DNA of 64,000 nt from the NCBI RefSeq assembly GCF_032854445.1, contig NC_088302.1, positions 11,405,338 to 11,469,337 on the forward strand. The letters run 5' to 3'. Below are positions 1 through 64,000 of this stretch, piece by piece (positions within the stretch are counted from its first letter, which is position 1; every line of letters starts with the position of its first letter). Position numbers and translations under genes: made by a program. This DNA is from Liolophura sinensis (taxonomy: Eukaryota; Mollusca; Polyplacophora; Chitonida; Chitonidae). The notes under the pieces are model-generated. The model did no database searches. It saw nothing but the letters and a program-made list of their open reading frames with translations, and was not told the origin of the DNA.

Positions 1-61
1 CTTGGAAACAGAAGCAGAGCCCAGACCACTTGATGAATGTGTGGCCATCCTCAAGTCGGAT
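1..61 (+). CDS. HMGCR: HMGCR exon a (cut by the window edge)
   Basis: Read from base 2. It encodes the linker ending [14 protein letters not shown], which resembles the human linker before the catalytic domain. Donor GTGAGT starts at 62, phase 0. Confidence 0.9.
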
Positions 62-3000
62 GTGAGTTGATGTGCCTTTTTTTTTAGCAATATTTATTAT
101 CTTCAAATATAAGACAGGTCACACAAGTTGTACGTTCGGATTCTCTGTTAAATGAGGAATTTTCCAGACTCCCCCTCTTCCATTGTTGTTGGGGCTGATA
201 TATCTTGTCAAAGGCCGGTGGTCTGCACCGGGCACACTAGGTGTCCACCTACAACATTATGGCTGTTGTCCTGTAAGTGAGAAATTCTTGATCATAGCAT
301 TATACAGCCATGAATAAACAAACAAAATACACCTCTAGCCTCCACTAAAACCCCCTGTCATGGAGGAGGTTTTCCGGCTTTAATAAACATCATTATGAAC
401 ATTTTTGACTTCAAGCGAAGTTGGTTTAATCTTGACACCAAAACTAATGATGATGATCGACCATTACTAATTTGTTGATTCTTTTTCTCCACAAACTGGA
501 AAAATGTGTTGTTTGTAAAATGCCATTTTTCGTACATTCTTCACATCATTTCTTTTGTTTTAGGATGGGCCTAAAATATTGAACGACAAAGAAATTATTC
601 AGCTGGTGGAGAAGAAACACATCCCTTCCTACAAGCTGGAGAGTATGTTAGAGAACCACGAGAGGGGCGTGGCTATTCGTCGCAAGATGGTGTCCCGTCA
701 CCTGCCCTGTATGGAAGCCCTGGAAAAGCTGCCTTACATGAACTATGATTACACCTATGTGAGTACTGTGTCTGCAGACAAGCACCTGGCATCAATATAC
801 TGTATTTCATCTGAAGTTCAGTATGTAAAAATGCACTTTCAGAAGCACATAAAGACCTTAAAACTTTTGATGCTAACACTTAAGTAAGTAGTCAAACTTC
901 ATAAAACACTCTAAGGTGGATGAATCAGTTAGAATCCAGTCAAATAACGGGGCAAATACTGAACTTTAGGTGAAATACACTACACCATAGGAACGCTGTA
1001 GTGAATGCTTTAAGTAATGAATAATTGTGGTGTCCTGCCTCATTGACAAATAGATCAGCCATATTATGGTCATTAAGCTGTGGAATCCTGCATTGTGTGG
1101 TCAGAATTGTAGCTAGAGTATCCCTTTTGCCCTATCTTTTACTATGGTATGAAAGACTATGGTGCTCTCTCATTGCAATATAAAAGTTATCCAGGGTTCT
1201 GAGATGCGATACAGTTTGACGTGAACTATTTCATCAGAAAAAATAAATACTGTTGTATTGTAAGGAATAAAAACTGAAAATGGAAATTGAAGATGATGTT
1301 TTCATTTCTTTTTTTGGATTTTTTTTTGTTTTGTCTTTATCTTATCAGGTTGAAGGAGCATGTTGTGAGAATGTGATTGGTTACATCCCAGTTCCTGTGG
1401 GGGTAGCAGGACCTCTGTTACTAAACGGGGAGACGTACCAGGTGCCAATGGCTACAACAGAGGGCTGTTTGGTGGCCAGTACAAACAGAGGATGTCGTGC
1501 CATCTCAGTAAGTTTTTTTGTTTTGGTCAAAAACACATATTTCTGCTCTTGGAAACATTTCATTCTATTCATACCCAGGTCATCGTTATCCTAATGATTA
1601 CTGAAGTGTGTTACTTACATTTTTTTCTTCTAGCAAAGTGGAGGTGCAACAGCGATGGTGATTGCTGACGGAATGACGAGAGGGCCGGTGGTCAAATTTC
1701 CCACTGCTAAAAGAGCGAGGTGAATAAATCATGTTTCCTTTGTCTCATTTGTATGTTTCTGAAGATGAATAAAGCTATATCTCTAGGCCTTTTCCTTTGG
1801 GATAAATGATGTAACAAATTTCAACATCCTTTTGATCCTTAAAAAACTAGTTGTTACAAAATCTTTTTTAGGAAAACTAAGAATAGAAATCCCATACTAG
1901 GGGCAAATCACCACAACAAGAGCAAAAGTCAGTTTGTGGATGGTTTATAACTATTTATTTTGTGTTGTGTGTATAAGTGTGCTTTAATATATTCCAGCGA
2001 AGTCAAAAGTTGGCTTGAGGTGCCAGAAAACACTGACCAGGTCAAGGAAGCTTTCAGCACAACAAGCAGGTATGTAGAGAAGGCTTAAAGACTTCAGTTC
2101 CTGGAACCAAACCTTATGTTTATTACAAATTCCTCCTCCACTTCATGTTAATATTACCTACTTTTCGCACATTTGCATGTATTTCTCTGCCCATGTTAGA
2201 GTTCTCTATTTGTTACCTCATCCTTCACCCATATTAATGTTATTTATTTATTACATGTTCCTGCCCCCATAAACCCCACCCCCATGAGTACTGCAGATGC
2301 ATTTTGTGGTGTTCAAGCACAGTCAAGTCAATAAACAATAAATAAAAGAAATTTATTGCTTTGACTCTGAACATTATTTTCATATCCTAGAATGTGTAAG
2401 ATCTAAGGTTGAGTGCAGCTGCACTTGTAATGGGTCTTGGGTTTTCATGGCTTCACTGGTGTACATGTAAGTTCCTGGTTAGACCAGCCTGAAAACATGC
2501 TGTGCAGATCAACGTCTACACGTATCTTGGCAAACCTTAAAATGCTTTGGAATTTAACTCTGACATGTTTCAGATTTGCACGATTACAGAGATTACAAGT
2601 AGCACAGGCCGGCCGACATCTTTTTATCAGATTTGTGTCTACCACAGGAGATGCCATGGGCATGAATATGTTGTCAAAGGTAGGCTGGGCAAAGCACAGA
2701 TATGTACATGTATTAAAATTTGCACATCAGTCGTAAAGGTTCAAAATTTCTTCAAGAATAGCCTGGGATCATGTGTAAAGCTTTGCGTACATGTTTTGTG
2801 TATGTAAAACTTCGTAGCTACATGTATGTCTAAAACCTCCATCAGAGGAAGTTCCCACAGGCTCTGCATGGTTTCCCCTCCCACCATAATGCTGGCCTCT
2901 TTCATATAAGTGAAATATTCTGGAGTATGTCGTAAAACACTAATGAAATAAATGAATAAGTAAATCAATTCCATTAGGAGAAAAAAAAAGGAAGACTAGC

Positions 3001-6000
3001 TCTTGATAATATTCATTTTAAAACAGTTGTGATATGTTATTGTTTTCCAGGGTTCAGAAAAGTCTCTTGAGTTTTTGGTTCGAGTCTTCCCAGATATGGA
3101 AATTGTCAGCCTGAGTGGCAACTTTTGCACAGATAAAAAACCTGCGGCTATCAACTGGTAAAACATTCATCTGCAAAAACCATGCCTGTTTTAAATGCTG
3201 TCTCTTTTTTCATCTCTGTAAATCTGTGTTAATGATTCCTCAAAAAAAAATCATATTGTAAGATTTAACTTTTATGCAGCCTCTTTGGTCTCTCCATAAA
3301 TAACCCATTTGGTTCTTGAAATTCAGAAAATTATGTACAGTTATTTGTGATTTTCTGATTTTTATCACATAAAAGTTCACATAAATTTTCACCAAAATTA
3401 GACCAGCCAAAATTGCTTGAAATGTAAGATTATTTACATTAATCTTGGTCCTACTTGTGTGTGTGAAAGCCTGGTGTGACTCATACAAAGACCGTGGATA
3501 TTTCTAATCTCTGTGCTATGTGTTTTTAGGGTAAATGGACGAGGAAAGTCTGTTGTGTGTGAAGCAGTCATTCCGGAGAACATAGTGCGTAACCTGCTGA
3601 AGACTTCAGTCTCTGCCCTAGTTGAGCTGAACATCAGTAAGAACCTTGTGGGCTCAGCAGTAGCCGGCAGTATCGGAGGCTTCAATGCACATGCTGCTAA
3701 CATCGTCACAGCCATCTACATCGCTACAGGACAGGTAAGCGGACAGTTACAAACAGTGATGATGAGTTTTGTTCGTGTAAAGCTGTAAAAGAATAAAATT
3801 GAGACTTGTGATTCAAATTGGTGCCAGTTAAGTGAATGCTGTGCAAATACACATTTTATTTTGATGAGTTACATGTAGGCATTGCTGTGTCATTTACTGA
3901 TGTTATCCTTGCCTCTTTAATAGCCTATTGTAACTTGCAGTTTTTGTATCTCATCTCCATACTAAAGCACAATAAGAAAGACTTGGCATAAACTTTACTT
4001 TTTGTATTAACTTTGGAGGACCCTGCCCAGAACATAGCCAGTTCTAATTGCCTCACCCTGATGGAAGCCACCGGCCCCACCCACAGTGACTTGTACATCA
4101 GCTGTACAATGCCCTCTATAGAACTGGGCACAGTGGGCGGGGGTACCGTCCTCCCACCTCAGTCTTCTTGCCTAGAGGTAAGCTTAATATCTAGCATACA
4201 GCAGTACAGCAATCTTTAGTCAGGATGTATCAGTAGCATACTATACTATTAGCAGCTGTGTCTGTCATCTGGTCAAATTTTGGACATTCTATCTTTTTAA
4301 CATGGGCCTCTGTAACGAATGGCCTGAATGCAGTACATCGACTTTCTGTGGGACGTCACAGCTATTGCGAATTTGTGCTTTTTTAATCTGATTAGGGCTG
4401 ATTGGTTAGTGTGGTCAAGGTTTGTAAACCTTACAATGTATTTTCCAGTTGTAAGTCAAACTATTTTGTGGCATTATTTCTAACCTTTGAATCCTAATCT
4501 TTCCACAAATTAATAGAGGAAGAATTAAATTTACATATTGACTTCCCATTTAGTTTGTAAAGTAACAGTCAGAAATATGAATACCAGATGATATCCCAGT
4601 GGAAGACTCTGGGTTTCAGCGCCAGAAATAATATTTTGCAATCTTAAATTGGCTCTAAGAATGCATCTTTTGGTGTGAATTTTTCGGTTATGGAAATCAA
4701 ATCAGAACATGCTGTGTTTGTGTTTCAGATGTTGGGTGTCAAGGGTGCATGTAGAGAAGAACCAGGGGCTAATGCCAGGAGACTAGCCACGATCATCTGT
4801 GCTACTGTCCTGGCAGGTGAACTCTCCCTCATGTCCGCTCTGGCCGCGGGTCATCTGGTGAAGAGTCATATGAAGCATAATAGGTAAGTCACGTGCGGTC
4901 AACTGTTAACCCTCAGATAGGGCGTGTTGTGATTGGCCCAGTGTATTGTCACCGGTATTGCAGTGGGTTGTTTTGAACTTAAATCCTCAATCTTTTTACA
5001 TATGAAATTCACAAATTTAAATACAATTTATCCACCAGACAAAACTGATCAAGGGGAAGAAGTACATTGACTGATTTGGCAAACTCTAGGGCCCATTTTC
5101 TCAAAAATTTCGAAAATAAATTCTTGTATGATGTTTGTCCTAAATCTCTCCTTACTTCATGGCAGTTTTATCCACTCACCATCTTTTCTGAAAAAGAGTT
5201 AAAAGAAGTTGAACGACTTTAAAGTTTTATGAAAGTGGCCCCAGAGCTTCAAGGAAAGTGTTACTTTGTTAAAACGGGGCAAAGAAACTGTGTCAAAATA
5301 TGACCAGATAAACACCTGCTGTACATGCGAAAAAAGTTGAGAATTCAGTTTATTTTTTGACTTGAGTGTTTTACGCTGTACTGAAGAATATTTCACGTAT
5401 ACAACGGCGGCCAGCATAATGGTGGGAGGAAGCAGGGAAAACCCATGACCATCTGCAGGTTGCTAACGGACACTTTTGAGGATTTTGTGTACAACAACTG
5501 AATACCCATCTGACAGGGTGTCATGGTAGATACATGCGAGCTTTGTGAACTTGTTTGAACAGGTATTTAAATGTTTAGTACAGAAACATACCACATGTAC
5601 GTAGGGGGCACATGTCTTAACTTGCATCTACTGGCAAACAGTAGGCCTGATTCGCTGAACACAGAGTGAATCTTTTAGACTGAGAACATGTTTAAAATAC
5701 CTCTGAAATTAATCTGGAAAGTAAAAAAATATGACAGAGCTCAATGATTCTTATTTTGTGTATCCCGGATATTTCTTCACATTCCCACATTGTACATTTT
5801 GGACCTGCATGGTTAATACTATATTGTGGCATTATAAAGGTTATATGCGGTTTACCCACATATGTTTTATATATTGACAAATTTCTTACGATGGACACAC
5901 TGGAAAAATTTGCTGGGAACTTCCAAAGTTTTAATAATAGTTGGTTCATTGCTGAAGTTGCTTTATCAAGGATGAAGCGTATTATCAAATAGAATACTGC

Positions 6001-6243
6001 ATATTTATCTCAGACCATACAATTTCAGTCCAATCCAGGTAGGGTATCCTGTACAGCTTAAAACTCTGTACACTTTATTGTGGTATTCAATGCCAAGAAT
6101 ACTGGCTAGCTATAACTTGTTGCTCATTTTATCTTTACAGGTCCAGTTTAAACATGGCTCCAAGTTTAACCAGCATGCCAAGTATACAGGAAAACGTACA
6201 GAAAGAGATTCAGCCAGGAGCCTGTACCAACAAAGCAGCTTAA
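1..6243 (+). CDS. HMGCR: HMG-CoA reductase, C-terminal catalytic domain (5' partial gene, 11 exons)
   Basis: Reduces HMG-CoA to mevalonate with 2 NADPH, the committed step of the mevalonate (sterol/isoprenoid) pathway; class I enzymes are ER-membrane proteins with a cytosolic catalytic domain. Exons: 1-61, 564-758, 1349-1507, 1634-1719, 1998-2069, 2574-2679, 3051-3157, 3530-3734, 4019-4177, 4729-4883, 6141-6243 (TAA 6241-6243). All junctions are GT-AG and phases agree, giving 468 residues in the window. Visible family motifs: [21 protein letters not shown] (catalytic Glu), [15 protein letters not shown] (catalytic Lys), the Asp after the GQ junction, GTVGGGT, and the catalytic His in SHMKHN. 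A Ser follows HNR at the position of the human AMPK-inhibited Ser872. The membrane/sterol-sensing domain and start lie beyond the left edge. The tail after the Ser differs from vertebrates. Family assignment is near certain. Confidence 0.97.
564..758 (+). CDS. HMGCR: HMGCR exon b
   Basis: 65 codons, phase 0 on both sides. Contains [16 protein letters not shown] and [10 protein letters not shown], the start of the catalytic domain. Acceptor TTTTAG ends at 563; donor GTGAGT at 759. Confidence 0.95.
909..995. repeat. Dispersed repeat, copy 1
   Basis: The stretch beginning CTCTAAGGTGGATGAATCAG recurs, diverged, at 50896-50990 in a receptor intron. Both contain a GAACTTTAGGT/TAAACTTTAGGT block about 60 bp in. 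Origin unknown. Confidence 0.55.
1349..1507 (+). CDS. HMGCR: HMGCR exon c (HMG-CoA-binding motif, catalytic Glu)
   Basis: 53 codons, phase 0/0. Carries [20 protein letters not shown] and [19 protein letters not shown], with the Glu of TTEG being the conserved catalytic residue. Donor GTAAGT. Confidence 0.96.
1634..1719 (+). CDS. HMGCR: HMGCR exon d
   Basis: Encodes [20 protein letters not shown] and the following residues, then splits a codon (two bases kept). The [10 protein letters not shown] motif is family-typical. Confidence 0.95.
1998..2069 (+). CDS. HMGCR: HMGCR exon e
   Basis: 72 nt encoding [19 protein letters not shown], matching the small NADPH-binding subdomain. Split codons on both sides agree with their neighbours. 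Confidence 0.95.
2574..2679 (+). CDS. HMGCR: HMGCR exon f (NADPH-binding DAMGMNM)
   Basis: Encodes [20 protein letters not shown] followed by [13 protein letters not shown], the dinucleotide-binding signature. Donor GTAGGC. Confidence 0.96.
2829..2962 (+). mobile_element. SINE family 1 fragment, reversed relative to the other copies
   Basis: The complement of the common element: CACCATAATGCTGGCC, then GTGAAATATTCTGGAGTA and a chain of AATAAATGAATAA. It is the only clear copy in this orientation. Confidence 0.7.
3051..3157 (+). CDS. HMGCR: HMGCR exon g (catalytic Lys)
   Basis: Contains [20 protein letters not shown]; the second Lys of DKKPAAIN is the catalytic lysine. The final Trp codon is split (TG|G). 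Confidence 0.96.
3530..3734 (+). CDS. HMGCR: HMGCR exon h
   Basis: 68 codons after the split Trp. Encodes [33 protein letters not shown] and [12 protein letters not shown], all strongly conserved in class I reductases. Confidence 0.96.
4019..4177 (+). CDS. HMGCR: HMGCR exon i (catalytic Asp, GTVGGGT)
   Basis: Begins [20 protein letters not shown]; its first residue is the catalytic Asp. Also carries [18 protein letters not shown]. 53 codons, phase 0/0. The acceptor TTTGGAG is purine-rich just before the AG. Confidence 0.95.
4729..4883 (+). CDS. HMGCR: HMGCR exon j (catalytic His)
   Basis: Encodes [20 protein letters not shown] and [20 protein letters not shown], ending HN(R). The His in KSHMK is the general acid. 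Donor GTAAGT at 4884. Confidence 0.96.
5090..5243. repeat. Weak foldback (MITE-like) element in the last HMGCR intron
   Basis: Begins GGGCCCATTTTCTCAAAAAT and ends with an imperfect complement (ATGAAAGTGGCCCC). Similar terminal sequences occur at 8899 and 61690. Confidence 0.4.
5347..5470 (-). mobile_element. SINE family 1, truncated
   Basis: Shares GTTTTACGCTGTACTGAAGA, CGGCGGCCAGCATAATGGTG and CATCTGCAGGTTGCT with the full copies. The tRNA-related end is missing. Confidence 0.75.
6141..6243 (+). CDS. HMGCR: HMGCR terminal coding exon
   Basis: Completes the Arg codon, then [13 protein letters not shown] and a variable tail ending CTNKAA before TAA. The first Ser aligns with the AMPK-phosphorylated Ser of human HMGCR (HNRS). 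Confidence 0.94.
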
Positions 6244-6960
6244 AATGTCTCCTTATATGGACAGCCTGGTTCCTGTAACAACAAGCAGTTATATTATTAC
6301 CTGTAAACCAGGTGTAGGCAGCTAGACACCTGCGTAAACAATACAGCTGAAACATCATCAGATGCTGAGAGATATTAATTTGCAGCCAAGACAATACATC
6401 AGTGGAACAGTCTGCAAAGCATAAGAACTGAAGAAAGTTTCCAAAGCTACACAAATTTGCAGAAACCATCTGGAGATGTTAATCTAGATTGCTATGAGTC
6501 ATTTTTACCAAAGACAATTAATTATTAAGGATACACATGTACCAGGACAATTCATCAAAGCTATATTCCAGTGTAATTTTTTTGTTTTATTTATTGAATA
6601 TTGGAGTCTTGGGAGTTCTGAGGTAGCAGAGAGAAACATCTTGTGTAATATTAAACATTTTTTTACTCCATAGGTGCTCAAAAATGATGTTGATGTTGAA
6701 TGACCAAAAACAAATACTGTAGTGTGTGAGGTATTTAGCAGAACAAATTGTGATGCACATATTAGTGATTTTTCTTACTTTTTCACCCAACTTTCTATAA
6801 CTTTGAATCAGCTGTTGGTAACAAATACGAAGTAATGAAAAGTGCATTTTGGTGAAAGAATGAGTAATATATTGACAGAAAAACAATGCTACACTTCAAT
6901 TTTTAAGCCACATTTCTTGTTTTTTTTTTTTTTCCCTCAATAAATTATTTGTTATGTATG
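6244..6960 (+). other. HMGCR: HMGCR 3'UTR (candidate)
   Basis: AT-rich, no coding potential on the plus strand. A canonical AATAAA at 6939-6944 follows a poly-T tract and is the nearest good polyadenylation signal. The true end is not determined. Confidence 0.5.
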
Positions 6961-7216
6961 TAGGGTTTAAGAATGTTCCTTTTTTGCTGTTAATTGTTTA
7001 TGTGTTTTAATTATTCATACTAACATGGATGTAGTATTTATTTCTCATTTATTTGTAAGAATAGTAATCAATGTAAACCTCAAGTTCCCTAACAGTGAAA
7101 ACTGTTGAAGAGATAGATTATCCACCTTTCCTCAGTTAAAAGCGTGAATTATTTATGCACTAGGGAAAATAGAAACCATGTGATGAAGAATTCCTGAAAT
7201 TCTAAGACAGTTGCTC

Positions 7217-7254
7217 TTGCTGGATATTCATACTGAAGTCTGAATATCCAGCAA
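7217..7254. repeat. Perfect 14-bp inverted repeat (hairpin)
   Basis: TTGCTGGATATTCA at 7217-7230 is exactly complementary to 7241-7254, with a 10-nt loop. A second complementary pair (CATACTGAA 7229-7237 and TTCAGTATG 7257-7265) competes with it. Confidence 0.8.
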
Positions 7255-8340
7255 TATTCAGTATGGTTATTCATATTTATTTGTGTGCACGTTGATCAGT
7301 GCCTGGACAGAAGTTCTGATCTGTACGGTTTGGGGTCAGAGTTCATGATGTATGATGGGCATTGTCATATAGAGGAAGTTAAATCTATCATGGTTAAAGA
7401 TAAATTCTGTGTATCTGCCCACTGCCTTCAATATCTGTGATCATTTTACAGAATTTCCCTTTTACAAACCCCTAGCGTATTTGTAATATATTCAGGTATG
7501 TGAATTTTCCTCCAATTGGCTTATTTCATACTACTTCAAACAGAATGTGAAAAAGAAGTGAAATTTGGAGATTGGCTAAGACATTTTCTTAAAGACCTTT
7601 TTCTGACCATCAGTTTACATGCCTGTATATTCATTTAGAATGTGTATGCAAAAAGTAAAGCAGGGAAAGAGACATCTATAGAGCTTCCATGTCACCTTAC
7701 TTGTACCTGGAGTTTGAAATGAAGTGTACCTGGCCGAATGAATGTGGAGGATCTATTCAATGTACGCGTTATTATCAACCGTTTATTGAAAATTCTGCCA
7801 TCTTCTTTCAATACATAGACACTTGATGGTAAGTGAAGGATTTTTGGGGGTGAAAGAAACTTAATCTAACTAGATTGAAGGTTTATGATGAAATTTGAGG
7901 CTTTTTTTTTTTTTTCTGAAGATGGGTATCCCAACATTTCAAACTTCCACCAAAATGGCACAAACTTCAGAAATCCACAAAGGTTTACATGAAAACCTGC
8001 TTTTTTCCAAGTTTTTTTAGAACCATGTATTTCTGCTAGTGGCAATATTGAGCATTTATATGAAGATGTACAATTGGTTATATTTATGTTGTGTGAAGTG
8101 TACATGTGCCTCTAAGTACATCCCGGTGAATGCAGATTGTATTAGTAGTGATAGGTTACCAGGCTATAACTGGGCATTGTAGCAAGAACGTCATGGAATT
8201 GCGATCGCTGAGTAATTGTGTCACTTTCAGTAGTAAAAGAAACAATGTTGTAATGGAAAATATATTTACAGTATGTGAGAATTGAGCATAGCTTGTATAT
8301 CATAGGATTTCAAGCTTCAAAAACTAGCAAGGTTTTTGCA

Positions 8341-8461
8341 CAGGTTTCATGAAGCACACCAAGGTGAGTAAGCCCTTAACTACCATGACAACATATGTCG
8401 TAGAGATATGAAGTGCTCTTAGCTAAGGGCTACTTAACACTAAGTATGCTTCCTGAAACTG
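8341..8461. mobile_element. Foldback/MITE-like element 1
   Basis: Imperfect ~40-bp terminal inverted repeats: the left end has GTTTCATGAAGCACAC and the right-end complement reads GTTTCAGGAAGCATAC, followed by matching CCCTTA-CTA blocks. Confidence 0.6.
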
Positions 8462-8473
8462 ACCCCTGACCCC

Positions 8474-8680
8474 GGGATCATGAAGCTATCTTAGACTTAA
8501 GTCAAAATTTCGAATCACTTTAGAATGGTGGTTTCTTAAATTACAAGGTAAAAAATTCGCCTGACAATTTAAATTCTAGCAAAGTTAGCATACAACAAAT
8601 TTCAGCTAAAATACCGAAAGGGGCATACCAGATTTAATGATTGAAGTTTTGACTGAAGTCTAAGATCACCACATGATCCC
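8474..8680. mobile_element. Foldback/MITE-like element 2
   Basis: Terminal inverted repeats of about 38 bp. The left end has GGGATCATGAAGCTATCTTA and the complement of the right end has GGGATCATGTGGTGATCTTA, both continuing into GACTT-AGTCAAAA-TTTC. The ~130-bp interior is AT-rich and noncoding. Confidence 0.7.
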
Positions 8681-8898
8681 TGTGCCAGGTGTTACTCTGG
8701 TATAATTTTGAACACTTTTGATGCAAGAGGATATGATCAAGTCTTGTTGCAATTAGTGCTGTCGCAACACCGAGCACTTGCTGCTTGCTAGCAAATGTGA
8801 CTCCTTAGGCAGAAAACCTTTTAATAGTTTGCCGTGTTGTTATTTTTGAGTAGTGAAAACTTTTTCGCTTTAGATACACCTTGGACCCTGCCCCCCTT

Positions 8899-9017
8899 GG
8901 GCCTGGTTTCACAAAGCACTCTTAATGTTATGTTCACTTAACCACCACCCTTACAGGAGGCATTACCTTGTCATGGTAGTCATAGTAACGTCAAGAGAGC
9001 TTTTTGAAACTGGGCCC
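8899..9017. mobile_element. Foldback/MITE-like element 3
   Basis: Left end GGGCCTGGTTTCACAAAGCA; complement of the right end GGGCCCAGTTTCAAAAAGCT. About 26 bp of imperfect inverted repeat bound a 119-bp element. Confidence 0.65.
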
Positions 9018-9879
9018 TGAAGCTGTTTAGTCTAAAGATCACAAAGTGAGATTTCTGCTGTCCAGTCTAATATAAAGAGCTCAGTCTGGTGTTAACTTTA
9101 TAGTTCAAGTATTACCAACCACCATAATTTAATTTTATTTGGCTGTCACATATATTTAAATTTTGAATTCTTGGTTGTAAAATTGGATAAAACTTGATTA
9201 TTCTGGACAAAATAAATGAACTAGAAGAAAGATATTCGTCAGGTTTTATGAATGAATTGCGATATTGCAGTGACCATTTTTTTCTTGCTTTGCCACATGG
9301 TAACCATAGAGGTAATGCGTCGTAGAGCTACTGATCTTTTGCTTAAAGGAACTGCAGCTGCCATGCACATCAGTATTGTGTAGGAAAGTTTGTCAATAAC
9401 TTGCCAAAAGGTCAGTGGTTTACCCATGTTTCCTCCACTTATAAAACTGAAATTATAAAGCATGAAGCATAATCCTGAAGAATGGCATGAACGATCAAAT
9501 TAAAAAAAAAAACACCTTAGTTTATGGCTATGGACGTTGTATCTTAAAGGCTAGGTTTGCACCTCAAGGTCAGGTTTGCACCTCAAGTGGCTATTGGCTG
9601 CACAATAGACATAAAGTGCAACTCGATTCAACTGGTCGCACAGAGCTGGCCACATTGGCCATGTGGGGATCTTACATGTTAGATATACAAGTAATCATTT
9701 GGGACAAATTGCTTTCGGGCTTCCTTCACAACCAGAAACTTTATCCCACTGCCATCTTGGTGGTATCACAGGGCAGAGAATTAAACTGTGATTGGCTGTC
9801 GAAATGAAGGCTCGGACATGTCTAAGAGTACAACTGGTCACGTTTCCTATAAATTCACGTCCTTATTTCATGCAAGTGA

Positions 9880-10243
9880 GAGCTGAGTGAGTGCTTGGGG
9901 TTTAACGTCGTACTCAACAATTTTTCAGTCATATGACGACGAAGGAATCATTAGGGTGCATGTACGTGTAATGTGCCTCCTTGTTGCAGGACGGATTTCC
10001 ACCGCTCTTTTATTTAGTGCTGCTTCACTGAGACGACTTACCGAAGGCAAGTAAGCCGCCGCGCCCGAGCCATTATACTGATAAGGGTCAACCAGTCATT
10101 GCACTATCCCCTTCATGCTGAACGACAAGCGAGGAAGTTACAACTTCCTCTTTTAAAGTCTTAGGTGTGACTCGATCAAGGATTGATCCTGGATCTACCG
10201 GTCCCGAAGCGGACGCTCTACCAACTGTGCTATCCGGGCTGGT
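9880..10243 (-). mobile_element. SINE family 2, near full length
   Basis: Contains GAGTGCTTGGGGTTTAACGT, TTTTTCAGTCATATGACGAC and a tRNA-like end. Read on the minus strand from 10243 it starts with ATAGCACAGTTGGTAGAGCG (A-box-like) and then a degenerate B box. Confidence 0.85.
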
Positions 10244-10484
10244 CTTATTATTTCATACAAGCCTATATGAGCATTTACCTGATGTCTCCTGCAACAGTGG
10301 GGTTGTATTACGTCTTAAGCTTCGGTGTACAGCACTGTCCAGTTTTTTTGCACATTTCATGGAACTGCCACATAACTTTGGTATATCAGCCAAGAAAACA
10401 AAGGCTAAGTCAGGAAGAGGCCAACCTCCCCTGTTACCTGCCAAACTCATGTCATGACAAGGATGTTGTCTGGAATGACTGTTT

Positions 10485-10622
10485 TTTATTTGATTGCACT
10501 TGTACGCTGTACTCAAGAATATTTCGGTGACGGTGGCCAGTATTATAGTGGCAGGGAACTGGCCCGAGCCAAAGAGAAACCCACAACCATTCGCAGGTTG
10601 CTGTAAGACCTTCCCACCTAAG
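10485..10622 (-). mobile_element. SINE family 1, truncated and diverged
   Basis: GCTGTACTCAAGAATATTTC, a GGTGGCCAGTATTAT core and CATTCGCAGGTTGCTG are recognisable. Confidence 0.7.
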
Positions 10623-10961
10623 GTGTAATGGTTAAGCTTCTTGTCTGTGTTTGCTGTGTATCACTGAGTTCTCTCTTTACTGGCAAAGTTTAGGAAACGA
10701 GAGAAACTTCTTCACCTAGATAATAACATGCCAAGAATTTCTGTTAAATCGCATTAGCACAAACACTGTGCTCTTAGTTCTTTCTGTAAGGAGTAAATGT
10801 TTCTGTGCAACTGTGCTCCTAAAGTGAAGGGCTACCTCACAAGCACAGTGGCGTATAAACAGAAAAGAATGTGTTTTTTGTTCCTCAGCTTTAAAACAAC
10901 TTTTGTAGGCGAGAAATGTTCAACAATCATGTCAACTGATAAGCTTGCTTTGAATCGATCA

Positions 10962-11289
10962 TAGAATGAATGCTTGGGGTTTAACGTCGCACTTTACAAT
11001 TTTTCATTCCAATGACGAGGAGGAGTCAATAGGTGTGCGTGTACATATAGTGTGTCAGACAGAGCGAGTCCATGCCACCAAAGTGCTGCCTCCACTGAAG
11101 TATCTTACCGAAGACACCAGACAGGACACCCAACCTATTCACATCACCAGGGCAACCAGTCCTCTTTCCTTGCAAAAACCTCTCAGTACTAACGACCAAG
11201 CCATTTTAAAAGTCTTTGGTATGACCCGACGGGGGCTTGATCCTGGGCCTTCCGACTTCCGAGGCAGATGCTCCAATCATTAGGCCACT
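10962..11289 (-). mobile_element. SINE family 2, diverged relative
   Basis: The GAATGCTTGGGGTTTAACGT head and AATTTTTCATTCCAATGACG match, but the centre differs. It ends with a tRNA-like segment (GATGCTCCAATCATTAGGCC). Confidence 0.7.
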
Positions 11290-13035
11290 GAAATGGTCCA
11301 GCCTGTCATAGAACAATTTCGGAGTTTTATGCAGTACTCAAGAATTTCACTTATGGTGTGAGGAAACCAAGCTAAGTCTGGTGGAAACCCATGATCATGT
11401 ACCAGGTTTCAATTCACTAGAACTAATGTAAATCAACCAATAAAGCGCTTTATTCATTTGAATTTAAGCATACAATAACTATCAACATGATCCTAAAATG
11501 AGTTTTTGTCACTGAAGATGCACCCCATATCTCTCAGGTTTCAAAATACTGGTTTGCAGAGGCAGTTGAAAAAGTTGAATAATTTTATCAACTTGTTGGA
11601 CATTGAGCTGAAGCTGTCCAAGGCCGTTCAGAGTTTAACATTTTCTGATTTACAATAATTCAGAAGACTTCCTCATGAAACTTACTATGAACAAAGAATT
11701 TGAAGTACCGGTATATGCAAAAAAATTAATGCATAAACAAAAGCATTTTGCACAAAATTGATTAACTAAAAACTTCGAAAAAACGTCACCTTCGCTGCAG
11801 ATACCCACACGATACTCAACCTTGATCTTACCTGGGATGCCAAGTCTAATCTCAGATCGAGGCCGAGTTTCACGTGGGTTTCCACTATTGGGAAGAGGTT
11901 TACCTTTTCACTGTTTTTCGAAGTTTATAGCTGAATTTATCAATTTTATCCAATATATTTGTATTAATTCACTAATACCAAAATTTATTAATTACCTTTC
12001 CATATATTTTAAATTGTTTGTTCTTAAGATATCTGAAAAACCTTGAATCACACCGAATCATTAGAAATGGTCACAAATTTCGAATGGCACTATTCTGTAG
12101 GCCAGCCTATGAATAGGTTTTCCAAACTCCACTTAACTTTAATTCCATATTAGCAGCATACTTCAGACAATACTGAGAAAAAAAAAGGCCGTCCTTTGTA
12201 CGTATATATCGAGCATATAAAGTCATGAGAAAACCAACACGAACACTTGTCTGACAAATTGTTCACTGTTTGGTTTTATTTTCTTTTTTAGTCTTTCGAG
12301 TCAAAAAAAAAAAAAAAAACCCAAAAGATGAGAATGCTTCAGAGATGAATATATTAAGATCGCAAAAAAAAACAAATGTCACCCTTTCCCTCTATCATCC
12401 ACGCACCATTTACTCGAGCCGTAAGCTTTAGTTTTGCCTTTTCAGCAGCCTTCCTGGGCTACTTCACAAAGTAAAACGAGAAAAAAAAAACAAAAGATGA
12501 CCGCTTAATTAAAACAGTTCAGGACCTTGCATGAAATAGCAAAACAATGACGACGAACACTAGAAAACCAACGATATTTACACCTCACTGCATCAGTGAT
12601 CATTAACAATTTCTATAAGCTCGGAATGGTGGAGGATTGTCCATTTCCTTCTGAACAAAATACAATCCTCCAGAATTTTGTCTTGCCTAAAAAGACAGAC
12701 TGAAGTTAACAAAACACAGAAATGTGAAAATCTGTACTGCTAAACTTTTAAAAAAATTAATCTTAAAGAATCAACAGCACTCATTTCTGAGTGCACTGCA
12801 GTTGTTAAAAACAATTTTTTCGCGTTTTTAATCTGTACAGAAATGCTAACTCAGTACTTAATGCCAGACAAATACCAGTGGACACGATTGAATTTTACAA
12901 AGAAATTTGAGGCATTCAAAAAGTGTTCCGTTTTCCGACTGAAGGCAGTATTACAGAAGCGAATGGTCCATACACAAATTCTCCTACAGTTTGTACAAAT
13001 TTATTAATTTTTTTTTTTTTTTACATAAATACAAT

Positions 13036-13158
13036 TTATAATTCTGTCTTCTTTTTCTTCTTGCCGCCTTTCGACTTTCCAGATCTGTTGTACCCTTTCA
13101 GTTCATTTGTTGCTTCCTTAGCCAAAAATTTAAGGAAATCATCCACCTCGCGTCCACC
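13036..13158 (-). CDS. PDIA3: PDIA3 exon 13: C terminus, Lys-rich tail, KTEL
   Basis: [20 protein letters not shown], then a Gly/Ser/Lys tail ([10 protein letters not shown]) ending KTEL and TAA. KTEL fits the K/H-x-E-L ER-retrieval pattern; human PDIA3 ends QEDL. Confidence 0.94.
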   Translation of the reverse strand, partial: GGREVDDFLKFLAKEATNELKGYNRSGKSKGGKKKKKTEL

Positions 13159-16100
13159 CTGCAAAGATGGAAATACACCCTTGTTTATTAATTTATTTCA
13201 TTTATATGAATGGTGTGTTATGCCATACTAAAAAATACCTCACTTACCCTTACCTCAATTGTTTCGCACAGGAAAGAACGACCTTCAGTGCAATTTGTGC
13301 ACATTATTAATTTGATTTTGGAGACAAAACTACAGTGTTTGGATTGGCCAGTTTCAGGGCTTCACAGAAAGTTTAATTTTATCAGCCAACACAGAAAAAT
13401 GCCCCCGGAATATGCTTAAATAAACACCTATGCAAAAAGATTGAAAAATTCCATACAAGACGGCAGAGCCCAGGAGGGAACCCATGGCCATTAAACCATT
13501 GTAAACACAAGACTGAAACTGGTCATTGAGGAGATTCCGACTACCTACATTAATTCACATAGGGGAAGGAACCTGAAGCGCCCAAGGCAAACCACCAACC
13601 TTTGGCAAGCTATTGACAAACTTTCCCACATGTGCCAGATATGCACACCATGTTGGTGGAAGACGTGGTTTTAGACGAATGTTATACTGCACCAAGGCCA
13701 CATAAGACAAACAATTATTGTCACCAAAGGCCCAGAAGCAGTGAAAGATAGAGAATGTACATTCCCTGTTCAAGGCTGAGTTTGAACTGCCACCTTTTGC
13801 ATGTTAACAACTGAAAGACGAGACCACGGTCTGCTCCCCATATCTTAGGCAAAGCAGCTCATCCTCGACAGATCGAGAATTTAAGTAGAAAATACCATGA
13901 AAATTCCTAAATGCCACATCCCCCATAGACTAAAGCTTCACAAATCTTAACACTACAAATATACTTTCTAATCCCCGATTCTTCCAACAAGGTTGCAGCA
14001 AGAATGGTAATCTTACAATGAAAACTGGACCTCAACACCAAGCATCAGACAAAAGTGAGTATCCTCATGGTTCAGAATTACGTCCCTTTGTTGTCATCCT
14101 CTGCTTAGCCTTACTGTCTTTACAGAAAATTCAAGCAAGGTCAAAGGTCACCATTTCTGGTCATAACAACCTGGAAATGTATTGTTGACCACTGCTCAAT
14201 AATGAGCACAGCGGCCACAGAAATAGTGACATGCAGAAAAACAGCTGATCACCATTCAGAATGAAAATTACACCCTCGCACATCACTCTTGTACGACATG
14301 TACTTATTTATTTGATTGATGTTTTACGCCGTACTCAAGAACATTTCACTTATACGACGGCAGCCAGCATTATGGTGGGTGGAAACCGGGCACAGCCCGG
14401 GGTAAACCCACGACCATCGGCAGGCTGCTGGTAGACCTTCCCACTTACGGCCGGAGAGAAAGCCAGCATGAGCTGGACTTGAACTCGCAGCGACCGCATT
14501 GGTGAGAGACTCCTGGGTCATTAGGCTGCGCTATGTACGACATGTAAGATAGAAGTACAATTTCGTTTGCATGTTAGAATTAGACATGGTTCTAGGATAT
14601 ACGTTATTATTATTCATACGCAGACAACTTGTTGCTCAACAGGACAACTTACCTGGTAGGTTTGGGGGCTATTTTTATTTCCTTTAGGAGCATAATAAAT
14701 GGTGGGGAAGCTGAAACAAATGAAATGTACAAATGTCAATGAAGAATTGACCTAAAAAGAACAACTAAAGTCTTATTAATAATTAGCATTAAAATTTGTA
14801 CAAAATTTTTTTACTCTGGTTGATTCGAACACTCTGCAGGTGAACTAAAACTTTTTATATTTTTCTAACGTGACTATAAAGACGTGACTCATTTTGATTG
14901 ATTCAAATGTAGGACATCCTTTTGAAGAAATGAGAGTTTCAGCAGTGAGTGAGCGAGTGCTTGCGGTTTAATGTCATACTTCACAATTTTTCAGTCATAC
15001 AACAACAAAGGAGTCCTTAGGGTACACGTACGTGTAATGTGCCGCCTTGTTGCTGGACGGATTTCCATCACTCTTTTATCTAGTGCTGCTACACGGAGAC
15101 AATTTACCGCAGGCAAGTAAGCCGCTCCGTCCGAGCCAATATATTGATACGGGTCAACCAGTTGCTGTACTATCCCCTTAATGCTGAACACCAAGCAAGG
15201 AAGCTACCCCTTAATGCTGAACACCAAGCAAAGGAGATACAACTTCCTCTTTTAAAGTCTTAGGTGTGACTCTACCCAGGCTTCTAGCGCTCCAGAAGCG
15301 GACACTCTACTAACCGTGCTATCGGGCCCAGTGGGTTTCAGCACTGAAAGTAATATTTAAAATATGAAGTGGAGCGGACTGCATCATCTGAAGCCCAAAT
15401 GGAGTGGGCTACATCATCTGAAGCCAAAGTGGAGTGTTATGCATCATTTGAAGCCACAGCAAAAGCACCCCTTGAGCACACTCACCCTCTCACTTCATAC
15501 TGTTTAGGAACATCATTTGCTGTGGCATCCATCTTAGCAATAGTAATTTCTGGCTCATCCTTGAGCTGAAAAAAAAAGAAAACCAAAACTTGATATGCAT
15601 GTCCAGAACAAGGGAAGCAACTCTTCATTACTAACCCTCCTAATGAAGGTAAAAACATCTCACATCAGACAATCAAATTGAAAGCCTGTTGTTGTCGCCA
15701 TGTGCCTATCTGTGATCAACAGCAAGACTTAAGCTATAAATGATTCATTCAGTTCAGAAAAATGTTTTGAAATACTACATTTCCACTCAAATGGAATTTT
15801 ATTTACATGCATAACATTGTACTAGACCATTTTTGACAAATTTACAAGGTGGATCAGGATTATTTGAAGAAGCAGCATAAAGCCTGGTGAAACCTCGCAC
15901 TTGGTCAATGGCTTATCTGCTGCAGCCAGAATAACTGCTACAGCCTGTCTGCGCCCCCAAAATATAAAATATAAACAACTACTCTATTAGACGTTATCAA
16001 TATGAAGGTTGATAACACATATTTATCAGTACGTGTACACTGTGAAGAGATTGAACTACGGGTTGACATAGGCACTCACCTTTTCCGCTAACTCGTCATA

Positions 16101-19100
16101 TTTTGGAGCTAAAGATTTGCAATGTCCACACCAAGGAGCGTAAAATTCTATCAAAACATCTTTGTTTTCATCATTGACGATCTCATCAAAATTTTCTGCT
16201 ACAACCACCTGAAAATGAAAAGACAAACATTATTTGACAGTACAGTTATGCTAGATGAAATGACAAGTGTCAACCTTCCGTAGCAATTAAGCAGCATTAA
16301 GGTGAAGGCTACACATTATAGACAGATTCAAGTTGTAAAACCAAGTGATAGAGGAAACATGAAAAACCTGCAGTTCTAAAACCACTAGCACAATGAGAAT
16401 GTAATTGAAGTTCATTGTAAATCATAACTTACAACTGACACCCTCTGGCATGTAGGGATTGTAAGGTAGTAACAGTTGTCAGTTTGAAATCAGGAATTAC
16501 AACTGAAGTTTGTAAATTTGAAAAAGATTTTCAGGGCAAAGTTGATGGTTTTTTTTCTCCTGATATACAAGGGCTTTGGACGTAAAGTTACGTTCTCAAA
16601 GGAATTATTTTCTTTAGTAAAGGATGATATTCTACTGGGGAAAATGTAACTTTACCACCAGAAGTAATCTCTCATGAAATTTATTTGCCTCAAAAAATGC
16701 TCTTCTGTGGTTGAATTTTCATGTCATTTAGGGTAATTTTCAGTATGTCAGAGCTGAATCAGGGTTTCTACAGGTATATGAAAATAAAATTCAAGGAGTT
16801 TCCAGTAGTTTTTTTTGTCATTTTCAAGGCTAGTTTAAATATCATGGTGCAAATTATAGACTATATTTTAAGTCTGAATTATAGATGCTTTAATTTGCAT
16901 GCATGTATATTGAATAGTACGCTTGCTATCTGTAGGATCCTAGTAAAATGTAATTTCCTCTGTCAGAAAAATTTGTTACGAAATTAATTTGTACATTCAG
17001 TTTATTTAAACACAACATTATGATCAATACATTGGAGTAACACAGCCTGACCTGATAAAACCAGACGGCGTACACATTTATGTTTCGGCACATATTCTAA
17101 AACATTTAATTTACCTGGGATCCAAAAAAAAGATAGTTTATTAAGTGAAAAAGTATAAATTTTTCATGGGAGTTAACTTCATTTACAGGTGTAACTCTAC
17201 CGAGATTTATTTCCCTTGATAATTTTTTTTTTTTTTTTTAACTGTTGGCGATAAAAGGCATTCCCCAAAATGCCATGATTCTCATTCGTTATTTAACAAA
17301 AATGATTTCAAGCATTATTTAATGTAAGTCAACTTGCAACAATGCTGAACCTCCTTTGTAGATTTCTGTCAAGTAATCGCCATAAAACTGTTGTTGTATC
17401 ACTAAGATGAGGCCGTTTGAAATGAAAGTGGATTATTTTCATAAGAAAAATTGCGAAAAATCGGCTAAAAAACCCAGAAAACTCTCATGGTAGATTTTGT
17501 AAAACATTTGTATTTCTTCTTAAGTAAATAAATTTGTCGCCAAAAAAATTCGCATTTTTCAAATTTTATCACCATTTCCAAAAATTTTTCTAAATTTGTG
17601 ACAATGGCAAGAGCCAGCGGAAGCCCTGATTATGGGAGAATTATCAGCGAGCTCCCGATATACAGACTAGGTGGTCAGCAGACAATATTGAAGTTCCGGA
17701 CAAACTAAGATTTTCAAGAAGTTTCCAGGAGTATTTGTATTTTTATGGACTTTCAAGTACTTGAAAATGAAATTGTATTTTTCAAGGGCTTTCAAGGAGT
17801 TTCAAAGGACTGTGCGCACCCTGTGAATTCTACTGTGGACTCCTCCTTTAAGACATAAGATCTCTAGGTGAAGTCCACATATCTCACCTTGACTGGCTCG
17901 TCATTTGACTCTGGTACAGGCTCAGATTTCAAGTAAGGTTTCAATTTTCCATCCAGGAAATCATTAACAAAAGCTTCTAAGGTGTCCAGTCTGAAAATAC
18001 AAAGTTTTCTTGTACTATTCTAAAGTAGCAAATCAATACAGCAATGTGATATCACACTTGGATTTTCAATCTAAAAAGTTCTGTGTCTGGTTCATTCTTC
18101 GGTAAGACAATATTCTTGACAAGGTAAGTTTTCAAGCTAACATTGTATTTGTTTTCATGGCCACATTCTGAATATATCATCCCATTTACTATTCAAATTC
18201 TTTATTTCCTCCAGAAAAACACAAACTAAGGTTCAAGTGGAAGACTTACGAAAGTTTCTCTTTCATGGGAAATTTTTGATCCTTCTCGTCCCTGATAGCA
18301 ACCACTGGTTGGTCGGCAGCTTTCAATCCAAACTCAGCCAGCTCGTGGGAGAAAGAATCTACATTAGAGACGCTGAAGTAGACAGTTTTTCCAGCTTCCC
18401 TCAGTTTCTTTCCCACTTTCATAGCCCTGTAAAGACAAAATCACCTATTTATTAGGTATGGAATGATGCAAGGTTCATCAATTTCATTGGTGTTATTTCA
18501 CTTATGACAAGCATTACAAAGGTCAGCTTTCAGAAACCTCGTTAAAATCTTGCAAAATTAAAAAGCAAAAGAACTTCCAGTTCTGATAAAATTCCAACCT
18601 CATTCAACCCATCAAAGCTGGATTTAAATGCATGCTATTAATACCAGTTGGTCCCAAATACTGCTGTTATGCTGCAATGCTTGTGAGCTACCACAAAGTT
18701 CTACATAAGAGAACAAAAGACTTAGTCAACCCTCTTCAGGCAGTTTATGCTCCTCACCAGCCAAGTGCCGATGGTTTTAACCATGTGCTTGCCAAATGTC
18801 CTGGCCTAACAAGTTTCTTTACAGAATGAAGATAATTTACAACCACAATATAAACAAATTTCGTACGCACCTGTTTCTCCAATAGTTGGAACCTTTGGGG
18901 TTCAGTTTGAAGTTCACATCAAAGTAGATGGTCACTAAGGGCTTTTTGAAATTCTCTGCATTACCCGGAGTTCTGAATCCACACAGGCCCACCCTGTCAA
19001 GAGTACAAAGTTTGTGAGGGTGAGATGAGCAGGTTGACATACAAAATAGTCCTGATAGCTTACCCATGCTTCAGTACCAGGACTGATGTAATCACAACTG

Positions 19101-21358
19101 TCAGCTGAGTAAGGATGCAAAGTAAACAGTATCTATTGCACATCATAAGCATGTATGAATGTTAATCAAAAACAAAATTAGAAGACCCCCCAACACTCTC
19201 AGTCATATACCCCCACACCCCCCTCAACAGCCCGTCATATACCCCCCACCTCCATCAACAATTCCAGGCGTATAACCTCACCCCATCAACAGTCCCAGTC
19301 ATATATACCCACTCCACTGAACAGTTCCAGTTATATACCCCACCACCATCAACAGTTCCAGTCATATACCCCACCCTCATCAACAGTCCAAGCCATATAG
19401 ATCCCCTTTACTGAATAGTCCCAGCCATACACACCCCGCTCTATTCAACAGTCCAAGCCATATTGATCCCCTTTACTGAATAGTCCCAGCCATATACACC
19501 CCCTCTATTCAACAGTCCAAGCCATATAGATCCCCTTTACTGAATAATCCCAGCCATACACACCCCCTCTATTCAACAGTCCAAGCCATATAGATCCCAT
19601 GCCATCAACAGTCCTAGCCATATAGATCCCATTCCATCAACAGTCCTAGCCATATAGATCCCATTCCATCAACAGTACTAGCCATATAGATCCCATGCCA
19701 TCAACAGTACTAGCCATACAGATCCCATGCCATCAACAGTACTAGCCATACAGATCCCATGCCATCAACAGTACTAGCCATATAGATCCCATTCCATCAA
19801 CAGTACTAGCCATATAGATCCCATTCCATCAACAGTACTAGCCATATAGATCCCATGCCATCAACAGTCCAAGCCATACAGATCCCATGCCATCAACAGT
19901 CCTGGCCATATACACCCCCTCCATTTAACAGTTCTAGCCATATAGATCCCCCTCCATACAACAGTCCTGTGCCATCAGCAGTCCTAGCAATTTATACCCC
20001 CTCCAATTAACATTCCTAGCCATATAGACCCCGTTCCATCAGCAGTCCTAGCCATATAGACCCTGTTCCATCAGCAGTCCTAGCCATATAGACCCCGTTC
20101 CATCAGCGGTCCTAGCCATACACCCCATACCATCAGCAGTTTAAGCCAAATACCCTCTTTCCCTTCAGCAGTGAAAGACTCCATCCCACAACAGCCCTGC
20201 CCGTGGGGAGCTGTGGCTGCACCAGTCCAGAAGATCCATTCCCTTGACCCACAGCCATGAGAAATAACTCTTGCTGAACCAGTGAGGAACCTGCAGTACC
20301 GATGGCTTCTCTCCTTGGCTACTGCCGTTTGATCCGACCCAGCATTCACTTATTTGTATGATTCACAGAACTTACACAGAAGATGAGATCCAATTCTTCA
20401 GTTTACTCAGTTTAGCACCATCTGTGTATTTCTGTTCTGCGTCCTCAAACTTGTTGTGATAAATTTTAGGCTGGAAAAGTACAATTTCACTGAAAGGAAA
20501 AGAAAAAGGTTGCTTTGTGATCAGATGCACGAGTACAGTCTGTATATTTATTTAGCCGGATTTCCAGGCTGTAGTCAAGACTTTTCCACTTGCATATCAT
20601 TTTCAGTTCCATGGCTGAAAGACACTCAGGGTAACCCTGCAGGGATGGCATTATGGTCAAGAAACAAAAATCAGATTTGTGTTCGCTATGTTTAAGCTGC
20701 CCCATGGTGTCCAATATTTTCGTCACCTAATACACAACAAACACGTTTCATATATCATTGCTAACCATCAATATTACCACAAGTGCTGCAGTACTGTATT
20801 GGAGTTTTAAATGTCCAAATTTATTATTCCTGTTCTTAAACATTAAAAAAATGGTTTTTTTTTCCCAATAATTACTTGTCATTGTACAAACAAAACTATG
20901 TATTTGTACAAATAGTGAAATTCCACGAATTCATGAAAAAATCACATGCCTCAAACCATCATTTCCATGCTTTCCCACATGTGACATACTCATGTAGGTC
21001 CACTGGTGAAATGCAAGCAATCTCCACTGAACTATATTCCAAGGACCTTAATCTAACCACAGGAGTTTCACATGGGACGGAAGTAAAATGTTGCTCCTTC
21101 CCACCATTCCGCTTTCCTCAATGTTTTAGTATTTTCACTTGTACATAAATTTAAAATCCAGTGTCAGAGAAAAATTCATCACTCACTCTGAATATCCATA
21201 TTTGTCCATAACTTTTTTATCCGTTGTGATGGCAAAGTTGTAATCTGTACTGAGTGAATCAGCTGCTTCTTAAATGTTGTGGCAAGTTCACTTTCAGCGT
21301 CCTTAAAGAAACCTGAAACAGCAACAAAACACAGCCTTAAATTTTTTCTCTCTTTCTC

Positions 21359-21395
<37 letters not shown>

Positions 21396-24300
21396 GACGT
21401 GAAACTCCATACTTTCATGCTTCAGTCCTATCATTTAACATCCAGACATATCAGATGGGTTGTGTGTCGGCACAGGTGTATCATCACTAGCATGAAAGAA
21501 ACAGGGAGGCAGCACCAAGGATTGCCAAGTGCAGCGATACCTATGATTTGTAAAGAGTGACAAAGAATTGCTAAAGAGGGAGGTACCAAGGATTGCCACA
21601 TGAAGCTGTAACGAATTGCTTGTGCATGTACACAAGGATTACCAAGTAGGGCAGTAACAGGGAGGCACAAACGATTGGTAATGAAGGAGGCACAAACGAT
21701 TGGCAAGGTCTCATAATGCAGGAGGTACCAAGTATTGGTAATGAAGGAGGCACAAACGATTGGCAAGGTCTTATAATGCAGGAGGTACCAAGGATTGGTA
21801 ATGAAGGAGGCACAAACGATTAGCAAAGTCTCATAATGCAGGAGGTACCAAGGATTGGTAATGAAGGAGGCACAAACGATTGGCAAAGGCTCATAATGCA
21901 GGAGGTACCAAGGATTGGTAATGAAGGAGGCACAAACGATTGGCAGGGTCTCATAATGCAGGAGGTACCAAGGATTGCTAATGGAGGAGGTACACGTGAT
22001 TGTCAAGGGTTGGTAATGCAGGAGGTACACATGATTGTCAAAGGTTGGTAATGGAGGAGGTACAGAGGTATTGCCAAGGATTGGTAATGGAAGAGACACA
22101 AAAGGACTGGTAATGGAAGACGTACAAAGGATTGAAAAGGATTGCAAATGGCAGAGGTAATTGCCCTTGGGGAACTAAACACGCTTGTGAAGTCAACATA
22201 ACAAGCAAGCAGCAAATTACAACTGAAATACTAGTCCTGAAGCCCTCAAATCTGGTATTCAGTACACACATGGCCCACTACAGCTTAATTAAATCCTACA
22301 CCCTAACCCTGCTTTCATAATTTTGACATAAAAGTGATCTTTTCAGACAAAACAAGATAAAAACAGGCTAAGTCATGCCCATTCAGCCTTCTACAGCGCC
22401 CATTGAAATAAAAAAAGGGTACCTGCACTGCAGCACCTTGATTAAGGCCTTACAGCACACTTGACACTTCTATCACATCTAATTCTTTCAATGGATTGGC
22501 AATGCCAATCTGTAACAGAGAAAGAGCCTTAATGCCTTTAGAGGTGAAAAAAAAACATAGCAACGAACTTTGAAGACTTCAAGGCTTATGCACCAGAAAA
22601 GTAACAAACATTTTGACCAATGGACGCAAATTCAAATGTAACAATGTGTTGCTCATGCTTCAGTCCTATCATTTAACATCCCGACAGATCAGAGGGGTTG
22701 TGTGTCGGCACAGGTTTATCATCATTAACATGAGCTTTCAGAAATTTGGAACGTTCGTCAAAACAACTTATCACTTATTAGGCTTGCCTTTCATCAACAC
22801 TTTGACTTCTGTTGTAAAGATCTTCCACATTAGATGACTCATTCAATTATCCACTTACACTTTAGCTATGCAAAAATAAATGACACCTTTGTCACCTAAC
22901 TGATACAGGTACGTACCAATAATTCCATACTCATCAGATTCCAAAAATTTCTTGGCATCTTCCACAGATTCCAGCAGTCTGGCACTCGGACCAGCCTTGG
23001 ACTTCATCACTTTGACGATTCCCTCTGTAAAAATGAAACGAAGCAGATTAGGTCACAAAAAAAGAATTATCTCCTACCTCTTGCCAACTAATAACTGACA
23101 GACTAATAACAACTGACAGACTAATAACAACCGACAGACAAATAACAACTGACAGACTAATAACAACTGACAGACTAATAACAACCGACAGACAAATAAC
23201 AACCGACAGACTAATAACAACTGACAGACTAATAACAACCGACAGACAAATAACAACTGACACACTAATAATAACTGATAGACTAATAACAACCGACAGA
23301 CTAATAAGAACAAACTCGTGAATAAAAGTGTTTTCTAAGCTTCAATAAGCTTACAGTTATACTCTTTTTGTTTTCTCCAGTAACTGAGGCGAATAAAAAA
23401 TAGAGTTGCTTGTATCATTATAAAATTTCGTTAACACCTCTGCTAATGTATAAACAAGCATGTTCATTTTATTGGTGTTCAACAGCTTACTCAAGAATAT
23501 TTCACTTCAATAATGATGGTCAAGCTTAGAAGCTGAGAAAACCGGACTGACACAATATAGAAAATTCCTGTATCTTGCCATGTATCTATTTTAAGCAACA
23601 GCCAGACACAGCGTTACCCTGTAATTCTCATGATCCTCTCACATCTAATATTTCAAGCAAAGTTATTAATTGGTATTATCAAAACCATATGTTGTTCACT
23701 CACCAATATATCTCATTTAGCATTTCAATATACCTAAACAAAGTCATGCGAAACTAACTATAATTAACCATGGCCTTAATAAACTGAGCTTCCATCATAA
23801 GAGCGGAATTCCACTCATCACATGTATCAAAATTTAGTCCACAATCCTGCTCACCAGCATCCCTGGGGCCATTGTAGTCTTCTGCAAACTCTCCATCTCT
23901 GAATATCTTCAGTGTTGGGTAGCCACTGACTCCATGTTTACTGCAGACATCCTTCCCACCCTCTGCTGTGCAGTCAACCTGCAAGTCAAGGGGAGATAAC
24001 AAGGTCAGTGTTAAAATAATGTGAAATGTTCAGTGTGGATTTATTTGATTGTTGTTTAACGCCATATTTACTGGTGACTTCAGGTCAACCTGCCACTGGT
24101 TAAGAACACTAAGATAAATACCTACAAACAAATATAGAAAGGTGCTTATCAGAGGGTGTAATCTTAACTGAACTGGACATCGAAAATACTAATTCACACA
24201 GTGCTTCTTTAAGTCTTTAACAGTCTGGTAACCGAGTGGTTTAAATGTTATTAGGAGATATGAGTAGAGAACTAAGCAGCTGTTCCAGGGTCTCACCTTA

Positions 24301-26668
24301 GCTAAGGGCACTGGGGGGTCATTTTGCTGAAGCATGTCTGAGGCTATGTCATATTCTGGAGCTAACTTTTTACAATGGCCACACCTGAAAAGAAAAATTT
24401 ACAACATTCTGTCAATTTCTATTAAATCACACATTAATTCTCAGGATGGCAGCGGTCTCTGTGTATCAGTATATGTAGGCCACCCTTAGACCAGATTTTC
24501 GGACTAAGAAAATTGTATATCTTGAAAGACCTGTATAAACACAGTGACATTTCAAATAAAATTAAATGAAATAAAATAATTTGGCATCTGTAAAAACATG
24601 AAAAGAGAATTTTGGCTGGGGGTATTTTTGAAGGGTTGGTAAAATAAGACAAACATTTTGGCCTTAAATGTTTGTGAGTTTCAAGTAATCAACATTTAGT
24701 GCTTGGTGGAGTAAGAATGAGGAATGGATTCCCGTAGGTTTGCTTTGCGGGAATCCACCAGAATCTGGGTCAAAGCTAGTACCATAAAGTATGCTATTAC
24801 TCCAAGTTTTACTACAAGGTGTATAAAATCAAACAGTTCTGGGGATTCAGGGCGACATAAATATCAATATACAGGGGTAGAAATAAGCCCCACAAATCAA
24901 CATGCCAGCACGGTCAGTTGACTTGGAAATAAAGTGCACTTTGGATCAAAGACCGGGCACTGTGGACCAAAACAGGAGTGCACTGTGAAGCAAAGGCAGG
25001 GGATACTGTGGGCCAAAGCAAGAGTGCATTGTGAAGCAAAGGCAGGTGACACTGTGAATCAAAGCAAGAGTATATTGTGAAGCAAAGGCAGGTGACACTG
25101 TGGACCAAAACAGGAGTGCTCTGTCGAGTGAGGATAAGGGGCACTGTGAACCAAAGCAAAAGTGCATTGTGAAGCAAAGACTAGGGATACTGTGGGCCAA
25201 AGCAAGAGTACACTATGAAGCAAAGGCAGGGGGCACTGTGGACCTAATCAAGAGTACACTATGAAGCAAAGGCAGGGGGCACTGTGGACCAAATCAAGAG
25301 TGCCCTGTGGAGTACGGATAAGGTGTACTGTGGACCAAAGCAAAACTTCTAAAAACTAATAAAGTGCACTGTGGACCAAAACATGAGTGCTCTGGGGTGT
25401 AAACATATGTTGCACTGTGAACCAAAGGGAGTGTACAATGTGTAGCAAAGATAGAATGCATTGTGGAGCAAAGACAGAAGGCATTGTGGAGCAAAGATAG
25501 AGTGCTTTGTGGAGTAAAAATACAGTGCTTTGTAGCCGAGTGCTTCAAGAAGGCCCAATTACATTTCGCTCTGACATGGGAACATAGAAAAAATTTCTAG
25601 AACATCAGTATGTCCACTGGATTTTTGTCCCGCCAATCCATTTTCAGTGACTTACAAACTCTGAAGCTATAAACCCTTAAGTGTAAAACTCTTCAGAAAA
25701 CTTCGCATATCTCGGAAGCTCAGACAACGCTAGAACAGCTCTGATTGTCTGAAGTTGATGTGAACCTCACCTCCAGAAATGGTGCTATGATGGACACACA
25801 CTAGGAAATGAATGTCTATGTGAATGTCTTTCTAAACTGAGGTTAATCCACAGGCCTACGGGTGAAGTAAATTAAATTGCCTGTACTGGTCGATGACTGG
25901 CTTCTATGACGTTCAGTGAGAAAAAAAGATGCTTCAAGGAAAATGTCAACATCAGGTTCAGCAACCCCAACTTTACAAATCCATCTAAGATGTGTAAATA
26001 TAGGGAAAAGCAGACTATACATCGATTTGTACTGACTGGGATGGGGCGTCGTGGGGTGTGGTGGGTGGCTACTTCAACTCCTCTTTTATATTGGGCTGGC
26101 GGAGTATGGCTAGAGGAAAGTGGGGTACCGGTATGTAGCTAGAGGAAAGGGGGAGGGTGGCTAGAAGAAAGGGGGGGATGGCTAGAGGAAAGTGGTGGGG
26201 TGGGTGGCTGGAGGAAAGTTGGGCGGTTGGCTGGGGGAAAGGGGTTTGGGACTTCCACGATCTTCTAAAAATTCAATTATCACTTTGAAATTAATGAATT
26301 TCAATTATAAAAAAGATTTTGTTTTGCCATAACAGAAATATCAAAGATGTGAGCGCACTATTAATCTTCAGCTTATAGCATAAAGATGATAGCATGCTTA
26401 CAAAACATGTTCTTAAAACATGCAGTGAGCATAAAGATGATAGCATGCTTACAAAACATGTTCTTAAAACATGCAGTGCCCCCCCCCCCCCCCACCCCCA
26501 CTCCCACTACTCCTCTAACGACACGCCGGCAACTTACCATGGTGCGAAAAATTCCACGAGAATAAGTTCATGGTCGTCTATGACATCTTCAAAATTCTCC
26601 GTTAAGTCGATCACCTCACTGGCAAAGGTTAGCCCGATGATGGACATTAAATACGCAATACAACGCAT
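13036..26668 (-). CDS. PDIA3: Protein disulfide isomerase A3 (ERp57)-like, 13 exons, one frameshift
   Basis: ER-lumen thiol-disulfide oxidoreductase that forms and rearranges disulfides in secretory glycoproteins; the PDIA3 type works with calnexin/calreticulin. Exons in transcript order: 26538-26668, 24297-24384, 23855-23978, 22917-23024, 21187-21312, 20376-20489, 18871-18993, 18250-18426, 17888-17990, 16080-16208, 15486-15565, 14653-14710, 13036-13158. Signal peptide [16 protein letters not shown], then domains a-b-b'-a' with WCGHC in each a domain, [29 protein letters not shown] and [11 protein letters not shown] basic tail ends in KTEL. Length would be 494 residues (human PDIA3: 505), but 21187-21312 is one base short near 21266-21274 and shifts the frame. 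PDIA4 is excluded because only one N-terminal a domain is present. It is convergent with HMGCR. Confidence 0.95.
13560..13810. repeat. Dispersed repeat family 3, copy 1
   Basis: AAACCACCAACCTTTGGCAAGCTATTGA through ACATTCCCTGTTCAAGGC, described in two pieces here. A second long copy lies at 41335-41560 and heads of the element at 49790, 51190 and 59572. Confidence 0.6.
14304..14537 (-). mobile_element. SINE family 1, near full length with tRNA-related end
   Basis: Runs from TTTATTTGATTGATGTTTTA through GGCCGGAGAGAAAGCCAGCA to GCGACCGCATTGGTGAGAGA. It lies in a PDIA3 intron, sense with the gene. Confidence 0.85.
14653..14710 (-). CDS. PDIA3: PDIA3 exon 12: a' cis-Pro strand
   Basis: 19 codons: [19 protein letters not shown]. 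Donor GTAAGT. Confidence 0.93.
14945..15330 (-). mobile_element. SINE family 2, with internal duplication
   Basis: A head like the 9880 copy and a tRNA-like end (GTGCTATCGGGCCC). The CCCCTTAATGCTGAACACCA segment is present twice (around 15175 and 15207). Confidence 0.8.
15367..15457. repeat. Short tandem repeat, ~30-bp unit x3
   Basis: AGTGGAGYGGRCTRCATCAT followed by CTGAAGCC occurs three times, abutting PDIA3 exon 11. Confidence 0.75.
15486..15565 (-). CDS. PDIA3: PDIA3 exon 11: a' domain
   Basis: [20 protein letters not shown] then KQYEVR(G). [10 protein letters not shown] is near-invariant in PDIA3. Confidence 0.95.
16080..16208 (-). CDS. PDIA3: PDIA3 exon 10: second CGHC redox site
   Basis: [20 protein letters not shown], then [20 protein letters not shown]. 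Both cysteines are present. Confidence 0.95.
17888..17990 (-). CDS. PDIA3: PDIA3 exon 9: b'-a' linker
   Basis: [20 protein letters not shown] then [14 protein letters not shown], matching the human KSEPIPESND linker. Confidence 0.95.
18250..18426 (-). CDS. PDIA3: PDIA3 exon 8: b' domain
   Basis: 58 codons with [20 protein letters not shown] and [20 protein letters not shown]. Confidence 0.94.
18871..18993 (-). CDS. PDIA3: PDIA3 exon 7: b' domain
   Basis: [20 protein letters not shown] through [10 protein letters not shown], the strongly conserved PDIA3 b' motif. Donor GTGCGT. Confidence 0.94.
19190..20155. repeat. Minisatellite, 32-bp unit, ~29 copies
   Basis: Unit CATCAACAGTCCTAGCCATA + TAGATCCCATTC. 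Central copies are nearly identical and edges are degraded. It fills most of PDIA3 intron 6. Confidence 0.9.
20376..20489 (-). CDS. PDIA3: PDIA3 exon 6: end of b, start of b'
   Basis: (D)[16 protein letters not shown] through [12 protein letters not shown]. The acceptor is CTTTCAG beside 20489; an in-frame alternative AG at 20471-20472 would drop six residues and break phase with exon 5. Confidence 0.9.
21187..21312 (-). CDS. PDIA3: PDIA3 exon 5 with single-base frameshift
   Basis: The 5' part reads [15 protein letters not shown] and the 3' part [19 protein letters not shown] in a different frame. The frames meet near 21266-21274 (CTTCTTAAA on plus), where one base is missing. The exon is 126 nt; its flanking phases require 127. 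A 31-T tract lies 49 bp away in the intron. Confidence 0.92.
21361..21391 (+). repeat. Poly-T tract (31 nt)
   Basis: An uninterrupted T run in PDIA3 intron 4, 49 bp upstream (in transcript sense) of the frameshifted exon. Confidence 0.9.
21411..21495 (+). repeat. Dispersed ~85-bp repeat, copy 1
   Basis: Shares CATGCTTCAGTCCTATCATT, CAGATCAGAGGGG-like sequence and GTTGTGTGTCGGCAC with 22649-22745 and 45012-45105. Family unknown. Confidence 0.75.
21660..22130. repeat. Minisatellite, 60-bp unit, ~8 copies
   Basis: Copies aligned on 60 bases (21721, 21781, 21841, 21901) share GGAGGTACCAAGGATTGGTA and GGAGGCACAAACGATTGGCA. As 60 is a multiple of three, long repeat-peptide ORFs arise on both strands; these are not genes. 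Confidence 0.92.
22649..22745 (+). repeat. Dispersed ~85-bp repeat, copy 2
   Basis: TGCTCATGCTTCAGTCCTAT, CCCGACAGATCAGAGGGGTT and GTGTGTCGGCACAGGTTTAT. Same orientation as copy 1. Confidence 0.8.
22917..23024 (-). CDS. PDIA3: PDIA3 exon 4: start of b domain
   Basis: [20 protein letters not shown] then [15 protein letters not shown](G). Phase agrees with exons 3 and 5. Confidence 0.94.
23088..23312. repeat. Minisatellite, 18-bp unit, ~12 copies
   Basis: Unit ACTGACAGACTAATAACA with C/T and A/T variants, between PDIA3 exons 3 and 4. Confidence 0.92.
23855..23978 (-). CDS. PDIA3: PDIA3 exon 3: end of a domain
   Basis: [20 protein letters not shown] then [20 protein letters not shown]. The cis-Pro loop (GYPT) and the extra Cys pair of the PDIA3 a domain are present. 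Confidence 0.95.
24297..24384 (-). CDS. PDIA3: PDIA3 exon 2: first CGHC redox site
   Basis: Completes Trp, then [18 protein letters not shown] through PLAK. Both active-site cysteines are intact. Confidence 0.95.
24937..25540. repeat. Minisatellite, ~23-bp unit (46-bp dimer)
   Basis: Alternating CACTGTGGACCAAARCARGAGT and GCACTGTGAAGCAAAGGCAG blocks, degrading to the right. Confidence 0.88.
26105..26250. repeat. G-rich degenerate tandem repeat
   Basis: GGCTAGAGGAAAGTGGGGTA-like units repeated about six times with varying G-run length. Confidence 0.7.
26380..26493. repeat. Two 50-bp direct repeats plus poly-C
   Basis: CATAAAGATGATAGCATGCT and the next 29 bases occur at 26380 and 26430 identically, followed by a 15-C run (26479-26493), 45 bp from PDIA3 exon 1. 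Confidence 0.85.
26538..26668 (-). CDS. PDIA3: PDIA3 exon 1: start, signal peptide, first active-site strand
   Basis: ATG at 26668-26666 has A at -3. A 16-residue signal peptide precedes [20 protein letters not shown] and LVEFFAP(W). Donor GTAAGT splits the Trp codon of WCGHC. Confidence 0.94.
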
Positions 26669-26792
26669 TTTGATCGGTTTGTTAGCAGCCTAGCTTCTGA
26701 GGACGAAGTGTGCTTGTTTTCCCCCCACGAGTTAAAATGGCAGACAAACGGGGTCCCTATCATTGAAGGCCTGCATGCGCTGTCCGCTTTTC

Positions 26793-26803
26793 ATTGGTCC
26801 ACG
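26793..26803 (+). promoter_or_regulatory. ERSE-II element in the PDIA3 promoter
   Basis: ATTGGTCCACG is an exact ATTGG-N-CCACG match, about 125 bp upstream of the PDIA3 ATG. ERSE-II is bound by ATF6/XBP1 with NF-Y and induces ER chaperone genes during the unfolded protein response. A second CCAAT (26817-26821) in the opposite orientation is 13 bp further upstream. Confidence 0.75.
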
Positions 26804-27641
26804 CTTACATTTGCGACCAATGGATGCCAGGCTTTCTAATCCTACTGAGGGTGCAGATGAGTGCCACGCGTGCAACATCTGTGACATTTCTGGTCGAAGA
26901 ACGATTTGATTTACACGTACAAACATTTGTCATTGACATATGTGGATAAAGACATAATAAGTAGATAATTAAAAAAAATAAAACCCATGAATGAAATAGG
27001 CCACAAAGTTGCAAATTTGCCGGAAATAGTTTCTATTTCTCTCTCGTGCCTAGTACTTAGGTCTATGTCTTATAAGCACCATTCAAATTTAGAAACCTCG
27101 CTCCTTTATTTATTCAACCCTCAAGGTAAGACTTTGTATAAGGCTTCACCGTTTTAAGCCTCCGATGTCCTTTCACCTCAACAGGTAGGATTTGTTCTTG
27201 GACAGGATATATCATTGGGATAGTTATTGAACGTTTTTGAAATCCTTTTGTTGAAGGCGTGCAGATTTACACCTAACATGAGAAATCTGTGTAATACTGT
27301 ACACGGACACGGTAAACATCATATATGTCTCCTGTGAGAAAGATATAACCATTGATATATGTATTTGATTGTGTATCAGTGTAAATCTCTGCTTAGTATT
27401 TTACAAGAATATGTTTCTCCTCCATTCGACATGTGATACTTCTTTAAAATGTCATTTATTCTAATAAGTTTCTGGATAATAGACCTACATTCACTCAGCC
27501 GTGAATGAGTCAAATGCATGCATAAACATGTTTGCTAACCCACGAGGCCGACAACACTTTGAACTTTTCTACCGGCCAATTAACATTTACAATTGGCTAA
27601 GCTATAAGCCAGATAATATCATATCATATATCATAAGTGAT

Positions 27642-27659
27642 GGGGGGGGGGGGGGGGGG
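27642..27659. repeat. Poly-G tract (18 nt)
   Basis: An uninterrupted G run after TCATAAGTGAT. Confidence 0.9.
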
Positions 27660-28412
27660 CTGTAGGCCCATATTCATCGCCATGTTGTATACATGAACGG
27701 TTGGATACAAAGCGTTACTGAAATCCATATTTTGATTACCGGTATGAACAACTTCTAATCTAGCATGATACTCGGTTTAAATACTGATTTCACTCATTCG
27801 CTTAGAACATCCATTCCGTCTTCTGACATCATTGAAAACTGTTGACAGCTTTTCTTTACATGACCCCGTCCTGATTCCGTAGTCTATAAGTACATTTTTA
27901 TAATTTTTTGGTTGTTTGTATTAAAAGTCGTTTTGGGAATTGGCCCTGCGATTATGGACCCAGAACGTCCATTTTGGCTGACGTCTGCTATACGAATGTA
28001 GGGCCTATGTTTCGACGGACAGATCCGTCGGTTATGCATGGATTATAAAATGTTGAGAACAATAACAATAAATGTCCCCTCCAATAACATCTTAAGTTGC
28101 CTCATGTGCATAGCCTATATACTATTGATGTTCTCATATTTTTCAAACTGACCTCCCGAGCAATAACATAACCTAGCAACAAGACAAATAATATATAGGT
28201 ACTATATACATGTAAGTCATTATCTACACCCTTACTACTGTGTATATGTTATAACTTTTAAGTACGCAGGCGTATATACAACGGATTAATCATAACACAC
28301 GCTTTTCCCCAAGCGAAAATGATACAAGACTTATTTAAATGAAGCAGATTTCTGAGGGGAAAAAGTTGAATTTGATGACATTTTGGCATTAATCAAATGG
28401 CTTTAACTCAGC

Positions 28413-28622
28413 TAGGATTATTCAAGAATATTTCACTTATATGACTGCGGCCGGTATTATGGTGGAAGGAAACCTGACAGAGCCCGGGGAAGCCCGTGAC
28501 CATCCTCAGGTTTCTTCAGACCTTCATATGTACGGCCGAGGAGGAAGCCACAACGAACTGGACCTGAACTAAAAGCAGGCGCACTGTTAAGGCTCCTGGG
28601 TCATTGTGCTGCGCTAGCACAC
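28413..28622 (-). mobile_element. SINE family 1 with tRNA-related end
   Basis: Contains TTCAAGAATATTTCACTTAT, the GGCCGGTATTATGGTGG core and the CTCCTGGGTCATTGTGCTGC end. Confidence 0.8.
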
Positions 28623-28647
28623 TAATTGTATACGATAGGTCACGGAT

Positions 28648-28715
28648 GAATGAATGAATGATTATGTCTTAACGCCACGTCGGCAATATTTCAGCCACAT
28701 CACGGCGAGCATGGT
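28648..28715. repeat. Dispersed repeat family 4
   Basis: GAATGATTATGTCTTAACGC then CGGCAATATTTCAGCCACAT. Shorter copies at 35800-35850 and 53378-53412. Confidence 0.6.
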
Positions 28716-29342
28716 TGAAGAAGAAATATATAGTACAAGTATCGCGTAGGTTTAGTTCATCTGGATAAACAAATGAAAATGGAAAACAAAGGCAATACTA
28801 TATTTAAAGAAAAAAAAGACATGCATCGAACAATAAACAACGAAAGGCAAACTATTGCAATGTGGGAAACAATAGTGGGACATACAGGAGACCAAAGTCC
28901 ATGCAGCGACTTCAAGAAGGGGATTTCACAAAACTGAGTCCAATTTTGTAGTACATTTGCTGACAAAATGCGGCATGATGAAAAAAAATCTACGTTTGAC
29001 AAAAATTTAAAACACTTTTTCATATATAGCTTTTTGGTACCTTTGTCCTAAATATGCCAGAGTTTGAATCTCAGTCCTCCGTTCCTGTTTAATGTGAGAT
29101 TCTCCGCGCCATAGATCTAATTAAATCGCCTCCTTCTCACCGCGTTCAAATCTCCGATATTTCTTTTTCCAAAATTTTGACGCTTTCATTGGAGAAGGTG
29201 CCACTGTGTTAAACCAATGGGTGAAACAGCATATTGACTTGCCATGCATTCTAGCCAGGTTAATTTTTCCTTTCGTGTTATTGTCGGGTTACACCTATAC
29301 ATCTATATGAATGTATTCAGGAATTGCATAGTATCACACGCA

Positions 29343-29420
29343 GTTTCGCTGGCCAGATGGGTAATTAGAGCGACTGCTCGACTAGATTGTTAGGCCCGTT
29401 GACTAAGGAGGTCGCGTGTT
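29343..29420 (+). repeat. tRNA-like SINE head (weak)
   Basis: TGGCCAGATGGGTAATTAGA resembles an A box and GGTCGCGTGTTTGAATCC a B box. Spacing fits a tRNA-derived repeat, but the arms do not pair as a functional tRNA. Confidence 0.35.
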
Positions 29421-29448
29421 TGAATCCAGAGATTGTGTGTTCAAGTCA

Positions 29449-29653
29449 AGAGTGAGTGGGTGAGTGCTTAGGGTTTAAGGTCATGCAATTTTTCAGTCAT
29501 CTGACGACGCAGGAATCCTTAGAGTGCATGTAATGTGCCTCCTGTTGCAGGACGAATTATCTAGTGCTGCTTTACTGAGAATTCAGCTTCACTCGGCCCA
29601 GGATCTAGCGCTCCCGAAGCGGACGCTCTACCAGCTGTGCTATCTGGGCCGGT
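29449..29653 (-). mobile_element. SINE family 2, shortened
   Basis: GTGAGTGCTTAGGGTTTAAG, TTTTTCAGTCATCTGACGAC and the tRNA-like end CTGTGCTATCTGGGCC remain; the central ~150 bp is missing. Confidence 0.78.
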
Positions 29654-30465
29654 TTCAGATCAAAACGTTTGTTATGCAGGTATCCGGTGGTTTACAGCGT
29701 GAGAAAATATTTATATCTAATCTCTGGGTAACAACGTCGACTTTCGAAAACCTTACATATTGCAGTCCAATTCATTACTACTAAAGTGCTGCTATTGCAG
29801 TGGTGAACGTTGCTATACGGGATATGCATGCTGGCGCATGATAGGCGAATGGTCGACAACAACGGTCGATCGCGTACTATGTATCACCGTAAGGCTCTGC
29901 ACAACAATAGAAACACGGGAATCTTGAAAATTCCCTGTCCTAGAATGGCAGTGAGCCCATGTTTGGTGCAGGTGACTAATAGTTTGGGTGTGCGACTCCA
30001 GCTCACATACTCCATTTGGGTGTAAGGCAGGCATGTAATGATGTATAAATCGTTCCTTTAATCTGTGAACAGTTTATAGCTAATGGCTCCATGTGTACAC
30101 TAGCTTTAAGACCAAAATATATCATGTGTATATTTGATGCATTAAAAAGTCGATAAGAGAATTTATCAACGACGAGTGGCCTCTCCATGCAGTTAAAGCT
30201 TGATCCCGCAATGCTTTGTACCGTGTTGTATGGGTTATCGAACTTACTTTGGATAGCCCAAATCCGAATACACGGCACTTGCCTTAAATATACGACATTT
30301 ATACGCACTTATAAGTGGCTGAACAACAACTAGCGCATGGTTATACGTGTATGTCGGTTGAGTCCAAAGTAGTATATAGTCATCATCAAATGATGCATGC
30401 ATCATCGTTTACAACTGCAGTTTTTCTAAGTATATGGTTTATCTAACTATACTGAACGTTTTTGT

Positions 30466-30527
30466 AACATCCCTTTATCAGGGATGTTTTAAAGTGAGAA
30501 TGCACGCTTTTGACGAAAAACGTGCAT
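30466..30527. repeat. Two adjacent hairpins
   Basis: AACATCCCT (30466-30474) pairs perfectly with 30480-30488 around a 5-nt loop. ATGCACG (30500-30506) pairs with CGTGCAT (30521-30527). Confidence 0.7.
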
Positions 30528-31245
30528 GCATGCTCATAACTCTGGGTCTTGCTTCACTGTGGTTGTGTAAGTGTATAATACGGATGCCAAACAGTATCAT
30601 GATATAACTTCATTTGAAATTATCAGGTCATTGACTGATTACTGTTATACAAGATTTAACATTTTTTGGGACAATTTGCGTTTCTTTTTGGTTTCTGTAG
30701 TTTTGAACTATATATCCTAATTCTTCTAGCTTTTCGCATGTTTTAGCATGTAGGCCTCATGAGGTGTAAAAATCTCAGTCCGAGTCCGGGTCTGAACTCG
30801 CTTCTTGTACACCTCGTGGATGGTTTGAGAAGTACATATTGGATCAAATGTGGAATGGAACATGCGCAATTCCATGTCATTGTAGCATTCTACAAATAAC
30901 ATCGTGTGAAATTGACCAATCTTACTTTCAAACCACTTGTCGAATTCGACGAATGGATACGACAAAATGCGTTGAGGGGAACGGCAGCTTCTGATGATAC
31001 GATGCTTCCCGACACATGGGGGTGGGTAAAATTAAAAAAATAACACGGATACGTTTATTGAACTGTACATACTTCATTATCATTGATACACGTAGCAGAC
31101 AGTACAAATATCTGGCCGAGCCATATCGGCCTGCATTTGGACTGTAAACACAGACATTTTGGACACGCATTGCAGGTGATCGTATTTACAAAATATAGCC
31201 ATACTTCTTATATAATTCATACATGTATGCATTAAATTCAGTGGG

Positions 31246-31274
31246 CCATCATTATTATTATTATTATTATTATA
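31246..31274. repeat. (ATT)n microsatellite
   Basis: About nine uninterrupted ATT triplets. Confidence 0.9.
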
Positions 31275-34200
31275 TGCTTGTATTAACTGATGAAATGATA
31301 AGTCATACCTTAAAAAATAACTAGTGTACAATACAGGTGATCAAATAGGCTGAAATGGAACCAGGCAGTTTAGAATGGATTGGGATTGTGGGCATCCAGA
31401 TTAAGAGATCCTTCGGAGAAATCTAAGAACAAAACCACTATTTTTTCTGCATTTAGGAAATTATTTGCAATATAAAGTACATATAGCATAAGTGTGTACA
31501 TATGAGAGACAGATCAAATGTTTTAGATGAAATTGCCAGGAATGATCGAACTTACTTTTCGTCCCAGACCCAATTTCACAGAGCCTGTAGACAAAATCAA
31601 TTTAATTTTATCATTTGTTGTAAATCATACGGAGTTAATGTACTCTCAACCAAAATTTCACTTACCAAAAAAGCTATGAAACAATGGAATTACAAATCTT
31701 TTGTGATATATATATAGGGCCATGAAGATCAGGACTTAAGATCAGACGGGAAAGGATGCCAGAGTGACAATGGCAACATGGTATACAAGCCCTCGTCACC
31801 CTAGCATATCGATCAGTTATACAAGGATTTAATGAACCTTACATTTCATCACTTATAGGTCTGAACAAAAAAGGTGAGCATGCTACCATTAGAACTGTTA
31901 TAAATGAGCACAGAACAAAACAAATACACACAAAACTATTTAACTACTGGCAAGGAATTTTTTGATGACATGGAGTCCCTTTATATTATCTTTTCAGTAT
32001 AGATGTATTTTTAAATGCCTGTATTTTACAGGTAATTCTCCAGTTTCACGGACAGCTAGAAGGGCGGGCAGATTTATTTTAGCTATGGATAATGGGGGTA
32101 AGACAGTTCAGGGTTGGGCAGGAAAAAGGGAGATTATGCAGTTGATAATGAAATAATTGATGGTGTGCATCATCCCTGAATAAAATGACATGAGTGAGAA
32201 GGGGAAATGGAAAATTGGTGATTATCTCTTAAATAAATACAGACACCTTTATGTCATCTACGTTGAAGTACAATCCCTTTTATACAATCTGTACTTCTTT
32301 TGCTACTTCAGAAAAAACACTTACTTTAAATTTAATTTATCAAATCTTAAATAACTGAAGAACACCTGGACAAACATTTAGAAATCTAAAGAAGTTACAT
32401 TTAATACAGCAAATTTTTTCTCTTCAAATGAATTAGGGCCTATTTTTTTTCATTTTCTTTTTTTTACTGATCCTTAAAACATACTTAAAAAAAAACAAAA
32501 TTCATAATTTGAGCTATCATGGAAATATGAAGCCACAGACCACCAATTATTTTAGAGACTCAACAGTGAATTAATGCACGGTATTTTTACCTGGTAGTAC
32601 TGTTTACCACATTGTCAGAGAATATATAATATATGCTGGAATACTCCATCAAAGGGGAATAACTTCTCAAAATATTGTCCAACAAAATCTAGGTTCATTT
32701 TCAAATTTCATTAATTTAAATAAATCCGTTCAAGATTTTAGGCTGACGGACGGATGGACCTGATGACGACAATACCCTTCAGCAAAATTGGCGGAAAAAA
32801 ACTTACCATTAACGAACAGTTATATTTCAGCAGGAAGATGAATCATATGTTTTACCCTTGTCTAACACAAGAAAGCTAAAATTAACTTTTGTCAAAATAT
32901 TTTTACTGCAAATCTTCTTGACAGAAGTTACATCTTAGTAACTGTGAAAATTTATCTAGAAAAGACTGACAATGAATTTTTCTTTGTGTTATTACAGCTG
33001 TGTGCAGACTGACAAAAAAAAACATAATTTTCTTATCAAATTCCTTATTGAAATCCAACTGATAGCCAGAAATGTAGAAAACGCTTGATATTCACAGCCA
33101 AGCCAAAATAGTAACCAGTTTTCCTGCCACTGTTAATGCCATTATCTGAAAAATAAATACACATTCACAATTTTTTCTTATTGATATGAACATATCAACA
33201 TAAGTGAAGCCTGGTTTGTGACCTGCGTACAATATATATTAAGCTGACAAAATACAAAGGAAAGCCCTAAAAGACTTGGTAGAAAAGTTAAAAAAAAAAA
33301 ACCGATAGAAGATAAAAGCCTCCAGAGGTATTAGTCCCAGCAGAGGTATATTCAAGTAAACACGGCTTTTCCAAAGCATGACTAAGATCAACAGAGTTAC
33401 CTCCCCCACGGCATCACAGACCCATTGTCAAGGGCTAATCAAAATACAAAGGTTAGCCCAAAATCAAAAAGCCTATTGTTGCCAATAATAGTGAAAAATA
33501 AGTTCCTGTTAAAAACAAAAATAATTGACAATAATGTTTATTCTCAGCATACAAATTATTTATCGTTCAGCACAGTTTGTTTTCTGTTATATTGCTAAAA
33601 TCTAACAAATTCTGAAAAAAAAAATTACTATAAAAGCTATAAATGTATGATGGAAACAGTGCACATTAAAAAAGAATGTAAAGCGGTCGTGAAAACAGTT
33701 TTTTAACTATTCGTGTGCACAGTTTTTTTGTTGATCAAGAATGTTTCATGACATCTTAAACTTGACCCATAAAGACAATAAATTTTCATAAAAATTAAGG
33801 CTGACTATAATTTAGTATGAAGCCTGAACTAGAACACTTATTTGAGTTTAAAATGGTAGGTTTGCAAGACATGGAGATTTTCTGTTCTGAGGAAATGAAA
33901 CATCTTCAAAAGTCATTAAAAAACATGGTTAAACAGATTTCAGCTCACATCACCGGTATCCTATGGAGCATAGGTTATAATTATACAATACAATACTACT
34001 TAGTGACCAGCTAGACTATGGAAATCAAGGGGAACAACTTACTTCCCGAACAATATAAAAACTTGTGTTTTCAATATTATCTCCCTTTCAATAAAATAGA
34101 CCAATGGGGTCTTTTCTTCCTGTTGTAAAACATTTGAGTATAATTTCTTTGGTCATATCAAACAAACTCCTACAAAAGTTTGAACTTGTTTTACCTGAAG

Positions 34201-35799
34201 GACACAACGTCCACTGGTTCATCAAGTTGTCCAAAAAACAGAAAAATGGACATTATCAACACAGGAAAATGTGATTTTTCTTATTCAGAAGAAGGGTTAG
34301 AAATCTTGGTGGAAGCAAAATTTGAATGCCATACAAGAACACTCTTTCTTTCCTCAAACATAAAAGTGGTTTGGTCCAATGATCCCATGCACATGTGAAA
34401 TGTTCTGAGGTCAAGGGTAAACCCTTTGCATCTGGATGGGTGTTCTGTATTGTGAATTCATGTATTTGGAAATATATAAATGGTCATCTGTCCAATGAAT
34501 ATCAGAATGTAAACATAACACTGGATCATCTACAATCATGATAATGTTAATCTGATGAAGAATACAATAATCCACAATGGCCGAGGTGGACGCATGCATA
34601 TCGCTAACTAAACACTAACAACATGGACATGTAAACAGGTGATCGGCAGCTTCCATACATTTAGAAAAAACATTTCCATATAATACTATAGAACTGCAAT
34701 TAAATACACCCGCCAACATTGTGTGATATGAATCAAAACGCAGTGGAGTCTTTTCAATGGATGGACGTGAATGAAAACTAAAAAAAAAAACCAACAAAAA
34801 AACAAACAAACCCTCCACTTTCATGTGATCTCGGCTTAGGCCAACAAATATACATAGCAGTAATCTACAGGCTTTCCTCAACATGGACAAAACACACTTA
34901 AAAACAAATTATGCATTGTTAAGTTGTCATTTTCAAATATACATATATTTATAGATAGAGATATATTTGTATTTATATATAAACATACATTCTGACTGTG
35001 GAGTGTAAGCACCCACCGATGCAAGTCCTACAACAGAGCTATACAATATTGGCCTGAAGTCAGATTTTACATCCTACAATGTTTAAAAGAAATGCCACCC
35101 ATACTAACTAAAAAGAAAAATGCAGGGGATGGGGAAGCCCTTGTCTCCCCCAGTGTAGTCTCTTCAAGCCAGGGACTGCTGACGGTTTCTTTGGCTTAGT
35201 GTCTCCCCAAGACTATTTGATTTGTACATATATTAAAAAGGTGGCTGACACTGTATGTATGTATAGATTACTTTAGGAACATGGCCTTCACCTACATACA
35301 AGCCATGCATAAATGTATCATGCTTACAAATTGAGATCTCCATATGATGTTGTATTGGCAAAGCAGCCTATGTGTTAAGAAAACAAAACAAAAAAAAAAA
35401 ACACACACACACACAACACAAAAACCAAAGGAAAAAAAAACAGGTAGGTCCCCATGTGAAGTAGGCAATTCAATGACAATAAAGCTTGTATAGACAGAGG
35501 AAAAGAAACTTGAACAGATTTAAAGTGTTCCTACATTTAGCTTGTGGAACTTTGACTGCTAGTGCCACAGATTCATCTAGCTGAAGTTTGAACCAGCAAT
35601 CTTTGCCAAAACCAAAATCTTACAAGTTCTGATTAACGAGTCATCTCTTGTGTTCATGAGTCAGTCAAGAATGAGTGTTCCGATACAATGCAATGAGTGA
35701 CATTGGAAAGCACAGCATTGAGGGGTGAGCTCACACTACATGCCCAAATACACCACAGGTGTACACTAATACCAAGTACACACCATTCTCAGGTATGAA

Positions 35800-35850
35800 T
35801 AAATGATTACGGCTTAACGCCACATCAGCAATATTTCAGTGGCGAGAACA
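35800..35850. repeat. Dispersed repeat family 4, short copy
   Basis: AATGATTACGGCTTAACGCC followed by ATCAGCAATATTTCAG. Confidence 0.6.
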
Positions 35851-36535
35851 TTCCTCAGGTATGTAAACATTGCATGCATTTTTAACCGGGACGAATACTT
35901 AATTTTCTCTTTCAGTGTCTCAATAAAAATTTTAATAATAAAATTAAAGAAAATACGGATGATTTGATGCCAGCCCATAGTGCTTTATGGGTTACAGCTG
36001 GTGACGGAAAGGAAGACCCTTCTTGATTTTACTAGCCCAGTACAAACACATGCTGTATAAACCTTTGGGGATTCCATGAGAATTCACATTCAACCCCAAA
36101 TGGTCGGTAATGTGATGGCCTTGTTATGCACAGCCAAGGCAGCAGAAAGAAGACCCACTGGATATGTAAAGTGATGATTAGTGAGTTATATGAGGTAACC
36201 TCACAGGTTGAAACATGATACAGTCTGCTTTATAATGGTCATATATAACACTTCCACACAGCAGAATTCTCACATGGCTTTTGTCTTGATCTGGCCGTTT
36301 TCCAACTCATGGCTGTAGGTAAACATTTTGAAATTATACACAAAACCTCATTTGGCTTTGTCGCCACACTTTGCCGGCTAGCTTGTCAGGCAGATCTTCC
36401 ACTGCTGATATCACTGAAAATCTGAAGACTACATTCATGTGTGGCCAAATGGGCCTCCCCACACAAGCGAGTTCCCTTTCAGGGGAGGCAACTGTGGTAA
36501 AAGCAGAGCACTAGAGCAGCCTAAGTCAGCCTGTG

Positions 36536-37037
36536 CTAGCAGAGAGTTGTCTGTGGAAATGGGCCATGTCCATTGGCCAAACCGTTCCTATGTGCATAGC
36601 TACCAGTACTACTTTTACTGCTTCCTTTACTGTCACCATTCGAGCTTATTGCACTTGTAGGATTGGATGAAACGCTGACGCGTCGCGCTGGATCAGCACA
36701 GGCTCCTGCCTCGGCCTCTTCAGCACGCCGACCGTCCTCGCTGTGCGGTGAAATGTCATTAGCAGGGCGGTGGACCCGCATTTCATACTGCAAGGGCTCA
36801 AGCTCCCCCAGTGAGTTTGTAAGTGGTATATGAGCTGTGTCTATATCACCGTCCAGTAATTGGTCTTCACACTCCTCCGTGTACATTTCACGATTGTCTG
36901 GGTTATTTTCATTACTAAAGAAATAGGACACATTTTTAAAAGATGGATTCAAATCAGGAATAAGTCTTTCTATAATATCCAAAAATGTTGGTCTCTGTTT
37001 GGGTTTGAATTGCCAGCATAGCAACATGAGGTCATAC
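36536..37037 (-). CDS. Receptor terminal exon: kinase end and cytoplasmic tail
   Basis: [30 protein letters not shown], then an acidic and Ser-rich tail. SYAHRNG sits where human receptors have PYTHMNG/PYAHMNG, so the PI3K-binding YxxM is lost. Ends QTTLC (human IGF1R ends QSSTC). Confidence 0.95.
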
Positions 37038-40000
37038 CTGAAAACAGAGAAAAACAAAAATTAACATAAGAAAAAACCCTAAAATTTGCTGATTTTACAG
37101 TTATTTCATCTATTGCTGTGTCCGATTTGGACCTTTCTTTTAAGGGTCAAAAATATATGTAGCTCATTTTATCATCCACCAATAAGATCTTGAAGACTTA
37201 CTCAACAATTCATTATCAATTTTAACACTAATCACTACATGTATACTAATAAAGATGGTTTTAAGTCCATTTTTTATTTAGGTCTTAATACTAGCAAGCC
37301 ATTTTATTACCACAGCACTGATCAGAGATCATTTACAAAAATAATCTCCTGTGAAATTATTCATCACCTTTGTGTCATATGTTTCCTGCAGATTATTTCA
37401 TTACTCGATTGGGCACATGGCAATGCCTCAGCAAACATGAGTTTGAAATATCCAGAAAATAAGAACCAGGAGTTGAATCTATAATCAGTTATAAAACTGA
37501 TTAAGTATTGGAGTTTTTATACATTATCCAACCTCCCCACCGCCTCTCCTTTTTGAGACAGACTCTCTATAAAGCTATGTATATGTACATGATATATTAA
37601 GCTAAGTTTATACGTACAGTTGGTCTGGACACCCCTCTGGCTTTTCCATGATTTTACCATCCAAAACATAGCGAAGCACTTGTTCATTTGCCAGCCCTTG
37701 GTACGGCTGGGCAGCTAGTGTGGCCATTTCCCATAAAACCACACCGTACGACCTGCAAAAGCACAGGTAAATGTCATCACATTGTTCTTCTGTTCCATCA
37801 CCCCATTTACTACTCACAGTATTTTTTTCCTCTCTTTCTCTCATGGGAGCTGTCCACAACAAAACTATAAAAATATTTGTCCTTTAACATGCATGACCCA
37901 TATTTACGCTCATTTTGCCAAATCTACTGAATGCAGGAAGATGTTTTGAGATTAGTTTGGAAAATAAGGTGATATTGTTAGTTTCTATGATATTTATCTG
38001 TCTCTAAAACCAGACTTTTGGGGTGAAATTTGAGATAAATTACCATATTTACAGAGAGATCAGACATGTCTGATCACCAGACAATGGACTCACCAGACGT
38101 CAGACTCGTAAGAATATTTGCCATCTTTTAATGACTCTGGAGGCATCCATCTCACAGGAAGTAGACCCTTGCCCTGTTTTCTGTAATAATCTGTCTCATA
38201 GATGTCTCTTGTCATTCCAAAATCTGTTCAAATCAGAATCATTGAATAAAATTATCCCTGTTATTCCTTTTACAAAAAATGTTGCCAGGGTGCCTTTCAA
38301 ATTTAGAAATTCTGGTACAATGCTCACCAAAGTTGCCAATCAGTCTTATCAATGAATGAACTAATGAGACCCTCACAGAAGCCCTGTACAACAATTAATA
38401 AACATGCATAAACAGTATACACAACTGTATTTTAAAGCCACGTATTCTGTCAATAATATATTGTGGCACATATCAGCTGAAATCGTATATGTTACAATTT
38501 ACTAGTTGAAAGAACTGGCTGAACACCACGGTTGAAAAGCAGGAAGTCGAGGTGTTGTTTTTGTATTCTCTGCTGTTCTGATATACATCGGCAATACTAC
38601 ATCACCATGACCAATGAACAGCCTCAAAGCTGACTTAACTGAATGTACAAATGTCTCTACACTAATCTTTCTGCAAAAATGTTTTACTGAGCATCATGCA
38701 CTATAATTCATGAGGCGAAAATTTACCACAATCACTCTTTATGGGATCATTAGTAACAGTCATCTGAAATATGTTCTTGTGGGAAAAAAAAAAAAAAAAT
38801 GGGAACTATCAAATCGGATCATTCAACAATTTTTCAAAAATCTTCTCCCAATGGGGAACACTGTCCAGTATGTCACTACGTAGACCGTGTTTCAATAAAA
38901 GAGCACATAAAGCAAAGAGGTAGCTTATATTTTATTTATTAATTTGATCACTGTTCATGCCGTACTCAAGAATATTTCTCTTATACCATGGTTGTCAGCA
39001 TTATGGTGGGAGGAAACCAAGCAGAACCTGATGGAAACCCACAACCATCTGCAGGCTGCTGACAGACCTTCCTACATATGGCCGGAGAGGAAGTCAGCAT
39101 GAGCTGGACTTGTACTCACAGCGACCTCATAGGTGGATGGCAGTTCATAACCATTGCATTGTAACAGCAGAGAATGATGTGTTTTTTTCACAGGATGGAA
39201 CCAGCTTGTGAAGGAAATGTCGAGTGATCACGCCTGTTTACAAACCTCCAATTTTCACTGTGTTGTCAGCAGCAACCATGCAGTTCCTGGCGGCCAAATC
39301 CCGATGTACAAACTTTTTGAAGCCCAGGTAAGCCATTCCATCGGCTATTTCACCTGCCATCTGCAATATCTCTTTCACTTGCAGTTGTCTCCCACAATTA
39401 TCCTGTTGAAGAAAAATATTGGTTAATGAGATCCTGTAAGTAGCTTTGCAGTTGGAGATAAAATTGTTAGAGTTACAACAAAAAAAGTGTAAGCAGCCAG
39501 TTCCGGGGTTGATGTACAAAGAAGTGTGACCCATATATACCTCTTACCATGAAGACAACAACTTCACCAAACACATTAACAAATACGCACATTTATTATA
39601 TTATCTTGAGTAAAATGTGTTGAGTGCTGAAAATGTGTCGAAATGACAAAATGTCTGAACTGCTACAAAGAGGCTGAAATGACAAAATGTCTGAACTGCC
39701 ACAAAAATGTTGAAATGACAAAATGTCTGAATTGCGCTAAAGATGTTAAAATGACAAAATGTCTTGAATGTCACAAACACGTTGAAATGACAAAATGTCT
39801 GGAGTGACATAATGATGTAGAAATGACAAAATGTCTGTACTGCTCCAAAGATGATGAAATGGCAAAATGTCTGGAGTGACAAAACAATGTTGAAATGACA
39901 AAATGTCTTGAATGTGAAAAAGATGATGAAATGGCAAAATGTCTGGAGTGCCACTAAGATGTAGAAATGACAAAATGTCTGAGCTACAACAAAGCCATCT

Positions 40001-43000
40001 TACTTCGTCATCTGGCCGATGTTTACGTAGGAAGTTCTTTAGGTCGCCATTTGCCATCAGCTCCATGATCACAAAGGTGGGCTGAGTTTTGGAGACAACA
40101 CCTATCAATCGCACCACATGGTGACACACAAATTTCCTGCAACACACAAAACAATCCCACATGGATGTGCTGACACATTAGCAGTAACAGATTTTGATAC
40201 AGCACCATAAAAAAATAAATGTATTAAATATCTTCATTTTCATTGCTTCTTAACACCATACTCAACGATTTATCAATCATATAATAGCAGTGAGTCACAG
40301 GGCCTGTTTTACAAAATGTTCCATGGCCTCCTATGTATAATATTATTTAATAAGTCGCAGGCCAAATCTGAGAGGACCTGCTACCGTTTTCATGTGAACT
40401 GCTGTTTTATTTTATTACATGTGTTTTCCCTAAACCCTCATTTGAAGATGCTCTGGGAATTACCACACAGTTTATGGTCACCACCACAACATTACGTAAA
40501 TCCATAAATCACACTTAAAACCTGAAAAAAGTTGTTTTATTGGCAAAATGGATGAGGATGTAGGTCATGGGTTGCTTTTAATTACGTGTATTACGATATT
40601 ATGGTCAAACAGACAAACAGACTACATGCAAATGTATGAGTTTTTTTTTTTTAATAAAAAATAAATAAAAATAAATTTCAAAAAAGAAATGCTTTGTGAG
40701 TCAGAGTTTTTTTTTTAAGATGGCTATTGTCCTTGGGTCTGAAGGCTTGGGCAGTGGGTGTCTGTATTGTTGCAAACTGTCCACATTTTTTGAAAATATC
40801 AGACGTATTAGTACCCGTATTCTGAGGTGTTCTCACCCGCCGAGTCCTTCACCCGTTCACTTTGGCATTGCCCACCCCCCATGTAGTGAAATTCCGAAAC
40901 TCCGAACACCTGTGCCACACATTTTGAGCACAGAGCACTCTGAACTTTCCAGACAATATCCTTTGAATCCTTTGTGTATATATTGTACTCTCTCGATTTG
41001 ACAGCAGGAGAAGCTTCTCAACAATCCCTGTTGTTGCTGTTGTACAATGATTTGTGACTAGTACCTTGCTACATGTCAATCAGTGGATAATGTGATACAG
41101 TAAAGGCAACAAGGTGTTAGTCAATAACACTGAAGATCGTTTTATGATTATTTGGTTCTTGTTTTTTAAAATCTTTCATGATTACTTTTTATTTTCAAAG
41201 CTGTCCTGTTGAAAATTGACATTTTACACAAAATGAAATTTGGCCTGCAATTCCTTTCTTTTAATTTTTTTTTTAGCAGGTCATATTAGGATTTTATCTG
41301 TTAGCAGGTTGTTAAAATGAGCCCTGAGTTTTCTGTGTAAACCACCGACCTTCAGCAAGTTACTTGATTAACTTTTCCAGGTGTGCAGGGAGTATGGGTG
41401 ACAGAGAAGTGGACTTAAACAAATGTTAGATTGCGAGACATCCATGTGAGCGATGTCAACCATCTTTGTGTCACCAAGACCCCACAAGCAGTGGGGTGAA
41501 TGAAAAAATTCCCTGTCCAAGGCACGGTTTGCATTATTAGCGGTCAACCTTTAGAAAGCATAATAAAACCTGCTTAAGACCTACTTCATATTTGTGGCTT
41601 CTTGAAGGAAATCACAGCGGTCACTCATTGTTGCATTTTCATTTAAAGTCTGGAATTCAAAAAAGAATTATTATTTCTTCACTATGGGTAAAATATAATT
41701 TAGAATAAACATAATGGATGATAATTCACAATTTGCCTGAGGGTTTGACAAAAGATTTAAAGTTTTACACTGTACTGAAGAATATTTCACTAATACGGTG
41801 GAGGTCTGCATTAAATCAGGAGGAATTCGGGCAGAGCCCAAGGGAAACCCAGGACTGTCCACAGGTTGCTGGCAGACCTTCTCACATATGTTCAGAGACA
41901 AAAGATTATTAGGAAGCACATGTAAGAATAAAAGAACTCTCCCTAATATTCTCGGAATTCATTTCTGTCTGCTTGCACTTTTTTCAGTAAGACAAGTATC
42001 TGTTTGATATAAAAGAAGGGTGTTGGCAAAAGAAGAGACAGAAATCTGTACATGACAAGACACAAGAGACAAGTAACAGTCTGAGACAAGAGACAAGTAC
42101 TGGCACCAGAAAAAGAGACAAGAAACAGTCTAAGACAAGCGGTCACTACGAAACAATAGATAATTATCAGCATGAGACAAGAATCAGCAAGAGAGGAGTA
42201 TCGGTATGAAACAAGAGACAGATATTAATAGGAGACCAGAGACAGTCACCAATGAGAGACAAAAGATATTCTTGATTATGTAGTGGAGAAACGATGAGCA
42301 ACAGGAGATTCTTGAATCAACTGATGCGAGTTGTTTCCCCTACTTATTGATTTTTGTTTTTCAAAAATCGTGCGATGTCATTTCAAACAAATAAAACTTT
42401 AAATCACAATTTGCGTGAATGAATGCTCTTTCGTGCCGGCTGAGCCACATTATTTGCATAGTGTAATATAATAAGTAGCATAGTTGATCTTTCGTGATAA
42501 TGTTACATGAAGTTTTAGTGCAACAGCGTTAGAGCTTTTAGCCACTGGGCCTCTAGTCGGTTGTACTCTATATAGATTACTACTGGGTGTGTAACATTAT
42601 GGGCAGTGACTATATGATTAGTTATGGGGGGAAAGTAAATATGAATTGATTGATTTTTTTTTCTTTTTTTTTTTTCTGATTGGTGTTTTACGCCGTACTC
42701 AAGAATATTTCACTTATATGACGGCGGCCAGCATTATGGTGGGTGGAAACCGGGCAGAGTCCGGGGGAATACCATGACCATCCGCAGGTTGCTGGCAGAC
42801 CTGAATTGATTGAAAGCTTACATATAATCTTCGGAAATCAGATAGTAGATTATACTACTATTTATCTCTATCACATTGACACAACTGGTCCTCGAGATGT
42901 CCATGTTCATAAACAGAGTACCACAAATTAGACCCACCAGTTCACCTTGCTGTTCATATTTTTGTTTAAGAGAATTGATGACGCTACTCATCAATGTATA

Positions 43001-46000
43001 TCAGTGTATTTGAAATGAAGGCGAAGAACGAAACTGTTAGAAAACGAATTTCACATTGATCAGAAACCAACGGACTCTTCAAATATAACATCCTTACGAT
43101 CGGTAACACAAAGGATTGACGTCACAACCAATGTTTAAATTCATCTGAAAAGGGAAGGTTGGTCTTCCCGGATAGCTCAGTGGGATATTGGAATGTTTTA
43201 GATCCTTGTGTTCACGAGTTCGAATCCATCTCTACCGTATACCTGTCAAAGGCACACTCAGGTGGCACAAGTGGTCATCCATCACCACTCAAACCACAAA
43301 CTCGCAAGCGTGGATTCTTGAAAAACAATCAACTGCGCAGACAATAGCGTGACGTCACAACAAACGTTTGAGCAACTAGAGATTAATGTGAGACAAATGA
43401 CTAGTACTGGTATGAGACTACAGACACTGTTACAGACAATATTAAAACCATAACCATGCACAAGATGTGTTTACCTTGACGGCGACCATCCTTGGTCCAT
43501 TCGGGCTTCCGTCTGCATACTCTCCCTCGTATACCATTCCAAATGAACCCTGACCTAGCTCCTTGATGAGACTAATCTTATCACGATCAACTTCCCACTC
43601 GTCGGGTGTGTATGCTGAAATGACAATATTTGGACATCACAAAATGTCTGTCTGAACTTGGTCACTTCCACAAACTTGATGACAGCTATACATGTTGTAA
43701 GTGTTGTAGCACATCAGAGGAATATTATCTAATCTGGACATGTTATTTTATAAGAATTCTTAAAATCATAAGCATTTCTACCTGCACAATACATTTCGTC
43801 ATCGAAATCTTGAAAATTATATATTTAAACTGCATCTAAAGCTACATTTCAGAAGTTAATTCTGTAGAGGGCTAAGGGTAATTGAGTTTCAGAATATCAC
43901 CATTGGCAATGCAAATGTAGCTACCAATATGTATATGACAGAAAAGGCTTAGTTCTCCATCTACTGTTCTCGCCAGTGGTTTATTTCACATTGATTCACA
44001 AACCACATCAAACCGACACTTGCTGGCCTAGCTCATTATTAAACTGTGAGAATGAGAGCTGATGAAGTATTGTCTTCTAAAACCATTTTTACCTCCAAAT
44101 ATAAACTGGCTAATAAACTAACTTTCATACATGCTAGGAAATGCCACAAACTAAATAAAAAGTACAACGGACATAACTTTTCATATAATCCTTAAACATC
44201 AGGTTACACATGTATATACACACACAGAAATGGTAAATATTTAACCTTGAGGAGAGCAATTTATGACACTTACATGTAGACGTGTGGAATTTGCAATTAA
44301 ACAGACAGCTCTATCGTTCCACCAAGTATTTGACTGGCTCCCATTAACAGAGTGCTTATCGTTTTTCTTTCCCCTCTCTTTTACAGTGAAACTGTGCCAG
44401 GTATATGCATTTGACTTAAATGGTCTACAATAAAGGAGTGTGTGGATGTGATGGTGTGTGTGTGTGTGTGGAGAAGGGGGATGGAAGAGACCTGTCTTGT
44501 GATTTGCAATAAAGTTCACCAAGTTTTCTGTACTTTGCATTCACTGGCCGTGTCTGTTTTAGTTGAGGAAGGGCTTCTCCCAGAAAACATACAGCCCTTG
44601 AGTGATGCTTTCTCTCCTTAGGGTTCCCATCCTTTTCTTAATTTGATAATCAAACCCTTTTCCAAGCTTTCAAAACTATAAGTCTTTCTTTATCAGCCCA
44701 GCATTCCCTGACCAATGACCAGTGTTCATTACAGTACATTATTTCTTCATTTCTTAAGCCATAATCAATCAATCAATCGAACATCACATGGCATCATTGG
44801 ATTTCCCAACTTGCTTAAGATGTTACACAAACACCTAGCTTGTTCCAAGCAAGAAATTCAAGACCTTTTTTAGGGCCTTAATTGACTTTCACTTCACTAA
44901 AGTTTTTCTTTCTTCCATACCCATGAGGTTTTGTTATAGCCCAAACTTTTCATTGTCTGCCATGTAAAAAAAATTCACGTTAAACTCTTTAAGAGAAGTC
45001 TGTTTTCTCAGAACTTGCTGCTCATGCTTCAGTCCTATCATTTAATATCCCGACAGATCAGAGGGGTTGTGTGTCGGCACGGTGGATCATCATTAACACG
45101 AGGCTTGCAAAGTGAAAACGATACTCACTTATGCCCCATGACCAAGATAGGCATAGTGCCCTCTGGACGTTGTCTAAGGGAGGATAACTCAGTGGTATAA
45201 TTCAATGGGTTCTATCACCCAGTAATGGGCTGCAACACAGAGTTATCTTCCCTTAGATTGTGCTAGGCCAACTTGGTTAAGGGCCATAACCAATTCCCCC
45301 ATAAATCTGAAAGGGGACTTACACAGATACAACACCCATCTGGATGTGTACATTGATTTTTTACATTTTAAAGGAAATGTTTGGCAGATGTATATAAAAA
45401 AATCACAACACACTACTAATCTACATGACAGCAGTTTTTCCCCAAACATCTTCACTTTAGCCTCGTCATGGAAACAACGAAATTGCACGACAAATGTACG
45501 AGTTTACTGGACTCCTCTTATGCTTACAACAATGCTTACCGATGCCAATATAGTCCGGGTTTTCTGACACAATGTAGGGAGGATGTAGCCTAAAACCACC
45601 ATGATTGGGAGGAGAAAAAGACATAGTAATTAGATTATCATGCCTTAATATCCCTCTTCTGAGGGTGATTTACGGACTAACCGACTTACCACTGTAAAAG
45701 TAGTCCGGGTTTACAGATGTATACATCGTATCATGCCCATTGACAAACCTAAGGCACAAAACAAAGCAAAAATAAAAATCACAGCGCAAGAACGATGTTT
45801 CTACCACCAGAAAGAAAGAGAAAAAGACAAGCTAGTACATGTTAGATATTGTTCACTCCATTGACACAAAGGAAAACAACAAAATGTACCCTTATTTTTC
45901 TTTGAAAATAACACAATTATTGTACAAATTGGCAACATGACAGGATAGGTTACCCTGCCCAATGAATTTATGAATTCAGGTAAATGCATGTATTCAACAG

Positions 46001-49000
46001 AAATTTAAAATTTCGCCCCGTACGTGCATTTTAGGTCCTCAATTATTACCTGCTGCTGAAGCTTTGTATTTTTTCAGAAGGGCATCACAACAAACCTCAA
46101 AACACCATTATACCAACTTTCAGAAATAGGAAAAATGAGGAACTTATAAAGGCACAAAACTTTCATTTACAGTCGTTTTCCTCCTGTCAATTAGGAAATG
46201 TTTAGACTGTGACTATTTCTAAACAACACAGGCTGTTAAAATAAGCAGGTCAAAATAATATTACAGTCCAATCCTGGAATGTTAGTGAAACTTCATAAAC
46301 ACCTTTGTTACACTGTCTACTGCGCTGGTCGCAATAGAAACTATCAATGCTGAAATAAAACATGTTATATCGAAAAACGGTGGGAAACAAGCCCTACTGG
46401 CCATAGCTATTGTTTTTCTGATCAGCTCGTTAACTTTATAAAATCAGATTTTTAAGGCCATAAGGTACATGTAAGCCAAAATACTGAAACGGGAATCTTG
46501 ACCTCCCATCACTTGTTCCCTTTGCTTTCTCAGCCTGTATAACAACCGGCAACACAGGAATAATGTGGCGTCCTAGCATGAAAAAGTGCTTCGTTGGGTT
46601 TATTTAACCACAACATTAACAATCATAATTGTTATGACCAAAATTCTCTTCTGGAGATGATAGTTACAATATTCTCCACCAATGAAACAAACGGATTTCT
46701 AAGTCATTAAATCATAATTGAAATCTTGAAATTACAGTGTTTGTGAAATGTGTATCGGAATTGTAGAGTCATTAGAAAATGTTAATCTGAACCATACTGT
46801 CTTTGGGTAATGGCAATTTCGACCATACACTCTTTGGGGAATGGCAATTTCGACCATACAGTCTTTGGGGAATGGCAATTCCAACATTCAGTCTTTGGGG
46901 AATGGCAATTCCAACCATACAAGCTTTGGGAATGGCAATTCCAAAAAAAACAATCTTTAGGGAATGGCAATTTCAACCATACAGTCTCTGGGTAATGGCA
47001 ATTTCAACCATACAAGTTTGGGGAATGGCAATTCCAACCATACAGTCTTTGGGGAATGGCAATTTCAACCATACAAGCTTTGGGAGATGGCAATTCCAAC
47101 CATACAGTCTTTGGGGAATGGCAATTTCAACCATACAGTCTTCCAGGTATGGAAATCTGAAACACACAGCCTTTGCTTGCTTGACAATTTTAGACACTCC
47201 TGTTTTTTAGCCACCAGCTCAAACAGCATAGGCATAAGTCACTATCTCAGGAATACTGTACCAGCCACAATAAGACACTTTCACTTCAATAAACTTAAAG
47301 TTGCTCAAATATATTTGCCTAAAAACTGTTTACTGAAGTAAAAATAGATAACGGGTGAAATTATCTTCTCGTCAAAAGCTTTTAGTAGAATAAAGCTTAC
47401 ACATTATTTTCTCATGCAAACTCATTGTATCAATTATCTGAAAATTTCAAATTTAGTCCTAATGACAGGCAAAGACATGTGTCATGCACAATGGATGTTT
47501 ATAAACATAAATGAGCAAATTTGTGGCATTTAAGAGGTAAAACACAGAGAATCTACATTAGAGGGAACCTGGTTATTCAGAAAAGCACAGCAAGGCACAC
47601 ACAAAACAAAATAGTACAACCAAATGAAATATACAAGGGAATTCACATAATTTATATCCCTCACTTATAACATGTATCCGAAACCTATGCATGGAAAAAT
47701 ATGATTTTATAACTGGATCTAAATAAATATGAACACCAAACTTTATCCAAAGTGGACAATATTTGAAGCAGTTATTTCATGGAAATCAACTGTCAATCAG
47801 AATCAAGGACATAATTAAATATGCAAAAGTAATGCATAGATTGGGACGAATTTCAAATCTGATCTGATGTTGTACAAAAAGAATCTGCACACAAAATGTC
47901 ATGGAAATTTGGAGCAGATACTGGATGGAAAATTTATATCCCCTTGTCTGCCTTTGATGAGTCAAGGGTTGACCCAATTTATACCCAGAATTCAACTGTA
48001 TTCTCCATTTCTTCTCAGCTATTATTATATATAACTATTATTATATAAATTACATTTTCATCATGACAAATTAAATCCATCAGATAAGCATCTTTTTCTT
48101 TTCATAACATTTTCAAAATAATTTTTTGAATTAATTTTGTTTTTAATATATAATCCACAAGGGAAGGCTGAGTAAGTCTAAGACCAAAGTTCTGACAGTT
48201 TCAAACAAATAACTTGTAAAATTGAGGAGAAACAACTGACCTGCTCTTTGCGCAGAACCACATGACGATGAATATGATGATTACAACGATGACAACCACT
48301 GATATGACGATCATGATGATTGGTGCCTCAGTGGGAGGTTCTGGAACAAAGTCACAACAAATTTGGAGTTAATTATATTGGCCAGGCCAATCAGGAATAA
48401 AACATTATTATATAAAATTGCACAAGGTACGACATATTTAGTAATGACTGAATTATTTATGATCTTATGTAAAACGTAAAATTAACCATTCCCTTGCAAC
48501 AATGTAAGGTTTTCACCGGTCTCTTGTGTGTACAGGTACATAAGAACTAGATACAAAAGTTGAGAGAATTTAAAACTCACTGTTTAAAAACAGTCATGTT
48601 CTCAACTAGTGCATATATTTAAATCAAACCCCATCTGAAAAATAATATTTAACTGTACACCTACTGCGCAAATAGGCTCACTCTTCCCTCTCATTCTATC
48701 TCACACAATAACTCACCTTTATAGTTCGCATATAATACCAAATAATACCTGGGCCCATTTAACTTCTGTAGCTAAAAGAGCTAAGTGTCATTTAGCTGAC
48801 TACCATAAGTAGGCTATGAAAAAAACTGACCAGGTTGTTTTACAAGAGGAAAACTACCTTAAGCTTCGCAGGCTTATCATACAATAAATTATTTTCAAAA
48901 TGTAACTATATTAAATTACTATATACAAATAACAGAAAAAGGTGATAATTTCTCCTCCAGTTTCGTTTTTGATACAGTCTGATAACAAGGGCAATAGCTC

Positions 49001-52000
49001 TTACAACAGATGGCCGAATTGAAACAACAACAACTTTGTACGCTCTTCAGTGGCTTGTTAATTTATAGAAACACTTTTGTGTGTTGTAAGGTGATTTATT
49101 CCTATTTTTGTAGAATCAATGAAAAAAAACTTTAAAAAATGGGACACATAAAAGTCAACACTGCTGTTTTCCAACCACCTCCTGAGCTGCCTTGGGGTTT
49201 TGGCCTAACTTTCAAAATCTAAGGCAAAAAGCTTTAGCCGATAGTGAAATATTTTCTCTGTGGAACAGGTTAGACATAATTACTAGTCAGCTAACTGGGT
49301 TAGCCATCTAAGCTTAGCCTTTAGACTTTTTGCGAAATGGGTCTCAGGTATTTCAACTCAAAAGTAGTTCAGCCCCATCTCTTCGTACCTTTCACTACAG
49401 CAAATTTATGGGACATGAACTGGCTTACTCTGACAGAGTATTCTTGTGAAGACAAATGTTCTTATAGTCTTAAAAGTTAGAACTAATTGTATGCTCAATA
49501 TCAATGAAATATACATGTTTGTGATAAGATGATCATAAAAAACATAAAATGACGCAAACATTCAAGTGTCGTCACCCATACCTCCTGGTTCAGGAACAAT
49601 AAAGTATTTCGCATCGGTCCAATCGCCTGGCCCAGCTAAGGAGCTGCTTCGAACCCTGTAACTATAGTTTCCCGGAACAAGCTGTTTGAAGTCATAGCCA
49701 CCCGTCTTGGTGAAGTCCTGCTGTCTGATACACACAATACTGGCCTGATGCTGTAACAGATCAAACACACAACAAAGGTCAACTAGGGGCATAAACCACC
49801 AACTTCTGGCAAGTTACTGATAGGCAGAACGTAATCTGTTTCTGAAGGTTGACAAGTCATTCCAGTTGGCCAAAGTTCATAATGCATGTGCAGATGAAGT
49901 GACCTGTCTTGTCCTTTGAACATGTCAGAACATTTACTTGCGCTGCCTGGAAGAAAGCTACGCCTACGACACTAGGCATGACACTCCTACCAGCTGACCA
50001 GTGCTTTCCCTACCCACTGATCAATGTCATGAGTGCCGACTTTCATACTATGAACTATTTTCCACGTCTTTCAAGTACCATTCAGTTTAAGGGTAAACAC
50101 TGATATGATCTGACATTATTTACTCATCGATTCATTTGGAACATAGTGCAAAATGATACTAAACACTGAAAGAATCCGTGACTTCAAAGGGCTAATCACA
50201 AGAGCTTTCAAGGTTTTGAAATTTTCCATAAAATTCAAACATAACTATTTTCAAAAACAAGTCGGAATCTGTACTTACATCGTCTTTTGCCCGTCTGTAC
50301 TCCAATTCGTAGGTGATAACAAAACCATTGGGTTGAGGTGGAGGTAGCCAGGTGATTTTTATCAAGTTAATCGTTTTGTTGTTGATTACAGAAGCCTCAA
50401 TGCTGTCAAGAGGGACATCATCAGCAGATTCTAAAACAAAGGGGAGATAATAATGTCAGACCAATTCATGTCAGCATTAACAGCGTTGATTTGTAGGCTA
50501 GGAACAATGGACCAGCTGTCAGAAAAATTCTTTCTTTATCCAAATGAAAAATGTTGGTAACTGAAACTTTGTGACAGACTCATACATTTCACAAACTGGA
50601 ACAGAACAGCCACTATCCATGTTCCACTGCTATCTTTGTACATTCTGACATCTTACTGAAACTAAATCTAAGTTGATGTCATTGCACCTAAAAATTTTGT
50701 TCACAGAAGCACAAATTAAGTGGTAAGTGTTTGGTGGAAATTCAGATTTGTCTGTTATTTACCGTATTTCATACAAAGTTTGGCCTGTAAACGTGCACAT
50801 AAAAGCCTTAAATTGTTACTTTTAATTCCAGCATTTAACTTTTTCTGATAAGAAACTGTTCAACACTTCACCAAAAAAAATGCCTTCCTAAATGGCTCTA
50901 TAAGGTGGATGAATCAATCTTAATCCAACAAAACTTGTCACCTGATAAAAGGTAAACTTTAGGTTAGATACAGTAACTATACAATTGGGGACAGGGACAT
51001 CTACTTACTAAGAGCAGCTGTTCGAGCCGTCACAAACGCTTGAACACCACACTTTCCGATCTTCGTAGGAGGGTCAATTTCCTGGCAGGCCATGATCTAA
51101 AACATTAATGGATACAGACGTTTTTTTTATCCCCATACTCACAATTTTTTCACTTATTGGCAAACAGGTTCAACCGTGACTATATTTGAAAAACAAACAT
51201 GGACCTTTAGCAAGTTACAGGAGAACTTTCTCATGCCGTATTGGCATGCATGACATGCCATGCCATACTAGTGAAAAGCAAATGGCCTACAGTGTGCCTT
51301 CATACCAGGTCTATTCACTGATTAGTAAATTCAATGCTCTTCTCTTCAACATACTATCCAAATAAATGCACATCTTAAAACTGCAAAATACATGTACAGG
51401 AAAACATTACTGAAACCACTGTGCTTTTCAGAAAGTTGAATAAAGTTTATCAGGACAACTTTCGTGGATGGCTGTTTGGGTATATTGTTGCTGGTATACT
51501 TTCAGCCAAGCCATCAAACTAGCTGTCACATTTATTAAGCTATCACATCCGTATAAATTTCTGATGAAAAGTTATGAAGAAACATATTTTGGACCAAAAC
51601 ATGTTTGTTTTATACACAAGGTTGCATACTTTAACGGCAGACAGGTTCCTAGCTGGTGAGAACCTGGCTCTCAATAGGTATGCATGTATGTGACAAACTC
51701 ATGACAAAGCTATAGCCAGTCCAGTCAGAACTGCTTGACAGCTCCATGGTCACAAACTACAGTGAATCCTGTGACTTTTGAGGTTGCCACTCTGAGCCAT
51801 TTAGATAGAACTCCTACCTCTATGCTGTACTCGGTGAAATGTCGCAGGTTGGTGATGGTGTAGTGTGTGGCAAATACGTCTGCCATTAAGTGCTGGAAGG
51901 AAGCGTTGGAGTTTTCCGTCGTGGTGTTAACAGGACTTGGTAGAGGTGTTGTGATAGGGGTCGTCCTGCTCTTGTCATACAAAGCCCGGAATGGACTTTC

Positions 52001-55000
52001 AGTGCTGAAGAACGTGGTCACATCACGCTTGTGACGGGAAGGGCAATTCTTATCCAGGCTGGCAAAATAGAAATAGTCACATATAGTTAAATATTATACA
52101 ACATGTAATTAAAGACGAACATGTACTGATGTTTTTTATTGCTGAAATTATACACATAATACTGACACATCAACCCACATTTTGATTCCTGCAAAAATTC
52201 CTGTACATGTAAATATGCTGTCATTATGGAGTAATACGTTTTTCTTGAAGCCACAGAAAAATGAAAATCTTAAAGCATTTAATCATTGATATACTATGCC
52301 CTTATCCAGAATACTCTGTTTATTGATTTATTTGATTGGTGTTTTACGCCGTGCTCAAGAATATTTCACTTATATGACAGAGGCCAGTATTATGGTGGGT
52401 GGAAACCGAGCAAAGCCCAGGGGAAACCCACCATCATCTGAAAGTTACCGGCAGACCCTCCCTCGTATGGCCGTAGAGGAAGCCAGTATGAGCTGGACTT
52501 GAGCTCACAGCGACCACATTGGTGAGAGGCTTCTGGGTAACTACGCTGCGCTAGCGTGCCAACTGACTGAGCCACAGAGGCCCCTCAGAGTACTCTAAAC
52601 CCTCAACCTTTTCGCAGCTACAGGAGGCGTTTATTCTGTCATGCTATGGCAATATTATTCTCTCTAGATTAACTTGTAACAGTTTTGTTCAAACCTCTCA
52701 AATTTGTCAACCCAGACACGGTAGCATCATCTGCATATTCATCTTCATTTAGTTGACAGATTGCATTTAATCTTGCTATTTCTTGTGTGAAAAGGTTGAT
52801 GATTTAGTGTAGAGATGATAATTAATGACAAGAGTTGTTGTATAATTTTATATCATTAATTCACTAATTTGCAACTGCACATTGTTAATATAGATTTACC
52901 CGGGTGGTGTTTCCGCATCTTGGAGATAACCTATTCTGAGGAAAATAACACTGGAGGAATACGAAAAATAACACTGGAGGAAGAGGGAAAATAACACTGG
53001 GGGAATAAGGAAAATAGCACTGGAGAGATAGCGAAAATAACACTGGAGGAATAGGGAAAATAAGATTTCAACCATGCACAGAGCGAACTACTGCCTCCAG
53101 CTGTGACTTACTCCAGTTCTTCCATCCTTTTCTTGAACACTGTGTCGTGGATGGAGTTCTCAAACTGGATCTGCAGTTGCCGATCTTGCTCTTCTTTTTC
53201 CTGCAGCTTCTTGGATTTGGGACAGGCACAGCACGGCTGACCGTCGACAGATGAGATGTTCTTCTGCTTCACCTTTTCCGCTTCTTCTTCCTTTTCCACG
53301 TGGTCCTCCGGAGGTACCCATGCTGTCAGGAGAAATTACGTACATATGATACAAGAGGTTTGTTTGTGAAGCATGAATAAATTAAACGCCACAATAGCAG
53401 TATTTCAGCTATATCATCTCAATATCATGTTGGAACCTGGAAATAGCTGTATCTCAGCTATATCATCTCAATATCATGTTAGAACCTGGAAACAGCTGTA
53501 TCTCAGCTATATCATCTCAATATCATGTTGGAACCTGGAAATAGCTGTATCTCAGCTATATCATCTCAATATCATGTTGGAACCTGGAAATAGCTGTATC
53601 TCAGCTATATCATCTCAATATCATGTTGGAACCTGGAAACAGCTGTATCTCAGCACTGGGAATGGTAACTTGCAAAATCCGAACAAATACTACACAAACA
53701 CTTTCAAAAACACTAAATAAACAAAATTCAGTTAGAATTTGATAATCACCTTAAACACAGCTATACATACATACACTTATCCAAATATTCTTTAAATACT
53801 TAACTACAATGTCGCCAGCGAAAATGCCAAATAATACTGTCACCTGTGAGGCAGAATATGCCTGGGACATAACCTCCACTGAGGACAAAATTAAGTTCTA
53901 AATGATGTGAACCTAATCTGTTCTCCACACGAAACACAAACACAGTAAAGAGCCTATTCTTGTCAACCCAGGGAACCAATACAGTTGTGAAGCAAGATGA
54001 GCTGTTTGTCAAGGAAAGCATGGGTTCAAATCCTGAGAGACATGGCTCAACTAATGCAGTATACCTGGAGGTTTGGTGGATCGGTTTGTAAACAGTGAAG
54101 TTTTCTGCAGTCACGCATCATTTAACCATAAATCACACTACACTGGTGTAAGTGAACTATCAGCTCTGTTTATTCAACATATGTCCCTATTTTAAGCATG
54201 AAGTACAGAAATATCCTAAAATACATGAATGTTCAAAATTTGTCAAATAACCCATCAGCACATGCCCAGTGATCTTGAAAAAAGTTCTTGTACATGCACA
54301 AGTGGTACAAGTTTAATGTAAACTGCTACATCTACCTACATCCCAAGTACTATACAAGGGTACAGCATCACATTTGTTGCTCATTTCTGTTTCACATCTT
54401 GTTTCATCAGACATTTATTTTTCAAATGTTTTACAAAATTATTCCACTTACGTTCTTTGCAAAAATCTTTTCGGTCCAATCCCATCATGCTGGGCGTATC
54501 ACGCGGTTTCCAGTAGATCTTGTAATGCGTGACATTACCGTTGGGGTTCTTTGGGGGATCCCACTTGACTGTGAGGGCGGTATGGGAGTCTGCCTGTGCT
54601 CTCAGATTGTCAGGCTCTTCAGGCGCTGAAAACACAAACAACACAATTGTCTGGTCAATGAATGTGAGTGAGTGAGTGCTTGAGGTTTAACGTCGTACTT
54701 AATAATTTTTCAGTCATATGACGACGAAGGAATCTTTAGAGTGCCGTCCCGCTCGAGCCATTATACTGATAGGGGGCAACCACTCATTGCACTATCCCCT
54801 TCATGCTGAACACCAAGCGAGGAAGTTAAAACTTCCTCTTTTCAGTTCTTAGGTGCGACTCGACCCCAGGCTTGACCCTGGATCTACCGCTCTCAATGAT
54901 GGTGAAGAGCATGAAGAGGACGCTGTTCAGAAATACTTGTAGTCTAAAATTCTAACCCTCTACCTCAGCATAATTAAGGCGAATAAATTCCACTCGAGAG

Positions 55001-58000
55001 GGACAGAACTATTTGAGACTCTTAAGTGAACCACTTCTTAAAACAGAGGGTTGATGTGAAAAATTAATCTACAAAAACAAAGGGTATAGATCTGAAAAGA
55101 TTAAAATTTTTATAAGCAATATGAATTTGTATTTTGGTGGTCAAAACACCAAGTGAACAAATCTCAAAGCTCACCACACCACACTATCACTTGTGACCTG
55201 AGGGTATAAAACCTGAACGAAGATAAGGCCCAGTCCACAAAAAGGAAAGGCTGAACAGAAGAGATGCCTGAATAAAGTGCTAACCTTTTGGATGTGTACG
55301 AAAGTACACAATGTCACTCATAGCTCCGGTGCTGGCTCCCGATATCATATATGTTTCAACGTAGACAGCATACATTGTGTATGGTTTCAAATCACCCACA
55401 AGATGATAAACATTCGTGTCGTTCTTCCCATAGGAGGGGTTGATGTCTTCAGTCTTCCATCTGTAGGAAACGTAACAGATATGGGTTTCACATCTATTCA
55501 ACAGCAAAATACTAGGCTAAGTTACGTGTTCACAAGTCATAGCCTATAGGCCCTATCCATTTTATCACATAGCTTAAATGACAAGAATAGCCTAATATGT
55601 ACCACATATCACCAGAAATATCTGATATTGAACACTTCAAATAACTGCACAGATTTTTATTTAAGGTTTTTTTCTATTTTCATGAAGTTCCAGTAATAGA
55701 CCCTTTCAAGAGAGCTTCAGTAATTGTCAATGTTTATATCCATACGAAGCAAGGGCTTGACCATATATGGAAGAAGGCAATCAAATCAACTTCTGTTGAG
55801 GAAGGTTGGGCTGGACACACATTATTGCAGTGAACTGTCCAACTGTTTTATTTATTCATTAGATTGGAGTTTCATGCTGTACTCTAGACTATAATCAATT
55901 GTATGAAGGCCGCCAGCATAATGGTGGGAGGAAACCCGGCAGAGCCCTGGGGAATAAATGGTCGACATAAAACACCAATGAAATAAGTATCAAAATGTAC
56001 AACAATCCTACGTGCGTCTCACAGGCTCCAAAACTTGTCAAAGCTAGTGGTGGCAGTGATGTAAAGAGAAAGGTACAGAGCGATGCATGCCCTGAATGGA
56101 GGATACCATTCAGTGTTCGCAAGGTTTTGCAGGAAAACTGAACCACACCATTACCATTCCACAAGTTTGCTACTGGCACACTACTAGGTTTCTTCCTGAC
56201 AATCTGTAGCCTGGCTCATACTGTAAGCTGACCAATACATATGTGAAGACATTTCATATCAGCAAATTAACAAAACTCACACAACCGTGCAGGCATCCCT
56301 TCCTTGATGTATATCCATATCTTTTCCATTTCTGTTGAATATAAAAAGAGTTTGATGTAGTTTGGCCATGAGTATATAGTTCACTCTCAATAGGTTTATT
56401 GCCACCATGATATTTTGACAAAGCAACTTGACTGAGAGAAACTTTGTGAGGAAGAAAATGAACAATTGCAGGTCGAGGAGTGCACACAAATTTTCCAAAC
56501 ACTACAAGCAGGGGCAACTTTTACAGAGAGTATCCATCTCTTGGTACTTCAATAAAGCTTGTAAATAGGTGCCTGACATTTTTGAGAACACCCTGTGAAA
56601 AAGTGGTAGCGGCCAATTAACCCTCGTTCAATATAAAACAACCTAAGACATTATGGATCTTGGCACTTTCTCCCAAGGGGTGTTCAAAAATGTGGTTTAT
56701 TTTCTACAAATATTGCTCCCACAAATACTAACTGACAATGTTTCCGCCAAGAGTAGCAGAGATAAAAGCTTTAGAAGCAGGCTTACGATTCTCTAATGTT
56801 GACAACATATCGCAACAGCTGGCGTTGGTCTCCGTGCACAAAATTGTTCCAGCGCAGAATGACGTTATTGGCAGCTGTGCCTGATACATTGAGGATGAGC
56901 TTTTCCATGGAGCAGGTGGCTTGGTCACCATTATTCTGTGTGGAAACCCAGTCCTTGAGATCAGCCATTCGCAGCCCAACGTCGTCGACAAACTCTTCGA
57001 TTTTGTTGTAACACAGTTTGCGGTTAAAATGGAAGAACACGATCCCTTGGTCAATTTTCAGCTTTTTCTGCACATCTGGATGAAAAAGTTCCTGAAGATT
57101 TTGGTTCTCCAGGACATAGAGAGCAAACCTACAACATTTCAAACAGGGTAACAATAACCACCAGAAAGATAAACATAAGACGTCCATATTAATCCACATG
57201 CCAAGAAAACTTCGCAGCCTCAAGATTTGCCTGTCGTGGTCCACTTTCAATGAGCTTTAGAGCCAACTCTAGGTACATAAGCACTTTAAAAGCTCTAAAT
57301 GATGTGGTTTTACATCAGAATGTTGATTTGTCTTTAAGCTGTACTCAAGAATATTTCCCTCATATGATGGCGGACAGCATTATGACGGGAGGAAACAGGG
57401 CAGAGCCTGAGGGAAACCCATAACTATCCGCAGGTTGCTGCAAGACGTTATGAACGGTGAGGATATTGTGTTCCCAGAAACTCATAAACTTCCATGACTT
57501 GAAGTCGACTCATTTGAACCCATAACCCCCCTGGTAAATTTAACCTGTTTGGGGCAAAGCATGTGTAAATGTAATTTAAAAATGAGAATAAAGACTACTC
57601 ACTGATCGCTGACCAGCTGGTCCCCGTGGATTGTCTTAAGGCTCTTGAAGAAGTGAAAGGACAGCAAGGGATAAGAGTGGGTAATCTTGATGAAATGTGT
57701 TACCCTTTCGATTTGCCCCAAGCTTTCCTCAAGCTCCTGACCAATGTTTGCTGGACAAAAATACAACAGTTCATGTTCATTCTGAAATCAGATTCTTATT
57801 TATTTATTTGATTGGTGTTTTGCGCCGTTTTACGAACATTTCATTTACAAGACCGCGACCAGCATTATGATGGGAGGAAACCGGGCTCAGGAAACCAACA
57901 ACTGCAGGTTGTTGGCAGACCTTCCCACGTACGGTCAGAGAGGACAAAATCAGATTCTGCTCTCTTAGCCCTTTTCTAAGCACATGATTTATTTATCTAT

Positions 58001-60355
58001 GTATTCAGTTAGAGGTGTGATTTGAAAAACTTTTGGAGGATCGTCTTTGTTTTGATGAGGACGTGATGACTGTGAAAAGTTTTCAAGACATTCATCAAGT
58101 TCAGAGAGAAAGATACAATGTGTTAACAGATTTTAATGGGAAAAAACAGAAATTCTTTCTGATATCGATTGACAAAATGAAGGAACATGTTGAAGTATAA
58201 AACTAACGTCCATGATCAGAATTTCTTTATAGGAGGTAATGGGTATGTGAGGTGGAGGCGCAGAGAGAGGGATGACGGGCAGACAGAAGCAGATTTATTT
58301 TGTGATACTTACTGCCACCAAGAAGCTGAATCACGAGGGGACCCTGGATAACAGTGCAGTCTTTAAACCTTTGCGCCGAGGCAACGCTGTCTATGTAAGC
58401 TGGGGTGCAAACTGTCATAAAAAAACAAAAGACACGGAAAATAATAGTTATTATATTCATAACTTTGTTTCTTAACATTATTCCTAATGTTTTGTTAAAG
58501 CTGTAAAATTTGCAGCTCATTTAGCTTGTCTCCCCTGATAGAGCGCCTGTTTGACGACCATGCAGCTTTCGGGTATGGTTAGACAGATTTGGGTGTGATC
58601 CTTGACTGGCACAGGTCTTGCGTTGTGTTCGTATGTACTTTCATTTTCTGCAATTCTGTGTCACAAAGCCAAAGTGGTTCGTATTTGTTCTTTTTGTTTG
58701 TATGGTGGTAATTTTGTGTACTGTATTTATTGTATTAATTTAGAGAAGATATTCCAAACAATTGTTTGTATTTGTCACTGGTCACTTTGCAAACTTGTTT
58801 ACTGTACTGTCTTTGATTTTACAGAGCAACGACTAATAAACATCTTCTGTACCAGAAAACATTTGTCATTTGGTTTCTGCTACCCAGCGCTCAACCTAAC
58901 TGAGTGAAACAGGCTGCTGTTACATGTTGATTCTCAGCTTTGATGTAATTCAGCAACATAAGAGGACCAGACATTGTGGGTGTTAAATCCTAAATAAGGC
59001 TCTCTTAACAGACAGTCATTAAACCCTTGGCTTAAGCCGTGGTTCAAACATAAATGAACCTTTTCCTCGCTGGCTGACCATTCAGAGATTCTGCGGTTTA
59101 CTTCATTCCATGAACTTACATTTAGGGCACTTTCCCACTTCACATTTGACACATTTCATGTCCTGTTCAGTGTATCCCTTTGGGCAGGACACGACACACT
59201 TGGACGGGTGTTCATCTTCCAATCCATCCACCAGCTTGTAGGTCTGACAGTTGCTCTTTTCTATGCACTGCTGACGTGTTAAACAGCGGCGTTCTTGGAA
59301 CTGTTGGATGCAAATATTGCTTTTCTTTATTTCATTTCTTTATCTGTCATATGTTTATACTCCATTCAGATTTCAATAAGGAGTCATGTTAAGGACCAAA
59401 GGGATTTATTGATGGAAATTACCAAAAGGAGCTCATTTGCATATCCTATTGCTAGAGTACATGTGGTCTTCAACAAACTTTAGACTTCACAAATAACTTT
59501 TCCACCCAAGAGTTTTCTACTGCTACATTAGTGGTCAGTTTGATAACTGTAGGAAATCTGAGTGAAAGGTTTAAACCACTGGCCTTTGGCAAGTTACTGA
59601 TGAACTGTATGGCATACTGGCAGCAGACAAATGATATTTAATATGAAACTGCTCAAACAGCCCCTTGAGTACCGTAGACTACTTATCACACAACAACCGA
59701 TAAACAAAGATTTATTTATTTGACTGGATTTCCATTCCACTGAAGAATATTTCATTTATTCGAGGGCGGCCTGGATTTTGATAGGAGGAAACTAGGCACA
59801 GCCCTGGGGAAACCCATGACCATTGCAGGGTTGCTGGAAGACTTTCACGTGAATGACCTGAGGACAAGTCAGCATGACCTGGATGTGAACTCCAAGTGAT
59901 TGCATGGGTGAGAGGCTCCTGGGTCACTGTGCTACGCTAGCACGCTAACCGCTAGGCCATGGAAGCTTCTACAAACAATGAGAGAAGGCCAGGAATGAAC
60001 CTGCCCCTTGACTCACAGTTGGAGTAAAGTATCTTACCAGAGCCAATACCCTCTCCCCAACTAAAGCAAAGACGTGTAATATCAATTATGTACAATATGA
60101 AGCAAACGAAGTGAATACCCTGCAGAGCAAGCACACACCAGCATGTAAGACTGGCAGGCATCTTGCCTTGGTAACAATCTCCTGGACTCACCAAGTAAGT
60201 GCCTTGAGGACAGCGTGGTTGACAGATATTCTTGTACACTACTTTCTTACAGGCGATGCATTCACTGGCACTTCTTCCAGTGCAGCCTCCCACGCAGTGC
60301 GGACTGCAACACGCCCCGTTGGCGTCGCAGTAATCACAGTTTGGATCATCACAGA
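36536..60355 (-). CDS. Insulin/IGF1 receptor-type tyrosine kinase (5' partial, 23 exons including an alternative pair)
   Basis: Cell-surface disulfide-linked receptor that binds insulin-like peptides and signals by tyrosine phosphorylation. Transcript order: 60192-60355, 59120-59300 (Cys-rich); 58313-58411, 57603-57750, 56787-57128 (L2 into FnIII); 56281-56331, 55285-55460, 54452-54625, 53112-53322 (alphaCT), 51818-52058 (RHKR cleavage site), 51009-51096, 50279-50430, 49582-49750 (FnIII), 48241-48340 (TM), 45690-45748 or 45540-45589 (juxtamembrane), 43475-43614, 41585-41649, 40004-40136, 39246-39402, 38094-38223, 37618-37752 (kinase), 36536-37037 (kinase end and tail). All phases close, giving 1204 residues in the window. 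Kinase motifs [39 protein letters not shown] are intact. IR versus IGF1R cannot be separated, as expected for an invertebrate single receptor. The L1 domain and signal peptide lie past the right edge. Confidence 0.96.
37618..37752 (-). CDS. Receptor exon: kinase C-lobe
   Basis: [20 protein letters not shown], then [20 protein letters not shown]. Confidence 0.97.
38094..38223 (-). CDS. Receptor exon: activation loop
   Basis: (D)[19 protein letters not shown], then [15 protein letters not shown]. The three autophosphorylation tyrosines (Y-ETD-YY) are kept. APE is PPE here. Confidence 0.97.
38931..39140 (-). mobile_element. SINE family 1, near full length
   Basis: GCCGTACTCAAGAATATTTC, CAGCATTATGGTGGGAGGAA and GAAGTCAGCATGAGCTGGAC. 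It sits ~105 bp from the receptor catalytic-loop exon at 39246. Confidence 0.82.
39246..39402 (-). CDS. Receptor exon: kinase catalytic loop
   Basis: [20 protein letters not shown], then [28 protein letters not shown] is intact. The donor GTTTGT is weak. Confidence 0.96.
39640..39985. repeat. Minisatellite, 36-bp unit, ~10 copies
   Basis: GTTGAAATGACAAAATGTCT plus a variable 16-bp half. It starts within ~20 bp of the donor of receptor exon 40004-40136. Confidence 0.9.
40004..40136 (-). CDS. Receptor exon: kinase hinge
   Basis: [20 protein letters not shown], then [20 protein letters not shown], matching CHHVVRLLGVVS and MELMAHGDLKSYLR. Confidence 0.96.
41335..41560. repeat. Dispersed repeat family 3, copy 2
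   Basis: AAACCACCGACCTTCAGCAA ... ATTCCCTGTCCAAGGC matches 13560-13810 at both ends and in the CACCAAGACCCCACAAGCAGTG segment. Confidence 0.6.
41585..41649 (-). CDS. Receptor exon: kinase alphaC helix
   Basis: A 65-nt exon: [21 protein letters not shown], described in parts TLNENAT and DFLQEATNM. The Glu of FLQEA is the alphaC glutamate. It is needed for phase between its neighbours. Donor GTAGGT. Confidence 0.9.
41757..41890 (-). mobile_element. SINE family 1, truncated
   Basis: GTTTTACACTGTACTGAAGA and CAGGTTGCTGGCAGACCTTC flank a diverged core; no tRNA-like end. Confidence 0.72.
42035..42290. repeat. Degenerate GAGACAAGA-rich repeat
   Basis: GAGACAAGAGACAAGTA-like words spaced irregularly. 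Confidence 0.65.
42675..42803 (-). mobile_element. SINE family 1, 129-bp body only
   Basis: A clean match to the shared body (GATTGGTGTTTTACGCCGTA through GCAGGTTGCTGGCAGACCTG), ending abruptly without the tRNA part. Confidence 0.82.
43164..43240 (+). repeat. tRNA-derived SINE head
   Basis: CCCGGATAGCTCAGTGGGAT (A box) and ACGAGTTCGAATCCATCT (B box) in tRNA-like spacing. No matching acceptor stem is seen, so it is a SINE remnant rather than a tRNA gene. Confidence 0.6.
43475..43614 (-). CDS. Receptor exon: kinase N-lobe (Gly loop, catalytic Lys)
   Basis: [36 protein letters not shown] and MVAVK. DEWEV is conserved in all insulin receptors. Confidence 0.96.
45012..45105 (+). repeat. Dispersed ~85-bp repeat, copy 3
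   Basis: TGCTGCTCATGCTTCAGTCC through GTTGTGTGTCGGCACGGTGG; in the receptor intron before the kinase exons. Confidence 0.8.
45540..45589 (-). CDS. Receptor juxtamembrane exon B (NPDY, alternative)
   Basis: 50 nt: [16 protein letters not shown](A). It has a pyrimidine tract CTTTTTCTCCTCCC before TTTTAG, donor GTAAGC, and the same entry and exit phase as exon A. It shares the AACCCGGACTA core with A. Joined to A it gives a frameshift and a stop in the kinase exon, so it is best read as mutually exclusive with A. Confidence 0.8.
45690..45748 (-). CDS. Receptor juxtamembrane exon A (NPDY, canonical)
   Basis: 59 nt: [19 protein letters not shown](A). [10 protein letters not shown] aligns with human LYASVNPEYF, the IRS/Shc PTB docking site. 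Acceptor CCTTAG, donor GTAAGT. Splices in frame from the TM exon and to 43475-43614. Confidence 0.9.
46796..47150. repeat. Minisatellite, 31-bp unit, ~11 copies
   Basis: Unit AATGGCAATTTCAACCATAC + AGTCTTTGGGG. Gives spurious ORFs in several frames. Confidence 0.92.
48241..48340 (-). CDS. Receptor exon: transmembrane helix
   Basis: PPTEAP then about 23 hydrophobic residues ([19 protein letters not shown]) and the stop-transfer WFCAKSR. Ends with two bases (AG) that both alternative juxtamembrane exons complete to Arg. Confidence 0.94.
48747..49349. mobile_element. Long foldback element (~600 bp)
   Basis: The ends (ACCTGGGCCCATTT and the complement ACCTGAGACCCATTT) each carry TAGCTGACTA about 45-60 bp inward. 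No transposase ORF. It lies in the receptor intron before the transmembrane exon. Confidence 0.45.
49582..49750 (-). CDS. Receptor exon: FnIII-3, second part
   Basis: [40 protein letters not shown] and [13 protein letters not shown]. The Cys aligns with the beta-chain cysteine of the alpha-beta disulfide. Confidence 0.95.
50279..50430 (-). CDS. Receptor exon: FnIII-3
   Basis: [20 protein letters not shown], then [23 protein letters not shown] and PNG are conserved landmarks. Confidence 0.94.
50896..50990. repeat. Dispersed repeat, copy 2
   Basis: A diverged copy of the 909-995 sequence (CTCTATAAGGTGGATGAATC), in the same orientation. Confidence 0.55.
51009..51096 (-). CDS. Receptor exon: FnIII-2 end
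   Basis: [20 protein letters not shown] then FVTARTAAL, matching the CNxx...C-S-x-F-x-x-ART pattern of human receptors. Confidence 0.92.
51818..52058 (-). CDS. Receptor exon: alpha/beta cleavage site and start of beta chain
   Basis: [21 protein letters not shown] is a proprotein-convertase (R-x-K-R) site at the family's expected position. A Thr/Ser/Pro-rich linker follows ([16 protein letters not shown]), then [15 protein letters not shown]. Confidence 0.95.
52318..52586 (-). mobile_element. SINE family 1, most complete copy
   Basis: Read on the minus strand from 52586 it begins GGGGCCTCTGTGGCTCAGTC, a Pol III A-box-like start, with a B-box-like GCTGTGAGCTCAAGTCC about 60 nt on and a TTTATTTGAT-rich tail. 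This identifies the family as tRNA-derived. Confidence 0.88.
52931..53065. repeat. Short tandem repeat, ~21-26-bp unit
   Basis: AAAATAACACTGGAGGAATA repeated about five times, ending ~50 bp from receptor exon 53112-53322. Confidence 0.8.
53112..53322 (-). CDS. Receptor exon: insert domain and alphaCT segment
   Basis: A charged [12 protein letters not shown] stretch, the Cys cluster [10 protein letters not shown] (alpha-alpha' linkage in the family), then [11 protein letters not shown], which aligns with the hormone-binding alphaCT helix (TFEDYLHNVVF) and keeps Phe, His and Phe. Confidence 0.93.
53402..53655. repeat. Minisatellite, 49-bp unit, 5 copies
   Basis: Unit ATATCATCTCAATATCATGT + TGGAACCTGGAAATAGCTGT + ATCTCAGCT, nearly identical copies. 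Confidence 0.92.
54452..54625 (-). CDS. Receptor exon: FnIII-2
   Basis: [20 protein letters not shown], then [18 protein letters not shown], ending DFCKE; that Cys aligns with human INSR Cys647, which forms the alpha-beta disulfide. Confidence 0.94.
54664..54900 (-). mobile_element. SINE family 2, internally deleted
   Basis: GAGTGCTTGAGGTTTAACGT through ATATGACGACGAAGGAATCT, then a jump to CCATTATACTGATAGGGGGC. The tRNA-like end is partly lost. Located in a receptor intron. Confidence 0.8.
55285..55460 (-). CDS. Receptor exon: FnIII-1, second part
   Basis: [14 protein letters not shown], then [20 protein letters not shown] and [14 protein letters not shown], the typical GLKPWTQYAIFVKT fold. 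The donor is GTTAGC, weaker than its neighbours. Confidence 0.94.
55848..55958 (-). mobile_element. SINE family 1, truncated and diverged
   Basis: TTCATGCTGTACTCTAGACT followed by GCCGCCAGCATAATGGTGGG; it breaks off after the CCCTGGGGAATAAATGG region. Confidence 0.7.
56281..56331 (-). CDS. Receptor 51-nt exon carrying the alpha-alpha' cysteine
   Basis: Reads [16 protein letters not shown], aligning with the human segment ending FDGQDACGS, whose Cys (INSR Cys524) makes the alpha-alpha' disulfide. Acceptor TTCAACAG and donor GTGAGT are good. Phase 2 on both sides, so inclusion and skipping both keep the frame. Confidence 0.82.
56787..57128 (-). CDS. Receptor exon: end of L2, start of FnIII-1
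   Basis: 113 codons: [33 protein letters not shown] and [20 protein letters not shown], then the FnIII strand [10 protein letters not shown]. Confidence 0.95.
57323..57455 (-). mobile_element. SINE family 1, truncated
   Basis: AAGCTGTACTCAAGAATATT, GGCGGACAGCATTATGACGG and TATCCGCAGGTTGCTG are present. Confidence 0.75.
57603..57750 (-). CDS. Receptor exon: L2 domain
   Basis: [20 protein letters not shown], then [20 protein letters not shown] and HGDQLVSD. Leucine-rich-repeat-like strands typical of L domains. Confidence 0.93.
57796..57946 (-). mobile_element. SINE family 1, truncated
   Basis: TTTATTTGATTGGTGTTTTG, then GACCAGCATTATGATGGGAG and CAGACCTTCCCACGTACGGT. It starts 46 bp from the receptor exon at 57603-57750. 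Confidence 0.78.
58313..58411 (-). CDS. Receptor exon: start of L2 domain
   Basis: [20 protein letters not shown] then [12 protein letters not shown], aligning with [20 protein letters not shown] of human receptors. Confidence 0.93.
59120..59300 (-). CDS. Receptor exon: Cys-rich region, second part
   Basis: [20 protein letters not shown], then [20 protein letters not shown] and GKCPK. Phase 0 start, donor GTAAGT. Confidence 0.94.
59709..59970 (-). mobile_element. SINE family 1, full length but diverged
   Basis: Body plus tRNA-related end (GAGAGGCTCCTGGGTCACTG, CTAGCACGCTAACCGCTAGG). The A-box-like sequence is altered on the minus strand. Confidence 0.8.
60192..60355 (-). CDS. Receptor exon: furin-like Cys-rich region
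   Basis: 54 codons with [19 protein letters not shown] and [20 protein letters not shown], matching human CC-x2-C-x3-C spacing. Its 5' split codon needs an exon outside the window. Confidence 0.93.
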
Positions 60356-61689
60356 CTGCAACAACAAAAACAGGGGATATTTCAAATTAAAGAGCAGCAA
60401 TCAGTTTCAGTGTTTATGTACACTTACCAAAAAAATTTCCTAGCCCACGTGTGCTTGTCAAGGCAGTATTTACAAATATATCAGGTAGCAAAAATTAAAC
60501 AAGCTGTATTAAAAAAACACACACTATATCTGTAAATCTCCACTGACTACCCATTTTTCGTGATTCTGAGCTCCGAACATGGGATGATATTCGACTGGAA
60601 AACTATAAGTTTCAGAACCAAAAATAATATTTTCTAACATTTATCTGCCTCTGAAAATGCACTTTTGTGGGAGAAACTTTAGGTCATATAGGAGATATTA
60701 ATATATGACTGGCAAGATAGGAGATGAAATAATGACCATTTTTTAAGCTTTTTGTGTATACTTCCATGAAAATAGTTTCTGAGTCTAAAAGCCTAAAACA
60801 AATTTGCAAAAGACAAGCTAATGTGTGTTGGGGGGGGTGGAGACAAAATGTAACTGTAATCTTAGAACTACAAGATTGTTTTCTGAAAATATTTCTAGTT
60901 AATTGTATCATTTGAAAGTGAGTCTTATCAACATGAAACACAGCCTGCTAATATCTAGCATGAAACTTAAAACTTTTATTTTTGCTAAAAATAGACAAGT
61001 CATTCGTCCCCTTTCCCATATTTTTCCTTTTTCCGACATGTCCATAGACATCTGGAAGTCTCAACTTTATGTATGACGTCTAAACTAATAGCCCAATTTT
61101 CTCGTTGTCAGCAATGTCTTTCAGAAGTACACTATTTCCCCAGCAGTTTCACATTTTCAGTGTTTTAAAGAAGTCCTTCATACAATTATGAGAAGCATAA
61201 TCAAATGGATTTTAGAAACCATTTAAAACTATTAGGCTGTAAGTTCAAATGGTGCAAATCTTGCAGAATTCAATCAATTTCAAATGTGTGAACTGTCAAA
61301 CTGATTTCAGTCAAATTGTATGAAATGGAACTTGTTCTATTTTCATACTGCACTCTGTGAACGTGGCAAAACAAATTGAGATGACATGCAATGTAAACTT
61401 TAATAACAAATATAAACTGAAGGTCACAAAGCTATCACAGAAAGTTTGTGTGTAATAATAGCATAACATAAACCTTAATGACAATGTCAACTGTCAGGAG
61501 TGAAGGTCACAAATATACAGTACATCAATGTATAAAATTTGTCTGCACTTTAGGAGTTCTGGTCCATTTCCCATGTATACTGGGTGACATCACTAAATGT
61601 TTGCTTATCCCTAGACGTCGGGGTGGTCTGGGGGGTCAGGGGGGGACCAAATTAGATGTATATATGCACCAGTTCAAATATCATAGATC

Positions 61690-61829
61690 TGGGCCCAGTT
61701 TCACAAAGATGTTGTACACGTGCGCTAAGCGCCAATACAGGATAATAGCACGGTAATAGTGACACACAAAATAACTTGTAACAAATATCGATAAAAAAAT
61801 GTTTTACGCCGCTTTGTGACACTGGGCCC
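61690..61829. mobile_element. Foldback/MITE-like element 4 (same terminal family as 8899)
   Basis: Left end GGGCCCAGTTTCACAAAG; complement of the right end GGGCCCAGTGTCACAAAG, one mismatch in 18. 140 bp, no ORF. Confidence 0.72.
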
Positions 61830-62714
61830 TGGTTTTTAATACGCACTTGACTATTACCTCCTGCAGATTCAAAATCCATACATTACACAGTCCTGAATTT
61901 ATACAACCTTATACCCTGATATAGGAATTAGTCTCTGGTAAATGCTTTTTCTTTCTTACTTTTTTTATTCTTTTTTCTTACATTTTAAAAATTACAGTAA
62001 AATTTGAAATGGGATGGAAAAAATTTCATGTAATGCGTTGTCCCACGGCCGTTCCACAATGCAGTTGCAGTGCTCTGTCAAACACATTTACTATGACGAT
62101 GTATCTCACTGCTGTTGTCGGTTTGTGACTGCTTTGTAGAAAGGGCACCTGACATGCCTGGTACTAATGATGGCAAGCTTGAAGAGGAGATCACAAAAGT
62201 AATCCTGATATACTTCTCAAAAGATACACATGAAGAAGGACGTGCAAGACAACAAAGAATATTACACTAATTTGTTAAGCCAGGTTGTCTCCAATAAGCC
62301 AAAATAAACCTATAGAAAATTTTAACCAGAGCCTAAGGGCTGTGAAATGGGTCTATTGCTCTTCTTCTATTTTTATTTTTGTTGTAACTGATGACTAATT
62401 GTCTTCTTGTACATCTCACTGGTCTTCTCCACCCACAAAAGGCCCATCAGTTATTCTGTCTGTAATGGAGGACCCGGCCCCACCTCATTATGGCAGGACT
62501 TTAAAGAGCATGCATTGCACGAAAACGTTATATTATGATATACTGTAAGATTGTAGACATTTTCCCGAAATTTTTTTTTGCAACTAAGTCATTACCATTT
62601 CTATTTGTTCGGTTAGTGCAAGCGAGAAAATCTTCATTATTTGTACGATTGTGGTATGTGTCAACAGAAAAAGGCGACATATCGTAATACAATACAATGT
62701 AGTTGTATCTTAAC

Positions 62715-63100
62715 AGTACATATATGGCAAGAACACATAAAATAGATATACAGATATGGCAAGGAAACATAAAAAACGTACAAATATGGCAAGGAAACAT
62801 AAAATACATATACAGATATGGCAAGGAAACATAAAATACATATACAGATATGGCAAGGAAACATAAAAAAAGGACAAATATGGCAAGAACAAATAAACTA
62901 CACATACAAATATGGCAAGGATACATAAAACACATGTGCAAATATGGCAAGAACAAATAAACTACACATACAAATATGGCAAGGATACATAAAACACATG
63001 TACAAATATGGCAAGAACACATAAAATACATATACAAATATGGCAAGGATACATAAACACATATACAAATATGGCACGGACACCTAAAATACATGTACAG
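62715..63100. repeat. Minisatellite, ~32-bp unit, ~12 copies
   Basis: ATATGGCAAGGAAACATAAA + ATACATATACAG with higher-order variants. A 204-codon minus-strand ORF across it is only repeat peptide. Confidence 0.92.
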
Positions 63101-64000
63101 TCTGACAACCTTTTCCTTCGATCTTTTCAGGATTACATCCAAATGTTCATCACTTATAGCAAACTATAATTAACAGCTCATTCCACAATTTAACAGCTCA
63201 TTCCACAATTTAACAGATAACTTCTTCAACAGACCATGAAAAACTCTGTATAATAAGTTTGTTGGTATTCACACAATTAGGAAGATCAACTACTGGGCAG
63301 TAAGCCAAGGGGTCAAGCAGTGCTACAGATAATTTTCAGAGGTAGTGCAGTACTCCCTACTGTTCTAAGAGGGTACTGGGTATGAACGGGCCATGTTCGT
63401 GGACACAAGCGTGGTGTTTAAGCAGTTCTGCTTGTCCTCGTCCTACTTGGGTGTAGGCATTTGGCCTAGCTGGCTGTACCAACTTCAGTGAATTTACCAA
63501 ACATAGCATACCTTCTGATTGACTACAGACCCTTTCATTCAGATTTTGGGAAGACACTTTTGTAATAAATCTAAATTTGCTAAGGGCAAATAATGCACAG
63601 TCACAATATTTTTCTTCAAGCAATGACTCTTCTGGGGCAGTTTTCTTGCCAGCTCACCCTGACAGGTTACTGCAGTCTTCTGCCCTACATGTACTCATTG
63701 TGACACAAGCAGCCATTCTCGGTTCCCTGCTCATAAATGTGTGGTTCAAAATGCATCAGTTTAACACTTCAACTGCAAAATCCAGTTTATTGCACTGATA
63801 TCTGTCTATGCACTATAAGACACCAAACCGACTATCGAGATCTTATAAGTGTTTTGACGTGACAGCTGACCATCATGTGAATCAGCGCTAGTGATTGGCC
63901 AATTTCATAAGGGCTTCTACAACATGGCTACTTGGAGTGAATTGTCCGTCAGTGCCATATATATTTCATCTTCTCGGCTTTCAAAACTTGAAACAATTTT

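What the first reader, a model, noticed from the sequence alone, without database searches (positions are those of the whole stretch)
45540..45748. Two mutually exclusive juxtamembrane exons, each with an NPDY docking motif, in an insulin/IGF1-type receptor
Seen: exon A (45690-45748, 59 nt) and exon B (45540-45589, 50 nt) have good splice sites, are separated by a 100-bp intron, and share the AACCCGGACTA core. Both complete the Arg codon left by the TM exon (AG|G) and both leave G to be completed as Ala by the first kinase exon. Both lengths are 3n+2, so using both or neither shifts the frame; A joined to B reaches a stop in the kinase exon. Known: this NPEY/NPXY site binds IRS and Shc PTB domains. 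Inference: an exon duplication lets the animal make two receptors with different adaptor-docking surfaces. I know of no described insulin receptor with such a switch, but could not search.
Basis: partly seen in the sequence, partly recalled or inferred. Interest (0 to 1): 0.88.

Follow-up and report, generated by a model that had tools for sequence, protein, structure and literature searches.

The report
Insulin-receptor docking-site exon swap, chiton
A chiton's insulin-receptor gene carries two interchangeable mini-exons, each encoding the site where signalling adaptors dock, so splicing could make two differently wired insulin receptors from one gene.

Summary
Exons A (45748-45690, 59 nt) and B (45589-45540, 50 nt) lie between the transmembrane and first kinase exons of an insulin-receptor gene. 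Either alone keeps the frame; both or neither reach a stop inside the first kinase exon. The window is, or nearly is, the chiton Liolophura sinensis, and NCBI's "insulin-like peptide receptor isoform X2" of that species uses exon B with exactly the predicted junctions. I did not see isoform X1, which I expect to carry A. Both exons score as insulin-receptor juxtamembrane segments, A better than B, which favours exon duplication, though their direct similarity rests mainly on NPDY. Phe occurs there in 0 of 127 unique non-vertebrate-type sequences collected. So splicing may do here what vertebrates do with two genes; this step is inferred. RNA reads and other chitons could not be examined. Eight literature searches aimed at the question listed no insulin receptor with such a switch (lists partly cut); splicing of a juxtamembrane adaptor site is known in FGFR1-3.

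The parts
45690..45748 (-). Alternative juxtamembrane exon A, 59 nt; adds [19 protein letters not shown] between Arg and Ala
   Evidence: isoform-A segment scores 76.5 bits against 48.3 without any juxtamembrane exon
45540..45589 (-). Alternative juxtamembrane exon B, 50 nt; adds [16 protein letters not shown] between Arg and Ala
   Evidence: used exactly by NCBI isoform X2; isoform-B segment scores 65.6 bits
45590..45689 (-). 100-nt intron between A and B; the one yTnAy branch-point-like site found is about 60 nt from the 5' splice site
   Evidence: 99 of the 100 nt scanned
48241..48340 (-). Transmembrane exon, ends AG|
43475..43614 (-). First kinase exon K1 (AYTPDEWEV...[11 protein letters not shown]...VAVK)
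36536..41649 (-). Remaining kinase and tail exons K2-K7, ending at a stop codon
49582..60355 (-). Ectodomain exons in the window (cysteine-rich, L2, fibronectin III, RHKR cleavage site). Residues 1-226 of the protein were not found in the window and presumably lie beyond its upper end
45528..45539 (-). 12-nt extension of exon B if a second, tandem donor is used (in frame, +4 residues); not used in isoform X2
   Evidence: predicted only

Best explanation
In the insulin-receptor gene of this chiton the short juxtamembrane exon that carries the NPxY adaptor site was duplicated in tandem. Each mature mRNA takes one copy: A (...[12 protein letters not shown]...) or B (...[13 protein letters not shown]...). 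Taking both or neither breaks the frame inside the first kinase exon, so such mRNAs should be degraded or give a kinase-less membrane receptor. Shown: anatomy, frame logic, match of both exons to insulin-receptor juxtamembrane segments, and an NCBI model using B. Inferred: duplication as the origin, a regulated either/or choice, and a difference in docking. Most likely difference: A, with Phe at Y+1 as in IGF1R and TrkA, is the better Shc docker; B, with an aliphatic residue there as in IR, favours IRS-type adaptors. The direction of this bias is the least certain step (about 0.3-0.35).
For: Isoform X2 of Liolophura sinensis uses B exactly; its residues 227-1428 map to exons in the window. A, B and a longer B are the top three of 138 cassettes; 0 of 300 shuffles gave an NPxY cassette as good as B. 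Profile of 127 unique non-vertebrate-type juxtamembrane sequences, without P0001: isoform A 76.5, isoform B 65.6, neither exon 48.3 bits. Stop positions when both or neither are used. Y+1 rule from Cai et al. 2017, PMC5378997 (abstract and passages). Phe at Y+1 in 6 of 247 proteins with a readable motif, all six named vertebrates, and in 0 of 127 non-vertebrate-type ones. Five-tissue RNA-seq exists for this genome project (PMC11068029, passages).
Against: No RNA reads seen; isoform X1 not seen, only that the 90% cluster has two members. Direct similarity of A and B is weak outside NPDY (tblastn E = 44). No second chiton receptor was recognised in three protein searches, so conservation is untested. 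The Y+1 rule was measured on mammalian receptors, and residues before NPxY matter for IRS-1 too: A keeps a hydrophobic-Tyr pair at -8/-7 (Met-Tyr) as IR does (Leu-Tyr), while B has Tyr-Ile, so A may bind both adaptors. B has Ile rather than Leu. No RNA pairing was found that would enforce exclusion: 78, 10 and 23 of 100 simple shuffles reached the observed energy for the three flank pairs.
Confidence: 0.75

Rival explanations
1. The swap mainly alters something other than adaptor choice: juxtamembrane spacing or autoinhibition, receptor internalisation through NPxY, or an extra tyrosine (A has Tyr at Y+2, B does not). This can hold together with the main explanation.
For: A and B differ by three residues in length and in tyrosine content. 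NPxY is also needed for rapid internalisation of IR and IGF1R (PMC5378997, passages).
Against: The core that both keep is the PTB-docking motif, and the changed Y+1 residue is the one reported to set adaptor preference in mammals.
Confidence: 0.25
2. One of the exons is used only rarely, as splicing noise or a decaying duplicate, without a separate role.
For: Only one annotated isoform sequence was seen; the two exons diverge strongly outside NPDY, and no close relative could be checked.
Against: Both are open, have good sites relative to the gene's own exons, keep the motif and score as juxtamembrane segments; B is in an NCBI model.
Confidence: 0.13
3. The pair mainly serves unproductive splicing: double inclusion or skipping lowers receptor level by mRNA decay or gives a membrane-bound kinase-less decoy.
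For: Both outcomes stop in K1, after the transmembrane segment.
Against: A single out-of-frame cassette would do this without a second docking motif; no transcript evidence was available.
Confidence: 0.07
4. Assembly artefact: two alleles or two loci collapsed side by side.
For: Tandem similar pieces can arise this way.
Against: A and B differ at most sites outside a 12-nt word, both have splice sites, and a protein record carries B in this context. That record may derive from the same assembly, so it is not fully independent.
Confidence: 0.02

Closest known systems
FGFR1-3 VT+/VT- juxtamembrane splicing (FRS2 docking)
   Same: Splicing alters a juxtamembrane adaptor-binding site of a receptor tyrosine kinase (review PMC6540211, passages; Burgar et al. 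2002 seen there only as a reference).
   Different: Six-nucleotide inclusion or exclusion that gives or removes binding, not two alternative exons each with a complete NPxY.
Vertebrate IR versus IGF1R (NPEY-Leu versus NPEY-Phe)
   Same: Same receptor class, same motif position, aliphatic versus Phe at Y+1; this residue was reported to set IRS-1 versus Shc preference (PMC5378997, abstract and passages).
   Different: Two genes in vertebrates; here one gene with two exons, and Ile in place of Leu.
Vertebrate INSR isoforms IR-A/IR-B
   Same: Alternative splicing of an insulin receptor (PMC5671728, search listing with start of abstract).
   Different: Exon 11 cassette in the ligand-binding part, not intracellular and not mutually exclusive (recalled, from no call).
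C. elegans DAF-2c exon 11.5 and DAF-2B
   Same: Cell-type-specific or truncating splicing of an insulin receptor (PMC4876481, passages; PMC7041946, search listing with start of abstract).
   Different: Cassette exon or truncation; the word juxtamembrane has 0 occurrences in PMC4876481.
Tandem duplicated exon substitution (mutually exclusive exons in general)
   Same: Homologous neighbouring exons used one at a time (PMC9741552, search listing with start of abstract).
   Different: A text search of that paper for insulin receptor, INSR, FGFR and receptor tyrosine kinase gave 0 occurrences.

Membership tests
Insulin/IGF1-type receptor tyrosine kinase | L domains, furin-like region, fn3 and tyrosine kinase | tested here: met
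   Pfam scan of P0001: Recep_L_domain (2 stretches), Furin-like, fn3, PK_Tyr_Ser-Thr
Insulin/IGF1-type receptor tyrosine kinase | Closest solved proteins are insulin/IGF1 receptors over nearly full length | tested here: met
   Best chain 8u4b_A, Insulin receptor, query residues 39-1320, 1084.8 bits
Insulin/IGF1-type receptor tyrosine kinase | [10 protein letters not shown] activation loop and a basic alpha/beta cleavage site (recalled as defining) | tested here: met
   [10 protein letters not shown] at 38206; RHKRD in exon 52058-51818
Insulin/IGF1-type receptor tyrosine kinase | Juxtamembrane NPxY | tested here: met
   NPDY in both exon A and exon B
Mutually exclusive exon pair | Each alone in frame; both or neither out of frame | tested here: met
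Mutually exclusive exon pair | Homology between the two exons | tested here: inconclusive
   Above shuffles (0 of 5000 DNA, 1 of 5000 peptide) and both match one profile, but mostly through NPDY; tblastn of B against A has E = 44
Mutually exclusive exon pair | Transcript or annotation evidence for each exon | tested here: inconclusive
   B: NCBI isoform X2. A: only inferred from a two-member cluster and from the name X2
Mutually exclusive exon pair | No transcripts with both exons | not testable with these tools
   No RNA reads available
IGF1R-like (A) versus IR-like (B) adaptor preference | Phe versus aliphatic residue at Y+1 of NPxY | tested here: met
   A NPDY-F, B NPDY-I; rule from PMC5378997
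IGF1R-like (A) versus IR-like (B) adaptor preference | Different Shc/IRS binding | not testable with these tools
   Needs binding assays

The most novel reading that the evidence does not exclude
One invertebrate insulin-receptor gene switches, by a mutually exclusive exon, between an IGF1R-like Shc-coupled form (Phe at Y+1) and an IR-like IRS-coupled form (Ile at Y+1). It would thus reach by splicing the growth-versus-metabolism split that vertebrates reached by gene duplication.
Probability: 0.3. Interest if true: 0.85.

Novelty: new variant of a known kind. Interest (0 to 1): 0.64.

Why it matters
Insulin-like signals drive both growth and metabolism. In mammals a single residue after NPEY was reported to tilt IR against IGF1R signalling (PMC5378997). 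If a chiton chooses that residue by splicing, the split can be studied within one gene and in a natural setting. It would also show that the short, separate juxtamembrane exon of this receptor class can be duplicated and swapped in evolution. The splicing claim is cheap to test, because tissue RNA-seq for this genome project already exists (PMC11068029, passages).

Tried and rejected
RNA pairing as the cause of exclusion: none above simple shuffles (78, 10 and 23 of 100). Steric exclusion by a too-short intron: the one yTnAy site found lies about 60 nt from the donor, so it cannot be claimed; a minimal distance would rest on recall. RBFOX TGCATG: none in 46050-45300; a TCTT cluster at 45827-45815 upstream of A could be a PTB-protein site but is unproven. 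Further duplicated exons in the gene: I saw no convincing second copies in the tblastn rows; the strong low-identity rows there are exons extended past their edges. Acipenser protein P0002 scored high apparently because its model holds one kinase stretch twice.

Other chitons: three protein searches gave only P0001 as a recognisable chiton receptor. Searches list the best 120 of 1018 and of 5808 matches, all 43; entries are 90% cluster representatives and the lgn ones bear no species name, so isoforms in other molluscs or unnamed chiton pieces may be hidden. A text scan of the 265 proteins for ENPDY/HPPY found P0001 alone.

Dropped rows: of 265 proteins, 18 had no readable motif and were left out of the Y+1 count. 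In one search, 243 segments were split by a pattern of mine into 105 vertebrate-type and 138 others (127 unique). That pattern names some Phe-bearing vertebrate motifs, but all six Phe carriers are named vertebrates.

Literature: ten searches in all. Eight were aimed at this question: 6 of 6 papers listed; 20 of 38; 14 of 14; 15 of 29; 15 of 500; 6 of 7; 8 of 250; 10 of 26. Judged by titles, abstract starts and passages, none listed describes a juxtamembrane exon switch in an insulin receptor. Searches were for the chiton genome and FGFR1. The library holds open-licence papers only.

Full report
What is there. The minus strand carries most of an insulin-receptor gene from about 60355 down to a stop at 36536. 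A protein search returned P0001, NCBI [quoted passage not shown], 1428 aa, identical over the juxtamembrane and first kinase exon. Its residues 227-1428 map to exons in the window, mostly at 97-100% identity per aligned piece (pieces that run past an exon edge score lower); residues 1-226 were not found there. So the window is this chiton or something nearly identical. A genome of this species was published as L. japonica (PMC11068029, passages) and corrected to L. sinensis (PMC12441733, whole text).

The pair. Exon A is 45748-45690 and exon B 45589-45540, 100 nt apart, between the transmembrane exon (48340-48241) and K1 (43614-43475). A adds [19 protein letters not shown] and B adds [16 protein letters not shown] between the same Arg and Ala. 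Using either is open; using both stops 57 nt into K1, using neither stops 25 nt into K1.

More than chance. With matrices from 17 donors and 17 acceptors of the gene's other exons, A's donor ranks 1st and B's 7th of 304 GTs in the intron; B's acceptor ranks 6th and A's 20th of 256 AGs; jointly a 12-nt-longer B, A and B are the best three of 138 frame-compatible cassettes. None of 300 shuffles gave an NPxY cassette scoring as high as B, though 33 had some cassette that good and 18 some NPxY cassette. A profile from 127 unique non-vertebrate-type juxtamembrane sequences, without P0001, scores isoform A 76.5, isoform B 65.6 and no exon 48.3 bits. So B adds 17 bits and A 28: both look like juxtamembrane segments, and A is closer to the common form. 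Duplication of one exon is the simple explanation. Against it, the direct likeness of A and B is mostly NPDY, and tblastn of B against A has E = 44.

Use. Isoform X2 carries B with the exact junctions. An isoform X2 implies an X1, and the 90% cluster has two members; that X1 carries A is my inference.

How it may work. Cai et al. 2017 (PMC5378997; abstract and passages) report that in IR, changing Leu973, the residue right after NPEY, to the Phe found in IGF1R raises Shc binding, lowers IRS-1 binding and shifts signalling toward IGF1R; the Shc PTB domain has a pocket for that Phe. Exon A has Phe there and exon B Ile. Among 265 collected proteins, 247 had a readable motif, and 6 had Phe at Y+1, all named vertebrates. 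Among 127 unique non-vertebrate-type sequences the residues were V 63, M 35, I 11, L 6, A 5, Y 3, E 3, W 1 and no Phe. So exon A's Phe is unusual for an invertebrate in this sample. Against a simple reading, the same passages say that Leu964 and Tyr965 upstream matter for IRS-1; A keeps Met-Tyr there and B has Tyr-Ile. A may therefore bind both adaptors and B mainly IRS-type ones. This step is inference.

Exclusion. The frame rule is the only enforcement I can show. RNA pairing between the flanks was not above shuffles, and the inner intron is not clearly too short.

Novelty. Splicing of a juxtamembrane adaptor site is known for FGFR1-3 (PMC6540211, passages), and insulin receptors have other splice isoforms (DAF-2c, PMC4876481, passages; IR-A/IR-B and DAF-2B from search listings). 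Eight searches aimed at the question (lists partly cut) showed no insulin receptor with alternative NPxY exons. I call it a new variant of a known kind.

Noticed in passing
45539-45528 (minus): A second donor 12 nt after exon B (GTAAGCATTGTTGTAAGC) would add four residues in frame; it scores better than the donor used in isoform X2 (8.0 against 6.7).
   Followed up: partly
46790-47142: Minisatellite of about 11.5 copies of a 31-bp unit in the intron before exon A.
   Followed up: no
53393-53654, 39636-39994, 62717-63099: Further tandem arrays (49, 36 and 32 bp units) within or upstream of the same gene's mapped part.
   Followed up: no
14107-14040 (minus): Rfam SNORD82 match just above its gathering score (43.3 against 43).
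   Followed up: no
24029-23757 (minus): An open frame that looks by eye like part of a protein disulfide isomerase (recalled likeness, no search).
   Followed up: no
Proteins: The NPxY motif varies among molluscs: NPGY in six named gastropods, NMNY in Lymnaea and Bulinus, NPDY-E in oysters. Some receptors may have lost or changed classical PTB docking.
   Followed up: partly
PMC9654127 versus P0148: The cuttlefish paper's text gives NPDY while its figure legend says NPEY; the Sepiella protein in the database reads NPEY.
   Followed up: no
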